This document shows, piece after piece, positions 1-64,000 of a stretch of 64,000 nt of DNA. How positions within the stretch are numbered: position 1 is the first letter of the stretch; each line of letters begins with the position of its first letter. The position numbers were made by a program, and so were the translations under genes. The DNA lies in assembly GCF_007570865.1 (NCBI RefSeq), contig NZ_VLPS01000008.1, forward strand, positions 248,001 through 312,000, in the 5' to 3' direction. The DNA is from Atlantibacter subterraneus (lineage in GTDB: Bacteria > Pseudomonadota > Gammaproteobacteria > Enterobacterales > Enterobacteriaceae). The notes beneath the pieces were generated by a model that had not been told where the DNA came from, did not search any database, and saw only the letters and a program-made list of their open reading frames with translations.

Positions 1-109
1 CCCTGTGGTTGAGGTTGCTGCATTAGAATGGTGATAAAGAATGAGAGTTACTTCGCTTGATCTGCCGATCTGCCCCCGGAGGTTCAAATCCTCGTCGGCC
101 CCAGAAAGC

Positions 110-138
110 AAAAAACCCAACCTTACGGTTGGGTTTTT
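110..138. terminator. Duplicated terminator hairpin (copy 1)
   Basis: Stem AACCCAACC / GGTTGGGTT with loop TTAC, flanked by A-run and T-run so it can work on either strand. It is identical to the proK terminator 168 bp to the right and serves the broken tRNA remnant, if anything. Confidence 0.7.
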
Positions 139-145
139 CTGAATT

Positions 146-238
146 TGGTCGGTGATAGAGGATGACTTGCCGCTGCGCGGCTCGCCCTGCGGGCCGTTGC
201 TGCGCAACGTTGTCTCGCTGCGCTCGACTCGAACCTCC
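146..238 (-). pseudogene. proK 3'-end remnant split by a 65-bp insert
   Basis: On the minus strand the last 28 nt of tRNA-Pro, from the T-arm to CCA, are present as 229-238 plus 146-163. They are split inside the T-loop by a GC-rich 65-bp insert at 164-228. The insert holds three successive perfect mini-palindromes, each with a TGC loop: CCGC-TGC-GCGG (170-180), GCCC-TGC-GGGC (184-194) and CGTTGC-TGC-GCAACG (195-209). No anticodon or D-arm is present, so it cannot make a tRNA. Confidence 0.7.
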
Positions 239-277
239 TGCCCCCGGAGGTTCAAATCCTCATCGGCCCCGGAAAGC

Positions 278-306
278 AAAAAACCCAACCTTACGGTTGG
301 GTTTTT
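278..306 (-). terminator. proK terminator
   Basis: The stem AACCCAACC / GGTTGGGTT with loop TTAC and a T-run on the minus strand begins 8 nt past the CCA end of proK. It is the second copy of the duplicated hairpin. Confidence 0.85.
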
Positions 307-313
307 CTGAATT

Positions 314-390
<77 letters not shown>

Positions 391-479
391 AATTGCGGGG
401 CGCATCTTACTGCCGCACACCCCAACCGTCAATCCCTTAATCAAAAAAAGCCATCCGATCGGCTGAAAAGCCAGCAACC

Positions 480-2156
480 TTACTTCCCTTCCGGGACGTG
501 ACACCAGTTGTTGTTCTCATTAATGCCGCCGTTCGGCGAGGTGTAGCCCAGGCAACCCATGATGGTATCGTACAGCTCCACGTGGCGACGCGGCACTTTC
601 ATCTCCGCCTGCTGCTTGAGGTGCTGGAACGAACGCTGGTGATCCGGATTCTCCAGATATTTGTCCGACATCCAGACCATCATCGGCACGCGGAACTGTT
701 CCGGCGGTGCAATGTTGCGCGGCGTGCCGTGCAGATGCTCTTTCTCGTTGATGGATTCGCCATGGTCCGCCGCGTAAAACACAATCGCTTTCTTATCACG
801 CAGTTGATCAATCACGTCATCAATAAAGCTGTCGACATAAAGCACGGTGTTGTCGAACGCATTGACCAGCTGTTGTTTGCTACAGTCTTTATCAATACCC
901 ATACACTCCGGCTGGAATTTGGCGAAATCACGGGTATAACGCTGAACATAGTTATAATGCGATCCCTTGGTATGCAGAATAATCATGTGCTTGCCGTTCG
1001 GATGCTGGGCGAGAGAATTCTGCATTTCGTTAACCAGCAGCATGTCGTCCACCTGCTTGCCGCGGTTGCGCGGCTCTGCGCCAATTTGCTCGCGGTAAGC
1101 GATGTTATCCGCCATGGTGTTGCTGTAAAACCACAGTTCGCTCTGCATCGCCAGTACGTCGGCGCTAAAACCCAACTGCTTCAGTACCGCAAAGACGTTT
1201 TGCTCTTTCAGGGTACGCTGCGGGTTATCTTCCGCCCCACCCTCGCGCACAAACATGCAGCGCAAAGAGAGCTTGGTCGCGGTGTCGCAGGAATAGCCCC
1301 GGAAAGCCACCAGGTTCTTCTCTTTCGCGAGTTTCGGCGTGGTATCGCGTTCATAACCCAGCATACCCATATGATCCCAGCGGGTAGTTTCACCGATGAT
1401 AAACACCATGTAGGTATCATCAATATCCGCAGGTGCCTGATAGCTATACTTCTTTGCCGGGTTGATCAGCGATTTATTATCGTTGGATTCATCCACCTGC
1501 GCCCAGGCATACAGGCCCAGCGCTGACAGCCAGTTAGACGGCAGATAGGAGTTCGCAACGACACCGCCGTAGCTCGGCATATCCACGCCGGAGCTACGCT
1601 CAACGCGTTTTTGCTGCATATCCAGCAGGCGAATCGGCGCCCAAACCAGCAGGCCCGCCATCACCACGATGCCCGCGCTGCGCAGCCGGACGCCGCGCGT
1701 GGTGAGCTGTTTCCACAAGGTGTCATCGCAGCGGTTAAACCAAATCAACCACAGCGGAACCGCACTCACCAGCGCCATCCAGACGAAGAAGCCCCAGCCA
1801 ACCACCTCTTTGGATAAATCAATATCCGTGGTCATCACCGAGGCGATAATGCCGTAGCCAATGACCACATTCAGGAAGGTCATGTAGTAACTTGCGCCAG
1901 ACGAGAATAATACAATCAATGTGGTGAGGACTTTCCAGGCGCGCCGCCCCAATAGTGAAAGAATGCGCAACAGGAAAAAGGTGACTAATACCGTGCCGAC
2001 CAGCTCCACGACGGCTGAAATTCCTTTTATGGCGGTAAAGTTTTGAGCGTATCCGTCAAAGCGACGGATAAATACCGCGCAATTTAAAAACAGGCCGATG
2101 TAGACCGCAATCAGAAAGCTCAGTTTCTGATGCGACATCGAATTCAGGTATTTCAT
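480..2156 (-). CDS. eptB: Lipid A Kdo2 phosphoethanolamine transferase EptB
   Basis: An inner-membrane enzyme that moves phosphoethanolamine from phosphatidylethanolamine to the outer Kdo of lipopolysaccharide. The 558 residues show five N-terminal membrane segments (about residues 10-200) and a periplasmic alkaline-phosphatase-fold domain. Active-site features include IGETTRWDH, with the Thr nucleophile, and the metal-binding AADHGES. The start used here (MKYLNSMSHQKLSF) matches the E. coli protein; an in-frame ATG 23 codons upstream is ignored because that stretch is not family-like. In E. coli eptB is repressed by the sRNAs MgrR and ArcZ. No such sRNA gene lies in this window. Confidence 0.95.
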   Translation of the reverse strand: MKYLNSMSHQKLSFLIAVYIGLFLNCAVFIRRFDGYAQNFTAIKGISAVVELVGTVLVTFFLLRILSLLGRRAWKVLTTLIVLFSSGASYYMTFLNVVIGYGIIASVMTTDIDLSKEVVGWGFFVWMALVSAVPLWLIWFNRCDDTLWKQLTTRGVRLRSAGIVVMAGLLVWAPIRLLDMQQKRVERSSGVDMPSYGGVVANSYLPSNWLSALGLYAWAQVDESNDNKSLINPAKKYSYQAPADIDDTYMVFIIGETTRWDHMGMLGYERDTTPKLAKEKNLVAFRGYSCDTATKLSLRCMFVREGGAEDNPQRTLKEQNVFAVLKQLGFSADVLAMQSELWFYSNTMADNIAYREQIGAEPRNRGKQVDDMLLVNEMQNSLAQHPNGKHMIILHTKGSHYNYVQRYTRDFAKFQPECMGIDKDCSKQQLVNAFDNTVLYVDSFIDDVIDQLRDKKAIVFYAADHGESINEKEHLHGTPRNIAPPEQFRVPMMVWMSDKYLENPDHQRSFQHLKQQAEMKVPRRHVELYDTIMGCLGYTSPNGGINENNNWCHVPEGK

Positions 2157-2368
2157 GCAAAGCCCCTGGAACAGGTACAAAATTCTCTGACCCGTTACCG
2201 GGCGTCGAGTTCTAACAACCAACAAATCACCAGATAAACGGGAACAATCTTGGTGAGAGCGCGGCTAGTAGACCATAACGGCCAGAAAAAGTTGTGCTGA
2301 GTTAGCATTCAGGTGGTTAATTTACAAATTAATGCTACTAAAACCGCAGAATGAAGAAGGGCAGACAT

Positions 2369-2400
2369 AAAAAATGCCGCTCCGGTAGTCCGGGGCGGCA
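2369..2400 (-). terminator. yhjX terminator
   Basis: An 11-bp stem (2375-2385 with 2390-2400, one G-U pair, loop TAGT), with a run of six Us on the minus strand, ends 20 bp beyond the yhjX stop. Confidence 0.85.
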
Positions 2401-2419
2401 TGGTGGTCTGTAAAACGAC

Positions 2420-3628
2420 TCAGGCGTGGGCGTGTTTGAGCACCTGCCGTTGCGGCTGGCGGATAGTCGTGGACAGCGCCAGCGAGACAATCAACAGCGC
2501 GAAAATTACGCAGAAGGTGATATAGAAGCCGCCAAACAGCGAGGCGATGGCGGAACCGCAAATGCTGCCGATACCGAAGCCCAGGTAAATCACGCCGTAG
2601 TTTTTCGCCAGATTGTTCAGACCGAAGAACTCGCTGACCAGCGACGGGTACACGGTGATGGTGCCGCCGAAGTTAAAGGCCACACAGGCAATAGCGGCGA
2701 AGAAGGTCATTTCATTCAGCGGCGCGAACAGCAGCGCAGCCATGCCCACCAGGGAGATCACCTGGCCGATGGTGATAACGCGGATACGTGACATTTTATC
2801 GGACAGGATCCCCAGCACCAGACGGCCGCTAAGGTTGGCGATGGAAATCACCGTCACGGCATTCGCTGCGGAGGCCACATCCAGATTCACCAGATTTTGG
2901 GCGATATCTTTCGCCACGCCAATCACGTACAGGCCGCTCATGCAGGCAGTCAGGAACATGGTCGCCAGCATCCAGTATTGCGGTTTGCGCATGGATTCTG
3001 CGAGAGTGAAATCATTGCTGGTCACGCCGTTCACCGACTGTACCGGTTGGTTCGGCGCATCGGTCATCAGCATCGCGCCGAATACCACCATCACCAGGGC
3101 AATCGCGCCCCAAATAATGAAGGTGTGCTCAAGGCCGACGCTGGCCAGCAGGTGGCTGTCGATAAATTTAAAACCGAGGCTGCCAAGACCGTAAGCGCCG
3201 ATAGACAACGCGGAAATCAGGCCTTTGCGCTCCGGGAACCATTTCACGCAGTTGGAGAGCGTCAGCAGATAGCCTGCGCCATCCGCCAGGCCCACCAGCA
3301 CCCCGGCGCTCAGCCACAGCATCATCAGGTTACTGGAATGGGCAGTGAGGAAGAAACCCAGGCCGAGCAGCAGGCCGGAAGCGATGGTCACGCGGCGCAC
3401 GCCGAAACGCTCCTGCAGTTTCCCGGCGACCGAGGACGAAATCGCCAGGCCAAGGCTCAGCAGACCGAAGGAGAACGCCACCTGACTGATGGGCACATCC
3501 AGCTTTTCGGAAAGCGCGCTATTAAACAAACTCCAGGTATAGACAGAACCCAGCGCAAACTGAGTCACAATAGTGCCGAAGAGGGTAAGCCAACGGGTAC
3601 GATTTTGCAGGGCGTTCATGGCAGTCAT
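2420..3628 (-). CDS. yhjX: Pyruvate-inducible MFS transporter YhjX
   Basis: A 402-residue, 12-helix major facilitator of the oxalate/formate antiporter-like group, near-identical to E. coli YhjX along its length. Landmarks are ALGSVYTWSLFN in helix 1 and KLQERFGVRR in the 2-3 loop. In E. coli it is the main target of the YpdA/YpdB (PyrSR) two-component system and responds to pyruvate; the transported substrate is not settled. Two in-frame ATGs (3628 and 3619) are possible starts; a GGATGAG motif lies just before both. Upstream repeats at 3690-3751 support the same control here. Confidence 0.93.
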   Translation of the reverse strand: MTAMNALQNRTRWLTLFGTIVTQFALGSVYTWSLFNSALSEKLDVPISQVAFSFGLLSLGLAISSSVAGKLQERFGVRRVTIASGLLLGLGFFLTAHSSNLMMLWLSAGVLVGLADGAGYLLTLSNCVKWFPERKGLISALSIGAYGLGSLGFKFIDSHLLASVGLEHTFIIWGAIALVMVVFGAMLMTDAPNQPVQSVNGVTSNDFTLAESMRKPQYWMLATMFLTACMSGLYVIGVAKDIAQNLVNLDVASAANAVTVISIANLSGRLVLGILSDKMSRIRVITIGQVISLVGMAALLFAPLNEMTFFAAIACVAFNFGGTITVYPSLVSEFFGLNNLAKNYGVIYLGFGIGSICGSAIASLFGGFYITFCVIFALLIVSLALSTTIRQPQRQVLKHAHA

Positions 3629-3689
3629 CTCATCCAGAAAGGGAAAGTTATCTGCCTGTAAGCCTAACGAAAGCCCTTCAAACCAGGGG

Positions 3690-3751
3690 GTGAAACGCCA
3701 TGAAGTGCCGTAATTGCGGAATGAACTGCCGCGAGACGGGAATGAAACGCC
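3690..3751 (-). promoter_or_regulatory. Four YpdB-type direct repeats before yhjX
   Basis: Read on the minus strand there are four 10-mers: GGCGTTTCAT (3742-3751), GGCAGTTCAT (3721-3730), GGCACTTCAT (3700-3709) and GGCGTTTCAC (3690-3699). The first three are spaced by exactly 11 bp; the fourth abuts the third. The known E. coli YpdB site at yhjX is two GGCATTTCAT repeats 11 bp apart, so the match in sequence, spacing and target gene is strong. Confidence 0.8.
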
Positions 3752-3793
3752 TTGTATTCCATTCCCGTTTCGCTTCTGGAAAGCGATTTTTAG

Positions 3794-4507
3794 TTAAAAA
3801 CGGGCATTCACACCGAGGTTATACGACGTCATATCCCCGGCCATAATCCCTTCAGACTGGGAAAATGAGGCATAGGCCGCGAGATTTTTATTCAGCGGCA
3901 TATCAGCGCCCACCGTGACGTCCATCCAGTTGCCATATTGATTCGCGGCAGGCACGGCATGCATACCCGACTGGGATTTCCAGACGTTTTCACCGTACTG
4001 CTGGTTGTAGCTCACCTGCGCCCACGGACGCACATAGCCGAAGGACGAATCAACCCGCCAGCCCAGCGTGCTGACGCTGGCATGCCAGAGCTGGTCTGCG
4101 CCGCCGGAGCGCCCCACGCTGTCGCCATAGTCATTGAACATCGACGCGGTACTGCCGTCCCAGTGCCAGGACGCGACTGGCCCGGTGGTCACATTTTTGT
4201 ATACCGGGATCGCCAGCCCGACGCCCAGCGTAGACGGCTGCGTGGTATAGCTGTTTTGTGATGAAGTGATAAGGTTAAAACCCGACGAATAGGCCATATC
4301 CAGCGGCGCGTTAAGGCGTTCCGCCAGAATGTCGTTGTAGTCGGGTTGGTGATCGCTGTCCCAGGTATAGCGCTCAAACGTATTACTTTCAGGGTCATCA
4401 ACGCTATATTCTTGCTGCCAGGCGAAAGCACCTTGTGAACAAATGCAACACGCAAAAATCGCCACACTGCTTAACGTGCGGCGGCCACTACCTATAGTTG
4501 TCATCAT
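3794..4507 (-). CDS. yhjY: YhjY-like outer-membrane beta-barrel protein
   Basis: This 237-residue protein has a signal peptide (cut likely after SQGAFA, about residue 29) and a region resembling an autotransporter beta-barrel domain. It ends in NARF; a final Phe is typical of outer-membrane barrels. Alternating aromatic strands such as WRVDSSFGYVRPWAQVSYNQ fit a barrel. It keeps the E. coli position between yhjX and tag. No passenger domain is present, and the function is unknown; older notes call it a putative lipase, but I see no GDSL motif. The start follows a TGGAG site seven bases upstream; a second ATG is adjacent. Confidence 0.82.
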   Translation of the reverse strand: MMTTIGSGRRTLSSVAIFACCICSQGAFAWQQEYSVDDPESNTFERYTWDSDHQPDYNDILAERLNAPLDMAYSSGFNLITSSQNSYTTQPSTLGVGLAIPVYKNVTTGPVASWHWDGSTASMFNDYGDSVGRSGGADQLWHASVSTLGWRVDSSFGYVRPWAQVSYNQQYGENVWKSQSGMHAVPAANQYGNWMDVTVGADMPLNKNLAAYASFSQSEGIMAGDMTSYNLGVNARF

Positions 4508-4686
4508 TATGCGACTCCAGAAAGAGCCAAAATCCGGCGTTTTTTATTTTTTTGCCTGAGTGAGAGGCTTATTCCCCGAATAATTTGCGCAACGGTGGCT
4601 TGAATTACGAAGGGTATAGCCCTGAATTAACTATTGTCTTTTTCACTCAGACGTCAAGTAGGGTGACTCAAAAAGAGGGATATTTT

Positions 4687-5250
4687 ATGCAGCGTTGTGG
4701 ATGGGTGACTCAGGACCCACTGTATCTTGCGTATCACGATAACGAGTGGGGCATCCCGGAAACCGACGGCCAGAAGCTGTTTGAGATGATCTGCCTGGAA
4801 GGACAGCAGGCCGGGCTCTCGTGGATTACGGTACTGAAGAAGCGCGAAAAATATCGCCGCTGCTTTCACCAGTTCAACCCTGTTGCCGTTGCGCAGATGC
4901 AGGCCGAAGACGTAGAAACGCTGCTTCAGGACGCGGGCATTATTCGCCATCGCGGCAAAATCGAAGCTATCATCAATAACGCCAGAGCCTTTCTGGCGAT
5001 GGAAGCCAACGGAGAACCCTTTTCTGAGTTTGTCTGGTCGTTTGTCGATAATACCCCGCAGGTGACCCGGGCCGCCGCCATGAGCGAGATCCCCACCACC
5101 ACGCCCGCCTCCGATGCGCTCTCCAAAGCGCTGAAGAAACGCGGCTTTAAGTTTGTCGGCTCCACCATTTGCTACTCGTTTATGCAGGCCTGTGGGCTGG
5201 TGAATGACCACATCACCGGCTGCATCTGCCATCCGGAGAATCAAACATGA
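4687..5250 (+). CDS. tag: DNA-3-methyladenine glycosylase I
   Basis: A constitutive base-excision enzyme that removes 3-methyladenine from alkylated DNA. The 187 residues keep the zinc snap: Cys4 and His17 at the N-terminus (MQRCGW, AYHDNEW), and a C-terminal His and Cys in DHITGCICH. The catalytic-pocket motif LEGQQAGLSWITVLKKR is intact. The start at MQRCGW is preceded by GAGGGA and matches E. coli; the longer open frame upstream is not family-like. The stop overlaps the yiaC start by 4 bp (ATGA), implying coupled translation. Confidence 0.97.
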   Translation: MQRCGWVTQDPLYLAYHDNEWGIPETDGQKLFEMICLEGQQAGLSWITVLKKREKYRRCFHQFNPVAVAQMQAEDVETLLQDAGIIRHRGKIEAIINNARAFLAMEANGEPFSEFVWSFVDNTPQVTRAAAMSEIPTTTPASDALSKALKKRGFKFVGSTICYSFMQACGLVNDHITGCICHPENQT

Positions 5251-5693
5251 TCCGTGAATGCCAGCCCTCCGATCTGCCCGCGCTGCTGGACGTCTGGCTG
5301 GCGAGCACCACCGCGGCGCACCCGTTCATCGATCCGCTTTACTGGCAGCAAAGCCTGCCGCTGGTGCGCGACAGCTACCTGCCCGACGCGCATACCTGGG
5401 TTTACCTGGAAGCTGGGAAACTGCTGGGATTTATCAGCGTGATGAACGCGTCGTTTGTCGGGGCGCTGTTTGTGGCGAAACAGGCGACAGGGCGCGGTAT
5501 CGGTAGCGCGCTGTTAAATGAGGCGAAGCGGCACTACGCCGCGTTAAGCCTTGAGGTGTATCAGAAAAACACCCTGGCGGTGAATTTTTATCACCGCCAG
5601 GGTTTTCGTATTGAAGACAGCGCCTGGCAGGAAGAAACCCAGCACCCGACCTGGATTATGCACTGGCAGGCGGATCAAACGCCGTCACGGTAA
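5247..5693 (+). CDS. yiaC: GNAT N-acetyltransferase YiaC
   Basis: A 148-residue GCN5-related acetyltransferase, the orthologue of E. coli YiaC, which has been reported to act as a lysine acetyltransferase. The acetyl-CoA loop is seen as [12 protein letters not shown] (about residues 73-84), followed by the [19 protein letters not shown] signature. It is translationally coupled to tag. Its last 38 bp overlap the 3' end of bisC on the other strand. Confidence 0.92.
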
Positions 5694-7989
5694 GCGCTGG
5701 CCCCTGATACTTCTCTACCCACGCCAGGGCTGTGTTCCCCGCGCAGCCGTTAGCCAGTTGGGAGGTGGGAATATCTTTGGTCAGCACGTTAACCGCCCCG
5801 TGCTTACACAGGCCGCCCACCTGTTTATCTAAATCCGGCCATGCGCCTTCATGCAGGCAGATCACGCCAGGCTTAATCCCCTCGTCCACTACCGCGCCCG
5901 CCAGCACCTGCCCACGGCTGTTCCATACCCGCACCACATCGCCATTTGCGATGCCACGCGAGTGCGCGTCGTCCGGATGCAGGGTCAGCGGCTCGCGTCC
6001 GGCTACCGCATACTGTTCGCGCAGTTGCGCGTAGTTCAGCTGGCTGTGCAACCGGTGCGCGGGATGCGCAGAAAGCAGTTGCAGCTGGCCCGGCTCGGCG
6101 TTGCCGTGCCATTCGTCCGGGGCCAGCCAGCTCGGATGCCCCGGGCAGTCGGCGTAACCGTAATCGGCAATACGTTGGGAGAAGATCTCGATTTTGCCGC
6201 TCGGGGTTTTCAACGGATTGGCCTGCGGATCGGCGCGGAACGCCGCAAAGCGGATAAACCCGGCATTCTGCGGGCTCTCTGGCATTTCGATCAGCTGATT
6301 GGCTTGCCAGAATTCCTCAAACGGCGGCAGCGTCACCTGCTGGGCCGCGCCGCGCTGCTGCGCTATGGCATAAAACTCGGCCAGCCATTGCAGATCGCTT
6401 TTACCTTCGCTGAAACGCACGCCACCGCCCATCTCCCAGCGCTCGCTCAGTTCGGCGAACACGTCGAAATCATTACGGGCCTCATATTGCGGAGCCACTA
6501 CCTGCTTCATTGGCACCAGATGCTGATTGCTGTAATCCCCGGTCATGGTGAGATCGTTACGCTCAAACGAGGTGGTGATGGGCAGTACAATATCGGCGTG
6601 TTTCGCCGCCGCCGTCCAGAAGCATTCGGAAATCACTACCAGCTCCGGCTTCTGCCAGGCCTTGATCAGGCGGTTAGTGTCCTGATGGTGGGTAAAGTTG
6701 CCGCCGCCCGCCCACCAGATCATGCGGATATCCGGGAAGCGCCGCGCTTCGCCGTTATGCTGATAGGTTTCGCCGGGGCGCTCCAGCGCTTCCACAATGC
6801 GCGCGACCGGAATTTTCTCCACCGCGTCGGTACCGTTTTTCACCGAGCCCTGCATTGAGCCGAGCACCGCCGCGCGGCGCGTCGGGTTACCGCCGTTGGC
6901 AAAATGATAAGAGAGGCCAAATCCGCCGCCCGGCGTGCCGATTTGCCCAAGCATCGCGGCCAGCGTCACCAGCATCCAGTGTTTTTGCTCGCCGTACTGC
7001 TGGCGCTGCATCCCCCATCCCGACATCAGCATAGTGCGGTTCTGGCTGAACAGCTGCGCCAGCTCGCGCAACGTCTGCGCCGGTACGCCGCAAATCGGCG
7101 CGGCCCAGTCGGCGGATTTCGCCACGCCGTCCTGCTCGCCCGTCAGGTAGGCGGAGAAGCGCTCAAAGCCTTCGGTACAGTTATTGAGGAATTGCGCGTC
7201 GTGCCAGCCGTTTTCCAGCAGCGTGTGGGCAATGCCCAGCATCATCGCCACGTCGGTGCCCATATGCGGCGCAATCCACTCCATGCGATCGCCAAAAAAT
7301 TCGACGGTTTCTGAGCGCATTGGATCGATGCAAATCAGCCGCTTGCCGCTGTTTTTCAGGGCGTCAAAATAGCCGATGCCCTGCTCGTCACTGGCGTTCC
7401 AGGCGATTTTCAGGGTGTTGATCGGATTCGCACTCCACAGCACCACCACGTCGCTGTGCTCGAGGATCAGCGGCCAGCTGGTCTGCTGCTGGTACACCTC
7501 ATTGCCGCCCACCACGTAGGGCATGATCACCTGGGCGGCACCGGTGGAGTAATCCCCGAGATGGCCGGTATAGCCTCCTGCGAGGCTCATATAGCGCTGC
7601 AATAACGTCGCGGCTTTATGCAGCACGCCGTTTGATCGCCAGCCGTAGGAACCGGCAAAAATCGCCGACGGGCCCCAGGTTTCGCGGATGCGGTGATGCT
7701 GGGCGTCAATCAGCGCCAGCGCCTGGTCCCAGCTGATGCGCACGTAGTCGTCATCGCCGCGTACGCCCTGCGGGTTTTGCGGGTTGGCCAGAAAGCCTTT
7801 GCGCGCCATTGGATAACGCACGCGGGTTTTGCTGTGCACCTGATCCGGCACGGCGGTTTGCAGCGAGTTAGGGTGCGGGGTGTTAAGCGCGCTGCCGGAA
7901 GAGAGAACGGTTTGCCCGTCGGTTTCTACCCGCATCGGCCCCCAGTGGGCGGCGGTTAACACGGATGTGGTTTGCGATGTAGTGGCCAA
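5656..7989 (-). CDS. bisC: Biotin sulfoxide reductase BisC
   Basis: A cytoplasmic molybdoenzyme of the DMSO-reductase family (777 residues, the same as E. coli) that reduces biotin-d-sulfoxide and methionine sulfoxide using bis-MGD. The serine that coordinates Mo lies in GDYSTGAAQ (Ser148). The GSYGWRSNG and [19 protein letters not shown] cofactor loops and the C-terminal molybdopterin-dinucleotide domain ([15 protein letters not shown]) are complete. No twin-arginine signal or Fe-S motif is present, as expected for BisC. The start codon is TTG, backed by AGGAG five bases upstream and by family length. It diverges from yiaD. Confidence 0.95.
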
Positions 7990-8155
7990 AGCAGCTCCTG
8001 GCGGTGTTTGCAGGTCAAAATCGGGGTTCTGACGACCCCATCGTTACTTTCGCTGACAAAATCAGACGACTTCCCAAAATTTTCTAACTATTCACAGGTC
8101 ATAATCAACCGCGACGCCCGGTTGTGGCAACGAAATAAATCATTGGGATTTGATA

Positions 8156-8818
8156 ATGAAAAAACGCGTAATGGTTCTTGCGGCTGTGATCAGCGGCGCA
8201 CTGGCAGTTTCTGGCTGTACCACTAATCCTTATACCGGCGAGCGTGAAGCCGGCAGCTCCGGCATCGGCGCGGGCATCGGCTCGTTAGTCGGCGCAGGCG
8301 TCGGCGCGCTCTCCTCCTCGAAAAAAGATCGCGGCAAAGGCGCGCTGATTGGCGCAGCGGCCGGTGCAGCCCTCGGCGGCGGCGTCGGCTATTACATGGA
8401 CGTGCAGGAAGCCAAACTGCGCGACAAAATGCAGGGAACCGGCGTCAGCGTGACGCGAAATGGCGATAACATCGTGCTCAATATGCCGAATAACGTCACC
8501 TTTGACAGCAATCAGGCTAACCTGAAACCGGCGGGCGCAAACACCCTGACCGGCGTGGCGATGGTGCTGAAAGAGTACCCGAAAACCGCGGTTAACGTAC
8601 TGGGCTACACCGACAGCACCGGCGGCAGCGACCTGAATATGCGTCTGTCGCAGCAGCGTGCGGATTCCGTCGCCAGCGCGCTGATCACCCAGGGCGTGGC
8701 GGCAAACCGCATCCAGACCCGCGGGATGGGCCCGGCGAACCCGATTGCCAGCAACGATACCGCTGAAGGCAAAGCGCAAAACCGCCGCGTCGAAATTACC
8801 CTCACCCCGATCCAGTAA
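8156..8818 (+). CDS. yiaD: OmpA-family lipoprotein YiaD
   Basis: A 220-residue outer-membrane lipoprotein. The signal peptide ends in the lipobox AVSGC, with Cys21 to be lipidated. A glycine-zipper segment follows (GAGIGSLVGAGVGAL and GALIGAAAGAALGGG, about residues 37-80). The C-terminal OmpA-like peptidoglycan-binding domain spans about 105-215 (LGYTDSTGGSDLNMRLSQQR, NRRVEI). In E. coli overexpressed YiaD suppresses a bamD mutation. The ATG at 8156 has GGGA seven bases upstream; an in-frame TTG two codons earlier is less likely. Confidence 0.95.
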   Translation: MKKRVMVLAAVISGALAVSGCTTNPYTGEREAGSSGIGAGIGSLVGAGVGALSSSKKDRGKGALIGAAAGAALGGGVGYYMDVQEAKLRDKMQGTGVSVTRNGDNIVLNMPNNVTFDSNQANLKPAGANTLTGVAMVLKEYPKTAVNVLGYTDSTGGSDLNMRLSQQRADSVASALITQGVAANRIQTRGMGPANPIASNDTAEGKAQNRRVEITLTPIQ

Positions 8819-8870
8819 ACCGCTGCGCTGGCTGGCCCGGCGCAAAAAGTGTGATACTGTTGCCTCCCCC

Positions 8871-8893
8871 TTGCCTCCCATAACGGGAGGCAA
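8871..8893 (+). other. Perfect hairpin between yiaD and ptxS-like gene
   Basis: TTGCCTCCC / GGGAGGCAA with loop ATAAC, a 9-bp perfect stem, lies 38 bp before the LacI-type gene. No T-run follows, so it is not a standard terminator. It may affect the mRNA leader. Confidence 0.5.
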
Positions 8894-8931
8894 ACAGGGA
8901 TTGTCTGGAGCATAACGGCACAGGGGCAGCG

Positions 8932-9951
8932 ATGACACGATCTACGGCGCGCGCAACCATCAGCGATGTGGCCAAAGCGGCGAAAACCGGTAAAACCAGC
9001 GTCTCACGCTACTTAAACGGCGAAAAGCACCTGCTTTCCGACGATTTGCTGGCGCGCATCGAACACGCTATCGCCACCCTCGATTACCACCCCAGCCAGA
9101 TGGCGCGCGGCCTTAAGCGCGGACGCACCCGGCTGATTGGGCTGATCATCGCCGATATCACCAACCCCTATTCTGTGAACGTCCTCAGCGGCATTGAAGC
9201 CGCCTGCCGCGAAAAAGGCTTTACGCCGCTGGTCTGTAACACCAATAACGAAGTGGATCAGGAGCTGCATTACCTGGATTTACTGCGCAGTTATCAGGTG
9301 GAAGGCATTGTGGTTAACGCCGTGGGGATGCGCGAAGAGGGGCTGAACCGCCTGCAACAATCCTCGCTGCCGATGGTGCTGATTGACCGTAAAATCCCGG
9401 ATTTCGCCTGCGACGTGGTGGGATTAGACAACATCCAGGCCGCCACCACCGCCACCGAACACCTGATCGAACAGGGGTTTGAGGCGCTGCTGTTCCTGAG
9501 CGAGCCGCTCGGCACCGTGAATACCCGCCGCGAGCGCTTACAGGCGTTTGAGCACACTGCCCGGCGCTACCCTGGCATCGTGGCGCAAAACGCCGAAATT
9601 CCGCTGCATGAAGCGGAAAAGCTCGATAACACGCTGCGTCAGTTTCACCAGACCTGGCGCGGGATGCGCAAAGCGGTGATCTCCGCCAACGGCGCGCTCA
9701 CGCTTCAGGTAGCCCGCGCCCTGAAGCGCATTGGCCTGCACTGGGGCAGCGATATCGGCCTGCTCGGTTTTGACGAGCTGGAATGGGCCGAACTGGCGGG
9801 CGTCGGCATTACCACCCTGAAACAGCCCACCTGGCAGATCGGCTACGCCGCGCTGGAACAGGTGGTGCGCCGTATTGAAGGCGTCAGCGACGCCGTTCGC
9901 GAGCAGGTTTTCTCCGGCGAGCTTATCGTGCGCGGCTCCACGTCCCGTTAA
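8932..9951 (+). CDS. ptxS: LacI-family repressor, PtxS-like (2-ketogluconate operon)
   Basis: A 339-residue LacI/GalR repressor. The N-terminal helix-turn-helix is ATISDVAKAAKTGKTSVSRY, followed by the hinge helix PSQMARGLKRGRT and a periplasmic-binding-fold effector domain from about residue 63 (LIGLIIADITNPYSVNV). Its place just upstream of kguE-kguK-kguT-kguD matches Pseudomonas PtxS, which represses the kgu genes and is released by 2-ketogluconate. The perfect palindrome at 9998-10013, after its stop codon and before kguE, is the likely operator. The gene name rests on context and family; a gluconate repressor is the main alternative. Confidence 0.78.
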   Translation: MTRSTARATISDVAKAAKTGKTSVSRYLNGEKHLLSDDLLARIEHAIATLDYHPSQMARGLKRGRTRLIGLIIADITNPYSVNVLSGIEAACREKGFTPLVCNTNNEVDQELHYLDLLRSYQVEGIVVNAVGMREEGLNRLQQSSLPMVLIDRKIPDFACDVVGLDNIQAATTATEHLIEQGFEALLFLSEPLGTVNTRRERLQAFEHTARRYPGIVAQNAEIPLHEAEKLDNTLRQFHQTWRGMRKAVISANGALTLQVARALKRIGLHWGSDIGLLGFDELEWAELAGVGITTLKQPTWQIGYAALEQVVRRIEGVSDAVREQVFSGELIVRGSTSR

Positions 9952-9997
9952 ACAGCTTCGTGATGGCGATCATAAATTCGTCATGCTCACCTTTTCT

Positions 9998-10013
9998 TTG
10001 GAACCGGTTCCAA
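9998..10013. promoter_or_regulatory. LacI-type operator before kguE
   Basis: TTGGAACCGGTTCCAA is a perfect 16-bp palindrome with the central CG typical of LacI/GalR operators. It lies 46 bp before the kguE start. The Pseudomonas PtxS site TGAAACCGGTTTCA shares the AACCGGTT core. Confidence 0.8.
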
Positions 10014-10059
10014 CTAGCGTATTCCTTATCGATGAAAAAAACGTCGCTGAGGAATAACC

Positions 10060-10809
10060 ATGAAAAACGCGATTATTGTTGTCACGGCGGCCTACGGGAA
10101 CTCGCGCGTGACTGCCATGGGCGGCCAACAGGCGCTGCTGCCAATTATTGCTGGCGCAGGCGCGGACGGCGTGGAAATCCGCCGGGAACTGCTGTCCGGG
10201 CCGGAACTGAATGCGCTCCCGACGCTTGCCGCCGCTATCGCGTCTCACCACCTGAAAACCTGTTATTCCGCGCCGCAGGCGCTGTTTAGCGATGACGGCG
10301 CGCTCAATCCCAATATTCCCGCCCTGCTGGAAGAAGCGCACATCCTGAATGCAGCCTGGCTGAAGCTGTCGCTGGGCAATTTCCAGTCAAATCACGCCGC
10401 CGAACCGCTGCGCGAGCTGCTGGCAGCGTCGCCGGTGGTGCTGGTGGTGGAAAACGATCAAACCGTTTACGGCAAGCTTGCGCCAATGCAGCGCTTTCAG
10501 GCTGCCGTATCGGTGATGAATCTGCCGGTCACGCTGACCTTTGATATGGCCAACTGGCTGTGGGTCGGCGAATCACCGGAAGTGGCTGCCAGCAAGCTGG
10601 CCCCGCTGGTCAGCTATATCCACGTTAAAGCCGCCGAATCCCGTCATACCCGCTTCCACGCGATAGCGCTGGATGACGCCGAGCCGCGCTGGCTGGAGCT
10701 GCTGCGCCAGCTACCGGGCGATGCGCCACGCGGGATCGAATTCCCGCTGGAAGGCGACGATCTCACGGCGGTCACCCGTCATTACGTTAATCTGTTACGC
10801 GAGGTTTAA
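10060..10809 (+). CDS. kguE: KguE-like sugar phosphate isomerase/epimerase
   Basis: A 249-residue TIM-barrel protein of the xylose-isomerase-like/AP-endonuclease-2 superfamily. Likely metal ligands are in ADGVEIRREL, VVENDQT, TFDMANW, SYIHVKAAE and GIEFPLEG. It is the first gene of the 2-ketogluconate operon. In Pseudomonas kguE is the matching first gene, but its exact reaction is not firmly known. GAGGA lies before the ATG. The stop codon and the kguK start are 3 bp apart, so co-translation is likely. Confidence 0.78.
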   Translation: MKNAIIVVTAAYGNSRVTAMGGQQALLPIIAGAGADGVEIRRELLSGPELNALPTLAAAIASHHLKTCYSAPQALFSDDGALNPNIPALLEEAHILNAAWLKLSLGNFQSNHAAEPLRELLAASPVVLVVENDQTVYGKLAPMQRFQAAVSVMNLPVTLTFDMANWLWVGESPEVAASKLAPLVSYIHVKAAESRHTRFHAIALDDAEPRWLELLRQLPGDAPRGIEFPLEGDDLTAVTRHYVNLLREV

Positions 10810-10812
10810 GCG

Positions 10813-11772
10813 ATGTCTGACTCTCTGGATATCATCACCGTCGGCGAAGCCATGGCGATGTTCGTCGCCACCGAAACCGGCCCGCTGGAAAACGTCGAAC
10901 ACTTCATTAAGCGCGTCGCAGGCGCGGAGCTTAACGTAGCGACGGGCCTGGCCCGCCTCGGTTTTAACGTCGGCTGGGTCAGCCGCGTCGGCAACGACTC
11001 TCATGGCCGTTACGTGCTCGAATGTCTGAAGCGCGAGGGCATTGATACCCGTGCCGTGACGATTGACGACCGCTATCCAACGGGATTCCAGCTGAAATCT
11101 AAAGCTGAAAATGGAACCGATCCCATTGTGGAATATTTCCGTAAGGGCTCAGCTGCCAGCCATCTGTCGGTGGAAGACGCGGGTTATATCGGCTTTAACA
11201 CGGCACGGCATTTGCACCTGAGCGGCGTGGCGGCCGCCTTGTCCGAAACGTCACTGGCGCTGTTGAACCATGCCGCCTCGCTGTTCCGCAACCAGGGCAA
11301 AACCATTTCTTTCGACCCGAACCTGCGCCCGGTGCTATGGAAAAGCGAAGCGCAGATGGTGGAGCAGCTTAACAAGCTGGCGTTCCAGGCCAACTGGGTG
11401 CTGCCGGGCATCAAAGAGGGCGAAATTCTCACCGGTTATCGCCAGCCCGAAGCGATTGCCGACTTTTATCTCGACCACGGCGTACAGTGCGTGGCGATCA
11501 AAACCGGTGCGGATGGCGCCTGGTTCAAAACGGCTCAGGGTGAGCAAGGGAGCGTGGACGCCTGCCGCGTTGAGCAGGTGGTGGACACCGTTGGCGCGGG
11601 CGATGGCTTTGCCGTTGGCGTGATCAGCGGCTTGCTGGATGGACTCTCGATTCGCGACGCGGTACGCCGGGGCAATACCATCGGCGCGCTGGCGATTCAG
11701 GTGCAGGGAGACAGCGAAGGCTTGCCTGACCGCGCCGAACTGGCCGAACGCGAACCGACGCTGTGCGTATAA
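10813..11772 (+). CDS. kguK: 2-ketogluconate kinase KguK (PfkB family)
   Basis: A 319-residue ribokinase/PfkB-family kinase. The N-terminal substrate signature AGAELNVATGLARLG and the C-terminal ATP and anion-hole motif DTVGAGDGFAVGV with catalytic Asp are intact. Within this operon it should phosphorylate 2-ketogluconate to 2-keto-6-phosphogluconate in the cytoplasm. It also resembles KdgK (2-keto-3-deoxygluconate kinase), and sequence alone does not separate the two; the neighbours favour KguK. Confidence 0.78.
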   Translation: MSDSLDIITVGEAMAMFVATETGPLENVEHFIKRVAGAELNVATGLARLGFNVGWVSRVGNDSHGRYVLECLKREGIDTRAVTIDDRYPTGFQLKSKAENGTDPIVEYFRKGSAASHLSVEDAGYIGFNTARHLHLSGVAAALSETSLALLNHAASLFRNQGKTISFDPNLRPVLWKSEAQMVEQLNKLAFQANWVLPGIKEGEILTGYRQPEAIADFYLDHGVQCVAIKTGADGAWFKTAQGEQGSVDACRVEQVVDTVGAGDGFAVGVISGLLDGLSIRDAVRRGNTIGALAIQVQGDSEGLPDRAELAEREPTLCV

Positions 11773-11831
11773 ACCGTTTAAATAATTGATTTAGTTTCGG
11801 CCTTTTACCCTACGACTACAGAGAGATGCTT

Positions 11832-13112
11832 ATGAAAAGCCCAACGAATGCGCCAAAACGCTGGCTGTATATCATGCCCATCATATTTATCACCTACAGC
11901 CTGGCCTACCTTGATCGCGCCAACTTCAGCTTTGCGTCTGCGGCTGGCATTAACGAGGATCTCGGCATTACCAAAGGCGTATCGTCGCTGCTGGGTGCGC
12001 TGTTCTTCCTCGGCTATTTCTTCTTCCAGATCCCTGGCGCGATGTACGCCGAGCGCCGCAGCGTGCGCAAACTGATTTTCATCTGCCTGATCCTGTGGGG
12101 CGGCTGCGCGTCACTGACCGGGATGGTCAGCAATATCCCGATGCTGGCGGCAATCCGCTTTATCCTCGGGGTGGTGGAAGCGGCGGTCATGCCAGCGATG
12201 CTGATTTACATCAGTAACTGGTTCACCAAATCGGAACGCTCGCGCGCCAACACCTTCCTGATCCTCGGCAACCCGGTGACGGTGCTGTGGATGTCGGTGG
12301 TCTCCGGCTACCTGATTCAGGCCTTCGGCTGGCGTGAAATGTTCATCATCGAAGGGGTTCCGGCAATTATCTGGGCTTTCTGCTGGTGGGTGCTGGTAAA
12401 AGACAAACCGAACCAGGTGAACTGGCTGGCGGAGAGCGAAAAAACCGCCTTGCAGGCGCAGCTGGAAGAAGAGCAGAAAGGCATTAAACCGGTACGCAAC
12501 TACAGCGAAGCCTTCCGCTCGCGCAATGTGGTGCTGCTGTGCATGCAGTATTTCGCCTGGAGCATCGGCGTCTACGGCTTCGTACTGTGGCTGCCGTCGA
12601 TTATCCGCAACGGCAGTGAAAACATGGGGATGGTAGAAGTGGGCTGGCTCTCTTCGGTGCCTTACCTGGCGGCCACTATCGCGATGATTGTGGTTTCCTG
12701 GGCATCGGACAAAATGCAGAACCGCAAACTGTTCGTGTGGCCGCTGCTGCTGATCGGCGCATTCGCCTTTATCGGCTCCTGGGCGGTGGGTGCGAATAAC
12801 TTCTGGCTCTCTTACACCCTGCTGGTGATTGCCGGTGCCGCGATGTACGCGCCGTATGGCCCGTTCTTTGCGATTATCCCGGAGATGCTGCCGAAGAACG
12901 TGGCAGGCGGCGCAATGGCGCTGATCAACAGTATGGGCGCGCTGGGGTCGTTCGTCGGCTCGTGGTTCGTGGGCTATCTCAACGGCGCGACCGGCAGCCC
13001 ATCCGCTTCCTACATTTTTATGGGTGTAGCGCTTTTCGCCTCAGTGTGGCTTACTCTGATTGTTAAGCCTGCTAATCATCAAAAACTTCCGGCAGGCGCA
13101 CGCCATGCTTAA
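11832..13112 (+). CDS. kguT: 2-ketogluconate MFS transporter KguT
   Basis: A 426-residue major facilitator of the anion:cation symporter group with 12 predicted helices. Landmarks are SLAYLDRANFSFA in helix 1, GYFFFQIPGAMYAERR around helix 2-3, and VVEAAVMPAMLIYISNWF. Related transporters import hexuronates, galactarate and 2-ketogluconate with protons. ATG 11832 is chosen because GAGAGA lies about six bases upstream; ATG 11826 gives two extra residues but its spacing is too short. A short hairpin at 13119-13139 separates it from ghrB. Confidence 0.8.
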   Translation: MKSPTNAPKRWLYIMPIIFITYSLAYLDRANFSFASAAGINEDLGITKGVSSLLGALFFLGYFFFQIPGAMYAERRSVRKLIFICLILWGGCASLTGMVSNIPMLAAIRFILGVVEAAVMPAMLIYISNWFTKSERSRANTFLILGNPVTVLWMSVVSGYLIQAFGWREMFIIEGVPAIIWAFCWWVLVKDKPNQVNWLAESEKTALQAQLEEEQKGIKPVRNYSEAFRSRNVVLLCMQYFAWSIGVYGFVLWLPSIIRNGSENMGMVEVGWLSSVPYLAATIAMIVVSWASDKMQNRKLFVWPLLLIGAFAFIGSWAVGANNFWLSYTLLVIAGAAMYAPYGPFFAIIPEMLPKNVAGGAMALINSMGALGSFVGSWFVGYLNGATGSPSASYIFMGVALFASVWLTLIVKPANHQKLPAGARHA

Positions 13113-13118
13113 AGGCGA

Positions 13119-13139
13119 CGGGCGGCGACAGGCCGCCCG
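13119..13139 (+). other. kguT-ghrB intercistronic hairpin
   Basis: CGGGCGGC / GCCGCCCG with loop GACAG is followed by only CTTT. It could be a weak attenuator or an mRNA-stabilising stem inside the operon. Confidence 0.55.
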
Positions 13140-13178
13140 CTTTGCCATCACATCCGACACGTTCCACGGAGAGAGTGA

Positions 13179-14156
13179 ATGAAGCCGTCTGTAATTCTCT
13201 ATAAATCCTTACCCGATGACCTGCTTACCCGTCTGCAAAACCACTTTGAGGTTACCGAGCTCGACAGCATTAATGCCGAGAGCCAGGCGAAACATGCGCA
13301 GCTGTTCGCTAATGCGGTGGGCCTGCTGGGCTCCAGCCAGAACGTCGATGCCGCCCTGCTGGAAAAAATGCCGCAGTTGCGCGCCGCCTCGACCATTTCA
13401 GTGGGCTACGACAACTTTGACGTCGACGCGTTAACTGCCCGCAAAGTGGCGTTGATGCACACCCCGACCGTGCTGACCGAAACCGTGGCCGATACCATGA
13501 TGACGCTGGTGTTAGCGACCGCCCGCCGCGCGGTAGAAGTAGCGGAACGCGTCAAGAAAGGCGAATGGCAGCAGAGCATCGGACCGGACTGGTTTGGCAT
13601 TGATGTGCACCATAAAACCATGGGCATTATCGGCATGGGCCGCATTGGCCTGGCGCTGGCGCAGCGCGCGCATTTCGGCTTCTCAATGCCGATCCTGTAT
13701 AACGCGCGCCGTCATCACGCCGAAGCGGAAGAGCGCTTTAACGCCCGCTACTGCGATATCGACACCCTGCTGGCGGAATCCGATTTTGTCTGCCTGGTGC
13801 TGCCGCTGACTGATGAAACGCATCATCTGATCGGCGAAAAACAGTTCCAAGCCATGAAATCGACCGCCGTGTTTATTAACGCCGGTCGCGGCCCGGTAGT
13901 GGACGAACAAGCCCTGATTGCGGCGTTGAAAGCCGGTGAAATCCACGCTGCCGGTCTGGACGTATTCGAGCAAGAGCCGCTGCCGGTAGACTCTGAGCTG
14001 CTGAAGCTGCCGAACGTGGTGGCGCTGCCGCATATCGGCTCCGCTACGCATGAAACCCGCTACAACATGGCGGCCTGCGCGGTGGATAACCTGATCGATG
14101 CGCTAAACGGTAAAGTCGAAAAGAACTGCGTTAATCCGCAGGTGCTTAACGGCTAA
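13179..14156 (+). CDS. ghrB: Glyoxylate/hydroxypyruvate/2-ketogluconate reductase GhrB (KguD)
   Basis: A 325-residue D-2-hydroxyacid dehydrogenase. The NAD(P) motif is [10 protein letters not shown], and the catalytic triad lies in [10 protein letters not shown] (Arg237), FEQEP (Glu266) and [10 protein letters not shown] (His285), by alignment with E. coli GhrB. E. coli GhrB reduces glyoxylate, hydroxypyruvate and 2-ketoaldonates. As the fourth gene of the kgu operon it should reduce 2-keto-6-phosphogluconate to 6-phosphogluconate, the KguD step. ATG follows GGAGAGAG. It converges on the MFS gene with a 9-bp gap. Confidence 0.95.
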
Positions 14157-14165
14157 TCGTGCTTT

Positions 14166-15359
14166 TCAGCCGCTTTCTACCTCGGAAAGCGGCTGAGCGC
14201 GCGGCGACGGGCACAGAAAACCGGCCCACAGCGCCAGCAGCCCATACAGCGCCACCGGCAGTAAAAAGCTATACCGCAACGTCACTCCGTCGATTAACAC
14301 GCCCTGCAACCACGGCAGCACCGCGCCGCCTATTCCCGCCATAATCGCCAGCGCCGAAGCCAGACCGGCCTGATCCTGCGCGTCTTTCAGCAGTTGGCTA
14401 AAAATCACCGGGTAAAGAATGGCGTTCGCTAAGCCGGTTATCAGTAATAAATAGCCGCCGTGGGCGTTATTCAGGATCACCGCCGCCAGCACCAGCAGCA
14501 TAGCGCTCCAGGTCATGCACAGCGTCGCCATCCGCACGCTGATACGATGCGCCAGGCCGCTAAATGCAAAGCGCCCGACCAGCGCTCCGCCCCAGTAAAT
14601 CGCCATCAGCGACATCGCCTGATCGATACGCTTGCCGCCGGTTTGCACCCACCAGTTGGCGGTACTGGTCGCCAGCGACACCTCGACGCCAACGTAAATA
14701 AATAGTGCCAGAATATGGAAAATCATCCGTTTACGCTGAAACAGTGCGCGGAAACTCGGTGTTGCCACGTGTACCCTGACATCCGGCAGACGGCTGGCTT
14801 TACCCAGCGCGAGAATCAGCACCGCAAACAGCGCCAGCGCCATCCACAGCCAGCGCAGCGGCTCCTGATGCAGCGTGCTGTTAAGCGGGAAATTCGCCAG
14901 CAGGACGGCGACGGCTAATGGCGCAAGCGTAGTGCCCAATGAATTGAGCGCCGAGGCCAGCGACAGCTGGCTGACCTGGCGTTCCGGCCCGCTTAACGCC
15001 GCCAGATAAGGGTTAGTCACCACCTGTAACGCCGCCACGCCAGACGCCATCACAAATACCGCAGCCTGGCTGAGGCGAAACTGGTAGATCATCAGGCCAC
15101 ACGCCAGTAGCACTGCCCCTGCCGCCGTTAACAGCAGCGCGCCATACAGCATGCGCCGATAGCCAATCCGGGATAACAGCCATCCGCAGGGTAAACAGGT
15201 CAGAAACGGTGCCAGATAAAACAGCGTATTCATGCTGATGGCCTGTTGCCAGGTGAGCTGGAAATAATCTAAAAAATAAAGCGGTAAGGTACTATTGATT
15301 GCGGTTATGGTTCCCCATAAAAAGAAAACCAGAATTAACACCCCTGTTGTTTTCGCCAT
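14166..15359 (-). CDS. FHS-type MFS sugar permease (FucP-like)
   Basis: A 397-residue 12-helix permease resembling the fucose-galactose-glucose:H+ symporter (FHS) group. Landmarks are LVFFLWGTITAINSTLP in helix 1, PCGWLLSRIGYRR, and QVVTNPYLAALSG in helix 4, where FHS members have NPY. Substrate unknown. It is divergent from the RpiR-type regulator with a 78-bp gap, so it may belong to that regulon. A perfect 11-bp hairpin (14167-14177 with 14185-14195) covers its last codons, without a T-run. Confidence 0.8.
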   Translation of the reverse strand: MAKTTGVLILVFFLWGTITAINSTLPLYFLDYFQLTWQQAISMNTLFYLAPFLTCLPCGWLLSRIGYRRMLYGALLLTAAGAVLLACGLMIYQFRLSQAAVFVMASGVAALQVVTNPYLAALSGPERQVSQLSLASALNSLGTTLAPLAVAVLLANFPLNSTLHQEPLRWLWMALALFAVLILALGKASRLPDVRVHVATPSFRALFQRKRMIFHILALFIYVGVEVSLATSTANWWVQTGGKRIDQAMSLMAIYWGGALVGRFAFSGLAHRISVRMATLCMTWSAMLLVLAAVILNNAHGGYLLLITGLANAILYPVIFSQLLKDAQDQAGLASALAIMAGIGGAVLPWLQGVLIDGVTLRYSFLLPVALYGLLALWAGFLCPSPRAQPLSEVESG

Positions 15360-15437
15360 CTGCCGTTATTTCCTTTACGCGTTATGCCGCCCCGCGCCAT
15401 CTTGTGATAAAGTTTTAACAATTATCGGGAGCGCAAA

Positions 15438-16160
15438 ATGGACATCCAAAATTTATTCCGTGATATTAAATTCACCCGAACTGAATTACTGGTACTGAAT
15501 TACATTCAGGATAATCCTGAGTTATGTCTGAAAGAAGGCGTGCGCAGCGTTGCAGAAAAATGTTACAGCAACCCTTCTACCTTAGTCCGGCTGGCTAAAA
15601 AGCTAAAATTTAGCGGCTGGCTGGAAATGGTTTATTTCATCAAATTCAATATTACAATGCCGCGACGGGATGTTACTAATGATGTCGACTTTATGAACAT
15701 CCAGCCCGCCGCATCGCTTGATCCCCTGCTTCAGGGCCTGAACCATGAAAAGATCCTTATTCACGGTAGCGGGTTTTCTCAGCTTATCGCCCAGTATATT
15801 TATAATAAATTCCTGGTTACCGGCGTGAATGCCAGCCTGGCGCTGTGGCCAGATTATGAAATTCTCGAACAAAAGACCGCCGCAAGATTCGATTCTATCT
15901 GGATAATATCCAAATCCGGACGCAGCAGCTCGGCGTTAAATTGGCTAAAAGCGCTGGAGAATAAAAATATCAATATCGTCTGCTTTACCGGGGATTACCA
16001 AAGCCCGCTGGCAACTCAGGCGGATACCGCGTTTATTATTCACGACCCGCAAAAGTTCGATGATGATATTTACTGGTCCAATCCGTTTTTTGGCTACTGC
16101 ATTTTAGGTTTTGAGCATTTGTTGAAGCTGTGGTTTAACCAAAAAACGAAAGGGGCTTAG
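15438..16160 (+). CDS. MurR/RpiR-family regulator with SIS domain
   Basis: A 240-residue regulator. The N-terminal RpiR helix-turn-helix is SVAEKCYSNPSTLVRLAKKLKFSG (about residues 36-59), read here as two adjoining parts. The C-terminal SIS sugar-phosphate-binding domain (about 95-225) has ILIHGSGFSQLIAQ and IWIISKSGRSSSALNW. It probably senses a phosphosugar made by the neighbouring PTS. It converges on the glycosidase gene through a shared terminator. GGGAG precedes the ATG. Confidence 0.82.
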   Translation: MDIQNLFRDIKFTRTELLVLNYIQDNPELCLKEGVRSVAEKCYSNPSTLVRLAKKLKFSGWLEMVYFIKFNITMPRRDVTNDVDFMNIQPAASLDPLLQGLNHEKILIHGSGFSQLIAQYIYNKFLVTGVNASLALWPDYEILEQKTAARFDSIWIISKSGRSSSALNWLKALENKNINIVCFTGDYQSPLATQADTAFIIHDPQKFDDDIYWSNPFFGYCILGFEHLLKLWFNQKTKGA

Positions 16161-16169
16161 CGCCCCTTT
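16149..16169. terminator. Bidirectional terminator, rpiR-like / GH4
   Basis: AAAGGGGC / GCCCCTTT with loop TTAGC; the regulator stop codon TAG is in the loop. The A- and T-rich flanks suit termination from both sides. Confidence 0.75.
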
Positions 16170-16173
16170 ATTA

Positions 16174-17544
16174 TCAGGCCTTGTTCGGTTCATCGATGTA
16201 GGCATGAACCAGTTTTTCCGCCAGGCTCCATGAACCAATCAGCGGATGCGCCATCAGCGCCCGCACCGCCAGGCTGCGATCGCCGGTGAGAATTGCCTCC
16301 ACGCCCAACCGCTCGTACTCTTTCACACAGGCAATCATGTTCTTCTGCGCCTGCGGTACATGGGCTGGCGTGACCGGCTTCAGCCCGTCTTTACTCAGGT
16401 CACAGCTGATCTCAATCACATCGTCCGGGCGCAGGAAGTCCAGGGTGCCGTTGTTAGGGATCGACACCACGATGCGCTTGGTCTCTTCGCTGTTAACCGC
16501 TTCGAGGATATCCAGCGCCACGCCCGCATAGCCGCCGGTATCCGGCTCTTCGATGAACTGTTGCAGCGTAAGAGGTTCCCTGGTGTGGAATTTCTCCTGC
16601 TGCGATTCATTCTGCATGTAGCTGTTTTCACGGCGTAAATAGTGCTTCATCCACACGCCAAAAGCGCGTTGCGGCTCGGCTTTAACATTGATGCCCGACA
16701 GCTCCTCACGCATTTCGCGGTTGATGCGGGCGATCTGCTCGCCGCGCGTCTCGCCGGATGCCTGAATGGCCGCCAGCGCTTCTTCTTTGTAGTAGTAGTA
16801 ATAGAGGTATTCGTTCAGTAACTGGTTGTCGCACAGGCGCACCAACTCCGGCGAGAAATACTGCATGGCGGTGCGGGCATACAGCTCAGGCATATTGACC
16901 AGTTTTTCCGTCACCGACTCGCCGTTAACCGTGATGTTGGTAAACCAGGAGAAGTGGTTCAGACCGTAGCACTCCACGCGCAGATCGCGCTCTTCACAGC
17001 CGAGCAGCGCCGGTAATTCGCGGATCAGTTCGGACGGCGCATCGCAAATGCCGTAAACGCGGCGCTTAAAGCCGGACTTCACAATCGCTTCCGTCACCAG
17101 CCCGGACGGATTGGTGAAGTTAAACAGGATCGCGTCGCTGGCCGCATGTTCTTCAATCAGACGGCAGTATTCCAGAATGGCGGGCACCGAGCGCAGCGCC
17201 ATGGCAAAGCCGCCTGCGCCGGTGGTTTCCTGGCCGAGAGTATTGAAATTCAGCGCGATACGCTCGTCGCGAATGCGGCTTTCATCCCCGCCGACGCGCA
17301 GCGTAGTGATGATGTAATTGGCATCTTTCAGCGCCACCAGCGGGTCATGCGTCAGTTTGAAATCAATGTCCGGGCGAATAGTGGTAAACACATAGCGCGC
17401 CAGTTCGCCAAACAGCGCCAGGTTCTGTTCAGAGCTGTCCAGGAAAACGACTTCTTTAAGATTGATGCGATGGGCATTGTACGCCAGAGATTTGGCCAGA
17501 AATGCCGAGCGAACGCCGCCGCCACCTAATACTGCTAATTTCAT
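16174..17544 (-). CDS. Family-4 6-phospho-alpha/beta-glucosidase
   Basis: A 456-residue GH4 enzyme, which hydrolyses phosphorylated disaccharides by an NAD- and metal-dependent elimination route. The Rossmann motif is LGGGGVRSAF (residues 6-15), and the Mn2+ ligands are Cys167 (YGICDAP) and His197 (GLNHFSW). The closest named families are GlvA/AglB (6-phospho-alpha-glucosidase) and CelF/ChbF. Its start overlaps the PTS stop by 4 bp (ATGA), so the imported phospho-sugar is its substrate. The alpha or beta preference cannot be told from sequence alone, but the alpha-type PTS points to alpha. Confidence 0.88.
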   Translation of the reverse strand: MKLAVLGGGGVRSAFLAKSLAYNAHRINLKEVVFLDSSEQNLALFGELARYVFTTIRPDIDFKLTHDPLVALKDANYIITTLRVGGDESRIRDERIALNFNTLGQETTGAGGFAMALRSVPAILEYCRLIEEHAASDAILFNFTNPSGLVTEAIVKSGFKRRVYGICDAPSELIRELPALLGCEERDLRVECYGLNHFSWFTNITVNGESVTEKLVNMPELYARTAMQYFSPELVRLCDNQLLNEYLYYYYYKEEALAAIQASGETRGEQIARINREMREELSGINVKAEPQRAFGVWMKHYLRRENSYMQNESQQEKFHTREPLTLQQFIEEPDTGGYAGVALDILEAVNSEETKRIVVSIPNNGTLDFLRPDDVIEISCDLSKDGLKPVTPAHVPQAQKNMIACVKEYERLGVEAILTGDRSLAVRALMAHPLIGSWSLAEKLVHAYIDEPNKA

Positions 17545-19121
17545 ACGTTACTCCCGGTTGGTGTTTGCGCGAGCCAGACGTCCACTCGTGAGCGGATCTG
17601 CCCTACTCTCACGCCATAAATTACCTGTACTTCATGGTTATTTCGCACGACGCCGTTAGCCCCGGTCGATTTAAGGATGGCGTCATTAACCTGCGTTAAA
17701 TCTTTTACTTCCACGCGCAGGCGGGTGAAGCAGTTATCGACCGAGAGAATATTTTCCCGGCCACCCAGGCCTTTAATAATGTCGTCGGTTACATCTTTAT
17801 TTTTTTGCTTATTCTTCGCCTGGTAATCCTGCTTGCTGTAAAGCTTCACTTCATCGTCATCTTCGCGGCCCGGTGTTTTAAGATTCAGTTTCACTACCAG
17901 GGTGCGGAATATCACGTAATAGGCGGCGAATTGCCCGATGCCGATCACGATATATAACGGCCAGCGGGTTAATGCCACCGGTAGCGGCAGGTTATAGATT
18001 GCAAACTCAATTAATCCGGACGCTCCCCACGGACGGACGCTGAACAAATCGCAAATCGCCTGAGACGCCGCCGTTAATGTGGCGTGGATCACCCACAGCA
18101 ACGGAGAAACAAACAGGAAGGTAAATTCAATCGGCTCGGTAATACCGGTTAAAATAGAGGTAATGATCGCCGGTAAGAGTATTGCCTTCGCCATCTGCTT
18201 TTTCGCCGGGCTGGCAGTGTGATAAAACGCCAGCGCCGCGCCGGACAAGCCAAAGATGGTGGTCATCCCCTGCTGAGAGAAGCGCAGCGCGTCGTTCATC
18301 ATCGGCGTTAAATCCGGGTGGCGCATATAGGCGAGGAAAATCGCCTGAGTGCCGGATACCGTCTGCCCGTCTACCGTCAGGGTGCCGCCAATCTGGGTTA
18401 ACTGGAATGGCGACCAGACAAAGTGATGCAGGCCGGTCGGGATCAAGAATTTTTCAAAGAAGCCATAGACGAATACGCCCGCCACGCCGGCGTTTTTCAT
18501 AAAGCCGGTCAGCGCGGTAATGCCGTGAGTCATTACCGGCCAGATGGTGGTGAAGGCGATGGCGTAAAGCAGCACCACCGGCGTCATAGCAATCAGGGTT
18601 AATTTCGCCCCGCCATACATGGAAAGCGCGCCAGGTAATTCAATCTGCGACACTTTATTGTGAACCCACGCAATGGTGCAGCCCAGAATAATGCCGAGAA
18701 ATACTCCCATATCCACCACCACAAAACCCAGCAACCGCGTTTGCCCGGTGCCGTAATATTCGCCATTGATGGTTTCCGCAACCTGATGGGTTAATTCCAG
18801 CCAGGAGTGATTAGCGCCCAAAAACATGATAAAGCACATTACCGCCACCAGGGCGACTTCGGTTTTTTTATCTTTTGCCAGGCCGTAGCTAATTCCCACG
18901 CAAAATAATAAACCTAAATTTCCAAACAGCGGCCAGAAGGTATCGCCTAATAGCTGGCCGATGTTATGAATAACGCTGTTTTCAGGGATCAGCGAGGGAT
19001 TAGTTAATACCGAACTGAGTGCGAGAATTAAACCGATTACCGGTAAAAATAATACTGCCCCGATCATCGCTCTGGAAAACTTCTGCATATTTTCCACGGT
19101 GCGTTGCCGAATTTCAGACAT
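17541..19121 (-). CDS. Alpha-glucoside-type PTS EIICB permease
   Basis: A 526-residue glucose-superfamily PTS permease. The membrane EIIC domain spans about residues 1-400 and includes the sugar-binding GITEPIEFTFLFVSP. A charged linker follows (about 410-440), then EIIB with the phospho-Cys464 in DNCFTRLRVEVKD. No EIIA domain is present, so it likely takes phosphate from EIIA-Glc (Crr). It resembles Klebsiella AglA and GlvCB-type proteins for alpha-glucosides such as sucrose isomers or maltose. AAGGAC precedes the ATG. The 150 bp upstream hold two palindromes (19181-19192 and 19214-19234). Confidence 0.88.
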   Translation of the reverse strand: MSEIRQRTVENMQKFSRAMIGAVLFLPVIGLILALSSVLTNPSLIPENSVIHNIGQLLGDTFWPLFGNLGLLFCVGISYGLAKDKKTEVALVAVMCFIMFLGANHSWLELTHQVAETINGEYYGTGQTRLLGFVVVDMGVFLGIILGCTIAWVHNKVSQIELPGALSMYGGAKLTLIAMTPVVLLYAIAFTTIWPVMTHGITALTGFMKNAGVAGVFVYGFFEKFLIPTGLHHFVWSPFQLTQIGGTLTVDGQTVSGTQAIFLAYMRHPDLTPMMNDALRFSQQGMTTIFGLSGAALAFYHTASPAKKQMAKAILLPAIITSILTGITEPIEFTFLFVSPLLWVIHATLTAASQAICDLFSVRPWGASGLIEFAIYNLPLPVALTRWPLYIVIGIGQFAAYYVIFRTLVVKLNLKTPGREDDDEVKLYSKQDYQAKNKQKNKDVTDDIIKGLGGRENILSVDNCFTRLRVEVKDLTQVNDAILKSTGANGVVRNNHEVQVIYGVRVGQIRSRVDVWLAQTPTGSNV

Positions 19122-19180
19122 AGGATGTCCTTACGCTTTTGTTAGGGTAGAGGTGCGTTTTTTTATTACTTCCAGTGAGA

Positions 19181-19234
19181 TTGTTATAACAAGCGGGGCG
19201 AGGGAATGAAACATGTGCCGGTTAAATAGGCACA
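19181..19234 (-). promoter_or_regulatory. Palindromes before the PTS-GH4 operon
   Basis: TTGTTATAACAA (19181-19192) is a perfect 12-bp palindrome. TGTGCC N9 GGCACA (19214-19219 with 19229-19234) is a second inverted repeat. Both lie 60-115 bp upstream of the PTS start, a usual position for operator and activator sites. A possible -10 (TATAAC) overlaps the first. Confidence 0.45.
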
Positions 19235-19272
19235 AAGCGACAGGAAATGCACACCTGTTTCGCGAATGGGGC

Positions 19273-19309
19273 AAAAAAAAGCTTCCTCACGCGTATAGCA
19301 CGAGGAAGC
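19273..19309 (-). terminator. yiaF terminator
   Basis: GCTTCCTC (19281-19288) pairs with GAGGAAGC (19302-19309), and eight Us follow on the minus strand. Confidence 0.9.
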
Positions 19310-19316
19310 GGAGGGA

Positions 19317-20027
19317 TTACTGCAGCGAGTTAACCACGGCGGAATAAGCCTGATTAAACGCCTGATGCTGCGCAGCCAGCGGTCCAATCAGCTGGTTGTA
19401 CTGGCTTGCCTGCTGCGATGTTGGGAACTGGATCCCGTTAGCCACGAAGCTCACCTGAGTACCCTGCTGGCCAATGAAATCGCCCACCTGCACCAGTTGC
19501 TGGGTAAAGGTCTGTGCCGCCGGGATCAGCGGTTGCAGCGCATTCGCCGGATTGGTGACGACTTTTTCATAGGCTTTGTCGTAAACCGGTTTCAAATCAT
19601 CCGCTTGTTTAAGGGAGGCTTTAGAACTGTCGGCCTGCATTTTCGCATTCTGCAACTGCTGGCTCAGCACGCCCAGCGAGCCGTTAGCCTGGCGCAGCGG
19701 ATTGCTTTGCGTCATGTAATCCTGCGGAACGCGGATGGCGTTAACGCTATCGACCACCGGACGAATACCGGCATCCATAGCCTGATTAACCTGTTGGGAA
19801 TAGCCATAAATAATGGCGTAATCCGAGACAAACGGCCCGAATTGCTTTTTCTGATCCGCCGTCAGCGTCGGCAAACGTTCGCCGCTGCGCATCACCGTGT
19901 TTTGCAGAAAATCGATAAACGCTTTGCGTTGATCGCCCTCTTTATCGAAGCAACCGCTCAGGCTGACCACCATCAGTAACACCGCCAAAGGCGCAAACCA
20001 GCGAGAGCAGGACTTACCTGTCGCCAT
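19317..20027 (-). CDS. yiaF: DUF3053 lipoprotein YiaF
   Basis: A 236-residue lipoprotein, the same length as E. coli YiaF and very similar. The signal peptide ends in the lipobox SLSGC (Cys26) and is followed by Phe-Asp. Asp is at +3 rather than +2, so an inner-membrane retention signal is uncertain. The rest is a soluble helical DUF3053 domain rich in Gln. No function is established for the family. AAGGAG precedes the ATG. Here yiaF is followed on its own strand by the PTS operon after a strong terminator. Confidence 0.93.
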   Translation of the reverse strand: MATGKSCSRWFAPLAVLLMVVSLSGCFDKEGDQRKAFIDFLQNTVMRSGERLPTLTADQKKQFGPFVSDYAIIYGYSQQVNQAMDAGIRPVVDSVNAIRVPQDYMTQSNPLRQANGSLGVLSQQLQNAKMQADSSKASLKQADDLKPVYDKAYEKVVTNPANALQPLIPAAQTFTQQLVQVGDFIGQQGTQVSFVANGIQFPTSQQASQYNQLIGPLAAQHQAFNQAYSAVVNSLQ

Positions 20028-20142
20028 CTTTAAACTCCTTCACCCAAAATATGCACACGACAACCCGTATGCCTTCAACGTTGACAAGGATAGTGCAGTC
20101 ACGCCCTGCATGATACCCCCATAACGCAAACTCTTTGCCCGT

Positions 20143-20197
20143 TGCGTCATGGCGGTGCGCGGTATGAAGCCGCATTGCACCGCCATGACGCAGCGGT
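20143..20197 (+). other. Orphan 16-bp perfect hairpin, terminator-like
   Basis: TGCGTCATGGCGGTGC (20143-20158) pairs perfectly with 20177-20192; the 18-nt loop has its own GCGG/CCGC pairing. GCGG then TTTTT follow on the plus strand. It lies between divergent transcription units (yiaF leftward, guanidine operon rightward), where no upstream gene needs a terminator on this strand. Confidence 0.6.
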
Positions 20198-20344
20198 TTT
20201 TACGCCGTGATTAGCGAAAAACCGCGCAGCCTATTGTAACGCAACCTTTTTTTAACGATTTACCGAAACTGGCATTCATCTTGCTCTGATGACTATGCAG
20301 GGGGGACAGGCGGTACGCCGCCGTCGCCAGAAAATCTGGAAATG

Positions 20345-20456
20345 GATCGCTAGGGTTCCGGTCGCAAGACGCTGGTCCGAGAGCGATCGACCGCCCTCTG
20401 GCGGTTACACGGCGGGACAAAAGCCCGGGAGGATACGCGACTGGCTCGCGCCCTCC
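20345..20456 (+). promoter_or_regulatory. Guanidine-I (ykkC) riboswitch
   Basis: All the conserved blocks of the class are present: CTAGGGTTCCG (20350-20360), GGTCCGAGAG (20374-20383) and ACGGCGGGACAAAAGCCC (20409-20426), followed by GGGAGGA. P1 is GATCGC (20345-20350) with GCGATC (20383-20388); P3 is ACCGCC (20390-20395) with GGCGGT (20400-20405). A competing stem pairs GGAGG (20428-20432) with CCTCC (20452-20456), plus CGCG with CGCG, and would use up the aptamer 3' edge. No strong T-run follows, so whether control is by termination or another route is open. The class turns genes on when guanidine binds. Confidence 0.93.
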
Positions 20457-20487
20457 TGCTTATTCCGTCAACGTCAGAGGAACCATC

Positions 20488-21543
20488 ATGCTTAAAGCCT
20501 GCCATAAAGGAATTCTGCTCGCCGCGCTGGTCCTGTTTAGCGCCACCGCCGCGGCGGCGAAACCCGCCTTCAAACTCTGCTGGTCAATTTATGCCGGATG
20601 GATGCCCTGGGATTACGCCCAGCAGAGCGGCATCATCAAAAAATGGGCCGACAAATACGACATCGATATCCAGTTTGTGCAGGTTAACGACTATATCGAA
20701 TCCGTAAATCAGTACACCGCAGGCGGATTTGACGGCTGCACCATGACCAATATGGATGCGCTGACCCTGCCCGCCAGCGGCGGCGTGGACTCCACGGCGC
20801 TGATTATCGGCGACTACTCTAACGGCAACGACGGCATCCTGACCAAATCCGCCGACAGCGTCGCGGCGCTGAAAGGCCAGCCGGTGAATCTGGTGGAGCT
20901 TTCCGTTTCCCACTACCTGCTGGCACGGGCGCTGGAAACCGCGGGCCAGAGCGAGAAAGACATCAAGGTGGTCAACACGGCGGATGCGGATTTGGTATCG
21001 GCCTTTACTACGCCGGACGTCAAAACCATCGTCACCTGGAACCCACTGCTGGCTGAAGCGCAAAAGCAGCCCGGCGCAAAAACGCTTTTTACCTCGGCGC
21101 AAATCCCCGGCGAGATCCTCGACCTGCTGGTGGTGAATACCGCCACCCTGAAAAAACACCCTGAACTGGGCAAAGCGCTGACCGGCGCGTGGTTCGAAAC
21201 CCTGCAAACCATGCAGGGCGACAGCGAAACCGCCAAAGCGGCGCGTACCCGGATGGGGGAAGCGGCGGGCACGAACCTGGCGGGCTTTGACGCACAATTA
21301 GCCGCCACGCATCTGTTCACCACGCCACAGCTGGCGCTGGCCTTCACCAGCAGCCCGCAGTTGAAAACCACCATGCAGAAAGTCGCGGAGTTCTCTTTTA
21401 ACCACGGCTTGCTGGGCGAAGCCGCACCGTCTGCTGACGTAGTGGGCATTGAAACGCCCGCGGGCGTCTGGGGCGACAGCCAGAACGTCAAATTACGTTT
21501 TAGCGACGAGTTTGTCCGCCTGGCGGCCAACAACCAACTGTAA
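20488..21543 (+). CDS. ABC transporter substrate-binding protein, guanidine/urea type
   Basis: A 351-residue periplasmic protein with a signal peptide cut after about residue 24 (FSATAAAA). The mature part is a NitT/TauT-like binding fold (KLCWSIYAGWMPWDYAQQSG, FDGCTMTNMDAL). Such proteins are often annotated as putative urea ABC transporter binding proteins. Its place directly under a guanidine-I riboswitch suggests that it binds guanidine or a guanidinium compound. GAGGA precedes the ATG. It begins the six-gene operon. Confidence 0.85.
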   Translation: MLKACHKGILLAALVLFSATAAAAKPAFKLCWSIYAGWMPWDYAQQSGIIKKWADKYDIDIQFVQVNDYIESVNQYTAGGFDGCTMTNMDALTLPASGGVDSTALIIGDYSNGNDGILTKSADSVAALKGQPVNLVELSVSHYLLARALETAGQSEKDIKVVNTADADLVSAFTTPDVKTIVTWNPLLAEAQKQPGAKTLFTSAQIPGEILDLLVVNTATLKKHPELGKALTGAWFETLQTMQGDSETAKAARTRMGEAAGTNLAGFDAQLAATHLFTTPQLALAFTSSPQLKTTMQKVAEFSFNHGLLGEAAPSADVVGIETPAGVWGDSQNVKLRFSDEFVRLAANNQL

Positions 21544-21558
21544 TCACGGAGGCGTCCC

Positions 21559-22371
21559 ATGCGCAAAATCATCAACCTACAACCGCAGCCGATGAGCCGG
21601 GTGCTGCTGGGCGCCCTTCCGCTACTGGCGATGCTGTTTGTCTACCTGATCGCCTCCGACGCGCGGCTGGCGGCCAACAGCGCCGATAAACTGCTGCCTG
21701 GTTTTGATGCCATGTTCCGCGCCATCGACCGGATGGCGTTTACCCCCAGCCCGCGTACCGGGGAATACCTGTTGTGGACCGACACCGCCGCCAGCCTGCT
21801 GCGTCTGCTGAGCGGCGCGGTGCTCAGCGCGATTATCGCCCTGACTTTCGGCCTGTTTTGCGGCGCATTGCCTGCGGTGCGCGCCTTTTTGTCGCCGCTG
21901 ATCACCACCCTGGCGCTGATCCCGCCGCTGGCCATTCTGCCGATTTTGTTTATCTGCTTTGGCCTGGGGGAAGTGTCAAAAGTGGTGCTGATCGTGATTG
22001 GCATTACACCGTTTATCATCCGCGATTTGCAGCTGCAGGCGATGGCGATCCCCCATGAACAGCTGATCAAAGCCCAGACGCTGGGCGGGCACAGCGGGCA
22101 AATCCTGTGGCGGGTGTTTCTGCCGCAGCTGTTGCCGCGCCTGATTGACGCCGTGCGCCTGTCGCTGTGCTCGGCATGGTTGTTTTTGATTGCTGCGGAA
22201 GCCATCGCCGCCACTGAAGGGCTGGGCTACCGCATCTTCCTGATGCGCCGCTATATGGCAATGGACGTGATTTTGCCCTACGTCGCCTGGATCACCCTGC
22301 TCGCCTTTGCCCTCGATTTGCTGCTGCGAGTCGTGAACCGCCGTTGTTTCCCCTGGTACTACGCCCGCTGA
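21559..22371 (+). CDS. ABC transporter permease, guanidine/urea type
   Basis: A 270-residue inner-membrane permease of the NitT/TauT (BPD_transp_1) family with about six helices. The ATPase-coupling EAA-like loop is seen around IPHEQLIKAQTLGGHSGQIL (about residues 165-184). GGAGG precedes the ATG, 15 bp after the binding-protein stop. It forms the membrane channel with the ATPase that follows. Confidence 0.87.
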   Translation: MRKIINLQPQPMSRVLLGALPLLAMLFVYLIASDARLAANSADKLLPGFDAMFRAIDRMAFTPSPRTGEYLLWTDTAASLLRLLSGAVLSAIIALTFGLFCGALPAVRAFLSPLITTLALIPPLAILPILFICFGLGEVSKVVLIVIGITPFIIRDLQLQAMAIPHEQLIKAQTLGGHSGQILWRVFLPQLLPRLIDAVRLSLCSAWLFLIAAEAIAATEGLGYRIFLMRRYMAMDVILPYVAWITLLAFALDLLLRVVNRRCFPWYYAR

Positions 22372-22380
22372 GGAGCCGCT

Positions 22381-23181
22381 ATGCCTTTATTAGAACTGAA
22401 AAACGTCGGAAAAGAGTACGACAGCCAGGTGGTGCTGGAGCGGCTGAACGTCAGCGTTGAAGAGGGAGAATTTATCACCATTGTCGGCGCATCCGGCTGC
22501 GGTAAAACCACCTTTCTGAAAATGCTGCTCGGCACCGAATCGCCCTCTAAAGGGACTTTTTTGCTCGACGGCCAGCCGCTGGCCCAGGAGCCCGATGCCC
22601 AACGCGGCATTGTGTTCCAGCGCTACTCGGTATTCCCGCACCTGACGGTGATTGAAAATGTGATGCTGGCGGAAGAGTTCAGCCAGGCGCGATGGCTGGG
22701 CCGCGTCTGGGGGCGCAAGCGCGCCGCTATCCGCGAGCAGGCGCGGATGATGCTGAAACAGGTCGGCTTGCTGGGCGCGCAGGATAAATATCCGCATCAG
22801 CTTTCCGGCGGGATGCAGCAGCGCCTGGCGCTGGCACAGGCGTTAATGAAACAACCGCGTATTTTGCTGCTTGACGAACCGTTTGGCGCGCTGGACCCCG
22901 GCATTCGCGCGGAAATGCACGTACTCATTAGCTCGCTGTGGGAACGCCATAAGCTGACCATTTTTATGATTACCCACGATTTGAAAGAGGGGTTCTCGCT
23001 GGGCTCGCGGCTGTGGGTGTTCGACAAAGTGCGCCACGACCCGCAGGCACCGGAGGCGTACGGCGCGAGCATCACTTATGACATCCCATTAGACCGCAAA
23101 CCCGCTGGCAGCGTCACGCCGCTGTTCCCTCACGCGCCCTATCCCCTCGCCGAACAGCCCGCCGCGCTGTTTGGCCATTAA
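22381..23181 (+). CDS. ABC transporter ATP-binding protein, guanidine/urea type
   Basis: A 266-residue ATPase. Walker A is GASGCGKTTF (about residues 37-46), the Q-loop is in QRYSVFPHLT, the signature is LSGGMQQRLAL, Walker B is ILLLDEPFGALD, and the switch His is in MITHD. The C-terminal tail of about 50 residues after the ATPase core is typical of the set found beside urea carboxylases. GAGGAGC precedes the ATG, 9 bp after the permease stop. Confidence 0.88.
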   Translation: MPLLELKNVGKEYDSQVVLERLNVSVEEGEFITIVGASGCGKTTFLKMLLGTESPSKGTFLLDGQPLAQEPDAQRGIVFQRYSVFPHLTVIENVMLAEEFSQARWLGRVWGRKRAAIREQARMMLKQVGLLGAQDKYPHQLSGGMQQRLALAQALMKQPRILLLDEPFGALDPGIRAEMHVLISSLWERHKLTIFMITHDLKEGFSLGSRLWVFDKVRHDPQAPEAYGASITYDIPLDRKPAGSVTPLFPHAPYPLAEQPAALFGH

Positions 23182-23193
23182 CAAGGAGCCATG

Positions 23194-23910
23194 ATGAACG
23201 CTTATCAAACCCAATTACCGGCGGGCAGCCACTGGTCGCTGATGATGCGCCAGGGCACCGCCCTGACCCTGACCGACCTGGCGGGCGGGGTCAACGCAGG
23301 CGTGCTGTTTTACAACCCGGAAAACCTGCTGGAGCGCTATAACGCCCCCGATACCCTGAAGTGCCAGCACACCTTTCGGCTGACGGCGGGCCACTGCCTC
23401 TATTCCGATATGGGGCGGATTTTTTGCGGCATTGAACAGGACAGTTTCGGCTGGCATGAGTCGGTCTGCGGCACTGCCAATGCGGCGCTCACAGAAAAAC
23501 AGTTCGGCGCGCGCGATTACCAGCAGGCGCGTAACGATCGCCACCAGAACGGCTACGACAGCTTTCTGGTAGAGCTGGCGAAATACGGCCTCGGCAAACG
23601 CGATATGGCGGCCTGCCTGAACCTGTTCGCCCACGTCGCCGCTAACGATGATGGCAAACTGGAGCTGGTGCGCCAGGGCGCAGCGGGCGCGAGCGTCACC
23701 CTGCGTTTCGCGATGGATACGCTGGTCGTTTTACACACCTGTCCGCATCCGCTGAGCAACGCGACGGCGTACCCGCGCCAGCCGCTGGGCATCCGCATCG
23801 ACAGCGAACGTAAACCCCTTCCCGCTCACTGCCTTGAACGCGCCGAAAACCAGCGCGGTCTGTGCAACAACCATCTCTATCATCTCAGCGAAGGAGCCTG
23901 TTCATGCTGA
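23194..23910 (+). CDS. Urea carboxylase-associated protein 1 (carboxyguanidine deiminase subunit)
   Basis: A 238-residue protein of the DUF1989 family. It contains [15 protein letters not shown] and HTCPHPLSN, with metal-type Cys/His residues. Work on guanidine catabolism showed that the two associated proteins form a heteromeric carboxyguanidine deiminase (CgdAB), which turns carboxyguanidine into allophanate. ATG 23194 is chosen over 23191 because AAGGAG is then five bases away. The stop overlaps the next gene by 7 bp. Confidence 0.83.
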
Positions 23911-24539
23911 CCGAAAGCGCGCGCAATCCGGCGGATGCGGTCTATCACGCCACCGTTAAGGCCGGGGATTACTGGCTGTATAACATCACCGAAGGGCAAA
24001 CCCTGCGCATTACCGATCTGGAAGGCAACCAGGCGGCGGATACGCTGTTTTTCAATGCCGATGACACCGCAGAACGCTACAGCATGTCAGACACGGTACG
24101 CAGCCAGGGCAACGTCTTTCTGACCACCGGCACGGTGCTGCGCTCCAACGACGATCGCCCGATGCTGGAGATCGTCGCCGATACCTGTGGCCGCCATGAT
24201 ACCCTCGGCGGTGCCTGCGCCACCGAAAGCAACACCGTGCGCTATGACCTCGAAAAACGCCATATGCACGCCTGTCGCGACTCGTGGATGCTGGCAATTG
24301 CCGAACATCCGCAGTTCGGCCTGACGCGCCGCGATATCACTCACAACATCAATTTCTTTATGAACGTGCCGGTCACTCAGGACGGCGGGCTGTGCTTCGC
24401 CGATGGCATCTCTGCGCCGGGGAAATACGTCGAACTGGTCGCCAAAATGAACGTTCTGGTGCTGATCTCCAACTGTCCGCAGCTCAACAATCCCTGCAAC
24501 GGGTATAACCCGACCCCCATTGCCGTCACGGTGTGGTGA
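23904..24539 (+). CDS. Urea carboxylase-associated protein 2 (carboxyguanidine deiminase subunit)
   Basis: The 211-residue DUF1989 partner of the preceding protein. Family landmarks are [32 protein letters not shown] and the C-terminal [13 protein letters not shown] with a conserved Cys. The start at MLTESARNP follows AAGGAGCC and overlaps the upstream stop; 14 extra codons upstream are not family-like. Together the pair should release ammonia from carboxyguanidine in the cytoplasm. Confidence 0.83.
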
Positions 24540-24613
24540 TCCGGCGCTGCGGGACGACCCGCAACACAGCGCAATTAATGATGCAGGACGACCTGCCCGC
24601 CGGAGAGCCGGTT

Positions 24614-27600
24614 ATGTTAACTCGAATTCTTATCGCCAACCGTGGCGCAATTGCGGTGCGCATCATCCGCACCCTGAAGCAGATGGGCATCACCGCCATT
24701 GCCGTGTATGCCGAAGCAGATAAACACGCCGAGCACGTTCGCCAGGCGGATATCGCCGTATCGCTGGGTGAAGGCAACGTGCGCGAAACCTACCTCAATC
24801 AGGACAAACTGTTCACCATCATGCGTGAAAACGGCGCGCAGGCGGTACATCCGGGCTACGGATTTTTAAGTGAAAACGCCAGCTTTGTTGAGCGCTGCGA
24901 ACGCGAAGGCGTGGTGTTTCTCGGCCCGACAACCGCGCAAATGGCGGCTTTTGGCCTGAAACACCGCGCCCGCGAGCTGGCGGAGCAAAATCACGTGCCG
25001 CTGCTATCCGGCAGCGGCCTGTTGACTACCCCGGAAGCCGCGCAGCAAGCAGCGGAGAAAATCGGCTATCCGGTGATGCTGAAAAGCACGGCGGGCGGCG
25101 GCGGCATCGGGATGCAGCGCTGCGACGATGCGGCGGCGCTTGACGACGCCTTTACCCGCGTCAAACGTCTGGCAGGCAACAACTTCGCCGACGATGGCGT
25201 CTTTTTAGAGAAATTTATCGCCCGGGCGCGGCATATTGAAGTGCAGGTTTTCGGCGACGGCAATGGCAACGTTATCGCGCTGGGTGAACGCGACTGTTCG
25301 GCCCAGCGCCGCAATCAGAAAGTGATCGAAGAAACGCCTGCGCCGCGTCTCTCGGACGCTAACCGCCGGGCGCTGCACGACACCGCAATCCGCCTGTGCC
25401 AGGCAGTCAATTATCGCAGCGCCGGAACCGTGGAATACGTCTATGACGATGTGTCTGAACAGTTCTGGTTCCTGGAGGTAAACACCCGTCTGCAGGTAGA
25501 GCACGGCGTCACCGAGATGGTGTACGGCGTGGACATTGTCCGTTGGATGGTGGAACTGGGCGCGCAAACGTTGCCTGCGCTGGATACGTTGGTGACTGCG
25601 CCAACAGGCCACGCCATTCAGGTGCGGCTGTATGCGGAAGATCCGGCGAAAAACTTCCAGCCAGTGGCCGGGTTGCTCAGCGAAGTGGTTTTTCCGGAAA
25701 GCGTGGAGGCGGCGCAACTGCGCATCGACAGCTGGATTTCCGGCGGTTGCGAGGTATCGGCCTTTTACGATCCGATGCTGGCAAAAGTCATTGTCCATGC
25801 CGACAGCCGTCTACAGGCGTTAGCGGCGCTGCAAGACGCCCTCGCGCAAACCCGGCTTTACGGCATCGAAACTAACCTGAAATGGCTGCGTCATTTGCTG
25901 ACGCTGCCGCAGGTGCGCGAAGGCAAGGTCATTACTGCCACTTTAGGCGATGTGAGCTGGCAGCCCGCCACCCTGGACGTGCTGAGCGGCGGCACGATGA
26001 CTACGATTCAGGATTTACCGGGGCGCGTGGGTTACTGGGACGTTGGCGTACCGCCCTCCGGTCCGTTCGATAGTCTGGCGTTTGAGTTGGGGAACCAGCT
26101 GCTGCAAAACCCGCGCGATGCCGCCGGGCTGGAAATCACGCTGCGCGGCCCGACGCTGCGCGTTAATCAGGCATGTTCCATCGTGCTGACCGGCGCGGAT
26201 ATCGATGCCACATTAGATGATGCACCAGTCGCGATGCGCCGGGTGATAAACGTGCTGGCAGGCCAGACCCTCAAACTTGGCGCGGTACAGGGCGCGGGCT
26301 GCCGCAGTTATCTGCTGATTGCCGGTGGCCTGAATTGCCCGCATTACCTGGGCAGCCGCAGTACCTTTACGCTGGGAAAATTCGGCGGCCATGCCGGACG
26401 GGCGCTGCGTGCCGGGGATGTTATTCACCTCGCCGCGCCGGAAATCCGCCCTGACGCTACGCTGCCCGCCGATGCTTATCCGGTTATCTCCAGCCACTGG
26501 CAGCTGCGGGTGATTTACGGTCCGCACGGCGCGCCGGAATTCTTTACCGGGCAGGATATCGAAGAATTTTTCGCGGCCCGCTGGCAGGTGCATTACAACT
26601 CCAGCCGCACCGGCATCCGTCTGATAGGGCCCAAACCCAGCTGGGCACGCCCGGACGGCGGCGAGGCGGGAATGCATCCGTCCAATATTCACGATAACGC
26701 CTATGCCTTTGGCACGGTGGATTTTACCGGCGACATGCCGGTGATCCTCGGGCCGGACGGCCCGTCGCTGGGCGGATTCGTCTGCCCGGCCACGGTTATC
26801 CATCAGGATTTATGGAAGCTCGGCCAGTTGAAAGCCGGCGATACGATCTCCTTTGCGCCGGTCACGCTGGAAGAGGCCGACAGCACCCAACAAACCGCCA
26901 GCGCGTCTGCTGACGTTGCGCTCAACGCGCTGCCGTCGCCGATTTTATGGCAGGACGACGCCCGTGACGGTATGCCTGCGATTGCCGTTCGGGCGGCGGG
27001 CGACCGCTTTCTGCTGGTGGAATATGGCGAGCAGCGGCTGGACATCGCCCTGCGCTTTCGCGTCCACGCGCTGATGCAGCAGTTGGAAGCAATAACGATC
27101 GCCGGGCGGCTGGAGATGACGCCGGGGATCCGTTCCTTGCAGATCCATTTCGATCCGGCGCGCTGCCCGCGCGATGCGCTGATCGCCATTATCCGCGAGG
27201 CCGATCTCCAGTTGCGGGATTTGCGTGACGCCAGAGTGCCGTCGCGCACCGTCTGGCTGCCGCTCAGCTGGGATGATGCCGCCTGCCGCGAGGCGATTAC
27301 CCGTTACACCCAGTCGGTACGCCCCGGCGCACCGTGGTGCCCGAGCAATATCGAATTTATCCGTCGCATCAACGGACTGGATAGTGTGGAGCAGGTTAAA
27401 GAGATTGTCTTTAACGCCTCGTATCTGGTGATGGGCCTGGGGGATGTCTATCTCGGCGCGCCGGTCGCCACGCCGGTCGATCCGCGTCACCGTCTGGTGA
27501 CCACGAAATACAATCCGGCACGCACCTGGACGGCGGAAAACTCGGTGGGCATCGGCGGCGCTTATTTGTGCGTCTACGGTATGGAAGGGCCTGGCGGCTA

Positions 27601-28186
27601 TCAGTTCGTGGGCCGTACCGTACAGATGTGGAATCGCGATCGCAAAACGGAAGCCTTTACCCAGCCGTGGCTGCTGCGCTTTTTTGACCAGATCCGCTTC
27701 TATCAGGTCAGCCATGAGGAGTTATTAACGCTGCGCGAGCGTTTCCCGTGGGGCGACCATCCCCTGCGTATCGAACACGGCGAGTTCAGCCTGAGCGACT
27801 GGCAACAGAGGCTGGAGCAGGACGCAACGGATATCGCCGCCTTCCAGGATAAACGTCAGAAAGCCTTTGATGAGGAGCTGGCACGCTGGCGCGCCGACGG
27901 TCAGTTCACCTTCGAAAGTGAATCCGACGCGCAAAACGACAGCGACGACACTATTCCCGACAGCTGCTGCGGCGTTGAAAGCCTGGTGGCAGGCAGCGTC
28001 TGGCAGTGGCTGGTGAAGCCGGGAGAACAGGTTGCGGAAGGCCAACTGATCGGAATTCTCGAATCCATGAAAATGGAGATCCCAATTACCGCGCCGGTTA
28101 GCGGAACCATCCGCACTTTCCAGCGCCAGCAGGGAAATCAGGTACAGGCAGGGCAGTTATTGATGGTGATTGAACGCGCTGCGTAA
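24614..28186 (+). CDS. Guanidine (urea) carboxylase, biotin-dependent
   Basis: A 1190-residue multidomain enzyme. The order is biotin carboxylase (about residues 1-450, ATP-grasp motif STAGGGGIGMQ), carboxyltransferase made of KipA-like (about 460-770) and KipI-like (about 820-1030) parts, and a C-terminal biotinyl domain with ESMKMEI, biotin on Lys1153. It carboxylates guanidine or urea with ATP and bicarbonate. The riboswitch upstream argues for guanidine, since enzymes under ykkC-I were shown to prefer it. Asp703 in GTVDFTGD may be the residue that marks guanidine enzymes. GGAGAG precedes the ATG. No allophanate hydrolase follows. Confidence 0.9.
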   Translation: MLTRILIANRGAIAVRIIRTLKQMGITAIAVYAEADKHAEHVRQADIAVSLGEGNVRETYLNQDKLFTIMRENGAQAVHPGYGFLSENASFVERCEREGVVFLGPTTAQMAAFGLKHRARELAEQNHVPLLSGSGLLTTPEAAQQAAEKIGYPVMLKSTAGGGGIGMQRCDDAAALDDAFTRVKRLAGNNFADDGVFLEKFIARARHIEVQVFGDGNGNVIALGERDCSAQRRNQKVIEETPAPRLSDANRRALHDTAIRLCQAVNYRSAGTVEYVYDDVSEQFWFLEVNTRLQVEHGVTEMVYGVDIVRWMVELGAQTLPALDTLVTAPTGHAIQVRLYAEDPAKNFQPVAGLLSEVVFPESVEAAQLRIDSWISGGCEVSAFYDPMLAKVIVHADSRLQALAALQDALAQTRLYGIETNLKWLRHLLTLPQVREGKVITATLGDVSWQPATLDVLSGGTMTTIQDLPGRVGYWDVGVPPSGPFDSLAFELGNQLLQNPRDAAGLEITLRGPTLRVNQACSIVLTGADIDATLDDAPVAMRRVINVLAGQTLKLGAVQGAGCRSYLLIAGGLNCPHYLGSRSTFTLGKFGGHAGRALRAGDVIHLAAPEIRPDATLPADAYPVISSHWQLRVIYGPHGAPEFFTGQDIEEFFAARWQVHYNSSRTGIRLIGPKPSWARPDGGEAGMHPSNIHDNAYAFGTVDFTGDMPVILGPDGPSLGGFVCPATVIHQDLWKLGQLKAGDTISFAPVTLEEADSTQQTASASADVALNALPSPILWQDDARDGMPAIAVRAAGDRFLLVEYGEQRLDIALRFRVHALMQQLEAITIAGRLEMTPGIRSLQIHFDPARCPRDALIAIIREADLQLRDLRDARVPSRTVWLPLSWDDAACREAITRYTQSVRPGAPWCPSNIEFIRRINGLDSVEQVKEIVFNASYLVMGLGDVYLGAPVATPVDPRHRLVTTKYNPARTWTAENSVGIGGAYLCVYGMEGPGGYQFVGRTVQMWNRDRKTEAFTQPWLLRFFDQIRFYQVSHEELLTLRERFPWGDHPLRIEHGEFSLSDWQQRLEQDATDIAAFQDKRQKAFDEELARWRADGQFTFESESDAQNDSDDTIPDSCCGVESLVAGSVWQWLVKPGEQVAEGQLIGILESMKMEIPITAPVSGTIRTFQRQQGNQVQAGQLLMVIERAA

Positions 28187-28192
28187 CGTGCA

Positions 28193-28220
28193 GGCCTGCC
28201 GGCGATCTTCCCGGCAGGCC
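28193..28220 (+). terminator. Hairpin closing the guanidine operon
   Basis: GGCCTGCCGG / CCGGCAGGCC, a 10-bp perfect stem with an 8-nt loop, begins 7 bp after the carboxylase stop. There is no T-run, so it may protect the 3' end rather than terminate by itself. Confidence 0.55.
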
Positions 28221-28459
28221 AGATCCCGGACGCCCCGCTGATTTACCATTTATTTCTACCCAAAGACATAAATTTTCTTACTCTTTATTGGCTTTCATAA
28301 TCAGCGAGTTAGCCTGAAATTTAGCGCGCTTTGCCGCTTAAAAAAATCTAATCGCGCGATTAATCACCAGCGTAACGATCCCTGATTGCGTTTAGGGACT
28401 ATTCTTAATGTGCTTCTTAGCGTTCACGATCCCGCAGTGTGATTTATGAGGAGTTCTCA

Positions 28460-28750
28460 ATGGAATATAAAGATCCAATGGTTGAGTTGCTCAGCAGCCT
28501 TGAGCAGATTGTTTTTAAAGATGATTCACAGAAAGTGACCCTGACCCATAAACCGTCCGCTTTTTCCGAGTTTGAGCAGCTGCGAAAGAGTACCGGTTTG
28601 AAAGTTGATGACCTGGCCCGGGTGATGGGCGTGAGTGTTGCCATGGTGCATGAATGGGAATCAAAACGCGTAAAACCCTCCAGCACCGAACTGAAGCTGA
28701 TGCGCCTGATTCAGGCGAACCCGATGCTCAGTAAGCAGTTGATGGAATAA
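28460..28750 (+). CDS. yiaG: XRE-family HTH protein YiaG
   Basis: A 96-residue protein, the same length as E. coli YiaG. The C-terminal helix-turn-helix is KVDDLARVMGVSVAMVHEWE (about residues 50-69), followed by KPSSTELKLMRLI, which resembles HigA/MqsA-type antitoxin domains. No toxin gene is adjacent, so it appears to be a solo regulator. GAGGAG lies seven bases before the ATG; the seven upstream in-frame codons include that site and are not coding. A strong terminator follows. Confidence 0.93.
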   Translation: MEYKDPMVELLSSLEQIVFKDDSQKVTLTHKPSAFSEFEQLRKSTGLKVDDLARVMGVSVAMVHEWESKRVKPSSTELKLMRLIQANPMLSKQLME

Positions 28751-28788
28751 TTTTATTGCTCTGTATCCTTTAGGTTTTCCTGGTCGTG

Positions 28789-28824
28789 ACAACCCCCGTC
28801 TTAAACGGGGGTTGTGTGTTTTTA
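28789..28824 (+). terminator. yiaG terminator
   Basis: An 11-bp perfect stem, ACAACCCCCGT (28789-28799) with 28805-28815, loop CTTAA, is followed by GTGTTTTT. Confidence 0.92.
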
Positions 28825-28900
28825 AGGATAAGTGCGGGTGCCTTCAGGCCCAACCCGTTCAGTTGACTGAAATGCGGGAGATCGCTCTCCCGCATTGCAA

Positions 28901-29059
28901 TTACCTCCCTGCTTCGTAAGCAAGGACCGCCCGTAATTCATTGTTTTGTTCTTTGAGAGTGAATTCGCACAAACGATCTTTCACCATCCAGATAAAACAA
29001 AGCAGCGTTACACATATCACTAATAAGCAGAGAAATGTGTATTTATACTTAACAGGCAT
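28901..29059 (-). CDS. Hok/Gef-type toxin, copy 1
   Basis: A 52-residue membrane-depolarising peptide of a type I toxin-antitoxin locus. It starts MPVKYKYTF, has one membrane helix rich in Val, Ile, Leu and Cys (about residues 8-25), then the Hok signature KDRLCEF with the conserved Cys, and ends AVLAYEAGR. GGAGG lies five bases before the ATG. E. coli has hokA in the same place, upstream of glyS. Such mRNAs are kept silent by folding and by an antisense Sok RNA. Confidence 0.88.
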   Translation of the reverse strand: MPVKYKYTFLCLLVICVTLLCFIWMVKDRLCEFTLKEQNNELRAVLAYEAGR

Positions 29060-29230
29060 AATTGCCTCCTTCGGTTGAAGGGGCTACAATCCAACTGTGT
29101 TGGTTGGGATTGTGGCCCCGTTAATTAAATGGATTTAATTACGGGGCTTTCGTCTATCCAACCCTTGCATCATGCTCCGGCTAAATAGCCTTGAGCACCC
29201 GGATAGCATAATAATGATTTTTGTAGCGCA
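29060..29230. ncRNA. Leader and probable Sok region, hok copy 1
   Basis: Upstream of hok copy 1 two strong inverted repeats stand in tandem. GGGGCTACAATCCAAC (29080-29095) pairs with 29102-29119. CCCCG...AAAT then pairs with ATTTAATTACGGGG around 29116-29145, with one bulge. The whole stretch recurs before copy 2, which indicates a functional RNA. By analogy with hok/sok, the plus strand would encode the antisense RNA. Its ends cannot be set from sequence. Confidence 0.5.
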
Positions 29231-29384
29231 GATAATTAACGGAACCGTTAATAGCGTGCTTATTTTAAACAAATGAAATTGTTTTCAGATAATGGCTAAA
29301 ACGATATCCAGGAATAAATTTGGGTGCCTTCAGGCCCAGCCCGTCAGTTGACTGAAATGCGGGAGATGACTCTCCCGCACTGCC

Positions 29385-29543
29385 TTACCTCCCTGCTTCG
29401 CAGGCAAGCACTGCCCGTAATTCACTGCTTTTCTCTTTTATGCTCAGCTCGCAAAGGCGATCCTGCACTATCCAGATAAAACAGAGAATGGTTACACATA
29501 TCACTAATACACTCAAAAATGTGTATTTATGCTTTACAGGCAT
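29385..29543 (-). CDS. Hok/Gef-type toxin, copy 2
   Basis: A 52-residue toxin very similar to copy 1: MPVKHKYTF, membrane helix SVLVICVTILCFIWIV, then QDRLCELSIK and AVLACEAGR. It sits 484 bp to the right of copy 1 with the same GGAGG spacing. Both genes read intact, with no stop or frameshift. Differences are spread through the middle of the peptide, which suggests an old duplication kept under selection. Confidence 0.88.
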   Translation of the reverse strand: MPVKHKYTFLSVLVICVTILCFIWIVQDRLCELSIKEKSSELRAVLACEAGR

Positions 29544-29710
29544 AATTGCCTCCTTCGTTGGAAGAGGCTACAATCCAACTGTTTCGGTTGGGATTGCGGC
29601 CCCGTTAATTAAATGGATTTAATTACGGGGCTTTTGTCTATCCAACCCTTGCGTCATGCTCCGGCTAAATAGCCTTGAGCACCCGGTGATAATAATACCG
29701 ATGTTTAACT
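29544..29710. ncRNA. Leader and probable Sok region, hok copy 2
   Basis: This is a near copy of 29060-29230, offset by 484 bp: the same TACAATCCAAC / GTTGGGATTG hairpin, the same GTTAATTAAATGG stem and the same ATCCAACCCTTGC block. The two bases that change in the hairpin region lie in the loop or keep pairing. The antisense RNA is inferred and not shown. Confidence 0.5.
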
Positions 29711-29787
29711 CACGCATAATTAGCACAACCGGTAACAGAAAGGCTATTTTTAATAAATAATCTTGTTTTAAGATAACGTTAAAAATA

Positions 29788-29815
29788 AAAAACCCGCCTT
29801 GCTTAGCGGGTTTTT
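29788..29815 (-). terminator. glyQS terminator
   Basis: AAACCCGC / GCGGGTTT with an 8-nt loop lies 18 bp past the glyS stop, with T-runs on both strands. Confidence 0.85.
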
Positions 29816-29833
29816 CATTTGTTACAGCAACCG

Positions 29834-31903
29834 TTACTGCAGCAGAGAAATATCCGCTACCTGCAGGAACAATTCGCGCAGCTTTGACAGCAGCGTCAGG
29901 CGGTTAACGCGCAACTCCTGATCGTCTGCCATTACCATCACTTTATCGAAGAAAGCATCGACCGGCGCGCGCAGGGCTGCCAGTTCCACCAGCGCCTGCT
30001 GGTATTCGCCTTTAGCAAAGGCTGGCTCCAGTTTGTCGCGCAGAATAACCAACTGGCGCGCCAGTTCGATTTCTTCCGGCTCTTTCAATACCGAGGCGCG
30101 AACATGGTCGTGCAGCGTTTCGGTGGATTTCGCCAGAATATTTGATACGCGCTTGTTGGCCGCTGCCAGCGCAGAAGCCGCCTCCAGGGAACGGAAATGC
30201 GATACCGCCTTCATACGGGCATCGAAATCCGCCGGTTTGGTCGGACGACGCGCCAGCACCGCCTGGATGGTATCCACGCTGTGGCCTTCTTCCTGATACC
30301 AGGCGCGGAAACGGCCCAGCATAAAGTCGATAACGTCATCAACCACGTTGGCGTTGGTCAGCTTACTGCCATACAAACGCACCGCTTCTTCTGTCAGGGT
30401 TTGCAGATCGAGCGGCAGGTTTTTCTCAACGATGATACGCAGCACGCCGAGCGCAGCGCGACGCAGCGCAAACGGGTCTTTATCGCCTTTCGGATGCTGG
30501 CCGATGCCAAAAATACCCGCCAGGGTATCCATCTTGTCGGCAATCGCCACCGCACAGGCCACCGGGTTAGACGGCAGATCGTCGCCCGCGAAACGCGGCT
30601 GATACTGCTCGTTCAGCGCCACGGCAACGTCTTCCGCTTCGCCATCGTGACGGGCATAGTGCATCCCCATCACGCCCTGGGTGTCGGTAAACTCGAACAC
30701 CATGTTGGTCATCAGGTCGCATTTAGACAGCAGGCCCGCACGCGTCGCATGATTTACATCCGCACCGGTCTGCCCGGCAATCCATCCGGCAAGCGCCTGA
30801 ATGCGATCGGTTTTATCGCGCAGGGTGCCCAGTTGCTGCTGGAACAACACGGTTTCCAGACGCGGCAGATGGTCTTCAAGGCGTTTTTTGCGGTCGGTAT
30901 TAAAGAAGAACTCCGCATCCGCCAGACGCGGGCGCACCACTTTTTCGTTACCGGAGATAATCTGCTGCGGATCTTTGGATTCGATGTTCGCCACAAAGAT
31001 AAAGTTAGGCAGCAGCTTCCCGTTATTGTCATAGACCGGGAAGTATTTCTGGTCGCCTTTCATGGTGTAAACCAGCGCTTCAGCCGGTACCGCCAGGAAC
31101 TTCTCTTCGAATTTGGCAGTCAGCACTACCGGCCATTCCACCAGCGAGGTGACTTCTTCCAGCAGGCTTTCGCTCAGATCGGCATTGCCGCCAATTTTGC
31201 GCGCGGCGTCTTCAGCGTCGGCTTTGATTTTGGCTTTGCGCTGCTCGTAGTCGGCGATGACTTTACCGCGCTCCAGCAGGATGTCCGGATACTGATCGGC
31301 ACGTTCAATGGTAAATTCCGGCTCGCCCATAAAGCGATGGCCGCGGATCACGCGATCGGACTGAATGCCAAGAATATTAGCCGGGATAAGTTTGTCATCC
31401 AGCAGTAACGTAACGGTATGCACCGGACGCACGAAGTGAACGTCAGACGCGCCCCAACGCATCAATTTCGGAATCGGCAGTTTCGCCAGCGACACGCCGA
31501 TCATGCCGGGCAGCAGCGCTTCAACGCTTTCGCCTTTCACATGGGCGCGATAGAGCAGCCATTCGCCTTTATCGGTGGTTAAACGCTCGGCCTGATCGAC
31601 GGTAATACCGCAGCCGCGCGCCCAGCCTTCCGCCGCTTTGCTCGGTTTGCCTTCGGCATCAAAGGCCTGGGCGATTGCCGGGCCGCGTTTTTCTACTTCA
31701 CGATCCGGCTGAGATTCCGCCAGATTGGCGATTTTCAGCGCCAGACGACGCGGCGCAGCAAACCATTTAACGTCGCCATGGGCGATATTGGCCGCATCGA
31801 GTTCAGCAGTAACATTCGCAGCGAAGGATTCCGCCAGGCTGCGCAGGGCTTTTGGTGGCAGCTCTTCAGTGCCGATCTCCACCAGAAAAGTTTTTTCAGA
31901 CAT
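29834..31903 (-). CDS. glyS: Glycyl-tRNA synthetase beta subunit
   Basis: The 689-residue beta chain of the alpha2beta2 bacterial glycyl-tRNA synthetase, which charges tRNA-Gly in the cytoplasm. It opens with [20 protein letters not shown], the family hallmark. The HD-like region ([30 protein letters not shown]) and the C-terminal anticodon-binding region (about residues 580-680) are complete. It follows glyQ by 9 bp in one operon. Long open frames on the other strand are codon-bias shadows. Confidence 0.98.
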
Positions 31904-31912
31904 GGCAGCCTC

Positions 31913-32824
31913 TTATTTGTTTCTGTTACACATCGGGAAGCCCAGCGCTTCACGAGAAGCGTAGTAGGCCTCCGCCACAGCTTTGGTCAGCGTGCGAATG
32001 CGCAGAATATAGCGCTGACGCTCGGTTACCGAGATGGCCTTACGGGCATCCAGCAGGTTAAAGCTGTGGGCGGCTTTCAGAATACGTTCATAGGCTGGCA
32101 GCGGCAGCGGGTTTTCCAGCGCCAGAAGCTGCTGGGCCTCTTTTTCATACTGCTCGAAGCAGGTGAAGAGGAAGTCCACGTCCGCATATTCGAAGTTGTA
32201 GGTCGATTGTTCCACTTCGTTTTGATGGAACACATCACCGTAGGTGGTTTTACCCAGCGGACCGTCGCTCCATACCAGATCGTAAACGCTGTCCACGCCC
32301 TGGATATACATGGCGAGGCGCTCAAGACCGTAGGTGATTTCACCGGTCACCGGCTTACATTCAAGGCCACCGACCTGCTGGAAGTAAGTAAACTGAGTGA
32401 CTTCCATACCGTTGAGCCACACTTCCCAGCCGAGGCCCCAGGCACCCAGCGTCGGGTTCTCCCAGTTATCTTCCACGAAGCGAATATCATGAATCGTTGG
32501 GTCCATACCCAGCTCTTTCAGCGATCCCAGGTACAGTTCCTGAATATTGTCCGGCGATGGTTTGATGATCACCTGGAACTGATAATAGTGCTGTAAACGG
32601 TTGGGGTTTTCGCCGTAGCGGCCATCGGTCGGACGGCGGGAAGGCTGCACATAAGCGGCAGCGATAGGTTCAGGCCCGAGCGCCCGCAGACAGGTCATTG
32701 GATGTGAAGTGCCGGCACCGACTTCCATATCCAGCGGTTGAACGATGGTGCAGCCCTGGCGGGCCCAGTAATCCTGTAAGGTCAGGATCAAGCCCTGAAA
32801 GGTCTTGGTATCAAACTTTTGCAT
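31913..32824 (-). CDS. glyQ: Glycyl-tRNA synthetase alpha subunit
   Basis: The 303-residue catalytic class II subunit, which forms glycyl-adenylate. Recognisable motifs are [19 protein letters not shown] near the N-terminus, [29 protein letters not shown] as adjoining parts of the motif 2 region, and [14 protein letters not shown] (motif 3). The start at MQKFDTKTF matches E. coli; 19 further codons upstream are excluded. It is the promoter-proximal gene of glyQS. Confidence 0.98.
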
Positions 32825-32986
32825 GTTGATTTCGCACGCGATACGAGTGGGTTTAAGTGGAAGCGACCAGTATATACTCAAAAGGCTAAACGTTGCATCA
32901 CAGGGGCAACGGAACGGGGCGTCTAATCGAGCTGCAGGATGGAATTGCGGTGTTTTAAGTAGGGTTATTTAGTGTAGTTCAGAGAA

Positions 32987-33295
32987 TTAACGCATCGACA
33001 GATGTAAAAACTGCCCATTCATATCGAACGCGCAGGTAAACCCTTCCTGGCGTGCGGTACTGCCCTGCATTTCGTAACTCCCCTGGAAAGCATCGAAATC
33101 GGTAATGCGGATATTCTGGCTGGTAAGGTTATAGCGATGAGCGGCGTTCTCCCGGCACTGGTTTTCCATCGCCAGCGAATGCATCGGCGTGACTTTTGCT
33201 TTTTGAGCGTGTTGCGGCTGCGTTTCCTGGCTGGCGCAACCGGCGAGGAGGATGACGGCGGCAAGCATAGATAAGTGTATGGGTGTCGTAGTCAT
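32987..33295 (-). CDS. ysaB: YsaB-like lipoprotein
   Basis: A small lipoprotein of 102 residues. The signal peptide ends ILLAGC (Cys20), followed by Ala-Ser. The conserved core is MENQCRENAAHRYN and FDAFQGSYEMQG, and the C-terminus FLHLSMR is identical to E. coli YsaB. The function is unknown. The N-terminal half is much less conserved than the C-terminal half. It is divergent from wecH. The ribosome site is weak (GGAT 11 bases upstream). Confidence 0.85.
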   Translation of the reverse strand: MTTTPIHLSMLAAVILLAGCASQETQPQHAQKAKVTPMHSLAMENQCRENAAHRYNLTSQNIRITDFDAFQGSYEMQGSTARQEGFTCAFDMNGQFLHLSMR

Positions 33296-33469
33296 TATAC
33301 TTTGCTATCCGTATTTAAGGGGTTTTCCGTGCATTCAGGTCAGAATGCATTGTGGCTGGCTCGCGCGGCACGTCGCAAGCTCTGGAAAGCAAACTCGGAA
33401 TGATCCGGAGTACAGTGATAATTAATAGACCGACACTAGCGGAATAGCAAAGTGTGAGCCGGGGAGAAA

Positions 33470-34465
33470 ATGCAGCAAAAAATAAACTGGATAGATAACC
33501 TGCGCGGCATCGCCTGTTTGATGGTGATTATGATCCATACCACGACCTGGTATATTACCAACGCCGATGTCGTTACGCCGTTTAGTTGGAATTTTTCCAA
33601 CGTCCTGAATTCCGCCTCGCGCGTCAGCGTTCCGCTGTTTTTTATGATTTCAGGCTATCTGTTTTTTGGCGAGCGCAGCGCCGAACGACGCCACTTTTTA
33701 CGCATCGGATTGTGTCTGCTGTTTTACAGCACCGTGGCGTTCCTCTATATCGCGCTATTTACCTCAATCAGCCCGCGTTTATCGTTAATCAATCTGTTTC
33801 AAAAACCGGTGTTTTATCACCTTTGGTTCTTCTTCGCGATTATCGTTATTTACCTGCTATCTCCATTAATTTCGGTAAAAAAGGTCGGTTTGCCGGTGAT
33901 TTTTGGATTGTTGCTGGTGGCCGGCGTGATCGCGAACCCGAACACGGTGCCGCAAAACTTCCACGGAATGAAATGGCTACCCGTGAACTTGTATATCAAC
34001 GGCGATACGTTTTATTACGTACTCTACGGGTTACTTGGCCGCGCCATCGGCATGCTGGAAACGCAGTATCGTCGCTACACCGCTATTGCCGCGCTGCTGT
34101 TTATCGCCTGCGTCACGTTAATCAGCCTGGGAACGCATTCGGAACTGGCGCGGCAAGGCAATTTTAGCGACACTTTTTATCTCTACTGCGGGCCGCTGGT
34201 GTTTATCGCCGCCCTGAGCCTGTTTGTGGTGGTCAAAAATTCCCTTCACGCGCGCCCATTGCCGGGGCTGGCATTGATATCTCGCCACTCGCTCGGCATT
34301 TACGGCTTCCATGCCCTGTTTATTCATGCGTTACGGACTCGTCATATTGAAGTCACCCATTGGCCGGTGCTGGATATCATCTGGATTTTTAGCGCCACGC
34401 TGGTGGGTTCGCTGATACTTTCCATGCTGTTGCAGCGGATTGATACGCGCAGGCTGGTTAGCTAG
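33470..34465 (+). CDS. wecH: O-acetyltransferase WecH (YiaH)
   Basis: A 331-residue integral-membrane acyltransferase-3 protein with about ten helices. It O-acetylates GlcNAc residues of enterobacterial common antigen. The active-site His is in [10 protein letters not shown] (about residue 22); [16 protein letters not shown] and [14 protein letters not shown] are family motifs. GGGGAG precedes the ATG. The gene ends 8 bp inside the convergent GlxA-like gene. Confidence 0.92.
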
Positions 34466-35375
34466 CGCGCTGGCGGGCGCGATATAGCTGGCGCGGCGAT
34501 GAAAATCCTGCCGCATGGGAAGCCTGTTCAACGCCCTGCCCTTGCAGCAGGCGTTGTTCAGCCTGGGCCAGGCGAAGCTGCTCCAGATAATCGCGCACGC
34601 TAATGCCCAGATGCTGCTGGAATAAGCGCGACAGGTGACGCGGGCTGACAAACACCCGCGCGGCGATCTCCGGCAACCGCCATTCAGATTCCGGGGAATC
34701 CGACAGTAAATCCTGCGCTTTATGGACCGCCGGATGCATATGGTTACGATAGCGCAGCCAGGGCGAAAGCTGCGGATCCTCTCCGGAACGGCGAAACCAC
34801 ACCACCATTTCCCGGGCCACGTCTAGCGCCAGCTGCGGGCCATGCAGCCGATTAATCAGATGCAGGGATAAATCGATGCCGGAGGTAATGCCCGCGCTGG
34901 TCCAGATGCCGCGATCTTCAACAAAAATCCGTCCTTCACGCACGATAGCGCCCGGTTCGGCGGCTTTCAGCCGTGTTATCACATCATGATGAGTGGTGCA
35001 TTCCACGCCGTGCAGCAGCCCGGATCGCGCCGCCAACAGCGAACCGGAACAGACGCAGACCAGTTGGATATCCCCGCGCTGGATAGCGGCGAGCTGGCGG
35101 CCCAGCCAGCGACGCGCCTCCACCGCCTGCGGCGTATCGAAGTAGCGCGTGGAGTCGCTAACGCCGGAAAGCACCAGCAGGCTTTTTTTCGGTAGATGCT
35201 CAGGAAGCGGGCCGATGCCGCCCATGGTCAACCCAATCGAGGTGCTAACTTCCGGCTCTGGCCCGATGTAATGCAGAGTGAAGGCATCGCTTGCCAGGCC
35301 CAGCGTTTCCGCAGGCCCGATCATGTCCAGCGCCAGCGTACCGGGCAACACTAAAAACCAGACATCTGTTTTCAT
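34458..35375 (-). CDS. GlxA-like regulator: DJ-1/PfpI domain plus AraC HTH
   Basis: A 305-residue transcription factor with an N-terminal DJ-1/PfpI amidase-like domain (about residues 1-170), whose nucleophile-elbow Cys lies in [15 protein letters not shown], and a C-terminal AraC/XylS domain (about 215-300, [21 protein letters not shown]). The start overlaps the upstream hydrolase stop by 4 bp (ATGA), so the two are one coupled unit; six more codons upstream are excluded. Target unknown. The pair replaces yiaA/yiaB of E. coli. Confidence 0.85.
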
Positions 35376-35914
35376 CTCAGCGACTCCAGGCATTCAGAGA
35401 CCGTCTGCACCGTGGCGAAGCGGCCTTCCAGCACCGTTTCAGTACGATGCCGCAGGGTTTGGCTATCCAGAGTAATGTCTTTATAGCGCATCGCAAAGGT
35501 CAGCATCGCTTCAGAAACAAAACTCACCCGATATCCCAGGTCAGACGCCACGCGCGCCGTGGTTTCGCAGCATTGTTCGGTACGAATCCCACAAATAATC
35601 AAATGGTTAATTCCGCGGACGCGTAACCAGTGATCCAGCCCGGTGTCGGTAAAGGCGTTATGAACATGCTTATGAAAAGTGACATCTGCCTGATGAGTCA
35701 GAAAAGGCATCGGTTTCACATAGCCGGACTCCAGCGAAAACGGCCCCTGGTCGGCAACGTGGAAAATATCCACCACCGGCATTTCCCGCTTTTGACAACC
35801 GGTAATCAGTTGGCAAATCGCCAGCTGGAAATCAGAGAAGTCGATATCTTCCCAGTAATCGCGATGAAAGAAAGAAACCTGGGTATCGATGTTAATCAAT
35901 GCGGAATGTGACAT
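35372..35914 (-). CDS. Isochorismatase-family cysteine hydrolase
   Basis: A 180-residue cysteine hydrolase. The catalytic triad can be read as Asp10 (LINIDTQ), Lys in TFHKHVHNAF and Cys in IRTEQCCETTARV. Relatives cleave nicotinamide, carbamoylsarcosine and other amides or isochorismate; the substrate here cannot be named. It is translated with the GlxA-like regulator. Its only Shine-Dalgarno-like sequence (AAGG) is held in the stem 35920-35962. Confidence 0.82.
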   Translation of the reverse strand: MSHSALINIDTQVSFFHRDYWEDIDFSDFQLAICQLITGCQKREMPVVDIFHVADQGPFSLESGYVKPMPFLTHQADVTFHKHVHNAFTDTGLDHWLRVRGINHLIICGIRTEQCCETTARVASDLGYRVSFVSEAMLTFAMRYKDITLDSQTLRHRTETVLEGRFATVQTVSECLESLR

Positions 35915-35919
35915 TTCAG

Positions 35920-35962
35920 GACGCCTTACTCAGTGGGTGTAACCCCATTCTGGCAAGGCGTC
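35920..35962 (-). promoter_or_regulatory. Leader hairpin covering the hydrolase ribosome site
   Basis: On the minus strand GACGCCTT (35962-35955) pairs with AAGGCGTC (35927-35920), with an inner stem of AATGGGGTT against ACCCACT-like bases. The 3' arm contains AAGG, 11 bases before the ATG at 35914. Folded, it would block ribosome entry. Confidence 0.5.
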
Positions 35963-36021
35963 TGAAGGTCGGTAATACCAAAAACGGACAAAGAACGGTT
36001 AAACCAGGACGTCTCGCGCCG

Positions 36022-37476
36022 TTACTTCATCAACGGCTCCAGCTGCTGATAAATCTGCCGGAAGGTTTCGCGTCTTTCGCTATAGCGCGCGACGTTAGCG
36101 TCGTCAGGGTGATGCTGCTGTTCCAGATGCAGCGGCGGGAGTAAATCCTGGAGCGGACGCCCGGGTGAAAGCGCAATCTGTGCCAGCCGTGCCGCACCCA
36201 GCGCCGGGCCGACATCGCCGCCGGTGCGGTAATCGAGGATTTGCCCGCTGATGTCCGCCAGCATTTGCCGCCAGTATTCGCTGCGCGCTCCGCCGCCGAT
36301 CAGCGTGATGCTCTTTGGCTGTAATCCACAGCTGTGTACAACGTCCATCCCGTCAGCCAGCGCATACCCCACCCCTTCCAGCACCGCCTGCGCCAGTTCT
36401 GCCGGGCCATGCTGATGCGTCATGCCAAAAAACACGCCTTTAGCGTTTGGGTTGTTATGGGGGGTCCGCTCGCCGGAGAGATAGGGAAGAAACCATACCG
36501 CGCCCGCATCGGCGTTGGCCTGTTTTGCCGCGTCAATTAAGGCCGGAACGCTGCCCAAACCGGTGAGTTTGGCCGCCCAGTCCAGACAGGACGCGGCGCT
36601 TAGCATGACGGACATCAGGTGCCAGCGTTTGGGCAACGCGTGGCAGAAGCTGTGAACCGCGCTTTCCGGCTTCGACAGAAAACCCTCGCTGACGGCGAAG
36701 TATACGCCGGACGTTCCCAGGGAGAGCATCGCCTGCCCGGCATCGGCAATGCCCACGCCGACTGCGCCTGCGGCGTTATCGCCGCCGCCTGCCACTACCG
36801 GCACCGCAGGCATATTCCAGCGGCTGGCGATTTCCGCCGTTAAACGCCCGGTCACCTCGCTGCCTTCAAACAATGCGGGCATGTGCTGACGCGTCAGGCC
36901 GCATGCCTCCAGCATTTCATCACTCCAGTCGCGTTTGCCGACATCCAGCCACATCGTCCCTGCGGCATCAGACATATCGCCGGCAAACTCGCCGGTCATC
37001 CGCAAGCGCAAATAATCTTTTGGTAATAAAACCTTATCAACCTGCTCAAATACCGCCGGTTCATGGCGTTGCACCCATAGCAGCTTGGGCGCGGTAAAGC
37101 CCGGCATCATCAGGTTGCCGGTGATAGATCGGGAATTGGCAACCATGGCCTCAAGCAACTGACACTCTTCACCGCAGCGGCCATCGTTCCACAAAATAGC
37201 CGGGCGCAGCACCTTCTGCTGTTTATCCAACAGCGTTGCGCCATGCATCTGCCCGGCGATGCCCAATGCCTTCACCGCTTTAAGGCTGTGCTGCGCGCCA
37301 AGCGCCTGCATTGCCTTGTCGGTAGCTTGCCACCATGATTCGGGATCCTGCTCTGACCACAGCGGATGTGGGCGCGATACCGTCAGCGGTTCGGAATGCG
37401 TCGCTAAAAGGTCGCCCTGCTCGTCCAGCAAAATGACCTTCACGCCCGAGGTCCCCAAATCAATCCCGATATACAT
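36022..37476 (-). CDS. xylB: Xylulokinase
   Basis: Phosphorylates D-xylulose to xylulose 5-phosphate for the pentose phosphate pathway. The 484 residues form a FGGY-family ASKHA kinase. The N-terminal phosphate loop is YIGIDLGTSGVKVILLD; LVDWAAKL-type and ERTPHNNPNAKG segments lie mid-protein; the C-terminal adenosine motif is IGGGARSEYWRQMLAD. AAGGAG precedes the ATG. It follows xylA by 43 bp in one operon. Confidence 0.97.
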   Translation of the reverse strand: MYIGIDLGTSGVKVILLDEQGDLLATHSEPLTVSRPHPLWSEQDPESWWQATDKAMQALGAQHSLKAVKALGIAGQMHGATLLDKQQKVLRPAILWNDGRCGEECQLLEAMVANSRSITGNLMMPGFTAPKLLWVQRHEPAVFEQVDKVLLPKDYLRLRMTGEFAGDMSDAAGTMWLDVGKRDWSDEMLEACGLTRQHMPALFEGSEVTGRLTAEIASRWNMPAVPVVAGGGDNAAGAVGVGIADAGQAMLSLGTSGVYFAVSEGFLSKPESAVHSFCHALPKRWHLMSVMLSAASCLDWAAKLTGLGSVPALIDAAKQANADAGAVWFLPYLSGERTPHNNPNAKGVFFGMTHQHGPAELAQAVLEGVGYALADGMDVVHSCGLQPKSITLIGGGARSEYWRQMLADISGQILDYRTGGDVGPALGAARLAQIALSPGRPLQDLLPPLHLEQQHHPDDANVARYSERRETFRQIYQQLEPLMK

Positions 37477-37519
37477 GGCGGCAACTCCTTAATCAGCGCC
37501 ACCGTTGTGGCGCAGGGGT

Positions 37520-38842
37520 TTAACGATCAAACAGATAGTGATTCACCAGATTTTCCAACAGCTCCTGATGCCCACTCTGATGACGCGGCGCCAGGTTCTG
37601 CTGTTCAGCGTACTTCGCTAATTGCTCCAGCGAGAGTTGTCCTTTCAGAATTTGCTGGCCCAGTTCACCATTCCAGCCGGCGTAGCGTTTGGCGACGCGA
37701 CTATCCAGCTCGCCGTCCTCAATCATGCGCGCCGCGACTTTCAGCGCCAGCGCCATGGTATCCATCGCGCCGATATGCCCATAGAACAGATCGTATTTAT
37801 CGGTGCTTTGACGGCGCACTTTGGCATCGAAGTTCAGCCCACCAGTGGTAAAGCCGCCGGCTTTGATGATTTCATACATCACCAGCGCGTTCTCTTCCAC
37901 GCTGATTGGGAACTGGTCGGTATCCCAGCCCAGCTGCGGGTCACCGCGGTTGGCGTCAACGGAGCCGAATACGCCCAGCGCGATTGCGGTAGCAATTTCA
38001 TGATGGAAAGAGTGTCCGGCCAGCGTAGCGTGGTTGGCTTCGATGTTGACCTTGATTTCTTTTTCCAGGCCGAACTGTTTCAGGAAGCCGTATACCGTCG
38101 CCACATCGTAATCGTACTGATGTTTCGTCGGCTCCTGCGGTTTCGGCTCAATCAGCAACGTACCCTGGAAGCCGATTTTATGTTTGTGCTCGACCACCAT
38201 TTGCATGAAGCGGCCAATCTGCTCGCGCTCCTGACGTAAATCGGTATTAAGCAGCGTTTCGTACCCTTCGCGACCGCCCCACAGCACGTAGTTTTCGCCG
38301 CCCAGACGGTGCGTGGCGTTCATCGCCGTCACCACCTGCGTGGCCGCCCAGGAAAACACGTCCGGGTCCGGGCTGGTTGCCGCGCCTGCGCCGTAGCGCG
38401 GGTTGGTGAAGCAGTTGGCGGTGCCCCACAGCAATTTCACGCCTGACTGCTGCTGTTTTTGCTCAAGCACATCAACCATGTGGCTGAAATTATTCAGATA
38501 CTCTTTAAGCGACGCCCCTTCCGGCGAGACATCCACATCGTGGAAGCAGTAGTACGGCACGTTCAGCTTATGGAAAAATTCAAACGCCACTTCCGCTTTA
38601 CGGGTCGCCAGCGCCAGCGCATCGCCCGGCTGCTGCCAGGGGCGGTCGAAAGAACCGACGCCAAACATATCTGCGCCATTCCAGCAGAACGTGTGCCAGT
38701 AGCACGCGGCGAACCGCAGGTGATCTTCCATGCGTTTACCCAGCACTTTTTGGTCCGGGTTGTAATGACGAAACGCCAGAGGATTCGACGTCTCTGGTCC
38801 TTCATATTTCACACGTTCAAGCTGGTCGAAATAATTTTGCAT
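37520..38842 (-). CDS. xylA: Xylose isomerase
   Basis: Converts D-xylose to D-xylulose in the cytoplasm using two divalent metals. The 440-residue TIM barrel keeps the catalytic His in [13 protein letters not shown] and metal ligands in [32 protein letters not shown] and [19 protein letters not shown]. The start [11 protein letters not shown] matches E. coli; the open frame extends 25 codons upstream through the leader. It is transcribed away from xylF and is likely controlled by XylR and CRP. Confidence 0.98.
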
Positions 38843-39223
38843 AATTAACTCCGTAATCAGAGAGCGGGTTCGAGCACTGTGTAAAATAATCCTGGATATT
38901 ACCCGCTCGTTCCTCAATTACGTTATTTCACACTGCCATTAAGATAATGCACAAACGCGCCACCGGTCACAAAAACTATATTTACAGAAATGACAAAAGT
39001 GCGAGGAATTATCCAGCCCCAGGCAATCCGCGTTAATTGTTAAATTTAAAATTCGATCGCGGTCATAAAACAGAAAACAAACAAAAAAACGTAATGCCGG
39101 GACGAAAATCTGTAATTGAAGGTTCGCCGCTTCCAGGTCAAAACTCTAAACGTCTACTGAAAGAACGTCTCTTTACTCTGAGTTGTAATACGCCACTATC
39201 ACCCTACAACAGGTATTAACACT
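38843..39223. promoter_or_regulatory. xylA-xylF divergent control region
   Basis: A 381-bp AT-rich region between the divergent xylAB and xylFGH units. In E. coli the XylR operators and a CRP site lie here. I see A/T-rich tracts (for example AAAACAGAAAACAAAC near 39067) but no CRP match good enough to mark and no coding sequence. The xylF start has only a weak AGG upstream. Confidence 0.6.
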
Positions 39224-40216
39224 ATGAAGATAAAGAACCTTGCCCTCACCCTGTGCGCTTCATTGCTGCTGACCAGCATGAGCGGCATCGCCAAAGAAGT
39301 GAAAATCGGCATGGCAATTGACGACCTTCGTCTGGAACGCTGGCAAAAAGACCGCGATATTTTCGTCAATAAAGCGGAAGCGCTCGGCGCGAAAGTCTTT
39401 GTACAATCAGCGAATGGCAACGAAGAAACCCAGATGTCGCAGATTGAAAACATGATAAACCGCGGCGTCGATGTATTAGTAATAATCCCCTACAACGGCC
39501 AGGTATTAAGCAACGTGGTGGCCGAAGCCAAACGCGAAGGAATTAAAGTATTAGCTTATGACCGAATGATTAATAATGCCGACATCGATTTCTATATTTC
39601 TTTTGATAACGAAAAAGTCGGTGAATTGCAGGCTAAAACGCTGGTCGATAAAGTGCCGCAGGGCAATTACTTCCTGATGGGCGGCTCGCCGGTGGACAAT
39701 AACGCCAAACTGTTCCGCGCCGGGCAGATGAAAGTCCTGAAGCCGTTTATCGATGACGGCAAAATTCATATCGTCGGCGATCAGTGGGTAGACGGCTGGT
39801 TGCCAGAAAACGCCCTGAAAATTATGGAGAACGCCTTAACGGCCAACAACAACAAAATCGATGCCGTGGTCGCCTCTAACGACGCCACCGCAGGCGGCGC
39901 GATCCAGGCGCTGAGCGCCCAGGGGCTGGCGGGCAAAGTCGCCATTTCCGGGCAGGATGCGGATCTGGCTGGCGTGAAGCGCATCATCGCCGGTACGCAG
40001 ACCATGACGGTGTATAAACCAATTACCGAGCTCGCTAATACCGCCGCACAAATCGCCGTGGAGCTGGGCAATGGGCAAGCACCGAAATCTGACGCGAAGT
40101 TAAATAACGGGCTGAAAGATGTGCCGGCTCGTCTGCTGAACCCTATCGAAGTGGATAAAACCAACATCGAATCTACCGTCATCAAAGACGGCTTCCACAA
40201 GCAAAGCGATTTGTAA
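39224..40216 (+). CDS. xylF: D-xylose-binding periplasmic protein
   Basis: The 330-residue periplasmic binding protein of the high-affinity xylose importer. The signal peptide is cut after about residue 23 ([10 protein letters not shown]). The sugar-binding fold includes [32 protein letters not shown] and [10 protein letters not shown], as in E. coli XylF. It is first in xylFGH; a strong hairpin after the gene (40224-40247) may raise its mRNA level over that of xylGH. Confidence 0.97.
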
Positions 40217-40223
40217 TCTCTGG

Positions 40224-40247
40224 GCGCCCGCAGCCATTTGCGGGCGC
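40224..40247 (+). other. xylF-xylG intercistronic hairpin
   Basis: GCGCCCGCA / TGCGGGCGC with loop GCCATT, a 9-bp perfect stem, has no T-run. Hairpins in this place after binding-protein genes often protect the upstream mRNA. Confidence 0.65.
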
Positions 40248-40284
40248 TATCGGCCTGAATTCAACCGTGAACAACGGGGTTGGC

Positions 40285-41826
40285 ATGCCTTACTTACTTG
40301 AGATGAAAAACATCACCAAAGCTTTTGGTGCTGTGAAAGCGGTGGATAACGTCAGCCTGAACGTCAACGCAGGCGACGTGCTTTCTCTGTGCGGAGAAAA
40401 CGGCTCCGGTAAATCCACGTTAATGAAAGTGTTATGCGGCATTTATCCGCATGGCAGCTTTGACGGCGAAATCTGGTTCGCCGGGGAAAAGCTCGAAGCG
40501 AGCCATATCCGCGATACCGAACGCAAAGGCATCGCGATTATTCACCAGGAGCTGGCGCTGGTTAAACACCTCACCATTCTGGAAAACATTTTTCTGGGCG
40601 CGGAAATTACCCGTCACGGCGTGATGGATTACGATGCCATGACGCTGCGCTGCCAGAAACTGCTGGCGCAGGTGAATCTGAACCTGTCGCCCGATACCCG
40701 CGTGGGAGATTTGGGTCTTGGCCACCAGCAACTGGTCGAAATTGCTAAGGCGCTGAATAAACAGGTGCGGCTGCTGATCCTTGATGAGCCGACGGCATCG
40801 CTGACCGAGCAGGAAACCACGGTGTTGCTGAATATTATTCGCGACCTGCAAAACCATGGCATCGCCTGCATCTATATCTCCCACAAGCTGAACGAAGTGA
40901 AAGCCATCTCTAATACCATCTGCGTGATCCGCGACGGCCAGCATATCGGCACCCGCGATGCCGGGCAGATGAGTGAAAGCGACATTATCACCATGATGGT
41001 GGGCCGCGAATTAACCTCGCTTTACCCCAACGAGCCGCATCAGGTTCATGATGAAATTTTGCGCGTGGAGCATCTTACCGCCTGGCATCCGGTGAATCGC
41101 CATAGCAAACGCGTCAACGATATCTCGTTCAGCCTGCGGCGCGGCGAGATCCTCGGCATTGCAGGCCTGGTCGGCGCAGGCCGGACCGAAGCGGTGCAAT
41201 GCCTGTTCGGCGTCTGGCCGGGGCGTTGGGAAGGCCAGATTAGTATCGATGGCGCGCCGGTCTCGATTAAAAACTGCCAGCAGGCGATTGCCCACGGTAT
41301 CGCGATGGTGCCGGAAGATCGCAAAAAAGACGGCATCGTGCCAGTGATGGCGGTGGGGAAAAATATCACTTTGGCCTCATTACACGATTTTACCGGGCCG
41401 GTAAGTACCCTGGATGATGCGGCGGAACAGCAGTGCATTTTGCAATCCATCGCCCGGCTGAAGGTGAAAACCTCGTCACCGGAACTGGCGATTGGCCGGT
41501 TAAGCGGCGGTAACCAGCAAAAAGCCATTCTGGCCCGCTGCCTGCTGCTCAATCCGCGCATTCTGATCCTTGATGAACCGACCAGGGGCATCGATATCGG
41601 AGCCAAATACGAAATCTACAAGCTGATTAACCAGCTGGTGCAACAAGGCATCGCCGTCATCGTTATTTCTTCAGAATTACCAGAAGTACTCGGCCTGAGC
41701 GACCGTGTACTGGTGATGCATGAAGGACGTCTGAAAGCCAATCTGATCAACCAAAACCTGACCCAGGAGCAGGTAATGGAAGCGGCCCTGAGGAGCGAAC
41801 CCCATGTCGAAAAGCAACCTGTCTGA
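40285..41826 (+). CDS. xylG: Xylose ABC transporter ATPase
   Basis: A 513-residue sugar-type ATPase with two ABC domains. The first has Walker [11 protein letters not shown] and Walker [11 protein letters not shown]. The second has GLVGAGRTE (a degenerate Walker A, normal for this family), signature [11 protein letters not shown] and [11 protein letters not shown]. The start [12 protein letters not shown] matches E. coli; the ATG six codons upstream is excluded. It overlaps xylH by 23 bp. Confidence 0.97.
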
Positions 41827-42985
41827 AATAAAACTCGCTGCTCCGCTGGCGAAAACACCCGGTGGCCTGAAAGCGCTTAACTTACAAGTGTTTGTCATGA
41901 TTGCCGCCATTATCGTGATTATGCTGTTTTTTACCTTTATGACCGAAGGCGCATATCTCAGCGCGCGTAATGTCTCGAACCTGCTGCGCCAGACCGCTAT
42001 TACCGGCATCCTGGCGGTAGGCATGGTGTTCGTGATTATTTCGGCGGAAATCGACCTGTCTGTTGGCTCAATGATGGGGCTGTTGGGCGGGGCGGCGGCG
42101 ATATTCGACGTCTGGCTGGGTTGGCCCCTGCCGCTAACCGTGGTGGTCACGCTGGCGCTCGGCCTGCTGCTCGGCACCTGGAACGGCTGGTGGGTGGCCT
42201 ATCGTAAAGTGCCGTCGTTTATCGTCACGCTGGCGGGCATGCTGGCGTTTCGCGGCATCTTAATTGGCATCACCAACGGGACGACCGTGTCGCCGACCAG
42301 TAATGCGATGTCGCAAATCGGTCAAAGCTATCTGTCTAACGGCATTGGTTTTGTCGTCGGCACGCTCGGGCTGATGGCGTTTATGGCGTGGCAATGGCGT
42401 GGCCGGGTACGCCGCCAGACCTTAGGACTGCCGGTTAACGCTGCCAGCGGTACGGTGGGCAAGCAGGCGTTAATTGCCGTGATCGTGCTGGGCGCAATCT
42501 GGCTGCTTAACGACTATCGCGGTGTGCCGACCCCGGTGCTGATCCTGGCATTTTTACTGCTCGGCGGGATGTTTATGGCGACACGCACAGCCTTTGGCCG
42601 CCGCATTTACGCCATCGGTGGCAACATCGAAGCGGCGCGCTTATCTGGTATTAACGTCGAGCGCACCAAGCTGGCGGTATTTGCCATTAACGGCCTGATG
42701 GTGGCGATTGCCGGGTTGATATTAAGTTCACGACTCGGCGCAGGCTCGCCTTCCGCCGGGAACATCGCCGAGCTGGACGCCATCGCCGCCTGCGTGATCG
42801 GCGGCACCAGCCTGGCTGGCGGTATCGGCAGCGTGGCCGGCGCGGTAATGGGCGCATTTATCATGGCCTCGCTGGATAACGGCATGAGCATGATGGACGT
42901 ACCGACGTTCTGGCAGTACATCGTTAAAGGCGCGATTCTGTTGCTGGCTGTCTGGATGGATTCTGCAACCAAGCGACGCGGCTAA
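41804..42985 (+). CDS. xylH: Xylose ABC transporter permease
   Basis: A 393-residue inner-membrane permease of the BPD_transp_2 (ribose/xylose) family with about ten helices. Landmarks are [37 protein letters not shown] and [20 protein letters not shown]. It forms the channel with XylG and takes xylose from XylF. Its start is inside xylG, which implies coupled translation. Confidence 0.97.
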
Positions 42986-43081
42986 TAAACTGCGTAACCG
43001 ATCGCAATGCCGGAGGGTAAAATCTCCGGCATCTTGTCGTTTATGCTATTCAGGAAAGGGAAGAACTGTCAGGGCTACGTC

Positions 43082-44260
43082 ATGTTTGAAAAACGTCACC
43101 GCATTACTTTGCTGTTTAACGCTAATAAAGCCTACGACCGGCAAGTCGTTGAGGGTGTGGGAGAATATCTTCAGGCGACCCAATCGAGCTGGGATATTTT
43201 TATCGAAGAGGATTTCCGGGCGCGTATCGATAATATTAAAGAGTGGTTAGGTGACGGCGTCATCGCAGATTTTGACGATAAGGAAATCGAGCAACTGCTG
43301 GCAGATGTCAACGTGCCGATTGTCGGCGTGGGCGGCTCCTACCATCAGCCTGAGCACTATCCTCCGGTTCATTACATCGCCACCGATAACCACGCGCTGG
43401 TTGAACAGGCCTTTCTCCATTTAAAAGAAAAAGGCGTACATCGTTTTGCTTTCTATGGCTTACCTGCGTCCAGTGGTAAACGCTGGGCGGCGGAACGTGA
43501 ACATGCGTTCTGCCAGCTCGTCGCCCAGGAAAAATACCGTGGCGTGGTGTATCAGGGCCTGGAAACTGCGCCAGACAACTGGCAGCACGCCCAAAACCGG
43601 CTGGCGGACTGGCTGCAAACCCTGCCGCCGCAAACCGGCATTATCGCGGTAACCGATGCCCGTGCGCGCCACGTTTTGCAGGTCTGCGAGCATTTACATA
43701 TTCCGGTGCCGGAGAAGATTTGCGTGATTGGCATCGATAACGAAGAACTGACGCGCTACCTGTCACGGGTGGCGCTGTCGTCGGTGGCGCAGGGCACCCG
43801 CCAGATGGGTTTTCAGGCGGCCAAATTACTCCACCGTCTGTTAGCCAATGAAACCCTGCCGCTGCAGCGCCTGCTGGTGCCGCCGGTCAAGGTGGTTGAG
43901 CGTCAGTCTACGGATTACCGCTCTCTGCACGATCCGGCAGTGATTCAGGCGATGCATTACATCCGTAATCACGCCTGTAAGGGGATCAAAGTAGAACAGG
44001 TGCTGGATGCCATCGGCATGTCGCGCTCTAATCTTGAGAAGCGATTTAAAGAAGAGGTTGGCGAGACTATTCACGCCGTACTGCATGCGGAAAAACTCCA
44101 CAAAGCCCGCAGCCTGTTGATTTCAACCTCGCTGTCTATTAACGAGATTTCGCAAATCTGCGGTTACCCGTCACTGCAATATTTCTATTCGGTGTTCAAA
44201 AAAGAGTACGACGCCACGCCGAAAGATTACCGCGAACGGCACAGCGAGTTTTCCCGTTAG
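43082..44260 (+). CDS. xylR: Xylose operon activator XylR
   Basis: A 392-residue activator. The N-terminal LacI-like periplasmic-binding fold (about residues 1-280) binds xylose; the C-terminal AraC domain (about 290-385) has VEQVLDAIGMSRSNLEKRF and INEISQICGYPSLQYFYSVF. It turns on xylAB and xylFGH. The start MFEKRHRITLL fits E. coli; the 25 upstream codons are in the leader. It shares a bidirectional terminator with bax. Confidence 0.97.
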   Translation: MFEKRHRITLLFNANKAYDRQVVEGVGEYLQATQSSWDIFIEEDFRARIDNIKEWLGDGVIADFDDKEIEQLLADVNVPIVGVGGSYHQPEHYPPVHYIATDNHALVEQAFLHLKEKGVHRFAFYGLPASSGKRWAAEREHAFCQLVAQEKYRGVVYQGLETAPDNWQHAQNRLADWLQTLPPQTGIIAVTDARARHVLQVCEHLHIPVPEKICVIGIDNEELTRYLSRVALSSVAQGTRQMGFQAAKLLHRLLANETLPLQRLLVPPVKVVERQSTDYRSLHDPAVIQAMHYIRNHACKGIKVEQVLDAIGMSRSNLEKRFKEEVGETIHAVLHAEKLHKARSLLISTSLSINEISQICGYPSLQYFYSVFKKEYDATPKDYRERHSEFSR

Positions 44261-44266
44261 ACAATA

Positions 44267-44294
44267 AAAAACCCGGCCTGATTAGCCGGGTTTT
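44267..44294. terminator. Bidirectional terminator, xylR / bax
   Basis: AAAACCCGGC / GCCGGGTTTT with an 8-nt loop; A- and T-rich flanks serve both convergent genes. Confidence 0.9.
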
Positions 44295-44313
44295 GTCGGT
44301 TCGCTGTTATTAA

Positions 44314-45138
44314 TTACATATTCGCCGCCAGCAGCCGCTGGTTATCCTGATACATGGCAAACAGGTAATTGTTATAGCTCTGTCCTTTGGTGGAGTAGCC
44401 TTTGAGCTTGTGGATCATGTTGCTCGCCGTCAGCTCCTGGTCCGCTTTTCGCAGCTGCGCGCGGGACTTACGGAACGATGAGTACGCCGGATGGGTATTC
44501 AGATTGTTCACGTACGCCGACACAGACTCTTTTACAGAATCAAAATGCGAATAGCCTTTCACTTTACCTGTCCCGCTGTTGCAGTGGCGTTTTGCACACT
44601 TCATGCCGAAAAGGTTGTTATTGCTACGGGCCAGTTTGGAGGTGCCCCAACCGCTTTCTGCCGCCGCCATCGTCGCAACCATGCTGGTTGGGATAATGTC
44701 TACGCGCTCCAGCAAGGTGTTCCACGGAATACGTTTAGTATTTCCGTTCCACTTTACGTCATAGTTTTGGGCGATTTTCTTCAGGCGCGCGCGTTCGCTC
44801 GGTGCCCAGCGTCCGTCATATTGTTTAGAGATAAGCCAGTTACGTTCCGCAGTAATCACCGCGTTTTGGCTGGTAATGTAAGGCATGACTGTCCGGAGAA
44901 ACGCTTTTTTTCTTGGGGTCCCGGAAGGGTATTTTCGCAAATCAGGAAGTGAACCGCTTATTTCACTATTGCGAGAATACTCTTTCTTACTGCTTGCCTG
45001 GTGCTTACCGCTGGTTTTCTTAATCTGAGCTGTGTGACTCGTCGTCGTGTGCTGTTTTGCCAGCACTTCACCTGAAACTGCATAGGTGAAAAAGATGAGT
45101 ATCGCCGCCCCGATTCGTCGTAATCGAGTCGATATCAT
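44314..45138 (-). CDS. bax: Bax, glucosaminidase-like exported protein
   Basis: The 274 residues match E. coli Bax in length. An N-terminal signal sequence (about residues 1-27) precedes a basic, low-complexity linker and a glucosaminidase/FlgJ-type fold (about 130-270). The likely catalytic Glu is in AAAESGWGTSKLA, with NNLFGMKC and YSHFDSVKESVSAYV as family motifs. It is probably a peptidoglycan hydrolase of the cell envelope; the physiological role is not known. The start follows GGAGA. Confidence 0.93.
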   Translation of the reverse strand: MISTRLRRIGAAILIFFTYAVSGEVLAKQHTTTSHTAQIKKTSGKHQASSKKEYSRNSEISGSLPDLRKYPSGTPRKKAFLRTVMPYITSQNAVITAERNWLISKQYDGRWAPSERARLKKIAQNYDVKWNGNTKRIPWNTLLERVDIIPTSMVATMAAAESGWGTSKLARSNNNLFGMKCAKRHCNSGTGKVKGYSHFDSVKESVSAYVNNLNTHPAYSSFRKSRAQLRKADQELTASNMIHKLKGYSTKGQSYNNYLFAMYQDNQRLLAANM

Positions 45139-45450
45139 TAGGTCTCCTGGTCGGATAAATGCATTCCAACACCTTATTCATGAGAAAAATTTGTGAACCG
45201 AATCTCAAATCTTACCAAAAATAACCTTCAAGAGCAGTAAAAGAAATAATACAAATCTGAAACCTTGTCACGTACGACCTTCTTATCGTAGTTAAAAATA
45301 ATGATTTATCTGATGCTTATCGCAGAAAAAAGCAAAAATGAGAGATGGCTCACTCATCCTGTGGATTCAGCCTCGCAAGGCTGAAACAGGGAGGAGACCG
45401 GCTGGCGAAAATTTTGCCAAAATAGCAAAAACCCTAATGGGAGCCGCCTG
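45139..45450. promoter_or_regulatory. bax-malS divergent region, possible MalT boxes
   Basis: A 312-bp AT-rich region with no gene. Near malS, AGGGAGGAGA (45388-45397) and, inverted, AGGATGAG (about 45352-45359) resemble the MalT box GGGGA(T/G)GAGG. E. coli malS is MalT-activated. A small stem CAGCCTCG..CGAGGCTG-like (CAGCCT/AGGCTG, about 45368-45383) is between them. The boxes are imperfect. Confidence 0.45.
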
Positions 45451-47487
45451 ATGAAGAAAAGTATTCTTGCCCTGCTACTACTGCCCGGCGCTGCATTCGC
45501 GCAGTGGAGCCTGCCCGACTTACCTGCTTTTGTGGAACAAAGCCCCGGCGTATTTATCGCCCAGGGCACTCTGGAAAAAGGCGAGCGCCCCCTGCGCTTA
45601 ACTCAGGGTGAACAATGCTGGCAGCCGAGCGGGGCAATTAAATTAAATCAGATGCTGTCGCTTACGCCCTGCGCGGGCGATGCGCCTGAATGGCGACTGT
45701 TCCGCAGCGGCAATTATCAGGTGCAAATCGATACCCGCTCGGGTACGCCGACCCTGATGCTGAGCGTGAAACAGGATGAGCCACAAACCGTCGCGGCAGC
45801 TGTTCGCCAGTGCCCAAAATGGGACGGCGGCCCGGTGACCGTTTCGGTTAACGATCGCTTTGAAGAGGGTTCACAGGTACGCGACTTTTACAGCGGCAAC
45901 ACCGCGACCGTCACCGACGGCAAAATTACCCTGATGCCCGCCGCAACCAGCAATGGGCTGCTACTGCTGGAAGCGGAGGATACGAGCGATAAAGCGCCCT
46001 TTAGCTGGCATAACGCCACCCTGTACTTTGTGCTCACCGACCGCTTCGAAAACGGCAATCCGGATAACGACAACAGCTACGGGCGGCACAAGGACGGCAT
46101 GGAGGAGATCGGCACCTTCCACGGCGGTGATTTACAGGGGCTGACTCAGAAACTGGATTATTTGCAGGAACTCGGCGTCAATGCGTTGTGGATAAGCGCA
46201 CCCTTTGAGCAGATCCACGGCTGGGTCGGCGGCGGCACTAAAGGCGACTTCCCGCATTATGCCTATCACGGTTACTACACTCAGGACTGGACCACGCTCG
46301 ACGCCAATATGGGTACGCGCGACGATCTCCAGAAGCTGGTAGACGGCGCGCATCAGCGCGGCATCCGCGTTCTTTTCGATATCGTCATGAACCACGCCGG
46401 TTACGCCACTCTGGCAGATATGCAGCAATACCAGTTTGGCGCGCTGTATCTGAAAGGCGATGAGATCGCCAAAACCCTCGGCGAGAACTGGACCGACTGG
46501 AAACCCGGCCCGGGCCAGAGCTGGCACAGCTTTAACGACTATATCAACTTTAGCGATAAGGCCGCCTGGGAGAAATGGTGGGGTAAAAACTGGATCCGCA
46601 CCGATATTGGCGACTACGACAGCCCCGGCTTTGACGATCTCACCATGTCGCTGGCGTTTCTGCCAGACCTGAAAACCGAATCCGTTACGCCCACCGGGCT
46701 GCCCAACTTTTATAGCCAAAAACCTGACACCCGCGCCAAAGAGCGCCCCAACTATACGCCACGTGATTACCTGACCCAGTGGCTCAGCCAGTGGGTGCGG
46801 GACTACGGCATTGACGGTTTCCGGGTCGATACGGCAAAGCATGTCGAGATGGGTGCCTGGCAGCAGCTAAAAAATCAGGCCAACGACGCGCTGACGGAAT
46901 GGAAAGCCGCTAATCCGGATAAAAAGCTGGACGACGCCCCTTTCTGGATGACGGGCGAAGCCTGGGGGCATGGCGTCATGCAGAGCGATTACTACCGCAA
47001 CGGCTTTGACGCGATGATCAATTTTGATTATCAGGAACAGGCGGCGAGCGCGGTAGATTGTCTGGCGAATATTGACCCCATCTGGCAACAGATGGCGGAC
47101 AAACTTCAGCAGTTTAATGTCTTAAGCTATCTCTCTTCGCATGATACCCGGTTATTCCGTGAAGGCGGGACCCGCGCGGCAGAACTGCTGCTGTTAGCGC
47201 CCGGTGCGGTACAAATTTTTTATGGTGACGAGACGGCCCGTCCGTTTGGCCCCACCGGGTCCGATCCACTGCAGGGTACCCGTTCGTCGATGAACTGGCA
47301 GGACGTTGAGGGCGAACAGGCCGCGACGTTGGCGCACTGGCAGAAAATCGCTCAGTTCCGCGCCCGCCACCCGGCGATTGGCGAAGGGAAACACATCCCG
47401 CTGAGCGACGACAAGATCTATGGTTTTAGCCGCGTTCAGGGTGACGACACGGTGATGGTGATCTGGGCAGGCGAATCGCAAAAGTGA
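45451..47487 (+). CDS. malS: Periplasmic alpha-amylase MalS
   Basis: A 678-residue GH13 alpha-amylase that trims long maltodextrins in the periplasm. The signal peptide MKKSILALLLLPGAAFA is cut before QWSL. An N-terminal accessory region (about residues 18-185) precedes the barrel. GH13 regions: FDIVMNHAG (I), GIDGFRVDTAKHVE (II, nucleophile Asp), MTGEAWG (III, acid Glu) and YLSSHDTRLF (IV). GGGAG lies before the ATG. Probably MalT-controlled. Confidence 0.96.
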   Translation: MKKSILALLLLPGAAFAQWSLPDLPAFVEQSPGVFIAQGTLEKGERPLRLTQGEQCWQPSGAIKLNQMLSLTPCAGDAPEWRLFRSGNYQVQIDTRSGTPTLMLSVKQDEPQTVAAAVRQCPKWDGGPVTVSVNDRFEEGSQVRDFYSGNTATVTDGKITLMPAATSNGLLLLEAEDTSDKAPFSWHNATLYFVLTDRFENGNPDNDNSYGRHKDGMEEIGTFHGGDLQGLTQKLDYLQELGVNALWISAPFEQIHGWVGGGTKGDFPHYAYHGYYTQDWTTLDANMGTRDDLQKLVDGAHQRGIRVLFDIVMNHAGYATLADMQQYQFGALYLKGDEIAKTLGENWTDWKPGPGQSWHSFNDYINFSDKAAWEKWWGKNWIRTDIGDYDSPGFDDLTMSLAFLPDLKTESVTPTGLPNFYSQKPDTRAKERPNYTPRDYLTQWLSQWVRDYGIDGFRVDTAKHVEMGAWQQLKNQANDALTEWKAANPDKKLDDAPFWMTGEAWGHGVMQSDYYRNGFDAMINFDYQEQAASAVDCLANIDPIWQQMADKLQQFNVLSYLSSHDTRLFREGGTRAAELLLLAPGAVQIFYGDETARPFGPTGSDPLQGTRSSMNWQDVEGEQAATLAHWQKIAQFRARHPAIGEGKHIPLSDDKIYGFSRVQGDDTVMVIWAGESQK

Positions 47488-47496
47488 TGCAGCAGG

Positions 47497-47528
47497 TTAT
47501 GCCAGCAAATCACCTGTGTCTGGCATAA
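47497..47528 (+). terminator. Possible malS terminator
   Basis: TTATGCCAG / CTGGCATAA, a 9-bp perfect stem with a 14-nt loop, begins 10 bp after the malS stop. No clear T-run follows. Confidence 0.45.
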
Positions 47529-47621
47529 TCGGCAATCCTTGTCTGGACTGGCCTGTTTGCGCCGTTGCACAGGTAGCGTTATCGTGAGCCTCTTTTATAA
47601 GTATTCGATATCAAGACGGCT

Positions 47622-48878
47622 ATGACTTTTTCTCTTTTCGGCGACAAATTCACCCGCCATGCAGGCATTACGCGCCTGATGGAAGACCTTAACGACGGGT
47701 TACGTACTCCTGGCGCAATCATGCTGGGCGGTGGTAATCCGGCGCAAATCCCGGAGATGAACGACTATTTCCAGAAACTACTGGGTGAGATGCTGGAAAC
47801 CGGCAAAGTCACTGAAGCGCTTTGTAATTATGACGGCCCCCAGGGTAAAAGCGAACTGCTGGACGCGCTCGCCGGTATGCTGCGCGAAGAATTTGGTTGG
47901 GATATCGAACCACAGAATATTGCCCTGACAAACGGCAGCCAGAGCGCGTTTTTCTACTTGTTTAACCTGTTCGCAGGCCGCCAGGCGGACGGCTCGACTA
48001 AAAAAGCGCTGTTCCCACTGGCACCGGAATATATCGGCTACGCGGATTCCGGCCTGGAAGAGGAACTTTTCGTGTCGGCGCGTCCGAACATTGAACTGCT
48101 GCCGGAAGGCCAGTTTAAATATCACGTGGATTTCGAGCATCTGCATATTGGCGATGAAACCGCGATGATCTGCGTCTCGCGCCCTACCAACCCGACCGGT
48201 AATGTGATCACCGATGACGAGCTGATGAAGCTGGACGCCCTTGCCAACCAGCACGGCATCCCGCTGGTCATTGATAACGCTTATGGCGTCCCGTTCCCGG
48301 GCATTATCTTTTCTGAAGCGCGCCCGCTGTGGAACCCGAATATTGTTCTGTGCATGAGCCTGTCGAAACTGGGCCTGCCGGGCAGCCGCTGCGGCATTAT
48401 TATCGCCAATGAAAAGATCATCTCCGCCGTCAGCAATATGAACGGCATTATTAGCCTGGCACCCGGCGGCATCGGCCCGGCCATCGCCTGTGAAATGATT
48501 AAGCGTAAAGATCTGCTGCGCCTGTCGGAAACAGTGATTAAGCCGTTTTATCAGCAGCGCGTTCAGGAAACGATTGCCGTTATTCGTCGCTATTTGCCGG
48601 AAGAGCGTTGCCTGATCCACAAGCCGGAAGGCGCGATTTTTCTGTGGCTGTGGTTTAAAGATTTACCCATTACCACCGAGCTGCTGTACCAGCGCCTGAA
48701 AAAACGCGGCGTGTTGATGGTACCGGGGGATTACTTCTTCCCGGGTCTCGATAAACCGTGGCCGCATACTCACCAGTGTATGCGTATGAATTACGTGCCA
48801 GAGCTGGAAAAAATAGAGGCGGGAGTGAAAATCCTCGCGGAAGAGATTGCGCTCGCCTGGCAAGAGGCCAGCGCATAA
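47622..48878 (+). CDS. avtA: Valine-pyruvate aminotransferase AvtA
   Basis: A 418-residue PLP-dependent class I/II aminotransferase (transaminase C) that moves the amino group between valine/2-ketoisovalerate and alanine/pyruvate. The PLP-binding Lys is in CMSLSKLGLPGSRCG; substrate and cofactor residues lie in SRPTNPTGNVIT and VIDNAYGVPFPG. In E. coli it is repressed by alanine and leucine. Its ribosome site is weak (AAGACGG). Confidence 0.96.
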   Translation: MTFSLFGDKFTRHAGITRLMEDLNDGLRTPGAIMLGGGNPAQIPEMNDYFQKLLGEMLETGKVTEALCNYDGPQGKSELLDALAGMLREEFGWDIEPQNIALTNGSQSAFFYLFNLFAGRQADGSTKKALFPLAPEYIGYADSGLEEELFVSARPNIELLPEGQFKYHVDFEHLHIGDETAMICVSRPTNPTGNVITDDELMKLDALANQHGIPLVIDNAYGVPFPGIIFSEARPLWNPNIVLCMSLSKLGLPGSRCGIIIANEKIISAVSNMNGIISLAPGGIGPAIACEMIKRKDLLRLSETVIKPFYQQRVQETIAVIRRYLPEERCLIHKPEGAIFLWLWFKDLPITTELLYQRLKKRGVLMVPGDYFFPGLDKPWPHTHQCMRMNYVPELEKIEAGVKILAEEIALAWQEASA

Positions 48879-48882
48879 TCGA

Positions 48883-49371
48883 TTACCACGCCGCCGCCCG
48901 GCGGCGTTTTTCTGCACTGATTTGCTCGAGCTGTTGCGGGTCCATACAGCGCAACGCCGATGTCGGGCAGGCCTCAACGCAGGCCGGGCCCGCGTCCCGA
49001 TGCCAGCATAGATCGCACTTCAGCGCCTGCACCTGATGCGCGGCGACGGTGACCACTTCCATCGCTCCGTAAGGACATGCCACCATACAGGTTTTGCAGC
49101 CGATACAGCGCGCCTGATCCACAAAGACAAAATCATTGCGGCGGGAAATCGCCTGGGTCGGGCAAACCGCGCCGCACGGCGCGTCTTCACACTGGCGACA
49201 TACCGCCGCCGTAGACAGCATACCGGTTTTGACGACCCGAATACGCGGTTGAAAGGCTTCCGGACTGACCTCAGAGCAATCCTGCGCGGCCTGATGCGAG
49301 ACGACGCAGGCCACTTCACAGGTACGGCAACCAATACATTTATTCGCTTCGGCAACAATAAAGCGGTTCAT
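48883..49371 (-). CDS. ysaA: 4Fe-4S ferredoxin-type electron transfer protein YsaA
   Basis: A 162-residue HycB/DmsB-like iron-sulphur protein with four Cys clusters: CIGCRTCEVAC, CRQCEDAPCGAVC, CIGCKTCMVAC and CDLCWH..CVEAC. It should hold four [4Fe-4S] centres and carry electrons for a cytoplasmic or membrane oxidoreductase; no partner gene is adjacent. The start MNRFIVAEANK has GGAG six bases upstream and matches E. coli; ATG 49383 is rejected. Confidence 0.9.
   Translation of the reverse strand: MNRFIVAEANKCIGCRTCEVACVVSHQAAQDCSEVSPEAFQPRIRVVKTGMLSTAAVCRQCEDAPCGAVCPTQAISRRNDFVFVDQARCIGCKTCMVACPYGAMEVVTVAAHQVQALKCDLCWHRDAGPACVEACPTSALRCMDPQQLEQISAEKRRRAAAW
48890..48912 (+). terminator. avtA terminator inside ysaA 3' end
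   Basis: CGCCGCC / GGCGGCG with loop GCCC, then TTTTT, ends 34 bp after the avtA stop. It lies in the last codons of the convergent ysaA. Confidence 0.8.
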
Positions 49372-49555
49372 TTCCCACTCCATCAGACCCTAAAAGAGCC
49401 AGATTGCCAGAAAACGTCCGCCTTTCTCTTTGATCCTGGCGGGTAAACAGGCCAGATTTCGCTAGCCTCCTGTTTTTAAACCATTACCTTTATTTACATT
49501 CCGCTGCCGGGCCTCAGCCATAATTAGTCGTATGCCTCCCTGAAAGGAAAATCAT

Positions 49556-50440
49556 ATGCAGCATTTCATTGGCTTCGATGTAGGTGGAACGCACATCAAA
49601 CATGGCGTGATTGATGAAGAAGGTAATGAGTTAACTTCCGATGAGTACGACACGCCGGAAGACGAGCAAACGTTTCGCAAAAAATGGCAGGAAGTGGTTG
49701 AGGCGTATCAGAAAGAGCACGAGATTGTCGGCATTGGCGTCAGCTTTCCCGGCCACATTAACTCTCATACCGGCGAGGCCGCCAAAGCCGGCGCGCTGGA
49801 CTATATGGACGGCGTTAATCTGCTGGAACTGTTCGCCGAACTGACCGATCTTCCCGCCGTTGTCGAAAACGACGCCAACTGCGCGGCGTTGGGCGAACTG
49901 TGGCGCGGTGCGGGAAAAGAGTATCAAAACTTTGTGTGCATTACCGTCGGCACCGGTATTGGCGGCGGGATTATTCTCGACGGCGAACTTTACCGGGGCT
50001 CGCATTACCGCGCCGGTGAGTTTGGCGTCATCCCGGTGGGCAATAATGGTGAATGCATGCATGAAGTGGCCTCCGCCAGCGGGTTGATGGAAGCCTGCCG
50101 CCAGGCGCTGGCGCTGTCAGTAGACGAAATGCCACACGGCAAAGAGCTGTTTGATCGTATGAACAGCGATGTTCATTTACGCGAAGCCATCGATGAATGG
50201 GCACGCAATCTGGCGCGCGGCGTTTATAGCGTGATTTCGATGTTTGATCCGCAGGTGGTATTGATCGGCGGCGGCATTAGCGAAGAGGAGAAAGTTTTCC
50301 AGCTGTTAGGACGTCATCTGGAAACGTTCGAACTTTGGGATGACTTGCAGGTGCCGATCCAGCCCTGCCAGCTGGGGAATCAGGCCGGACGCCTCGGCGC
50401 GGTCTGGCTGGCGAAGAAAAAAATCGCGCCCCGGAAATGA
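49556..50440 (+). CDS. ROK-family sugar kinase
   Basis: A 294-residue ROK kinase. The phosphate loop is FDVGGTHIKHGVID, the catalytic Asp is in VVENDANCAALGE, and the ATP-phosphate motif is VGTGIGGGIILDG. The usual zinc signature (GH..CxCGxxGCxE) is mostly lost: AGEFGVIPVGNNGECMHE has Val in place of the His and one Cys. Substrate unknown; relatives phosphorylate glucose, GlcNAc, ManNAc or beta-glucosides. It stands alone where E. coli has the yiaJ-S cluster. AAAGGAAA precedes the ATG. Confidence 0.87.
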   Translation: MQHFIGFDVGGTHIKHGVIDEEGNELTSDEYDTPEDEQTFRKKWQEVVEAYQKEHEIVGIGVSFPGHINSHTGEAAKAGALDYMDGVNLLELFAELTDLPAVVENDANCAALGELWRGAGKEYQNFVCITVGTGIGGGIILDGELYRGSHYRAGEFGVIPVGNNGECMHEVASASGLMEACRQALALSVDEMPHGKELFDRMNSDVHLREAIDEWARNLARGVYSVISMFDPQVVLIGGGISEEEKVFQLLGRHLETFELWDDLQVPIQPCQLGNQAGRLGAVWLAKKKIAPRK

Positions 50441-50463
50441 GGCGCGAGCGTGGTGGCTAAAAA

Positions 50464-51615
50464 TCAAAATGCCGCTTGATAGATAGCCACAATCTCATCG
50501 TGCGACGCCTGAACAGGATTGGTTAAACCACAGGCGTCTTTCAGCGCATTGGTGGCAAGCGTCGCAAAATCCTGCTCTTTGACGTTCAGATCGCGCAGGC
50601 CAGCCGGAATATTGACGCGTTTCGCCAGTTGGCGGATGGCTTCTACGCAGGCTTTCGCCCCTTGTTGAGCGCTCATGGCGCTGACATCAACGCCCATCGC
50701 CTCGGCGCAATCGCGTAAACGTGCCGCAGCCACACGGCTGTTAAAATGCTCCACGTGCGGCAGCAGAATGGCGTTACAGACGCCATGCGGCAGGTCGTAA
50801 AAACCGCCCAGTTGATGCGCCATAGCGTGAACATAGCCGAGCGAGGCATTGTTAAAAGCCATACCCGCCATAAATTGCGCATACGCCATGGCTTCACGCG
50901 CGACCATGTTATCGCCTTCATCGACGGCAATCGGCAAGTTTTTGACAATCATGGTGATGGCTTTAAGCGCACAGGCATCGGTAATCGGCGTGGCGGCAAT
51001 AGAGACATAGGCTTCAATCGCGTGGGTCAGCGCATCCATACCGGTAGCCGCCGTCAGGGATTTAGGCATTCCCATCATTAAAGCCGGGTCGTTAACCGAC
51101 ATGACCGGCGTCACGTGTTTATCAACAATCGCCATTTTTATATGGCGCTGCTCGTCAGTGATAATACAGAAACGGGTCATTTCTGACGCCGTGCCCGCCG
51201 TAGTATTAATGGCAATCATCGGTAGCTGTGGTTTCGGCGAGCGATCGACGCCCTCATAATCCCGAATATCGCCGCCGTTCGCTGCAACCAGAGCAATACC
51301 TTTTGCGCAGTCGTGAGGAGAGCCGCCACCCAGTGAAATAACGCAATCACAGTGGTTAGCGCGCAATATCGCCAGGCCCGCTTTCACATTGGCCGTCGTC
51401 GGGTTGGGGTGAGTACCGTCAAACACCACGCTTTTAATATTGCGTTCAGTCAGCGCGTGCTGAAGCTGCTCCGCCATCCCCAGTTTTGCCAACATGATAT
51501 CGGTAACGATCAGCGCACTTTTATAACCATAATCGTGGGCAGTATTTAACGCATCATTTAACGAGTTCGTGCCAATAATATTGACGGCAGGAATATAAAA
51601 TACGGATGTCATCAT
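50464..51615 (-). CDS. yiaY: Iron-dependent alcohol dehydrogenase YiaY
   Basis: A 383-residue type III, Fe2+-dependent alcohol dehydrogenase, close to E. coli YiaY. The NAD site is [13 protein letters not shown]; metal-ligand regions are [14 protein letters not shown] and [19 protein letters not shown]. Physiological substrate not known. The start has AAGGAAAG five bases upstream; ATG 51612 is next to it, and an open frame 24 codons further up is excluded. Confidence 0.95.
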
Positions 51616-51765
51616 TTCTTTCCTTGGTGGATTTAAAAAGTTTTTCCGTAATATACCTGCGCCATTTAAAAAGATAGCGGCAACCAATAAAAAGAAATAA
51701 TAAATTACGCCATGAATAACAATACAGAAAAATTAAGAAGTTATTTATTATTAATATTAATGAAT

Positions 51766-51803
51766 CGAAGTGATGCATTTATTTATACAAATACATCACT
51801 TCG
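51766..51803 (-). terminator. Hairpin after selB
   Basis: CGAAGTGATG (51766-51775) pairs perfectly with CATCACTTCG (51794-51803) 11 bp beyond the selB stop. The following minus-strand sequence is A/T-rich without a pure U-run. It is probably the selAB terminator, but an operator for yiaY is possible. Confidence 0.55.
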
Positions 51804-51814
51804 CCAAAGCCGTG

Positions 51815-53659
51815 TTACTGACGGCCAAATAATGCCGCATCCCGTAATAAATGCTCATTACCGCGTCGGCGAGTAAAACCGATGCGGTCGAAATATTCCA
51901 GGATTTGAATCGCCAGTTTCCTGCCCACATTCAGGCTGTCGCGGAAATCCGCCGCCTGGGTGGATCCTTTCTCACTGTCCAGCCGGCGGATCAGGTCAGC
52001 GAACATCACAATCCGATCGTTACGGTAATAGCGATCTTTAACGATCGCGGTAATCAGCCCCTGTAACGCCGCCTGACGGAGAAATTTACGCATCTCCTGT
52101 TCGTCGGTGCCGGTTTCACGGGCCAGATCGCGTACCCACCACGGGTCGTCGCCAAACAATCCGGCAATACTCTCCCAGCGCTGCTGCTGTTCGGGCGTAA
52201 AGCCCGCCTGATGCCCCGGTAAATGCAGCCAGCCCTGATAGCTGACGATCAGCCCCGCCTCGCGCATCTTCTCAATCAGCGCCAGTACCAGCGGCTCTTC
52301 CTGCGAAGGCAGCGCCATACGGCGCAGGCGTTCGCGCCCCGGCCCGGGTTCATCGCTATGCTGATCGTGATAATAGCTGAGGGTATCCAGCAGTTTGCGC
52401 TGCCAGCACGCCGCCACTTCAGCGCTTAACAGATGCTCGCCTGCCTGCAATCGCTCAGGCCGGTTTAACAGCGCAGCCAGACCCTGCGGCGTCAGCTGAC
52501 GATGCCAGGCGAAATCCGGCAGTGATACCGCGCCGCGCTCAAGGTGCAACGTCAGCGCTTCGGCATCGTCCTGCACATCAGCAAGCCGCGCCAGCCAGTC
52601 GAGAAACTCGCTCTGGCGCTTGCCGCGACGCGGCGGATCGGTCAACAGCACTCTCCCGCCGCCCAGCGTGTGCCGGGCGCTGATATCGCGCAAAATCACC
52701 CGATCGTTGTCGCACAGCCACAGCGGGGTATCCAGCACCAGCTCGGCAAAGCGCTCGTCGAGCAGGGAAATACGCCCGGTGATATGGCTGGCGGCGTGAT
52801 GGATATGCAGCGGTTGCCACTGCTGGAACGGTGCCAGGGCATGCGTCTCGATAATCACCCGATCGCACAGGCGGCGCGGCGCGGTGGAAAGCAGCCAGTC
52901 GCCACGGCTGATCTGCTCTTTTTGAGCGTCGCCGCTGATGTTGAGCGCAATACGTTGCCCGGCGCGCGCCTGCTGGGTATCGGTGTTTTGCGCGTGCAAA
53001 CCGCGCACCCGCATCGGTTTATCGACGCCCGTCAGCCACAGCGTATCGCCGACATTGACTTCACCGCTTAGCGCTGTGCCGGTCACCACCAGGCCCGCGC
53101 CCTTAACGGTAAACGCCCGGTCAATCGCCAGGCGAAAACGGTGCTCAACGGGATGCGTTTGCGGTTGTAGTTCACGGATGTGCTGGCGCAGGGCGTCAAT
53201 ACCCTCAGCTTGCGTGACGGCAGTGACAAACAGCGCCGCCGCAGGCCAGTTCATGCGCGCCAGCAGGTTTTCCACCTCGGCTTTCACCTCCTTAACGCGC
53301 GCGTCATCAACCCGATCCGCTTTGGTGAGCGCCACGGTGAGCGTGGGGCGTCCGGCCAGTTGCAATAGGGTTAAGTGCTCTTCGGTTTGCGCCATCACGC
53401 TGTCATCGCACGCCACCACCAGCAGCGCATGGTCGATACCGCCCACGCCCGCCAGCATATTGGCGAGGAATTTTTCATGGCCCGGCACATCGATGAAACC
53501 TATCACCCGGCCATCTTTCTGCGGCCAGTAGGCGTAGCCCAAATCAATGGTCATGCCGCGCTGTTTCTCTTCCGGCAAACGGTCGGCGTTTACGCCGGTC
53601 AACGCCTGCAACAGCGTGGTTTTACCGTGGTCAACGTGTCCTGCGGTGGCAATAATCAT
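51815..53659 (-). CDS. selB: Selenocysteine-specific elongation factor SelB
   Basis: A 614-residue GTPase that brings Sec-tRNA(Sec) to UGA codons marked by a SECIS hairpin. The N-terminal EF-Tu-like part has G1 GHVDHGKTT (residues 7-15), G3 DVPGHE and G4 TKAD. Domains 2-3 run to about residue 370, and the C-terminal winged helices (about 377-614) bind SECIS RNA. Its ATG overlaps the selA stop by 4 bp, as in E. coli. selC is not in the window. Confidence 0.97.
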
Positions 53660-55047
53660 TTGGTCAACATCTCCATAAAGCGCGCTTCATCTTCAAGGCA
53701 GCGTAAATCCAGCCATACCCGGCCATCGTATATGCGGCCAATCACCGGCGTCGGTAAATTGCGCAGATCGGCAGCCAGTTTTTCCGCCGTGCTGCCCCGT
53801 CCGTCGCGCGGCGTGAAGGTTATCGCCGCGCTGGGCAAGCGATCTACCGGCAACGAGCCACTGCCGATCTGTGACTGGCACGGCATGACGGCAACGTCGA
53901 ACGCCTCGCCAAAACGCTTCTGCAAACCGGGCAGCAGGCGCTGCGCCTGCTGATGGATCGACCCGGCATCGCGGGTTAACAGCCGCAGCGTGGGAAGCTG
54001 CTGCTCGAGCGCTTCCGGATGGCGATACAGGCGCAGCGTGGCTTCCAGCGCGGCGAGCGTCATTTTATCCGCCCTTAGCGCGCGTTTTAACGGATGACGC
54101 TGCACGCGTTCGATCAGCGCTTTTTTGCCGACGATAATGCCCGCCTGTGGCCCGCCCAGCAGTTTATCGCCGGAAAAGCTCACCAGGCTGACGCCAGCGG
54201 CAACCAGCTCCTGTACCATCGGTTCTTTGGGCAAGCCGTAACGGCTCAGATCTACCAGCGAGCCGCTGCCTAAATCCGATACTACCGGCACGCCGAGCGG
54301 ATCGGCCAACTGCACCAGTTCCGCTTCGCTGATGGCCCGGGTAAAGCCTTCAATATGGTAATTACTGGTGTGAACTTTCATCACTAAGGCGGTATTTTCG
54401 CCTATCGCCTGCTGGTAATCCGCAGGATGGGTACGGTTGGTGGTGCCGACTTCCACCAGTTGGCAACCCGCCTGGCGCATCACATCCGGAATGCGGAATG
54501 AACCGCCGATCTCCACCAGTTCGCCGCGTGATACCACCACCTCTTTGCCATCGGAACAGGCTGCCAGCATCAGCAATACGGCGGCGGCGTTGTTATTGAC
54601 GATGCAGGCATCTTCCGCGCCGGTCATCTCGCACAACAGCTGCGCCAGCGCCCGATCGCGGTGGCCGCGCCCGGCATCGTCCAGATCGTATTCCAGGGTG
54701 ACTGCCGAGCGCATGACATTCGCCACGGCTTCGATGGCGCTTTCTGACTGCAACGCGCGCCCCAGATTGGTATGCAACACGGTGCCGGTGAGATTGAACA
54801 CCGCGCGATACGCACTCTGCGCGGCGGCGCTTAACCGGCGTTCGCAGGCAGCAGCCCAGTGCTGGCACCAGTCCGGCAACGCATGGCATTTCCGCACGCT
54901 GTGCCGGGCCTCGTCCTGAAGCTGGCGCAGCATATCGGCAACCTGGGTATGGCCCCAGTGTTCAAGTAACGGTTGAAAAGCCGCATCCCGCAGCAGGCTG
55001 TCCGTAGAGGGGATCTGGCTATAGAGCGAACGGTTTTCTGTAGTCAT
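53656..55047 (-). CDS. selA: L-seryl-tRNA(Sec) selenium transferase SelA
   Basis: A 463-residue PLP enzyme that changes Ser-tRNA(Sec) into Sec-tRNA(Sec) with selenophosphate. The PLP Lys is in [31 protein letters not shown] and [13 protein letters not shown] are strongly conserved. The start [11 protein letters not shown] matches E. coli; 20 upstream codons are excluded. It is first in selAB, with yibF as an upstream neighbour on the same strand. Confidence 0.97.
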
Positions 55048-55116
55048 GGCGCTGAATGGGTTAGTGAAAATACCCATCAGTGTACAGGGGGCACTACCCC
55101 CTGTCATATCAGGAGA

Positions 55117-55725
55117 TCAAGCTGTGGGCGGTTCGGTGCGGGCAAAGCTCTCGCGCTGGAATAACGTTTCTACCAGTTTCACCAGTTTTGGGCGGTCCAC
55201 GCACCAGCCCGGCGATACCCGGCGGAAATTGAGATAACCAATGGCGCAGGCGACGGCAATGGTGGCGACATTCAGTTCATCCGCTTTCAGCGTGCCGTCC
55301 GCCACGTATTTTTCCAGGGTATCCAGGCTGCGGCTGATTTTTTCGCGCTGGCGCAGCAGCTCGGTCTCGGACTGTTGCGCAGCCGGGCGAGCCTGCTCGC
55401 GTACCGAGACCAGCCCCGCATCCATAATGCCGTCGGCCAGCGCTTCAATCTGGCGTACTTTTAACGAGGCCATAGGATCGCGCGGCAGCAGCGCCGGGGC
55501 GATACCCAGCAGTTCCAGGTACTCCACAATGATGGGGGAGTTAAACCACACCTCGCCGTCGTCGGTCACCAGCGCCGGCACTTTGCCTAGCGGGTTGTAC
55601 TGGACGATTTTGTTCTGCGCTTCATACGGGGCATCGTTGACGAATTCAAACGTAATCCCCTTCTCAAGCATGATTATCGAAATCTTGCGTACAAACGGGC
55701 TGGTATAACTACCGACAAGCTTCAT
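55117..55725 (-). CDS. yibF: Glutathione S-transferase-like protein YibF
   Basis: A 202-residue GST. The thioredoxin-like N-terminal domain opens [14 protein letters not shown], with a Ser in the place of the activating residue, and has [10 protein letters not shown] and SPIIVEYLE for glutathione binding. The all-helical C-terminal domain follows from about residue 85. Function in the cell is unknown. The start matches E. coli; the longer open frame reaches upstream by 24 codons. Confidence 0.93.
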
Positions 55726-55823
55726 GACTGACTCCCTGGATAAACGCCAATAAAGCGATAAGTATGGCGCAGATCGGGCGAAATGGCAGGACGGCAATGC
55801 AACTTGCCGTCCCGTTTTCTGGA

Positions 55824-56960
55824 TTAGTGATCGAGGTAGAGATAGTGCATCCAGCTGGTCATCCTCAGCAGCACTTTGCGCATCACGGAAACATGGGTGA
55901 AATGCTGGGAATAGACGGCGACCTGGGCGTAAATACCGTCCGGCAGCGCATCGATATCTTCGCTGGGGTCGAGAATAATCGTCGCAATCACGCCGTCGCC
56001 GCCGGGAGTAATGTTGAGCGTTTGCAGAGTGCCCTGCGACTGATACGCGCCGGTTGGCACAATCGGGCTGATCATTGCCAGCTTGCCGTGGAAAACCTGT
56101 CCCGGCAGCGCATTAAATACCACCTCCGCGTCATCGCCGGGTTGCAGGCGCAGCAGCGAGTTCTGGCGGAATGCGGCAATCACCTGGCGTTTTTGCTCGG
56201 GGATAAACACCATCACCGGGCGTAGCGGCAGCGCCGCCGCATAGGTGCCGGGGCGTACCAGAACCTGCGTGACATAGCCATTTTCCGGGGCGCGCACCAC
56301 GGTTTGCGACAGATTATAGGTTGCTTCCGCCACTTGGGCGCGCAGGCTGGCCACTTCGGACCGATCGCCGAACAGACGGCTGTTAATCTGGCTTTTAATC
56401 TGTTGCTGGTCGGCCAGCGACGCTTTTAACACCGCTTCCTGAGCCAGATACTGCTGGCGGGCGGTATCAATATCCCGCTCGGAAAACGGGTTAACCTTCG
56501 CCTGGCTGCCCCGCAAATAGCGTTGATAATCCTTGAAGAATTTGTCGCGTTCGGCAGTAGCCTGATCGGTAATCGCTACGGCTTCCTGCAATTGCGACTC
56601 CAGCACTTTGGTGGCGTTCTCCGCGGTAACCAAATCCGCCTGCAATTTTCTTAACCGGGCCTCATAGCGCGTCGGGTCAAGCTTAAACAGCATCTCACCT
56701 TTCTTAATGAGCTGGTTTTGCTTTTGCGTCACGTCAACAACCACACCGGTAACCTGGGGAACGATGGGAATAGAGACCACCGCTTTTTGCGCAGTAAACG
56801 TATAAGGGTGGTTGTAATTCATTAATAAAATTAACGCCCCTACCAGAAATACGCCGCCCAGGGCTGCGGTGGGGATGGTCCATTTATTTACCGGTATTTT
56901 GAAAATTTTAAATATTAGCCAGGCCAGCGCGACATAGGTGAGGATAATGAGCAGGTCCAT
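55824..56960 (-). CDS. yibH: HlyD-type membrane fusion protein YibH
   Basis: A 378-residue inner-membrane protein with two N-terminal membrane segments (about residues 3-20 and 28-46), a periplasmic barrel-sandwich/lipoyl domain ([24 protein letters not shown]), a coiled-coil hairpin (about 90-205) and a beta-barrel ([15 protein letters not shown]). Such proteins serve MFS or ABC exporters, but none is adjacent. It is paired with yibI (2-bp gap) as in E. coli. Confidence 0.92.
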
Positions 56961-56962
56961 GA

Positions 56963-57298
56963 TTATTCACCCGTTTCATCTGGTTTTTGAAGGTTTTCCT
57001 GGCGCGCCAGTTCATTTTCCAGCGCGATAATACGCTGATTTAATGCATCTATTCGTTGGGCATCCTGCATTCCCCAGCCCCGCTCTGGACGGTAAAGCGT
57101 GGCCCAAATCCATAAGAACGGCCAAATAACGTGCAGGGTAAATAAGCTAACCCAGCCTGCCACATGAATAGCGTCCGCATGAGGATGATTACGCTTTTTG
57201 GCTATTTCATAGGGAATGTCATGAATAATGATCACCCCATAGAAAATCACCAGAAAGACCACGATTAACACACCGAGAGCGAAATAATTAAGAAACAT
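56963..57298 (-). CDS. yibI: DUF3302 inner-membrane protein YibI
   Basis: A 111-residue protein with two membrane helices (about residues 4-26 and 50-70, [17 protein letters not shown]) and a short C-terminal coiled coil. It matches E. coli YibI, and its function is unknown but linked to YibH. The start MFLNYFALG has GGGAGG eight bases upstream; 16 upstream codons are rejected. Confidence 0.9.
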
Positions 57299-57618
57299 GC
57301 CGGCCTCCCACGAGAAACCAACCCGATACCGTGGCATCAGGCGCAATGCGTCTGCTATCCGTGATGTGGAATGCGCCAGCCAGCGTTTAAGAGAGGAGAT
57401 AACGCTGTTATCTGGCTGTCATGATTTACTGTTATTAAGTAGCCCATTGCAGGCCCGTACCGCTTGATAATTCAATAATAGAATAATTTAGCCACGGGTG
57501 CTTTGCATCATGCTGAAGGATGATGACCGTCCTGAATGTCGCAAAATTACAGACCTCGACTGAGCCTTAGTCAGGTTTGCTGTTGATCACATTCAGTTAA
57601 ATCCGAGTCAAAATTTAT

Positions 57619-57634
57619 TGTGATCATCATCACA
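57619..57634. promoter_or_regulatory. CRP site 1 upstream of mtlA
   Basis: TGTGATCATCATCACA has a perfect TGTGA-N6-TCACA. It is the most upstream clear site of three. Confidence 0.85.
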
Positions 57635-57662
57635 AACAAATAACAAACCAGCCGCCATAAAT

Positions 57663-57678
57663 TGTGATTATTATCACA
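57663..57678. promoter_or_regulatory. CRP site 2 upstream of mtlA
   Basis: TGTGATTATTATCACA is a second perfect TGTGA-N6-TCACA, centred 44 bp from site 1 (about four helical turns). Confidence 0.85.
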
Positions 57679-57735
57679 TTTATACTCCTGATGCGGCGCT
57701 TTCTTTACCTTTGTTCTTTTTCTACACAGGGTATT

Positions 57736-57751
57736 TGTGATCCTGATCACC
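57736..57751. promoter_or_regulatory. CRP site 3 upstream of mtlA
   Basis: TGTGATCCTGATCACC matches nine of ten consensus bases. It is centred 73 bp from site 2 (about seven helical turns). Confidence 0.8.
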
Positions 57752-57936
57752 CCATATGGCTGGCCTACCCCCTGCAAAAGGAGATCTAAATCACACTATT
57801 CCCCACCGACTGGACAGTTGAACGATTCAATGCCAGATTTCGCATCACCAGGACATTGAGCCGGCTACCTCTGCCGCCACGTTCACAATAAACCTCGGGC
57901 CGCAAGCCTGCGCGTAAACATAAGAAGGGGTGTTTT

Positions 57937-59856
57937 ATGTCATCCGATATCAAGATCAGAGTGCAAAGCTTTGGTCGTTTTCTAAGTAACATGGTAATGC
58001 CAAACATCGGCGCATTTATCGCCTGGGGTATTATCACGGCGCTGTTTATTCCCACCGGATGGTTGCCGAACGAAACGCTGGCGAAACTTGTCGGCCCGAT
58101 GATCACCTATCTGCTGCCGCTGTTGATCGGTTACACCGGTGGCCGTCTGATTGGCGGTGACCGCGGCGGCGTGGTCGGTGCCATCACCACCATGGGCGTG
58201 ATTGTGGGCGCGGATATGCCGATGTTCCTCGGCGCAATGATTGCCGGTCCGCTGGGCGGCTGGGCGATTAAACATTTCGATGGCTGGGTAGACGGTAAGA
58301 TCAAATCCGGTTTTGAAATGCTGGTGAACAACTTCTCCGCTGGCATCATCGGTATGATCCTGGCGATTCTGGCGTTCCTCGGCATTGGCCCGATGGTTGA
58401 AGTGCTGTCTAAAGCACTGGCGGCAGGCGTTAACTTCATGGTTGTCCATGATATGTTGCCGCTGGCGTCCATCTTCGTTGAACCGGCAAAAATTCTGTTC
58501 CTGAACAACGCGATTAACCACGGCATCTTCTCGCCGCTGGGTATTCAGCAGTCTCATGAACTCGGCAAGTCTATCTTCTTCCTGATTGAAGCTAACCCGG
58601 GCCCGGGTATGGGTATCCTGCTGGCGTACATGTTCTTTGGTCGTGGTAGCGCCAAACAGTCTGCGGGCGGTGCGGCAATCATCCACTTCCTGGGCGGTAT
58701 CCACGAAATTTACTTCCCGTATGTGCTGATGAACCCGCGTCTGCTGATCGCCGTAATCCTCGGCGGTATGACCGGCGTGTTCTGCCTGAGCGTGCTGGAC
58801 GGCGGCCTGGTTTCTCCGGCTTCTCCGGGTTCTATCCTGGCGGTACTGGCCATGACCCCAAAAGGTGCCTACTTCGCTAACCTGGTGGCGATCTTCGCGG
58901 CAATGGGCGTATCCTTCGTGATCGCAGCCATCCTGCTGAAAACCAGCAAGGTGAAAGAAGAAGACGACATTGAAGCCGCTACCCGCCGTATGCAGGATAT
59001 GAAAGCACAGTCCAAAGGCGCGGCGACTCCGCTGTCTGCTGGCGAAGTGACTAACGACCTGAGCCACGTGCGTAAAATCATCGTGGCCTGCGACGCCGGT
59101 ATGGGCTCCAGCGCCATGGGCGCAGGCGTGCTGCGTAAGAAAGTGCAGGATGCGGGTTTGACCAATATCTCCGTGACCAACAGCGCGATCAACAGCCTGC
59201 CGTCTGATGTGGATGTGGTCATTACCCACCGCGATCTGACCGAGCGTGCGATGCGCCAGGCTCCGCAGGCCCAGCATATTTCGCTGACCAACTTCCTGGA
59301 CAGCGGCCTGTACACCAGCCTGACCGAACGTCTGGTTGCCGCGCAGCGTCATACTGACAACGAAGCGAAAGTCCGCACCAGCCTGCAGGACAGCTTTGAC
59401 GCCAACGACACCCACCTGTTTAAGCTGAGCGCGGAAAACATCTTCCTGGGCCGCACCGCGAGCCACAAAGAAGAAGCGATTCGCTTTGCCGGCGAGCAGC
59501 TGGTAAAAGGCGGCTACGTGCAGCCAGAATACGTGGATGCGATGCTGGAGCGTGAGAAACTGACCCCGACCTATCTGGGTGAGTCCATCGCGGTACCGCA
59601 CGGCACCGTAGAAGCGAAAGATCGCGTACTGAAAACCGGCGTTGTCTTCTGCCAGTACCCGCAAGGCGTGCGTTTTGGCGAAGAGGAAGACGATATTGCC
59701 CGTCTGGTTATCGGCATCGCGGCCCGCAACAACGAGCACATCCAGGTCATCACCAGCCTGACCAATGCGCTGGATGATGAAACCGTGATTGAGCGTCTGG
59801 CGAATACCTCCAGCGTTCAGGAAGTTCTCGACCTGTTAAGCGGTAAGAAAGCGTAA
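57937..59856 (+). CDS. mtlA: Mannitol PTS permease EIICBA
   Basis: Imports and phosphorylates D-mannitol to mannitol 1-phosphate. The 639 residues hold the membrane EIIC (about 1-340, GGIHEIYFPYVLM), EIIB with phospho-Cys385 (ACDAGMGSSAMG), and EIIA with phospho-His555 (AVPHGTVE). It needs only HPr for phosphate. AGAAGGGG lies before the ATG. First gene of mtlADR; the CRP sites upstream fit catabolite control. Confidence 0.98.
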   Translation: MSSDIKIRVQSFGRFLSNMVMPNIGAFIAWGIITALFIPTGWLPNETLAKLVGPMITYLLPLLIGYTGGRLIGGDRGGVVGAITTMGVIVGADMPMFLGAMIAGPLGGWAIKHFDGWVDGKIKSGFEMLVNNFSAGIIGMILAILAFLGIGPMVEVLSKALAAGVNFMVVHDMLPLASIFVEPAKILFLNNAINHGIFSPLGIQQSHELGKSIFFLIEANPGPGMGILLAYMFFGRGSAKQSAGGAAIIHFLGGIHEIYFPYVLMNPRLLIAVILGGMTGVFCLSVLDGGLVSPASPGSILAVLAMTPKGAYFANLVAIFAAMGVSFVIAAILLKTSKVKEEDDIEAATRRMQDMKAQSKGAATPLSAGEVTNDLSHVRKIIVACDAGMGSSAMGAGVLRKKVQDAGLTNISVTNSAINSLPSDVDVVITHRDLTERAMRQAPQAQHISLTNFLDSGLYTSLTERLVAAQRHTDNEAKVRTSLQDSFDANDTHLFKLSAENIFLGRTASHKEEAIRFAGEQLVKGGYVQPEYVDAMLEREKLTPTYLGESIAVPHGTVEAKDRVLKTGVVFCQYPQGVRFGEEEDDIARLVIGIAARNNEHIQVITSLTNALDDETVIERLANTSSVQEVLDLLSGKKA

Positions 59857-59863
59857 TTCCTTT

Positions 59864-59931
59864 CCCTCTCCCTTCACGGGAGAGGGTTTGGGTGAGGGGC
59901 ACGACGTTCGGCTCTTCACCCCAACCCTCTC
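59864..59931 (+). repeat. mtlA-mtlD intercistronic palindromic repeat
   Basis: CCCTCTCCC (59864-59872) pairs with GGGAGAGGG (59878-59886). The same GAGAGGGTTTGGGTGA stretch can instead pair with TTCACCCCAACCCTCTC (59914-59930). The CCCTCTCCC/GGGTGAGGG motif is of a type common between genes in this family of bacteria. The two folds exclude each other. Confidence 0.7.
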
Positions 59932-59961
59932 GGGTGATTCAAATTTAGGAAGGTTCAGACA

Positions 59962-61110
59962 ATGAAAGCATTACATTTTGGCGCAGGTAATATTGGACGT
60001 GGTTTCATCGGCAAACTGCTCGCAGATGCGGGTATCAGCCTCACTTTCGCCGATGTAAACCAAACCGTCCTGGATGCGTTGAACGCGCGTCACAGCTATC
60101 AGGTACACGTTGTCGGCGAAAACGAACAGGTCGACACGGTATCCGGCGTGAACGCGGTCAGCAGCATTGGCGACGATGTGGTTACGTTGATTTCTGAAGT
60201 GGATTTAGTCACCACGGCGGTCGGCCCGGTGGTATTAGAGCGCATCGCGCCCGCCATCGCCAAAGGCCTGATGATGCGCAGAGCCAACGGCAACACCGCC
60301 CCGCTGAACATCATCGCCTGTGAAAACATGGTGCGCGGCACCAGCCAGCTGAAAGGCCACGTGATGGCGGCGCTGGCGGCTGACGATCAGGAGTGGGTGG
60401 ATGAGCATATCGGCTTTGTGGACTCCGCCGTTGACCGCATCGTTCCGCCGTCCGAATCCGCCACCAACGATCCGCTGGAAGTCACGGTAGAAACCTTCAG
60501 CGAGTGGATTGTCGATAAAACCCAGTTTAAAGGCGATTTGCCAAACATTCCGGGCATGGAACTGACCGACAATTTAATGGCGTTTGTCGAGCGCAAACTC
60601 TTCACCCTTAACACCGGGCATGCTATAACCGCGTACCTCGGAAAACTGGCGGGTCATCAGACCATTCGCGACGCTATTCTCGATGAGAAAATCCGCGCTG
60701 TGGTGAAAGGTGCGATGGAAGAGAGCGGCGCGGTGCTGATTAAGCGCTACGGTTTTGATGCCGATAAACATGCGGCATACATCCAGAAAATCCTCGGTCG
60801 TTTCGAAAACCCGTATTTGAAAGACGACGTTGAGCGCGTGGGCCGCCAGCCGCTGCGTAAGCTGAGCGCGGGCGATCGTTTGATCAAACCGCTGCTGGGC
60901 ACGCTGGAATACGGTTTGCCGCACGATAACCTGGTGCTGGGGATTGCCGCCGCGATGCACTATCGCAGCGAACAGGACCCGCAGGCCCAGGAGCTGGCGC
61001 AGTTGCTGGCAGAGAGAGGCCCGCAGGCAACGCTGGCTGAGATCTCCGGTCTGGATGCCAACAGCGAGGTTGTGGCAGCGGCAGTTAACGCGTACAACGC
61101 GCAACCATGA
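59962..61110 (+). CDS. mtlD: Mannitol-1-phosphate 5-dehydrogenase
   Basis: Oxidises mannitol 1-phosphate to fructose 6-phosphate with NAD+. The 382 residues have the N-terminal Rossmann motif [13 protein letters not shown] (residues 5-17) and the polyol-dehydrogenase catalytic region [19 protein letters not shown], with the conserved Lys and His. AGGAAGG lies before the ATG. A terminator directly follows the stop. Confidence 0.98.
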
Positions 61111-61116
61111 TGTGTC

Positions 61117-61145
61117 CGGGTGCGGTGCAATCCGCACCCGTTTTT
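61117..61145 (+). terminator. Terminator between mtlD and mtlR
   Basis: CGGGTGCGG / CCGCACCCG with loop TGCAAT, followed by TTTTT, starts 7 bp after the mtlD stop. It should cut mtlR expression relative to mtlAD. Confidence 0.88.
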
Positions 61146-61157
61146 AGATTGTCAGAT

Positions 61158-61697
61158 ATGCAGGCAAAAATGGAAGAAACACAGGCTTTTGAAAACCGTG
61201 TGCTTGAGCGTCTGAATGCTGGCAAAACCGTCCGAAGCCTGTTAATCGCCGCGGTAGAATTACTGACCGAGGCGGTTAATATCCTGGTGCTTCAGGTCTT
61301 CCGCAAAGATGACTACGCGGTGAAATACGCCGTTGAGCCCCTGCTGGACGGCGACGGCCCGCTGGGCGATCTCTCCGTGCGATTAAAACTCATCTACGGC
61401 CTTGGCGTGATCAGCCGCGCCGAATATGAAGACTGCGAGTTATTAATGGCGCTGCGCGAAGAGCTGAATCACGACGGCAACGAATACGCTTTCACTGACG
61501 ATGAAATCCTCGGCCCGTTTGGCGAACTGCACTGCGTCAGTGCCCTGCCTCCCGCGCCGGTTTTTGACGTTGGCGGCGATCCGGCGCTTAACGCGATGCA
61601 GAAACAGCGCTACCAGCAAATCGTCCGCTCCACCATGGTTCTCTCCCTGACTGAGCTTATCTCCCGGGTAAGCTTAAAAAAAGCCTTCCAGAAGTAA
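61158..61697 (+). CDS. mtlR: Mannitol operon repressor MtlR
   Basis: A repressor of mtl that has no classical DNA-binding fold. From MQAKMEETQAFENRVLERL to the C-terminus ISLKKAF-like RVSLKKAFQK the 179 residues follow E. coli MtlR. Two earlier ATGs (61107, overlapping the mtlD stop, and 61110) keep the frame open and would add 16-17 residues. That extension is coded through the terminator hairpin, and only its last RLSD matches E. coli. I therefore prefer 61158, with low certainty on the start. Confidence 0.85.
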   Translation: MQAKMEETQAFENRVLERLNAGKTVRSLLIAAVELLTEAVNILVLQVFRKDDYAVKYAVEPLLDGDGPLGDLSVRLKLIYGLGVISRAEYEDCELLMALREELNHDGNEYAFTDDEILGPFGELHCVSALPPAPVFDVGGDPALNAMQKQRYQQIVRSTMVLSLTELISRVSLKKAFQK

Positions 61698-61753
61698 GCC
61701 TGCGCACAATAGTGTATCCTTGTAGTTAATTCCCACAGTTTTGAGTCATCATC

Positions 61754-62116
61754 ATGAAAGAAGTCGAAAAAAACGAAATCAAACGTCTTAGCGATCGTCT
61801 GGACGCCATTCGCCACCAGCAGGCAGGCCTGTCGCTGGTTGAGCACGCGGATAAATACGCCGAGCTGGACAAAGAAAAAGAAACCCTGGAAACCGAAATC
61901 GCCCGTCTGCACGGGGTGGTCAGCCAGAAGCTCAGCAAAGAAGCGCAAAAGCTGATGGATATGCCCTTTAAGCGCGCCATCACTAAAAAAGAGCAGGCCG
62001 ATATGGGCAAGCTGAAAAAAAGCGTCCGCGGCCTGGTGGTGGTTCACCCGATGACGGCGCTGGGCCGGGAAATGGGTCTGAAAGTCATGACCGGCTTTGC
62101 GAAGAGCGAGTTTTAA
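61754..62116 (+). CDS. yibL: Ribosome-associated protein YibL
   Basis: A 120-residue, highly charged protein, the same length as E. coli YibL, with a long coiled coil at about residues 5-65 ([29 protein letters not shown]). The basic C-terminal half is strongly conserved ([34 protein letters not shown]). In E. coli it is found with ribosomes; its role is unclear. A good terminator follows. Confidence 0.93.
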
Positions 62117-62128
62117 CGTTCTCTCATC

Positions 62129-62160
62129 CTGCACCAGGGGCAAACGCTGGTGCAGCGCAT
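62129..62160 (+). terminator. yibL terminator
   Basis: CTGCACCAG (62129-62137) pairs with CTGGTGCAG (62147-62155); CGCATTTTT follows. Confidence 0.85.
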
Positions 62161-62237
62161 TTTTCTGCTTCTTCCTCCAGTCGTTGTTCTCCTCTCCTCC
62201 TGATAAATCACCTTAAACGCAAGCCTGAATGCGGTCT

Positions 62238-62254
62238 AATTGGCCCAACCAATT
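62238..62254. promoter_or_regulatory. LldR-type operator O1
   Basis: AATTGGCCCAACCAATT, an inverted repeat of the FadR/PdhR/LldR kind (TTGGTnnnACCAA-like), is centred at 62246, 209 bp before lldP. Confidence 0.75.
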
Positions 62255-62366
62255 CGCAAAAATTTCCCCTCAAAAATCACAAAGCCACAAAATACCCGTT
62301 ACCACCACATTGCATACAAGCAACATTTGGTTAACCATTCATCGACACCAACCCTACATCACACTA

Positions 62367-62379
62367 TTGGTAGGACCAC
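62367..62379. promoter_or_regulatory. LldR-type operator O2
   Basis: TTGGTAGGACCAC (TGGT / ACCA) is centred at 62373, exactly 127 bp from O1. In E. coli the two lld operators, at about -97 and +30, are also 127 bp apart, which would put the transcription start near 62343. Confidence 0.75.
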
Positions 62380-62454
62380 ATTTACAAATAACGTGACGCA
62401 AAGCCGAGCGGAGACTCCTTGCGTAAGCGCATTTGCGGTCCTCGGGAGAATTGC

Positions 62455-64000
62455 ATGAGCCTTTGGCAACAAAACTACGATCCGGCTGGCAACATTTGGC
62501 TTTCCAGTCTTATCGCATCGTTACCGATCCTGTTTTTCTTCTTCGCGCTGATTAAGCTGAAGCTGAAAGGCTATGTCGCTGCGTCCTGGACCGTGGCGAT
62601 CGCGCTGGCGGTTGCGCTGTTCTTCTACGAGATGCCTGCGGATAACGCGTTTGCATCGGTGATTTACGGCTTCTTCTACGGCCTGTGGCCGATTGCCTGG
62701 ATCATCATCGCGGCGGTGTTTGTCTACAAAATTTCGGTAAAAACCGGGCAGTTCGACATCATCCGTTCATCAATACTGTCGATTACTCCGGACCAGCGCC
62801 TGCAAATGCTGATCGTCGGCTTCTGCTTCGGGGCCTTCCTTGAAGGGGCTGCGGGGTTCGGCGCGCCGGTAGCGATTACCGCCGCCCTGCTGGTGGGCCT
62901 CGGCTTTAACCCGCTGTACGCCGCCGGGCTGTGCCTGATTGTTAACACCGCGCCGGTGGCATTTGGCGCGATGGGCATCCCGATTCTGGTGGCAGGCCAG
63001 GTGACCGGTCTGGACAGCTTTGAAATCGGCCAGATGGTGGGCCGCCAGCTACCGTTCCTGACCATCATCGTGCTGTTCTGGATCATGGGAATTATGGACG
63101 GCTGGCGCGGCATTAAAGAGACCTGGCCTGCGGTGATGGTCGCAGGCGGCTCCTTCGCTATCGCCCAGTACCTCAGCTCCAACTTTATCGGCCCGGAACT
63201 GCCGGACATTATCTCCTCGCTGGTTTCGCTGGTGTGCCTGACCCTGTTCCTGAAGCGCTGGCAGCCGACGCGCATCTTCCGCTTCGGCGATATGGGCGCA
63301 TCGGTGGTCGATCAAACGCTGGCCCGTAAAAATTACACCGCTCGCCAGGTGATTCGCGCATGGTCGCCGTTCCTGTTCCTGACTGCGACCGTCACGCTGT
63401 GGAGTATCCCGCCGTTTAAAGCGCTGTTCGCCCCTGGCGGCGCGCTGTACGACATGGTGATTAACGTTTCCGTGCCGTATCTGGATAAACTGGTTGCCCG
63501 TATGCCGCCGGTGGTCAGCGCCGCCACGCCGTATGCTGCGGTGTACAAATTCGACTGGTTCTCCGCCACCGGCACCGCGATCCTGTTCGCCGGGCTGATC
63601 TCCATCGTCTGGCTGAAAATGAAACCCGCTGCGGCGATCAAAACTTTTGGTGAAACGCTGAAAGAGCTGGCGCTGCCGATTTACTCCATCGGGATGGTTC
63701 TGGCCTTCGCCTTTATCTCCAACTATTCGGGGCTGTCGTCTACGCTTGCCTTAGCGCTGGCGCACACCGGTTCGGCGTTCACTTTCTTCTCGCCGTTCCT
63801 CGGCTGGCTGGGGGTATTCCTGACCGGGTCGGATACCTCGTCTAACGCCCTGTTCGCCGCGCTTCAGGCCACCGCCGCGCAGCAGATTGGCGTATCGGAT
63901 GTATTGATGGTCGCCGCCAACACCACTGGCGGGGTCACCGGCAAAATGATTTCGCCGCAGTCCATCGCCATCGCCTGCGCCGCCGTAGGGCTGGTGGGCA
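62455..64000 (+). CDS. lldP: L-lactate permease LldP (3' end outside window)
   Basis: A proton-coupled importer of L- and D-lactate and glycolate. The 515 residues visible, of about 551, begin [19 protein letters not shown]. They follow E. coli LldP closely, with many membrane helices, [39 protein letters not shown] and [24 protein letters not shown] lies before the ATG. The gene should lead the lldPRD operon; lldR and lldD are beyond the edge. Confidence 0.97.

Follow-up and report, generated by a model that had tools for sequence, protein, structure and literature searches.

The window, the whole 64 kb stretch of DNA that was analysed, contains a guanidine operon (Table 1) comprising (i) a Guanidine-I riboswitch leader, (ii) the three genes of an ABC importer, (iii) cgdA and cgdB, encoding two paralogous DUF1989 subunits (UAAP1 and UAAP2) as required for CgdAB, and (iv) a guanidine carboxylase gene preceded by a Guanidine-II riboswitch. 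The open reading frames of the importer, CgdA, CgdB, and the carboxylase are all complete, and in profile searches the binding protein, CgdA, CgdB, and the carboxylase each score above their own NCBIfam cut-off, in agreement with the preliminary description, which had called the riboswitch, importer, deiminase pair, and carboxylase intact. The start of cgdB was placed at the ATG yielding 211 aa; for the carboxylase, a start at GTG 24533 is disfavoured, ATG 24614 being the most likely one. Both riboswitches exceed their gathering scores. The Guanidine-II element, overlooked in the preliminary description, has a predicted fold in which UCCGGCG pairs with CGCCGGA at the Shine-Dalgarno sequence.

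Table 1. Features of the guanidine operon and its flanks, in window coordinates.
Feature	Position	Strand	Support
Inverted repeat, two weak NtrC-like matches (GCGT-N7-GTGC and its mirror)	20144..20191	.	read from sequence
Sigma54-type (-24/-12) promoter upstream of the operon, TGGCAY-N5-TTGCW	20270..20285	+	pattern match
Guanidine-I riboswitch (RF00442)	20339..20433	+	83.7 bits, gathering score 63
Importer periplasmic binding protein (TIGR03427 family)	20488..21543	+	527.6 bits, cut-off 333.9
ABC importer permease	21559..22371	+	PF00528, 66 bits
ABC importer ATPase	22381..23181	+	PF00005, 122.2 bits
cgdA, carboxyguanidine deiminase subunit (UAAP1, DUF1989)	23191..23910	+	TIGR03425, 277.1 bits, cut-off 205.95
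cgdB, carboxyguanidine deiminase subunit (UAAP2, DUF1989)	23904..24539	+	TIGR03424, 329.5 bits, cut-off 284.7
Guanidine-II (mini-ykkC) riboswitch, two ACGA-loop hairpins	24546..24596	+	39 bits, gathering score 32
Guanidine carboxylase, 1190 aa	24614..28186	+	TIGR02712, 1773.8 bits, cut-off 1304
yiaG, unrelated regulator, end of cluster	28460..28750	+	NF007481, 178 bits

According to the passages of PMC12186494 that describe them, the operons of Raoultella terrigena, Klebsiella michiganensis, and Erwinia rhapontici share this architecture, in which Guanidine-I leads, the importer genes, cgdA, and cgdB come next, and a Guanidine-II element precedes the carboxylase gene, and the same order is given for Vreelandella boliviensis in the corresponding part of PMC12508155. 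A carboxylase pathway combined with ABC uptake is likewise outlined for P. syringae DC3000 in an excerpt of PMC11410670. However, the R. terrigena, K. michiganensis, E. rhapontici, and V. boliviensis operons, as depicted in those portions of the two reports, include an allophanate hydrolase gene, whereas the operon in the window does not. The 273 bp between the carboxylase stop codon and the yiaG ATG contain no atzF, and at a threshold of E ≤ 10 a tblastn search of the whole 64 kb with 44 AtzF queries returned 244 matches, of which the best has E = 0.14 and none identifies an atzF, so that the absence of the last gene, with yiaG following, is confirmed. Relics are equally lacking: eight cluster-type AtzF queries gave no match at E ≤ 1e-3 in the 35 cluster stretches that lack an atzF of their own.

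The identity of the carboxylase deserves attention, since the annotation as urea carboxylase is attached to many bacterial genes that in fact encode guanidine carboxylases, as stated in PMC12186494. The passages of PMC11410670 dealing with specificity take an Asp aligned with K. lactis residue 1330 as the mark that separates guanidine from urea carboxylases. In the window enzyme, D703 (TIGR02712 position 701) aligns with K. lactis N1330 (PDB code 5i8i), and the column holds Asp in 44/44 cluster carboxylases and Asn in 30/30 urea-operon carboxylases; no other invariant column discriminating the two sets shows this D/N contrast. The window GLGD motif aligns with the GLGD motif of K. lactis, placing an Asp at position 1584, as counted by hand from the 3va7 and 5i8i alignments, the latter ending one residue short.

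The missing activity is encoded on another contig of the same genome. The only full AtzF (G000:C15:23121-24788) comprises Amidase and AH_C domains (PF01425 and PF21986) and scores 809.5 bits with TIGR02713, against a cut-off of 511.05, which identifies it as an allophanate hydrolase; a search of the whole genome had been advised in the preliminary description, and such searches with TIGR02713 and PF01425 return one AtzF above the cut-off and one Amidase-family match. The gene heads a urea operon with the order atzF-urea carboxylase-gntR-urtABCDE, in which AtzF, the carboxylase, and UrtA-E each exceed an NCBIfam cut-off. The carboxylase of this operon carries Asn (N706) in the 1330 column, as expected for a urea carboxylase. 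This urea amidolyase system, consisting of urea carboxylase, allophanate hydrolase, and the urt transporter, has allophanate as an intermediate in common with the guanidine operon and supplies AtzF; unlike the window cluster, it has an Asn-type carboxylase and lacks both CgdAB and a guanidine riboswitch. Guanidine riboswitches of classes I and II were searched for throughout the genome, and none was found within the 20 kb examined around the remote atzF.

Taken together, the locus is very probably a guanidine-nitrogen operon whose last step the urea-operon AtzF would perform in trans. The ABC importer would take up guanidine, the carboxylase would convert it to carboxyguanidine, and CgdAB would release allophanate, which the AtzF normally acting after urea carboxylase would cleave to ammonia and CO2. 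The two riboswitches, present in the sequence and assigned their function by homology, would gate the guanidine operon. The remote atzF has no riboswitch; its upstream region carries a sigma54-type promoter resembling the one in front of the guanidine operon, together with an operator-like dyad. The cluster apparently does without the last enzyme because the genome already makes AtzF in its urea operon. A literature search by title, beyond whose reach most subscription papers lay, found no title dealing with the use of the urea AtzF by a guanidine operon.

The distribution of AtzF was followed in 295 genomes of the family, a cluster being counted when CgdA exceeds the curated cut-off (44 genomes). 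CgdA matches at E ≤ 0.001 occur in 60/295 genomes; the 16 below the cut-off were left out of the count. Among these, CgdA and AtzF are both fragmentary in G028, whose completeness is rated at 49%, and CgdA is fragmentary in G290. Guanidine-I scores above its cut-off in all 44 cgdA-bearing genomes. AtzF above cut-off is found in 44/44 of them and in 46/251 others (Fisher 2e-27, kinship ignored), although AtzF in guanidine users could partly mirror general ureide use. Each of the 44 has one AtzF among the candidates that were scored, whose number was limited to 4 per genome in one scan and to 12 in another; this AtzF is located (i) inside the cluster in 9 genomes, (ii) beside a urea carboxylase in 30, and (iii) elsewhere without urea carboxylase in 5. 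A cluster AtzF and a urea carboxylase never occur together (0/44), and independent contrasts on the carboxylase tree, obtained by a quick search without bootstrap, run in the reciprocal direction in 5/5 cases (p = 0.0625, 5 pairs only). From this reciprocal pattern we infer that the cluster-borne AtzF may be redundant and repeatedly lost where a urea operon is present, the presence and absence of the two genes amounting to a natural experiment in enzyme sharing. In G141 a urea-type AtzF lies directly 3' of the guanidine carboxylase gene, urea carboxylase being absent, and the AtzF of G184 carries a C-terminal frameshift.

Further named loci, selected by cgdA, were the best 80 of at least 593 and so lean toward the cluster type of the window. 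Of the 32 loci that have no local AtzF, 24 were checked, leaving aside L113, L114, L117, L120, L121, L130, L132, and L133 (apparently genomes already sampled). A full AtzF was found elsewhere in 22/23 further genomes; the remaining one, the MAG G313, has only a C-terminal AtzF fragment. Within the genomes examined, the rule is that a guanidine operon lacking atzF is accompanied by an AtzF encoded elsewhere, in most cases in the urea operon. An apparent gap in a nitrogen pathway is thereby closed and becomes a rule in this sample, and annotation operon by operon would wrongly deem such genomes unable to complete guanidine breakdown.

The preliminary description had regarded the cluster as a gap in an otherwise full pathway, and had left the choice between a gene located elsewhere and the disposal of allophanate by another amidase or by spontaneous decay. 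The first option holds, and the second finds no support. A true gap, with allophanate left to such routes or with the cluster serving purely for detoxification, is compatible with the lack of atzF in the cluster and could draw on a lone AH_C-domain protein (C14:242148-242543) about 26 kb upstream; however, this protein, which adjoins AllG- and carbamate kinase-type genes, is ruled out as an AtzF substitute since it has no amidase domain. The genome search returned no further member of the Amidase family, a full AtzF is present, and AtzF is kept in all 44 cluster genomes, making a true gap very unlikely.

Even less probable is that the remote AtzF represents the original cluster gene relocated by rearrangement, the simple split cluster under the same control that the preliminary description had also envisaged. 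Clusters of the type found in the window lack a cluster-type AtzF in 24/24 cases, as relocation would predict, but in the AtzF tree (a quick search without bootstrap) the remote protein falls in the urea-operon clade, distinct from the 8 cluster-borne AtzFs of the other cluster type, to which the urea-operon AtzF is 46-48% identical. Moreover, the gene belongs to a complete urea operon, and the same atzF-urea carboxylase pair recurs in genomes without cgdA above cut-off, a urea carboxylase match adjoining atzF in 46/46 of them, broken in G162. The frequent misannotation of guanidine carboxylases noted above, as reported in part of PMC12186494, would allow the second carboxylase operon to be itself a guanidine operon, giving two guanidine pathways; this is the least credible of the alternatives, given the Asn at the specificity position, the UrtA-E genes above their cut-offs, and the urea-operon locus L007, in which no Rfam riboswitch was found and no cgdA or cgdB match is better than E = 0.2.

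The two operons also appear to have a mode of control in common, namely sigma54. The pattern TGGCAY-N5-TTGCW has a single match in the 64 kb window, where 0.30 are expected, and at least one match arises in 23/100 shuffles, so that promoter position and conservation outweigh the number of matches. Strict matches lie 5' of the importer gene in 28/44 genomes and are missing in 16/44. A sigma54-type pattern is also found ahead of the remote atzF (chance match in 12/200 shuffles), the strict site being missing upstream of remote atzF in 8/35 genomes. Regarding NtrC, the best sites of the guanidine operon in the window carry 2 mismatches and are weak alone; among the regions of relatives with a sigma54 match, 24/34 contain a site with ≤1 mismatch, compared with 1.55 expected from shuffles that preserved base composition only. 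For the genome's own atzF, the NtrC-like site is unconvincing taken alone, the 20 kb containing 4 such sites where 3.3 are expected. Since both the guanidine and the urea operons carry sigma54-type promoters, nitrogen limitation is the probable inducing signal for each of them; together with the dyad and GntR on atzF, this makes it probable that AtzF is present under nitrogen shortage, when guanidine is eaten.

New here is a conserved dyad, with an adjacent gntR, that covers the site where transcription of urea-type atzF is predicted to begin. The dyad, of 32 bp and consensus TGAATTCCATCTTGTATACCAGATGGAATTCA, is found in 74/81 loci, in each of which 30 or 31 nt separate it from the promoter (filter of 28-33 for the 35 genomes with clusters and 10-50 for the 46 others). 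Of the 7 remote atzF upstream regions that failed the filter, those of G019, G065, G165, G188, G250, and G293 contain the exact 15-mer, which is not in that of G037. In the window, one match with 3 mismatches (31061-31075) is within chance. The arms look complementary, and an RNA hairpin was considered and rejected: the predicted start, counted from the -12 box, falls within the left arm, the right inner arm varies without compensation (pair 6 is only 45% Watson-Crick), and the spacing to the promoter is confined to 30 or 31 nt. The dyad is better explained as a DNA operator, to which the GntR of this operon probably binds; gntR adjoins urea-type atzF in 33/35 loci checked.

A more tentative possibility is that this FCD-type GntR senses allophanate, binding the dyad over the predicted sigma54 start and releasing it on allophanate. 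The main hint is the retention of atzF-gntR and a recognisable dyad in cluster genomes without urea carboxylase. If true, an intermediate common to two pathways would induce their shared last enzyme, either pathway could switch on AtzF, and guanidine operons could drop their own atzF with coordination kept; the dyad together with gntR offers a candidate allophanate-sensing regulator that can be tested directly. The five genomes lacking urea carboxylase retain a urea-type AtzF, with gntR as the usual neighbour in 4/5; such orphans occur in 5/35 versus 0/46 genomes (Fisher p 0.013, kinship ignored; p 0.08 if G162, with its broken urea carboxylase, counts as an orphan). In the AtzF tree, four Dickeya/Prodigiosinella-type orphans form one clade, apart from G282, so that urea carboxylase may there have been lost or never present. 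G087, with the order atzF-gntR-urt and no urea carboxylase, is a clean case of urea carboxylase loss with AtzF retained.

The guanidine cluster of the window leads directly into yiaG, and the interval from the guanidine carboxylase gene to this next gene contains no allophanate hydrolase gene, in agreement with the preliminary description, whose account of the gene content stands but from which the Guanidine-II element and the sigma54-type promoter were absent. The gap that it saw in the pathway is explained by a gene lying elsewhere, as it had itself suggested: searches of the whole source genome (G000; 4.6 Mb, 18 contigs, rated 100% complete, the window being C14:248001-312000) with TIGR02713 and for Amidase-family proteins return one and the same gene, encoding the single full allophanate hydrolase (AtzF) above the cut-off, on contig C15. 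Judged from gene content, the guanidine pathway is most likely complete at the genome level through this AtzF, which would be expressed during growth on guanidine and, like the other proteins considered here, would have the activity that its sequence suggests. Riboswitch control is not shared by this remote gene in the 20 kb examined on C15, where no Rfam riboswitch attains its gathering score.

Coordinates of the features discussed (window numbering unless a contig, C, or a separately read stretch, L, of the source genome is named)
Feature	Position	Strand	Description
Guanidine cluster	20270-28186	+	sigma54-type promoter, Guanidine-I, three ABC importer genes, cgdA, cgdB, Guanidine-II, guanidine carboxylase gene
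atzF	C15:23121-24788		
Dyad, G000 example	L007:11930-11944	-	upstream of urea-type atzF
Second Guanidine-II	C12:135614-135658 (L009:5614-5658)		
Small membrane-protein ORF	L009:5664-5993		about 109 aa
AH_C-only protein	C14:242148-242543 (L008:6148-6543)		131 aa, some 26 kb upstream of the guanidine cluster
sok antitoxin RNA (RF01794)	29048-29200	-	between yiaG and glyS
sok antitoxin RNA (RF01794)	29532-29684	-	between yiaG and glyS

On C15, atzF comes first and is followed by a second carboxylase gene, gntR, urtA, urtB, urtC, urtD and urtE; AtzF, the carboxylase and UrtA-E each score above an NCBIfam cut-off, and the GntR, which has an FCD domain, scores above none. Asn706 in this second carboxylase corresponds to Asp703 in the window's carboxylase, in a column aligned to K. 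lactis N1330; of the invariant columns separating 44 cluster from 30 urea-operon carboxylases, no other shows a D/N contrast. The pertinent section of one report holds that the residue at the N1330 position distinguishes guanidine from urea carboxylases (PMC11410670). Taken together, the gene content and this residue make a urea operon the most likely identity of the C15 operon.

Two pathways with a common last enzyme and reciprocal presence across the bacterial family are well supported by a census of 295 genomes of the same family, in which CgdA and AtzF were counted above their cut-offs. CgdA is encoded in 44 genomes and AtzF in 90, each of the latter with one match; AtzF accompanies CgdA in 44 of 44 genomes, against 46 of the 251 others. 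Among the CgdA genomes, atzF lies directly behind the carboxylase gene in nine (local) and elsewhere in 35 (remote), a urea carboxylase gene adjoining it in 30 of the remote cases and being absent in five; a local copy together with a urea carboxylase occurs in none of the 44. Clusters are of two types: the window's type (24 genomes) comes with a urea operon in 18, with a lone AtzF of the urea-operon clade (urea-type) in five and, in G141, with a urea-type AtzF inside the cluster; the other type (20 genomes) comprises eight in which AtzF is local and a urea carboxylase is lacking, and 12 with the reverse. Five changes are needed to explain the local state on the carboxylase tree, and 5/5 independent contrasts show the opposite urea carboxylase state (sign test p = 0.0625, five pairs being unable to reach 0.05). 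Comparison of coordinates one by one places a urea carboxylase match beside atzF in 46/46 AtzF genomes without CgdA above the cut-off, the urea carboxylase gene beside atzF in G162 being broken.

Five genomes, all with the guanidine cluster, illustrate atzF without a urea carboxylase. G087 displays atzF, gntR and urtA, urtB, urtC onward; the same gntR still follows atzF in G057, G097 and G184, with no urtA in the atzF stretch and, in G184, a C-terminal frameshift in atzF; the search beside atzF of G208 recovers no gntR at E <= 1e-15 and no urtA. By eye, allantoin-type genes (permease, racemase-like, PuuE-like) occur near atzF of G057, G184, G097 and G208 (stretches L107, L106, L109 and L111).

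Beyond the sample, the best 80 of at least 593 named cgdA loci, to which all the following counts belong, include 71 that can be judged, 39 with local AtzF and 32 lacking a local copy. The enterobacterial ones (L113-L133) lack a local AtzF in 21 of 21 cases. Of the genomes lacking a local copy, 23 were searched, and these have a full AtzF elsewhere (22) or a C-terminal fragment only (one, a MAG). Twenty outside AtzF loci were read: a urea carboxylase-like neighbour is present in 11, gntR adjoins atzF without a carboxylase in five, and the remaining four have neither within 1.5 kb, one of them with a distant GntR-like match. By CgdA, the nearest named relative in this set is Atlantibacter sp. 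RC6 (98%); next comes a strain deposited under the name Citrobacter freundii M-21 (92%).

The double riboswitch of Guanidine-I and Guanidine-II is a known arrangement. For Raoultella, Klebsiella and Erwinia, passages of a review place Guanidine-I before importer and deaminase genes and Guanidine-II before the genes for the carboxylase and the allophanate hydrolase (PMC12186494), both classes being present there as in the window cluster, and an excerpt of another report describes a Vreelandella operon holding both (PMC12508155). Guanidine-I scores above the cut-off in 44/44 genomes with cgdA; a Guanidine-II match at the cluster (E <= 0.001) occurs in 40 of them, 31 above the curated cut-off, and was not found at the clusters of G141, G165, G219 and G250. 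A loose scan, which has no chance control, recovers a pair of ACGR-loop hairpins within the same gap in 40/44 genomes and not in G096, G103, G114 and G141, G141 being the sole genome of the 44 to fail both tests. The G141 cluster (L050), the same cluster without a recognisable Guanidine-II, carries its urea-type AtzF behind the guanidine carboxylase. Genome-wide searches of G000 for classes I and II, including the search for a second guanidine riboswitch, find Guanidine-I nowhere but at the cluster, and Guanidine-II nowhere but there and on C12. The C12 element directly precedes a small membrane-protein ORF that, by eye, looks like a SugE/Gdx-type guanidine exporter.

The 64 kb window contains a single match to the strict sigma54 pattern, directly before the riboswitch (23/100 shuffles hold at least one), and the 20 kb surrounding atzF likewise contain one, directly before that gene (12/200 shuffles). 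In the genomes compared, the pattern is present ahead of the importer gene in 28/44 and ahead of remote atzF in 27/35, the expectation being 0.006 per 300 nt. NtrC-like sites (at most one mismatch), counted in regions with a sigma54 match only, are located upstream of the promoters in 46/69 atzF regions and 24/34 guanidine regions, with 2.4 and 1.55, respectively, expected from base shuffles, a pattern consistent with NtrC control of both operons. Within G000 itself the NtrC-site evidence is thin: atzF has one site with one mismatch, the pattern occurring 4 times in 20 kb versus 3.3 expected, and the guanidine operon has sites with two mismatches only.

The stretch separating the -12 box from the atzF start codon contains a conserved 32-bp dyad (consensus TGAATTCCATCTTGTATACCAGATGGAATTCA), its spacing to the -24 box being 30 or 31 nt in 74/81 atzF upstream regions. 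Its 15-base core occurs exactly in 35/295 genomes, by coordinates just upstream of atzF in 34, the remaining one being G003, a genome without AtzF above the cut-off; the reversed core, used as control, occurs in 0/295. At 33/35 remote AtzF loci, no more than 300 nt separate gntR from atzF or from the urea carboxylase gene. The dyad is a candidate operator of the operon-encoded GntR, which might bind it and sense allophanate; the ligands of FCD regulators are often small carboxylic acids. GntR, dyad and allophanate also provide a testable regulatory hypothesis. In G057, G184, G097 and G208, the atzF sigma54 promoter has an altered -12 box, with a dyad still recognisable, and their guanidine operons have no sigma54 match.

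Two further loci were observed on the window's contig. A protein consisting only of the allophanate hydrolase C-terminal domain (AH_C, 140.8 bits) is flanked by a carbamate kinase gene and a 532-aa permease-like ORF that matches neither Pfam nor NCBIfam models; AllG, AllH and an FdrA-like gene with a CoA-ligase domain are close by, and this lone AH_C protein may act on an N-carboxy product. The two sok RNAs are accompanied by two 52-aa Hok-like ORFs on the minus strand, forming a doubled hok/sok locus.
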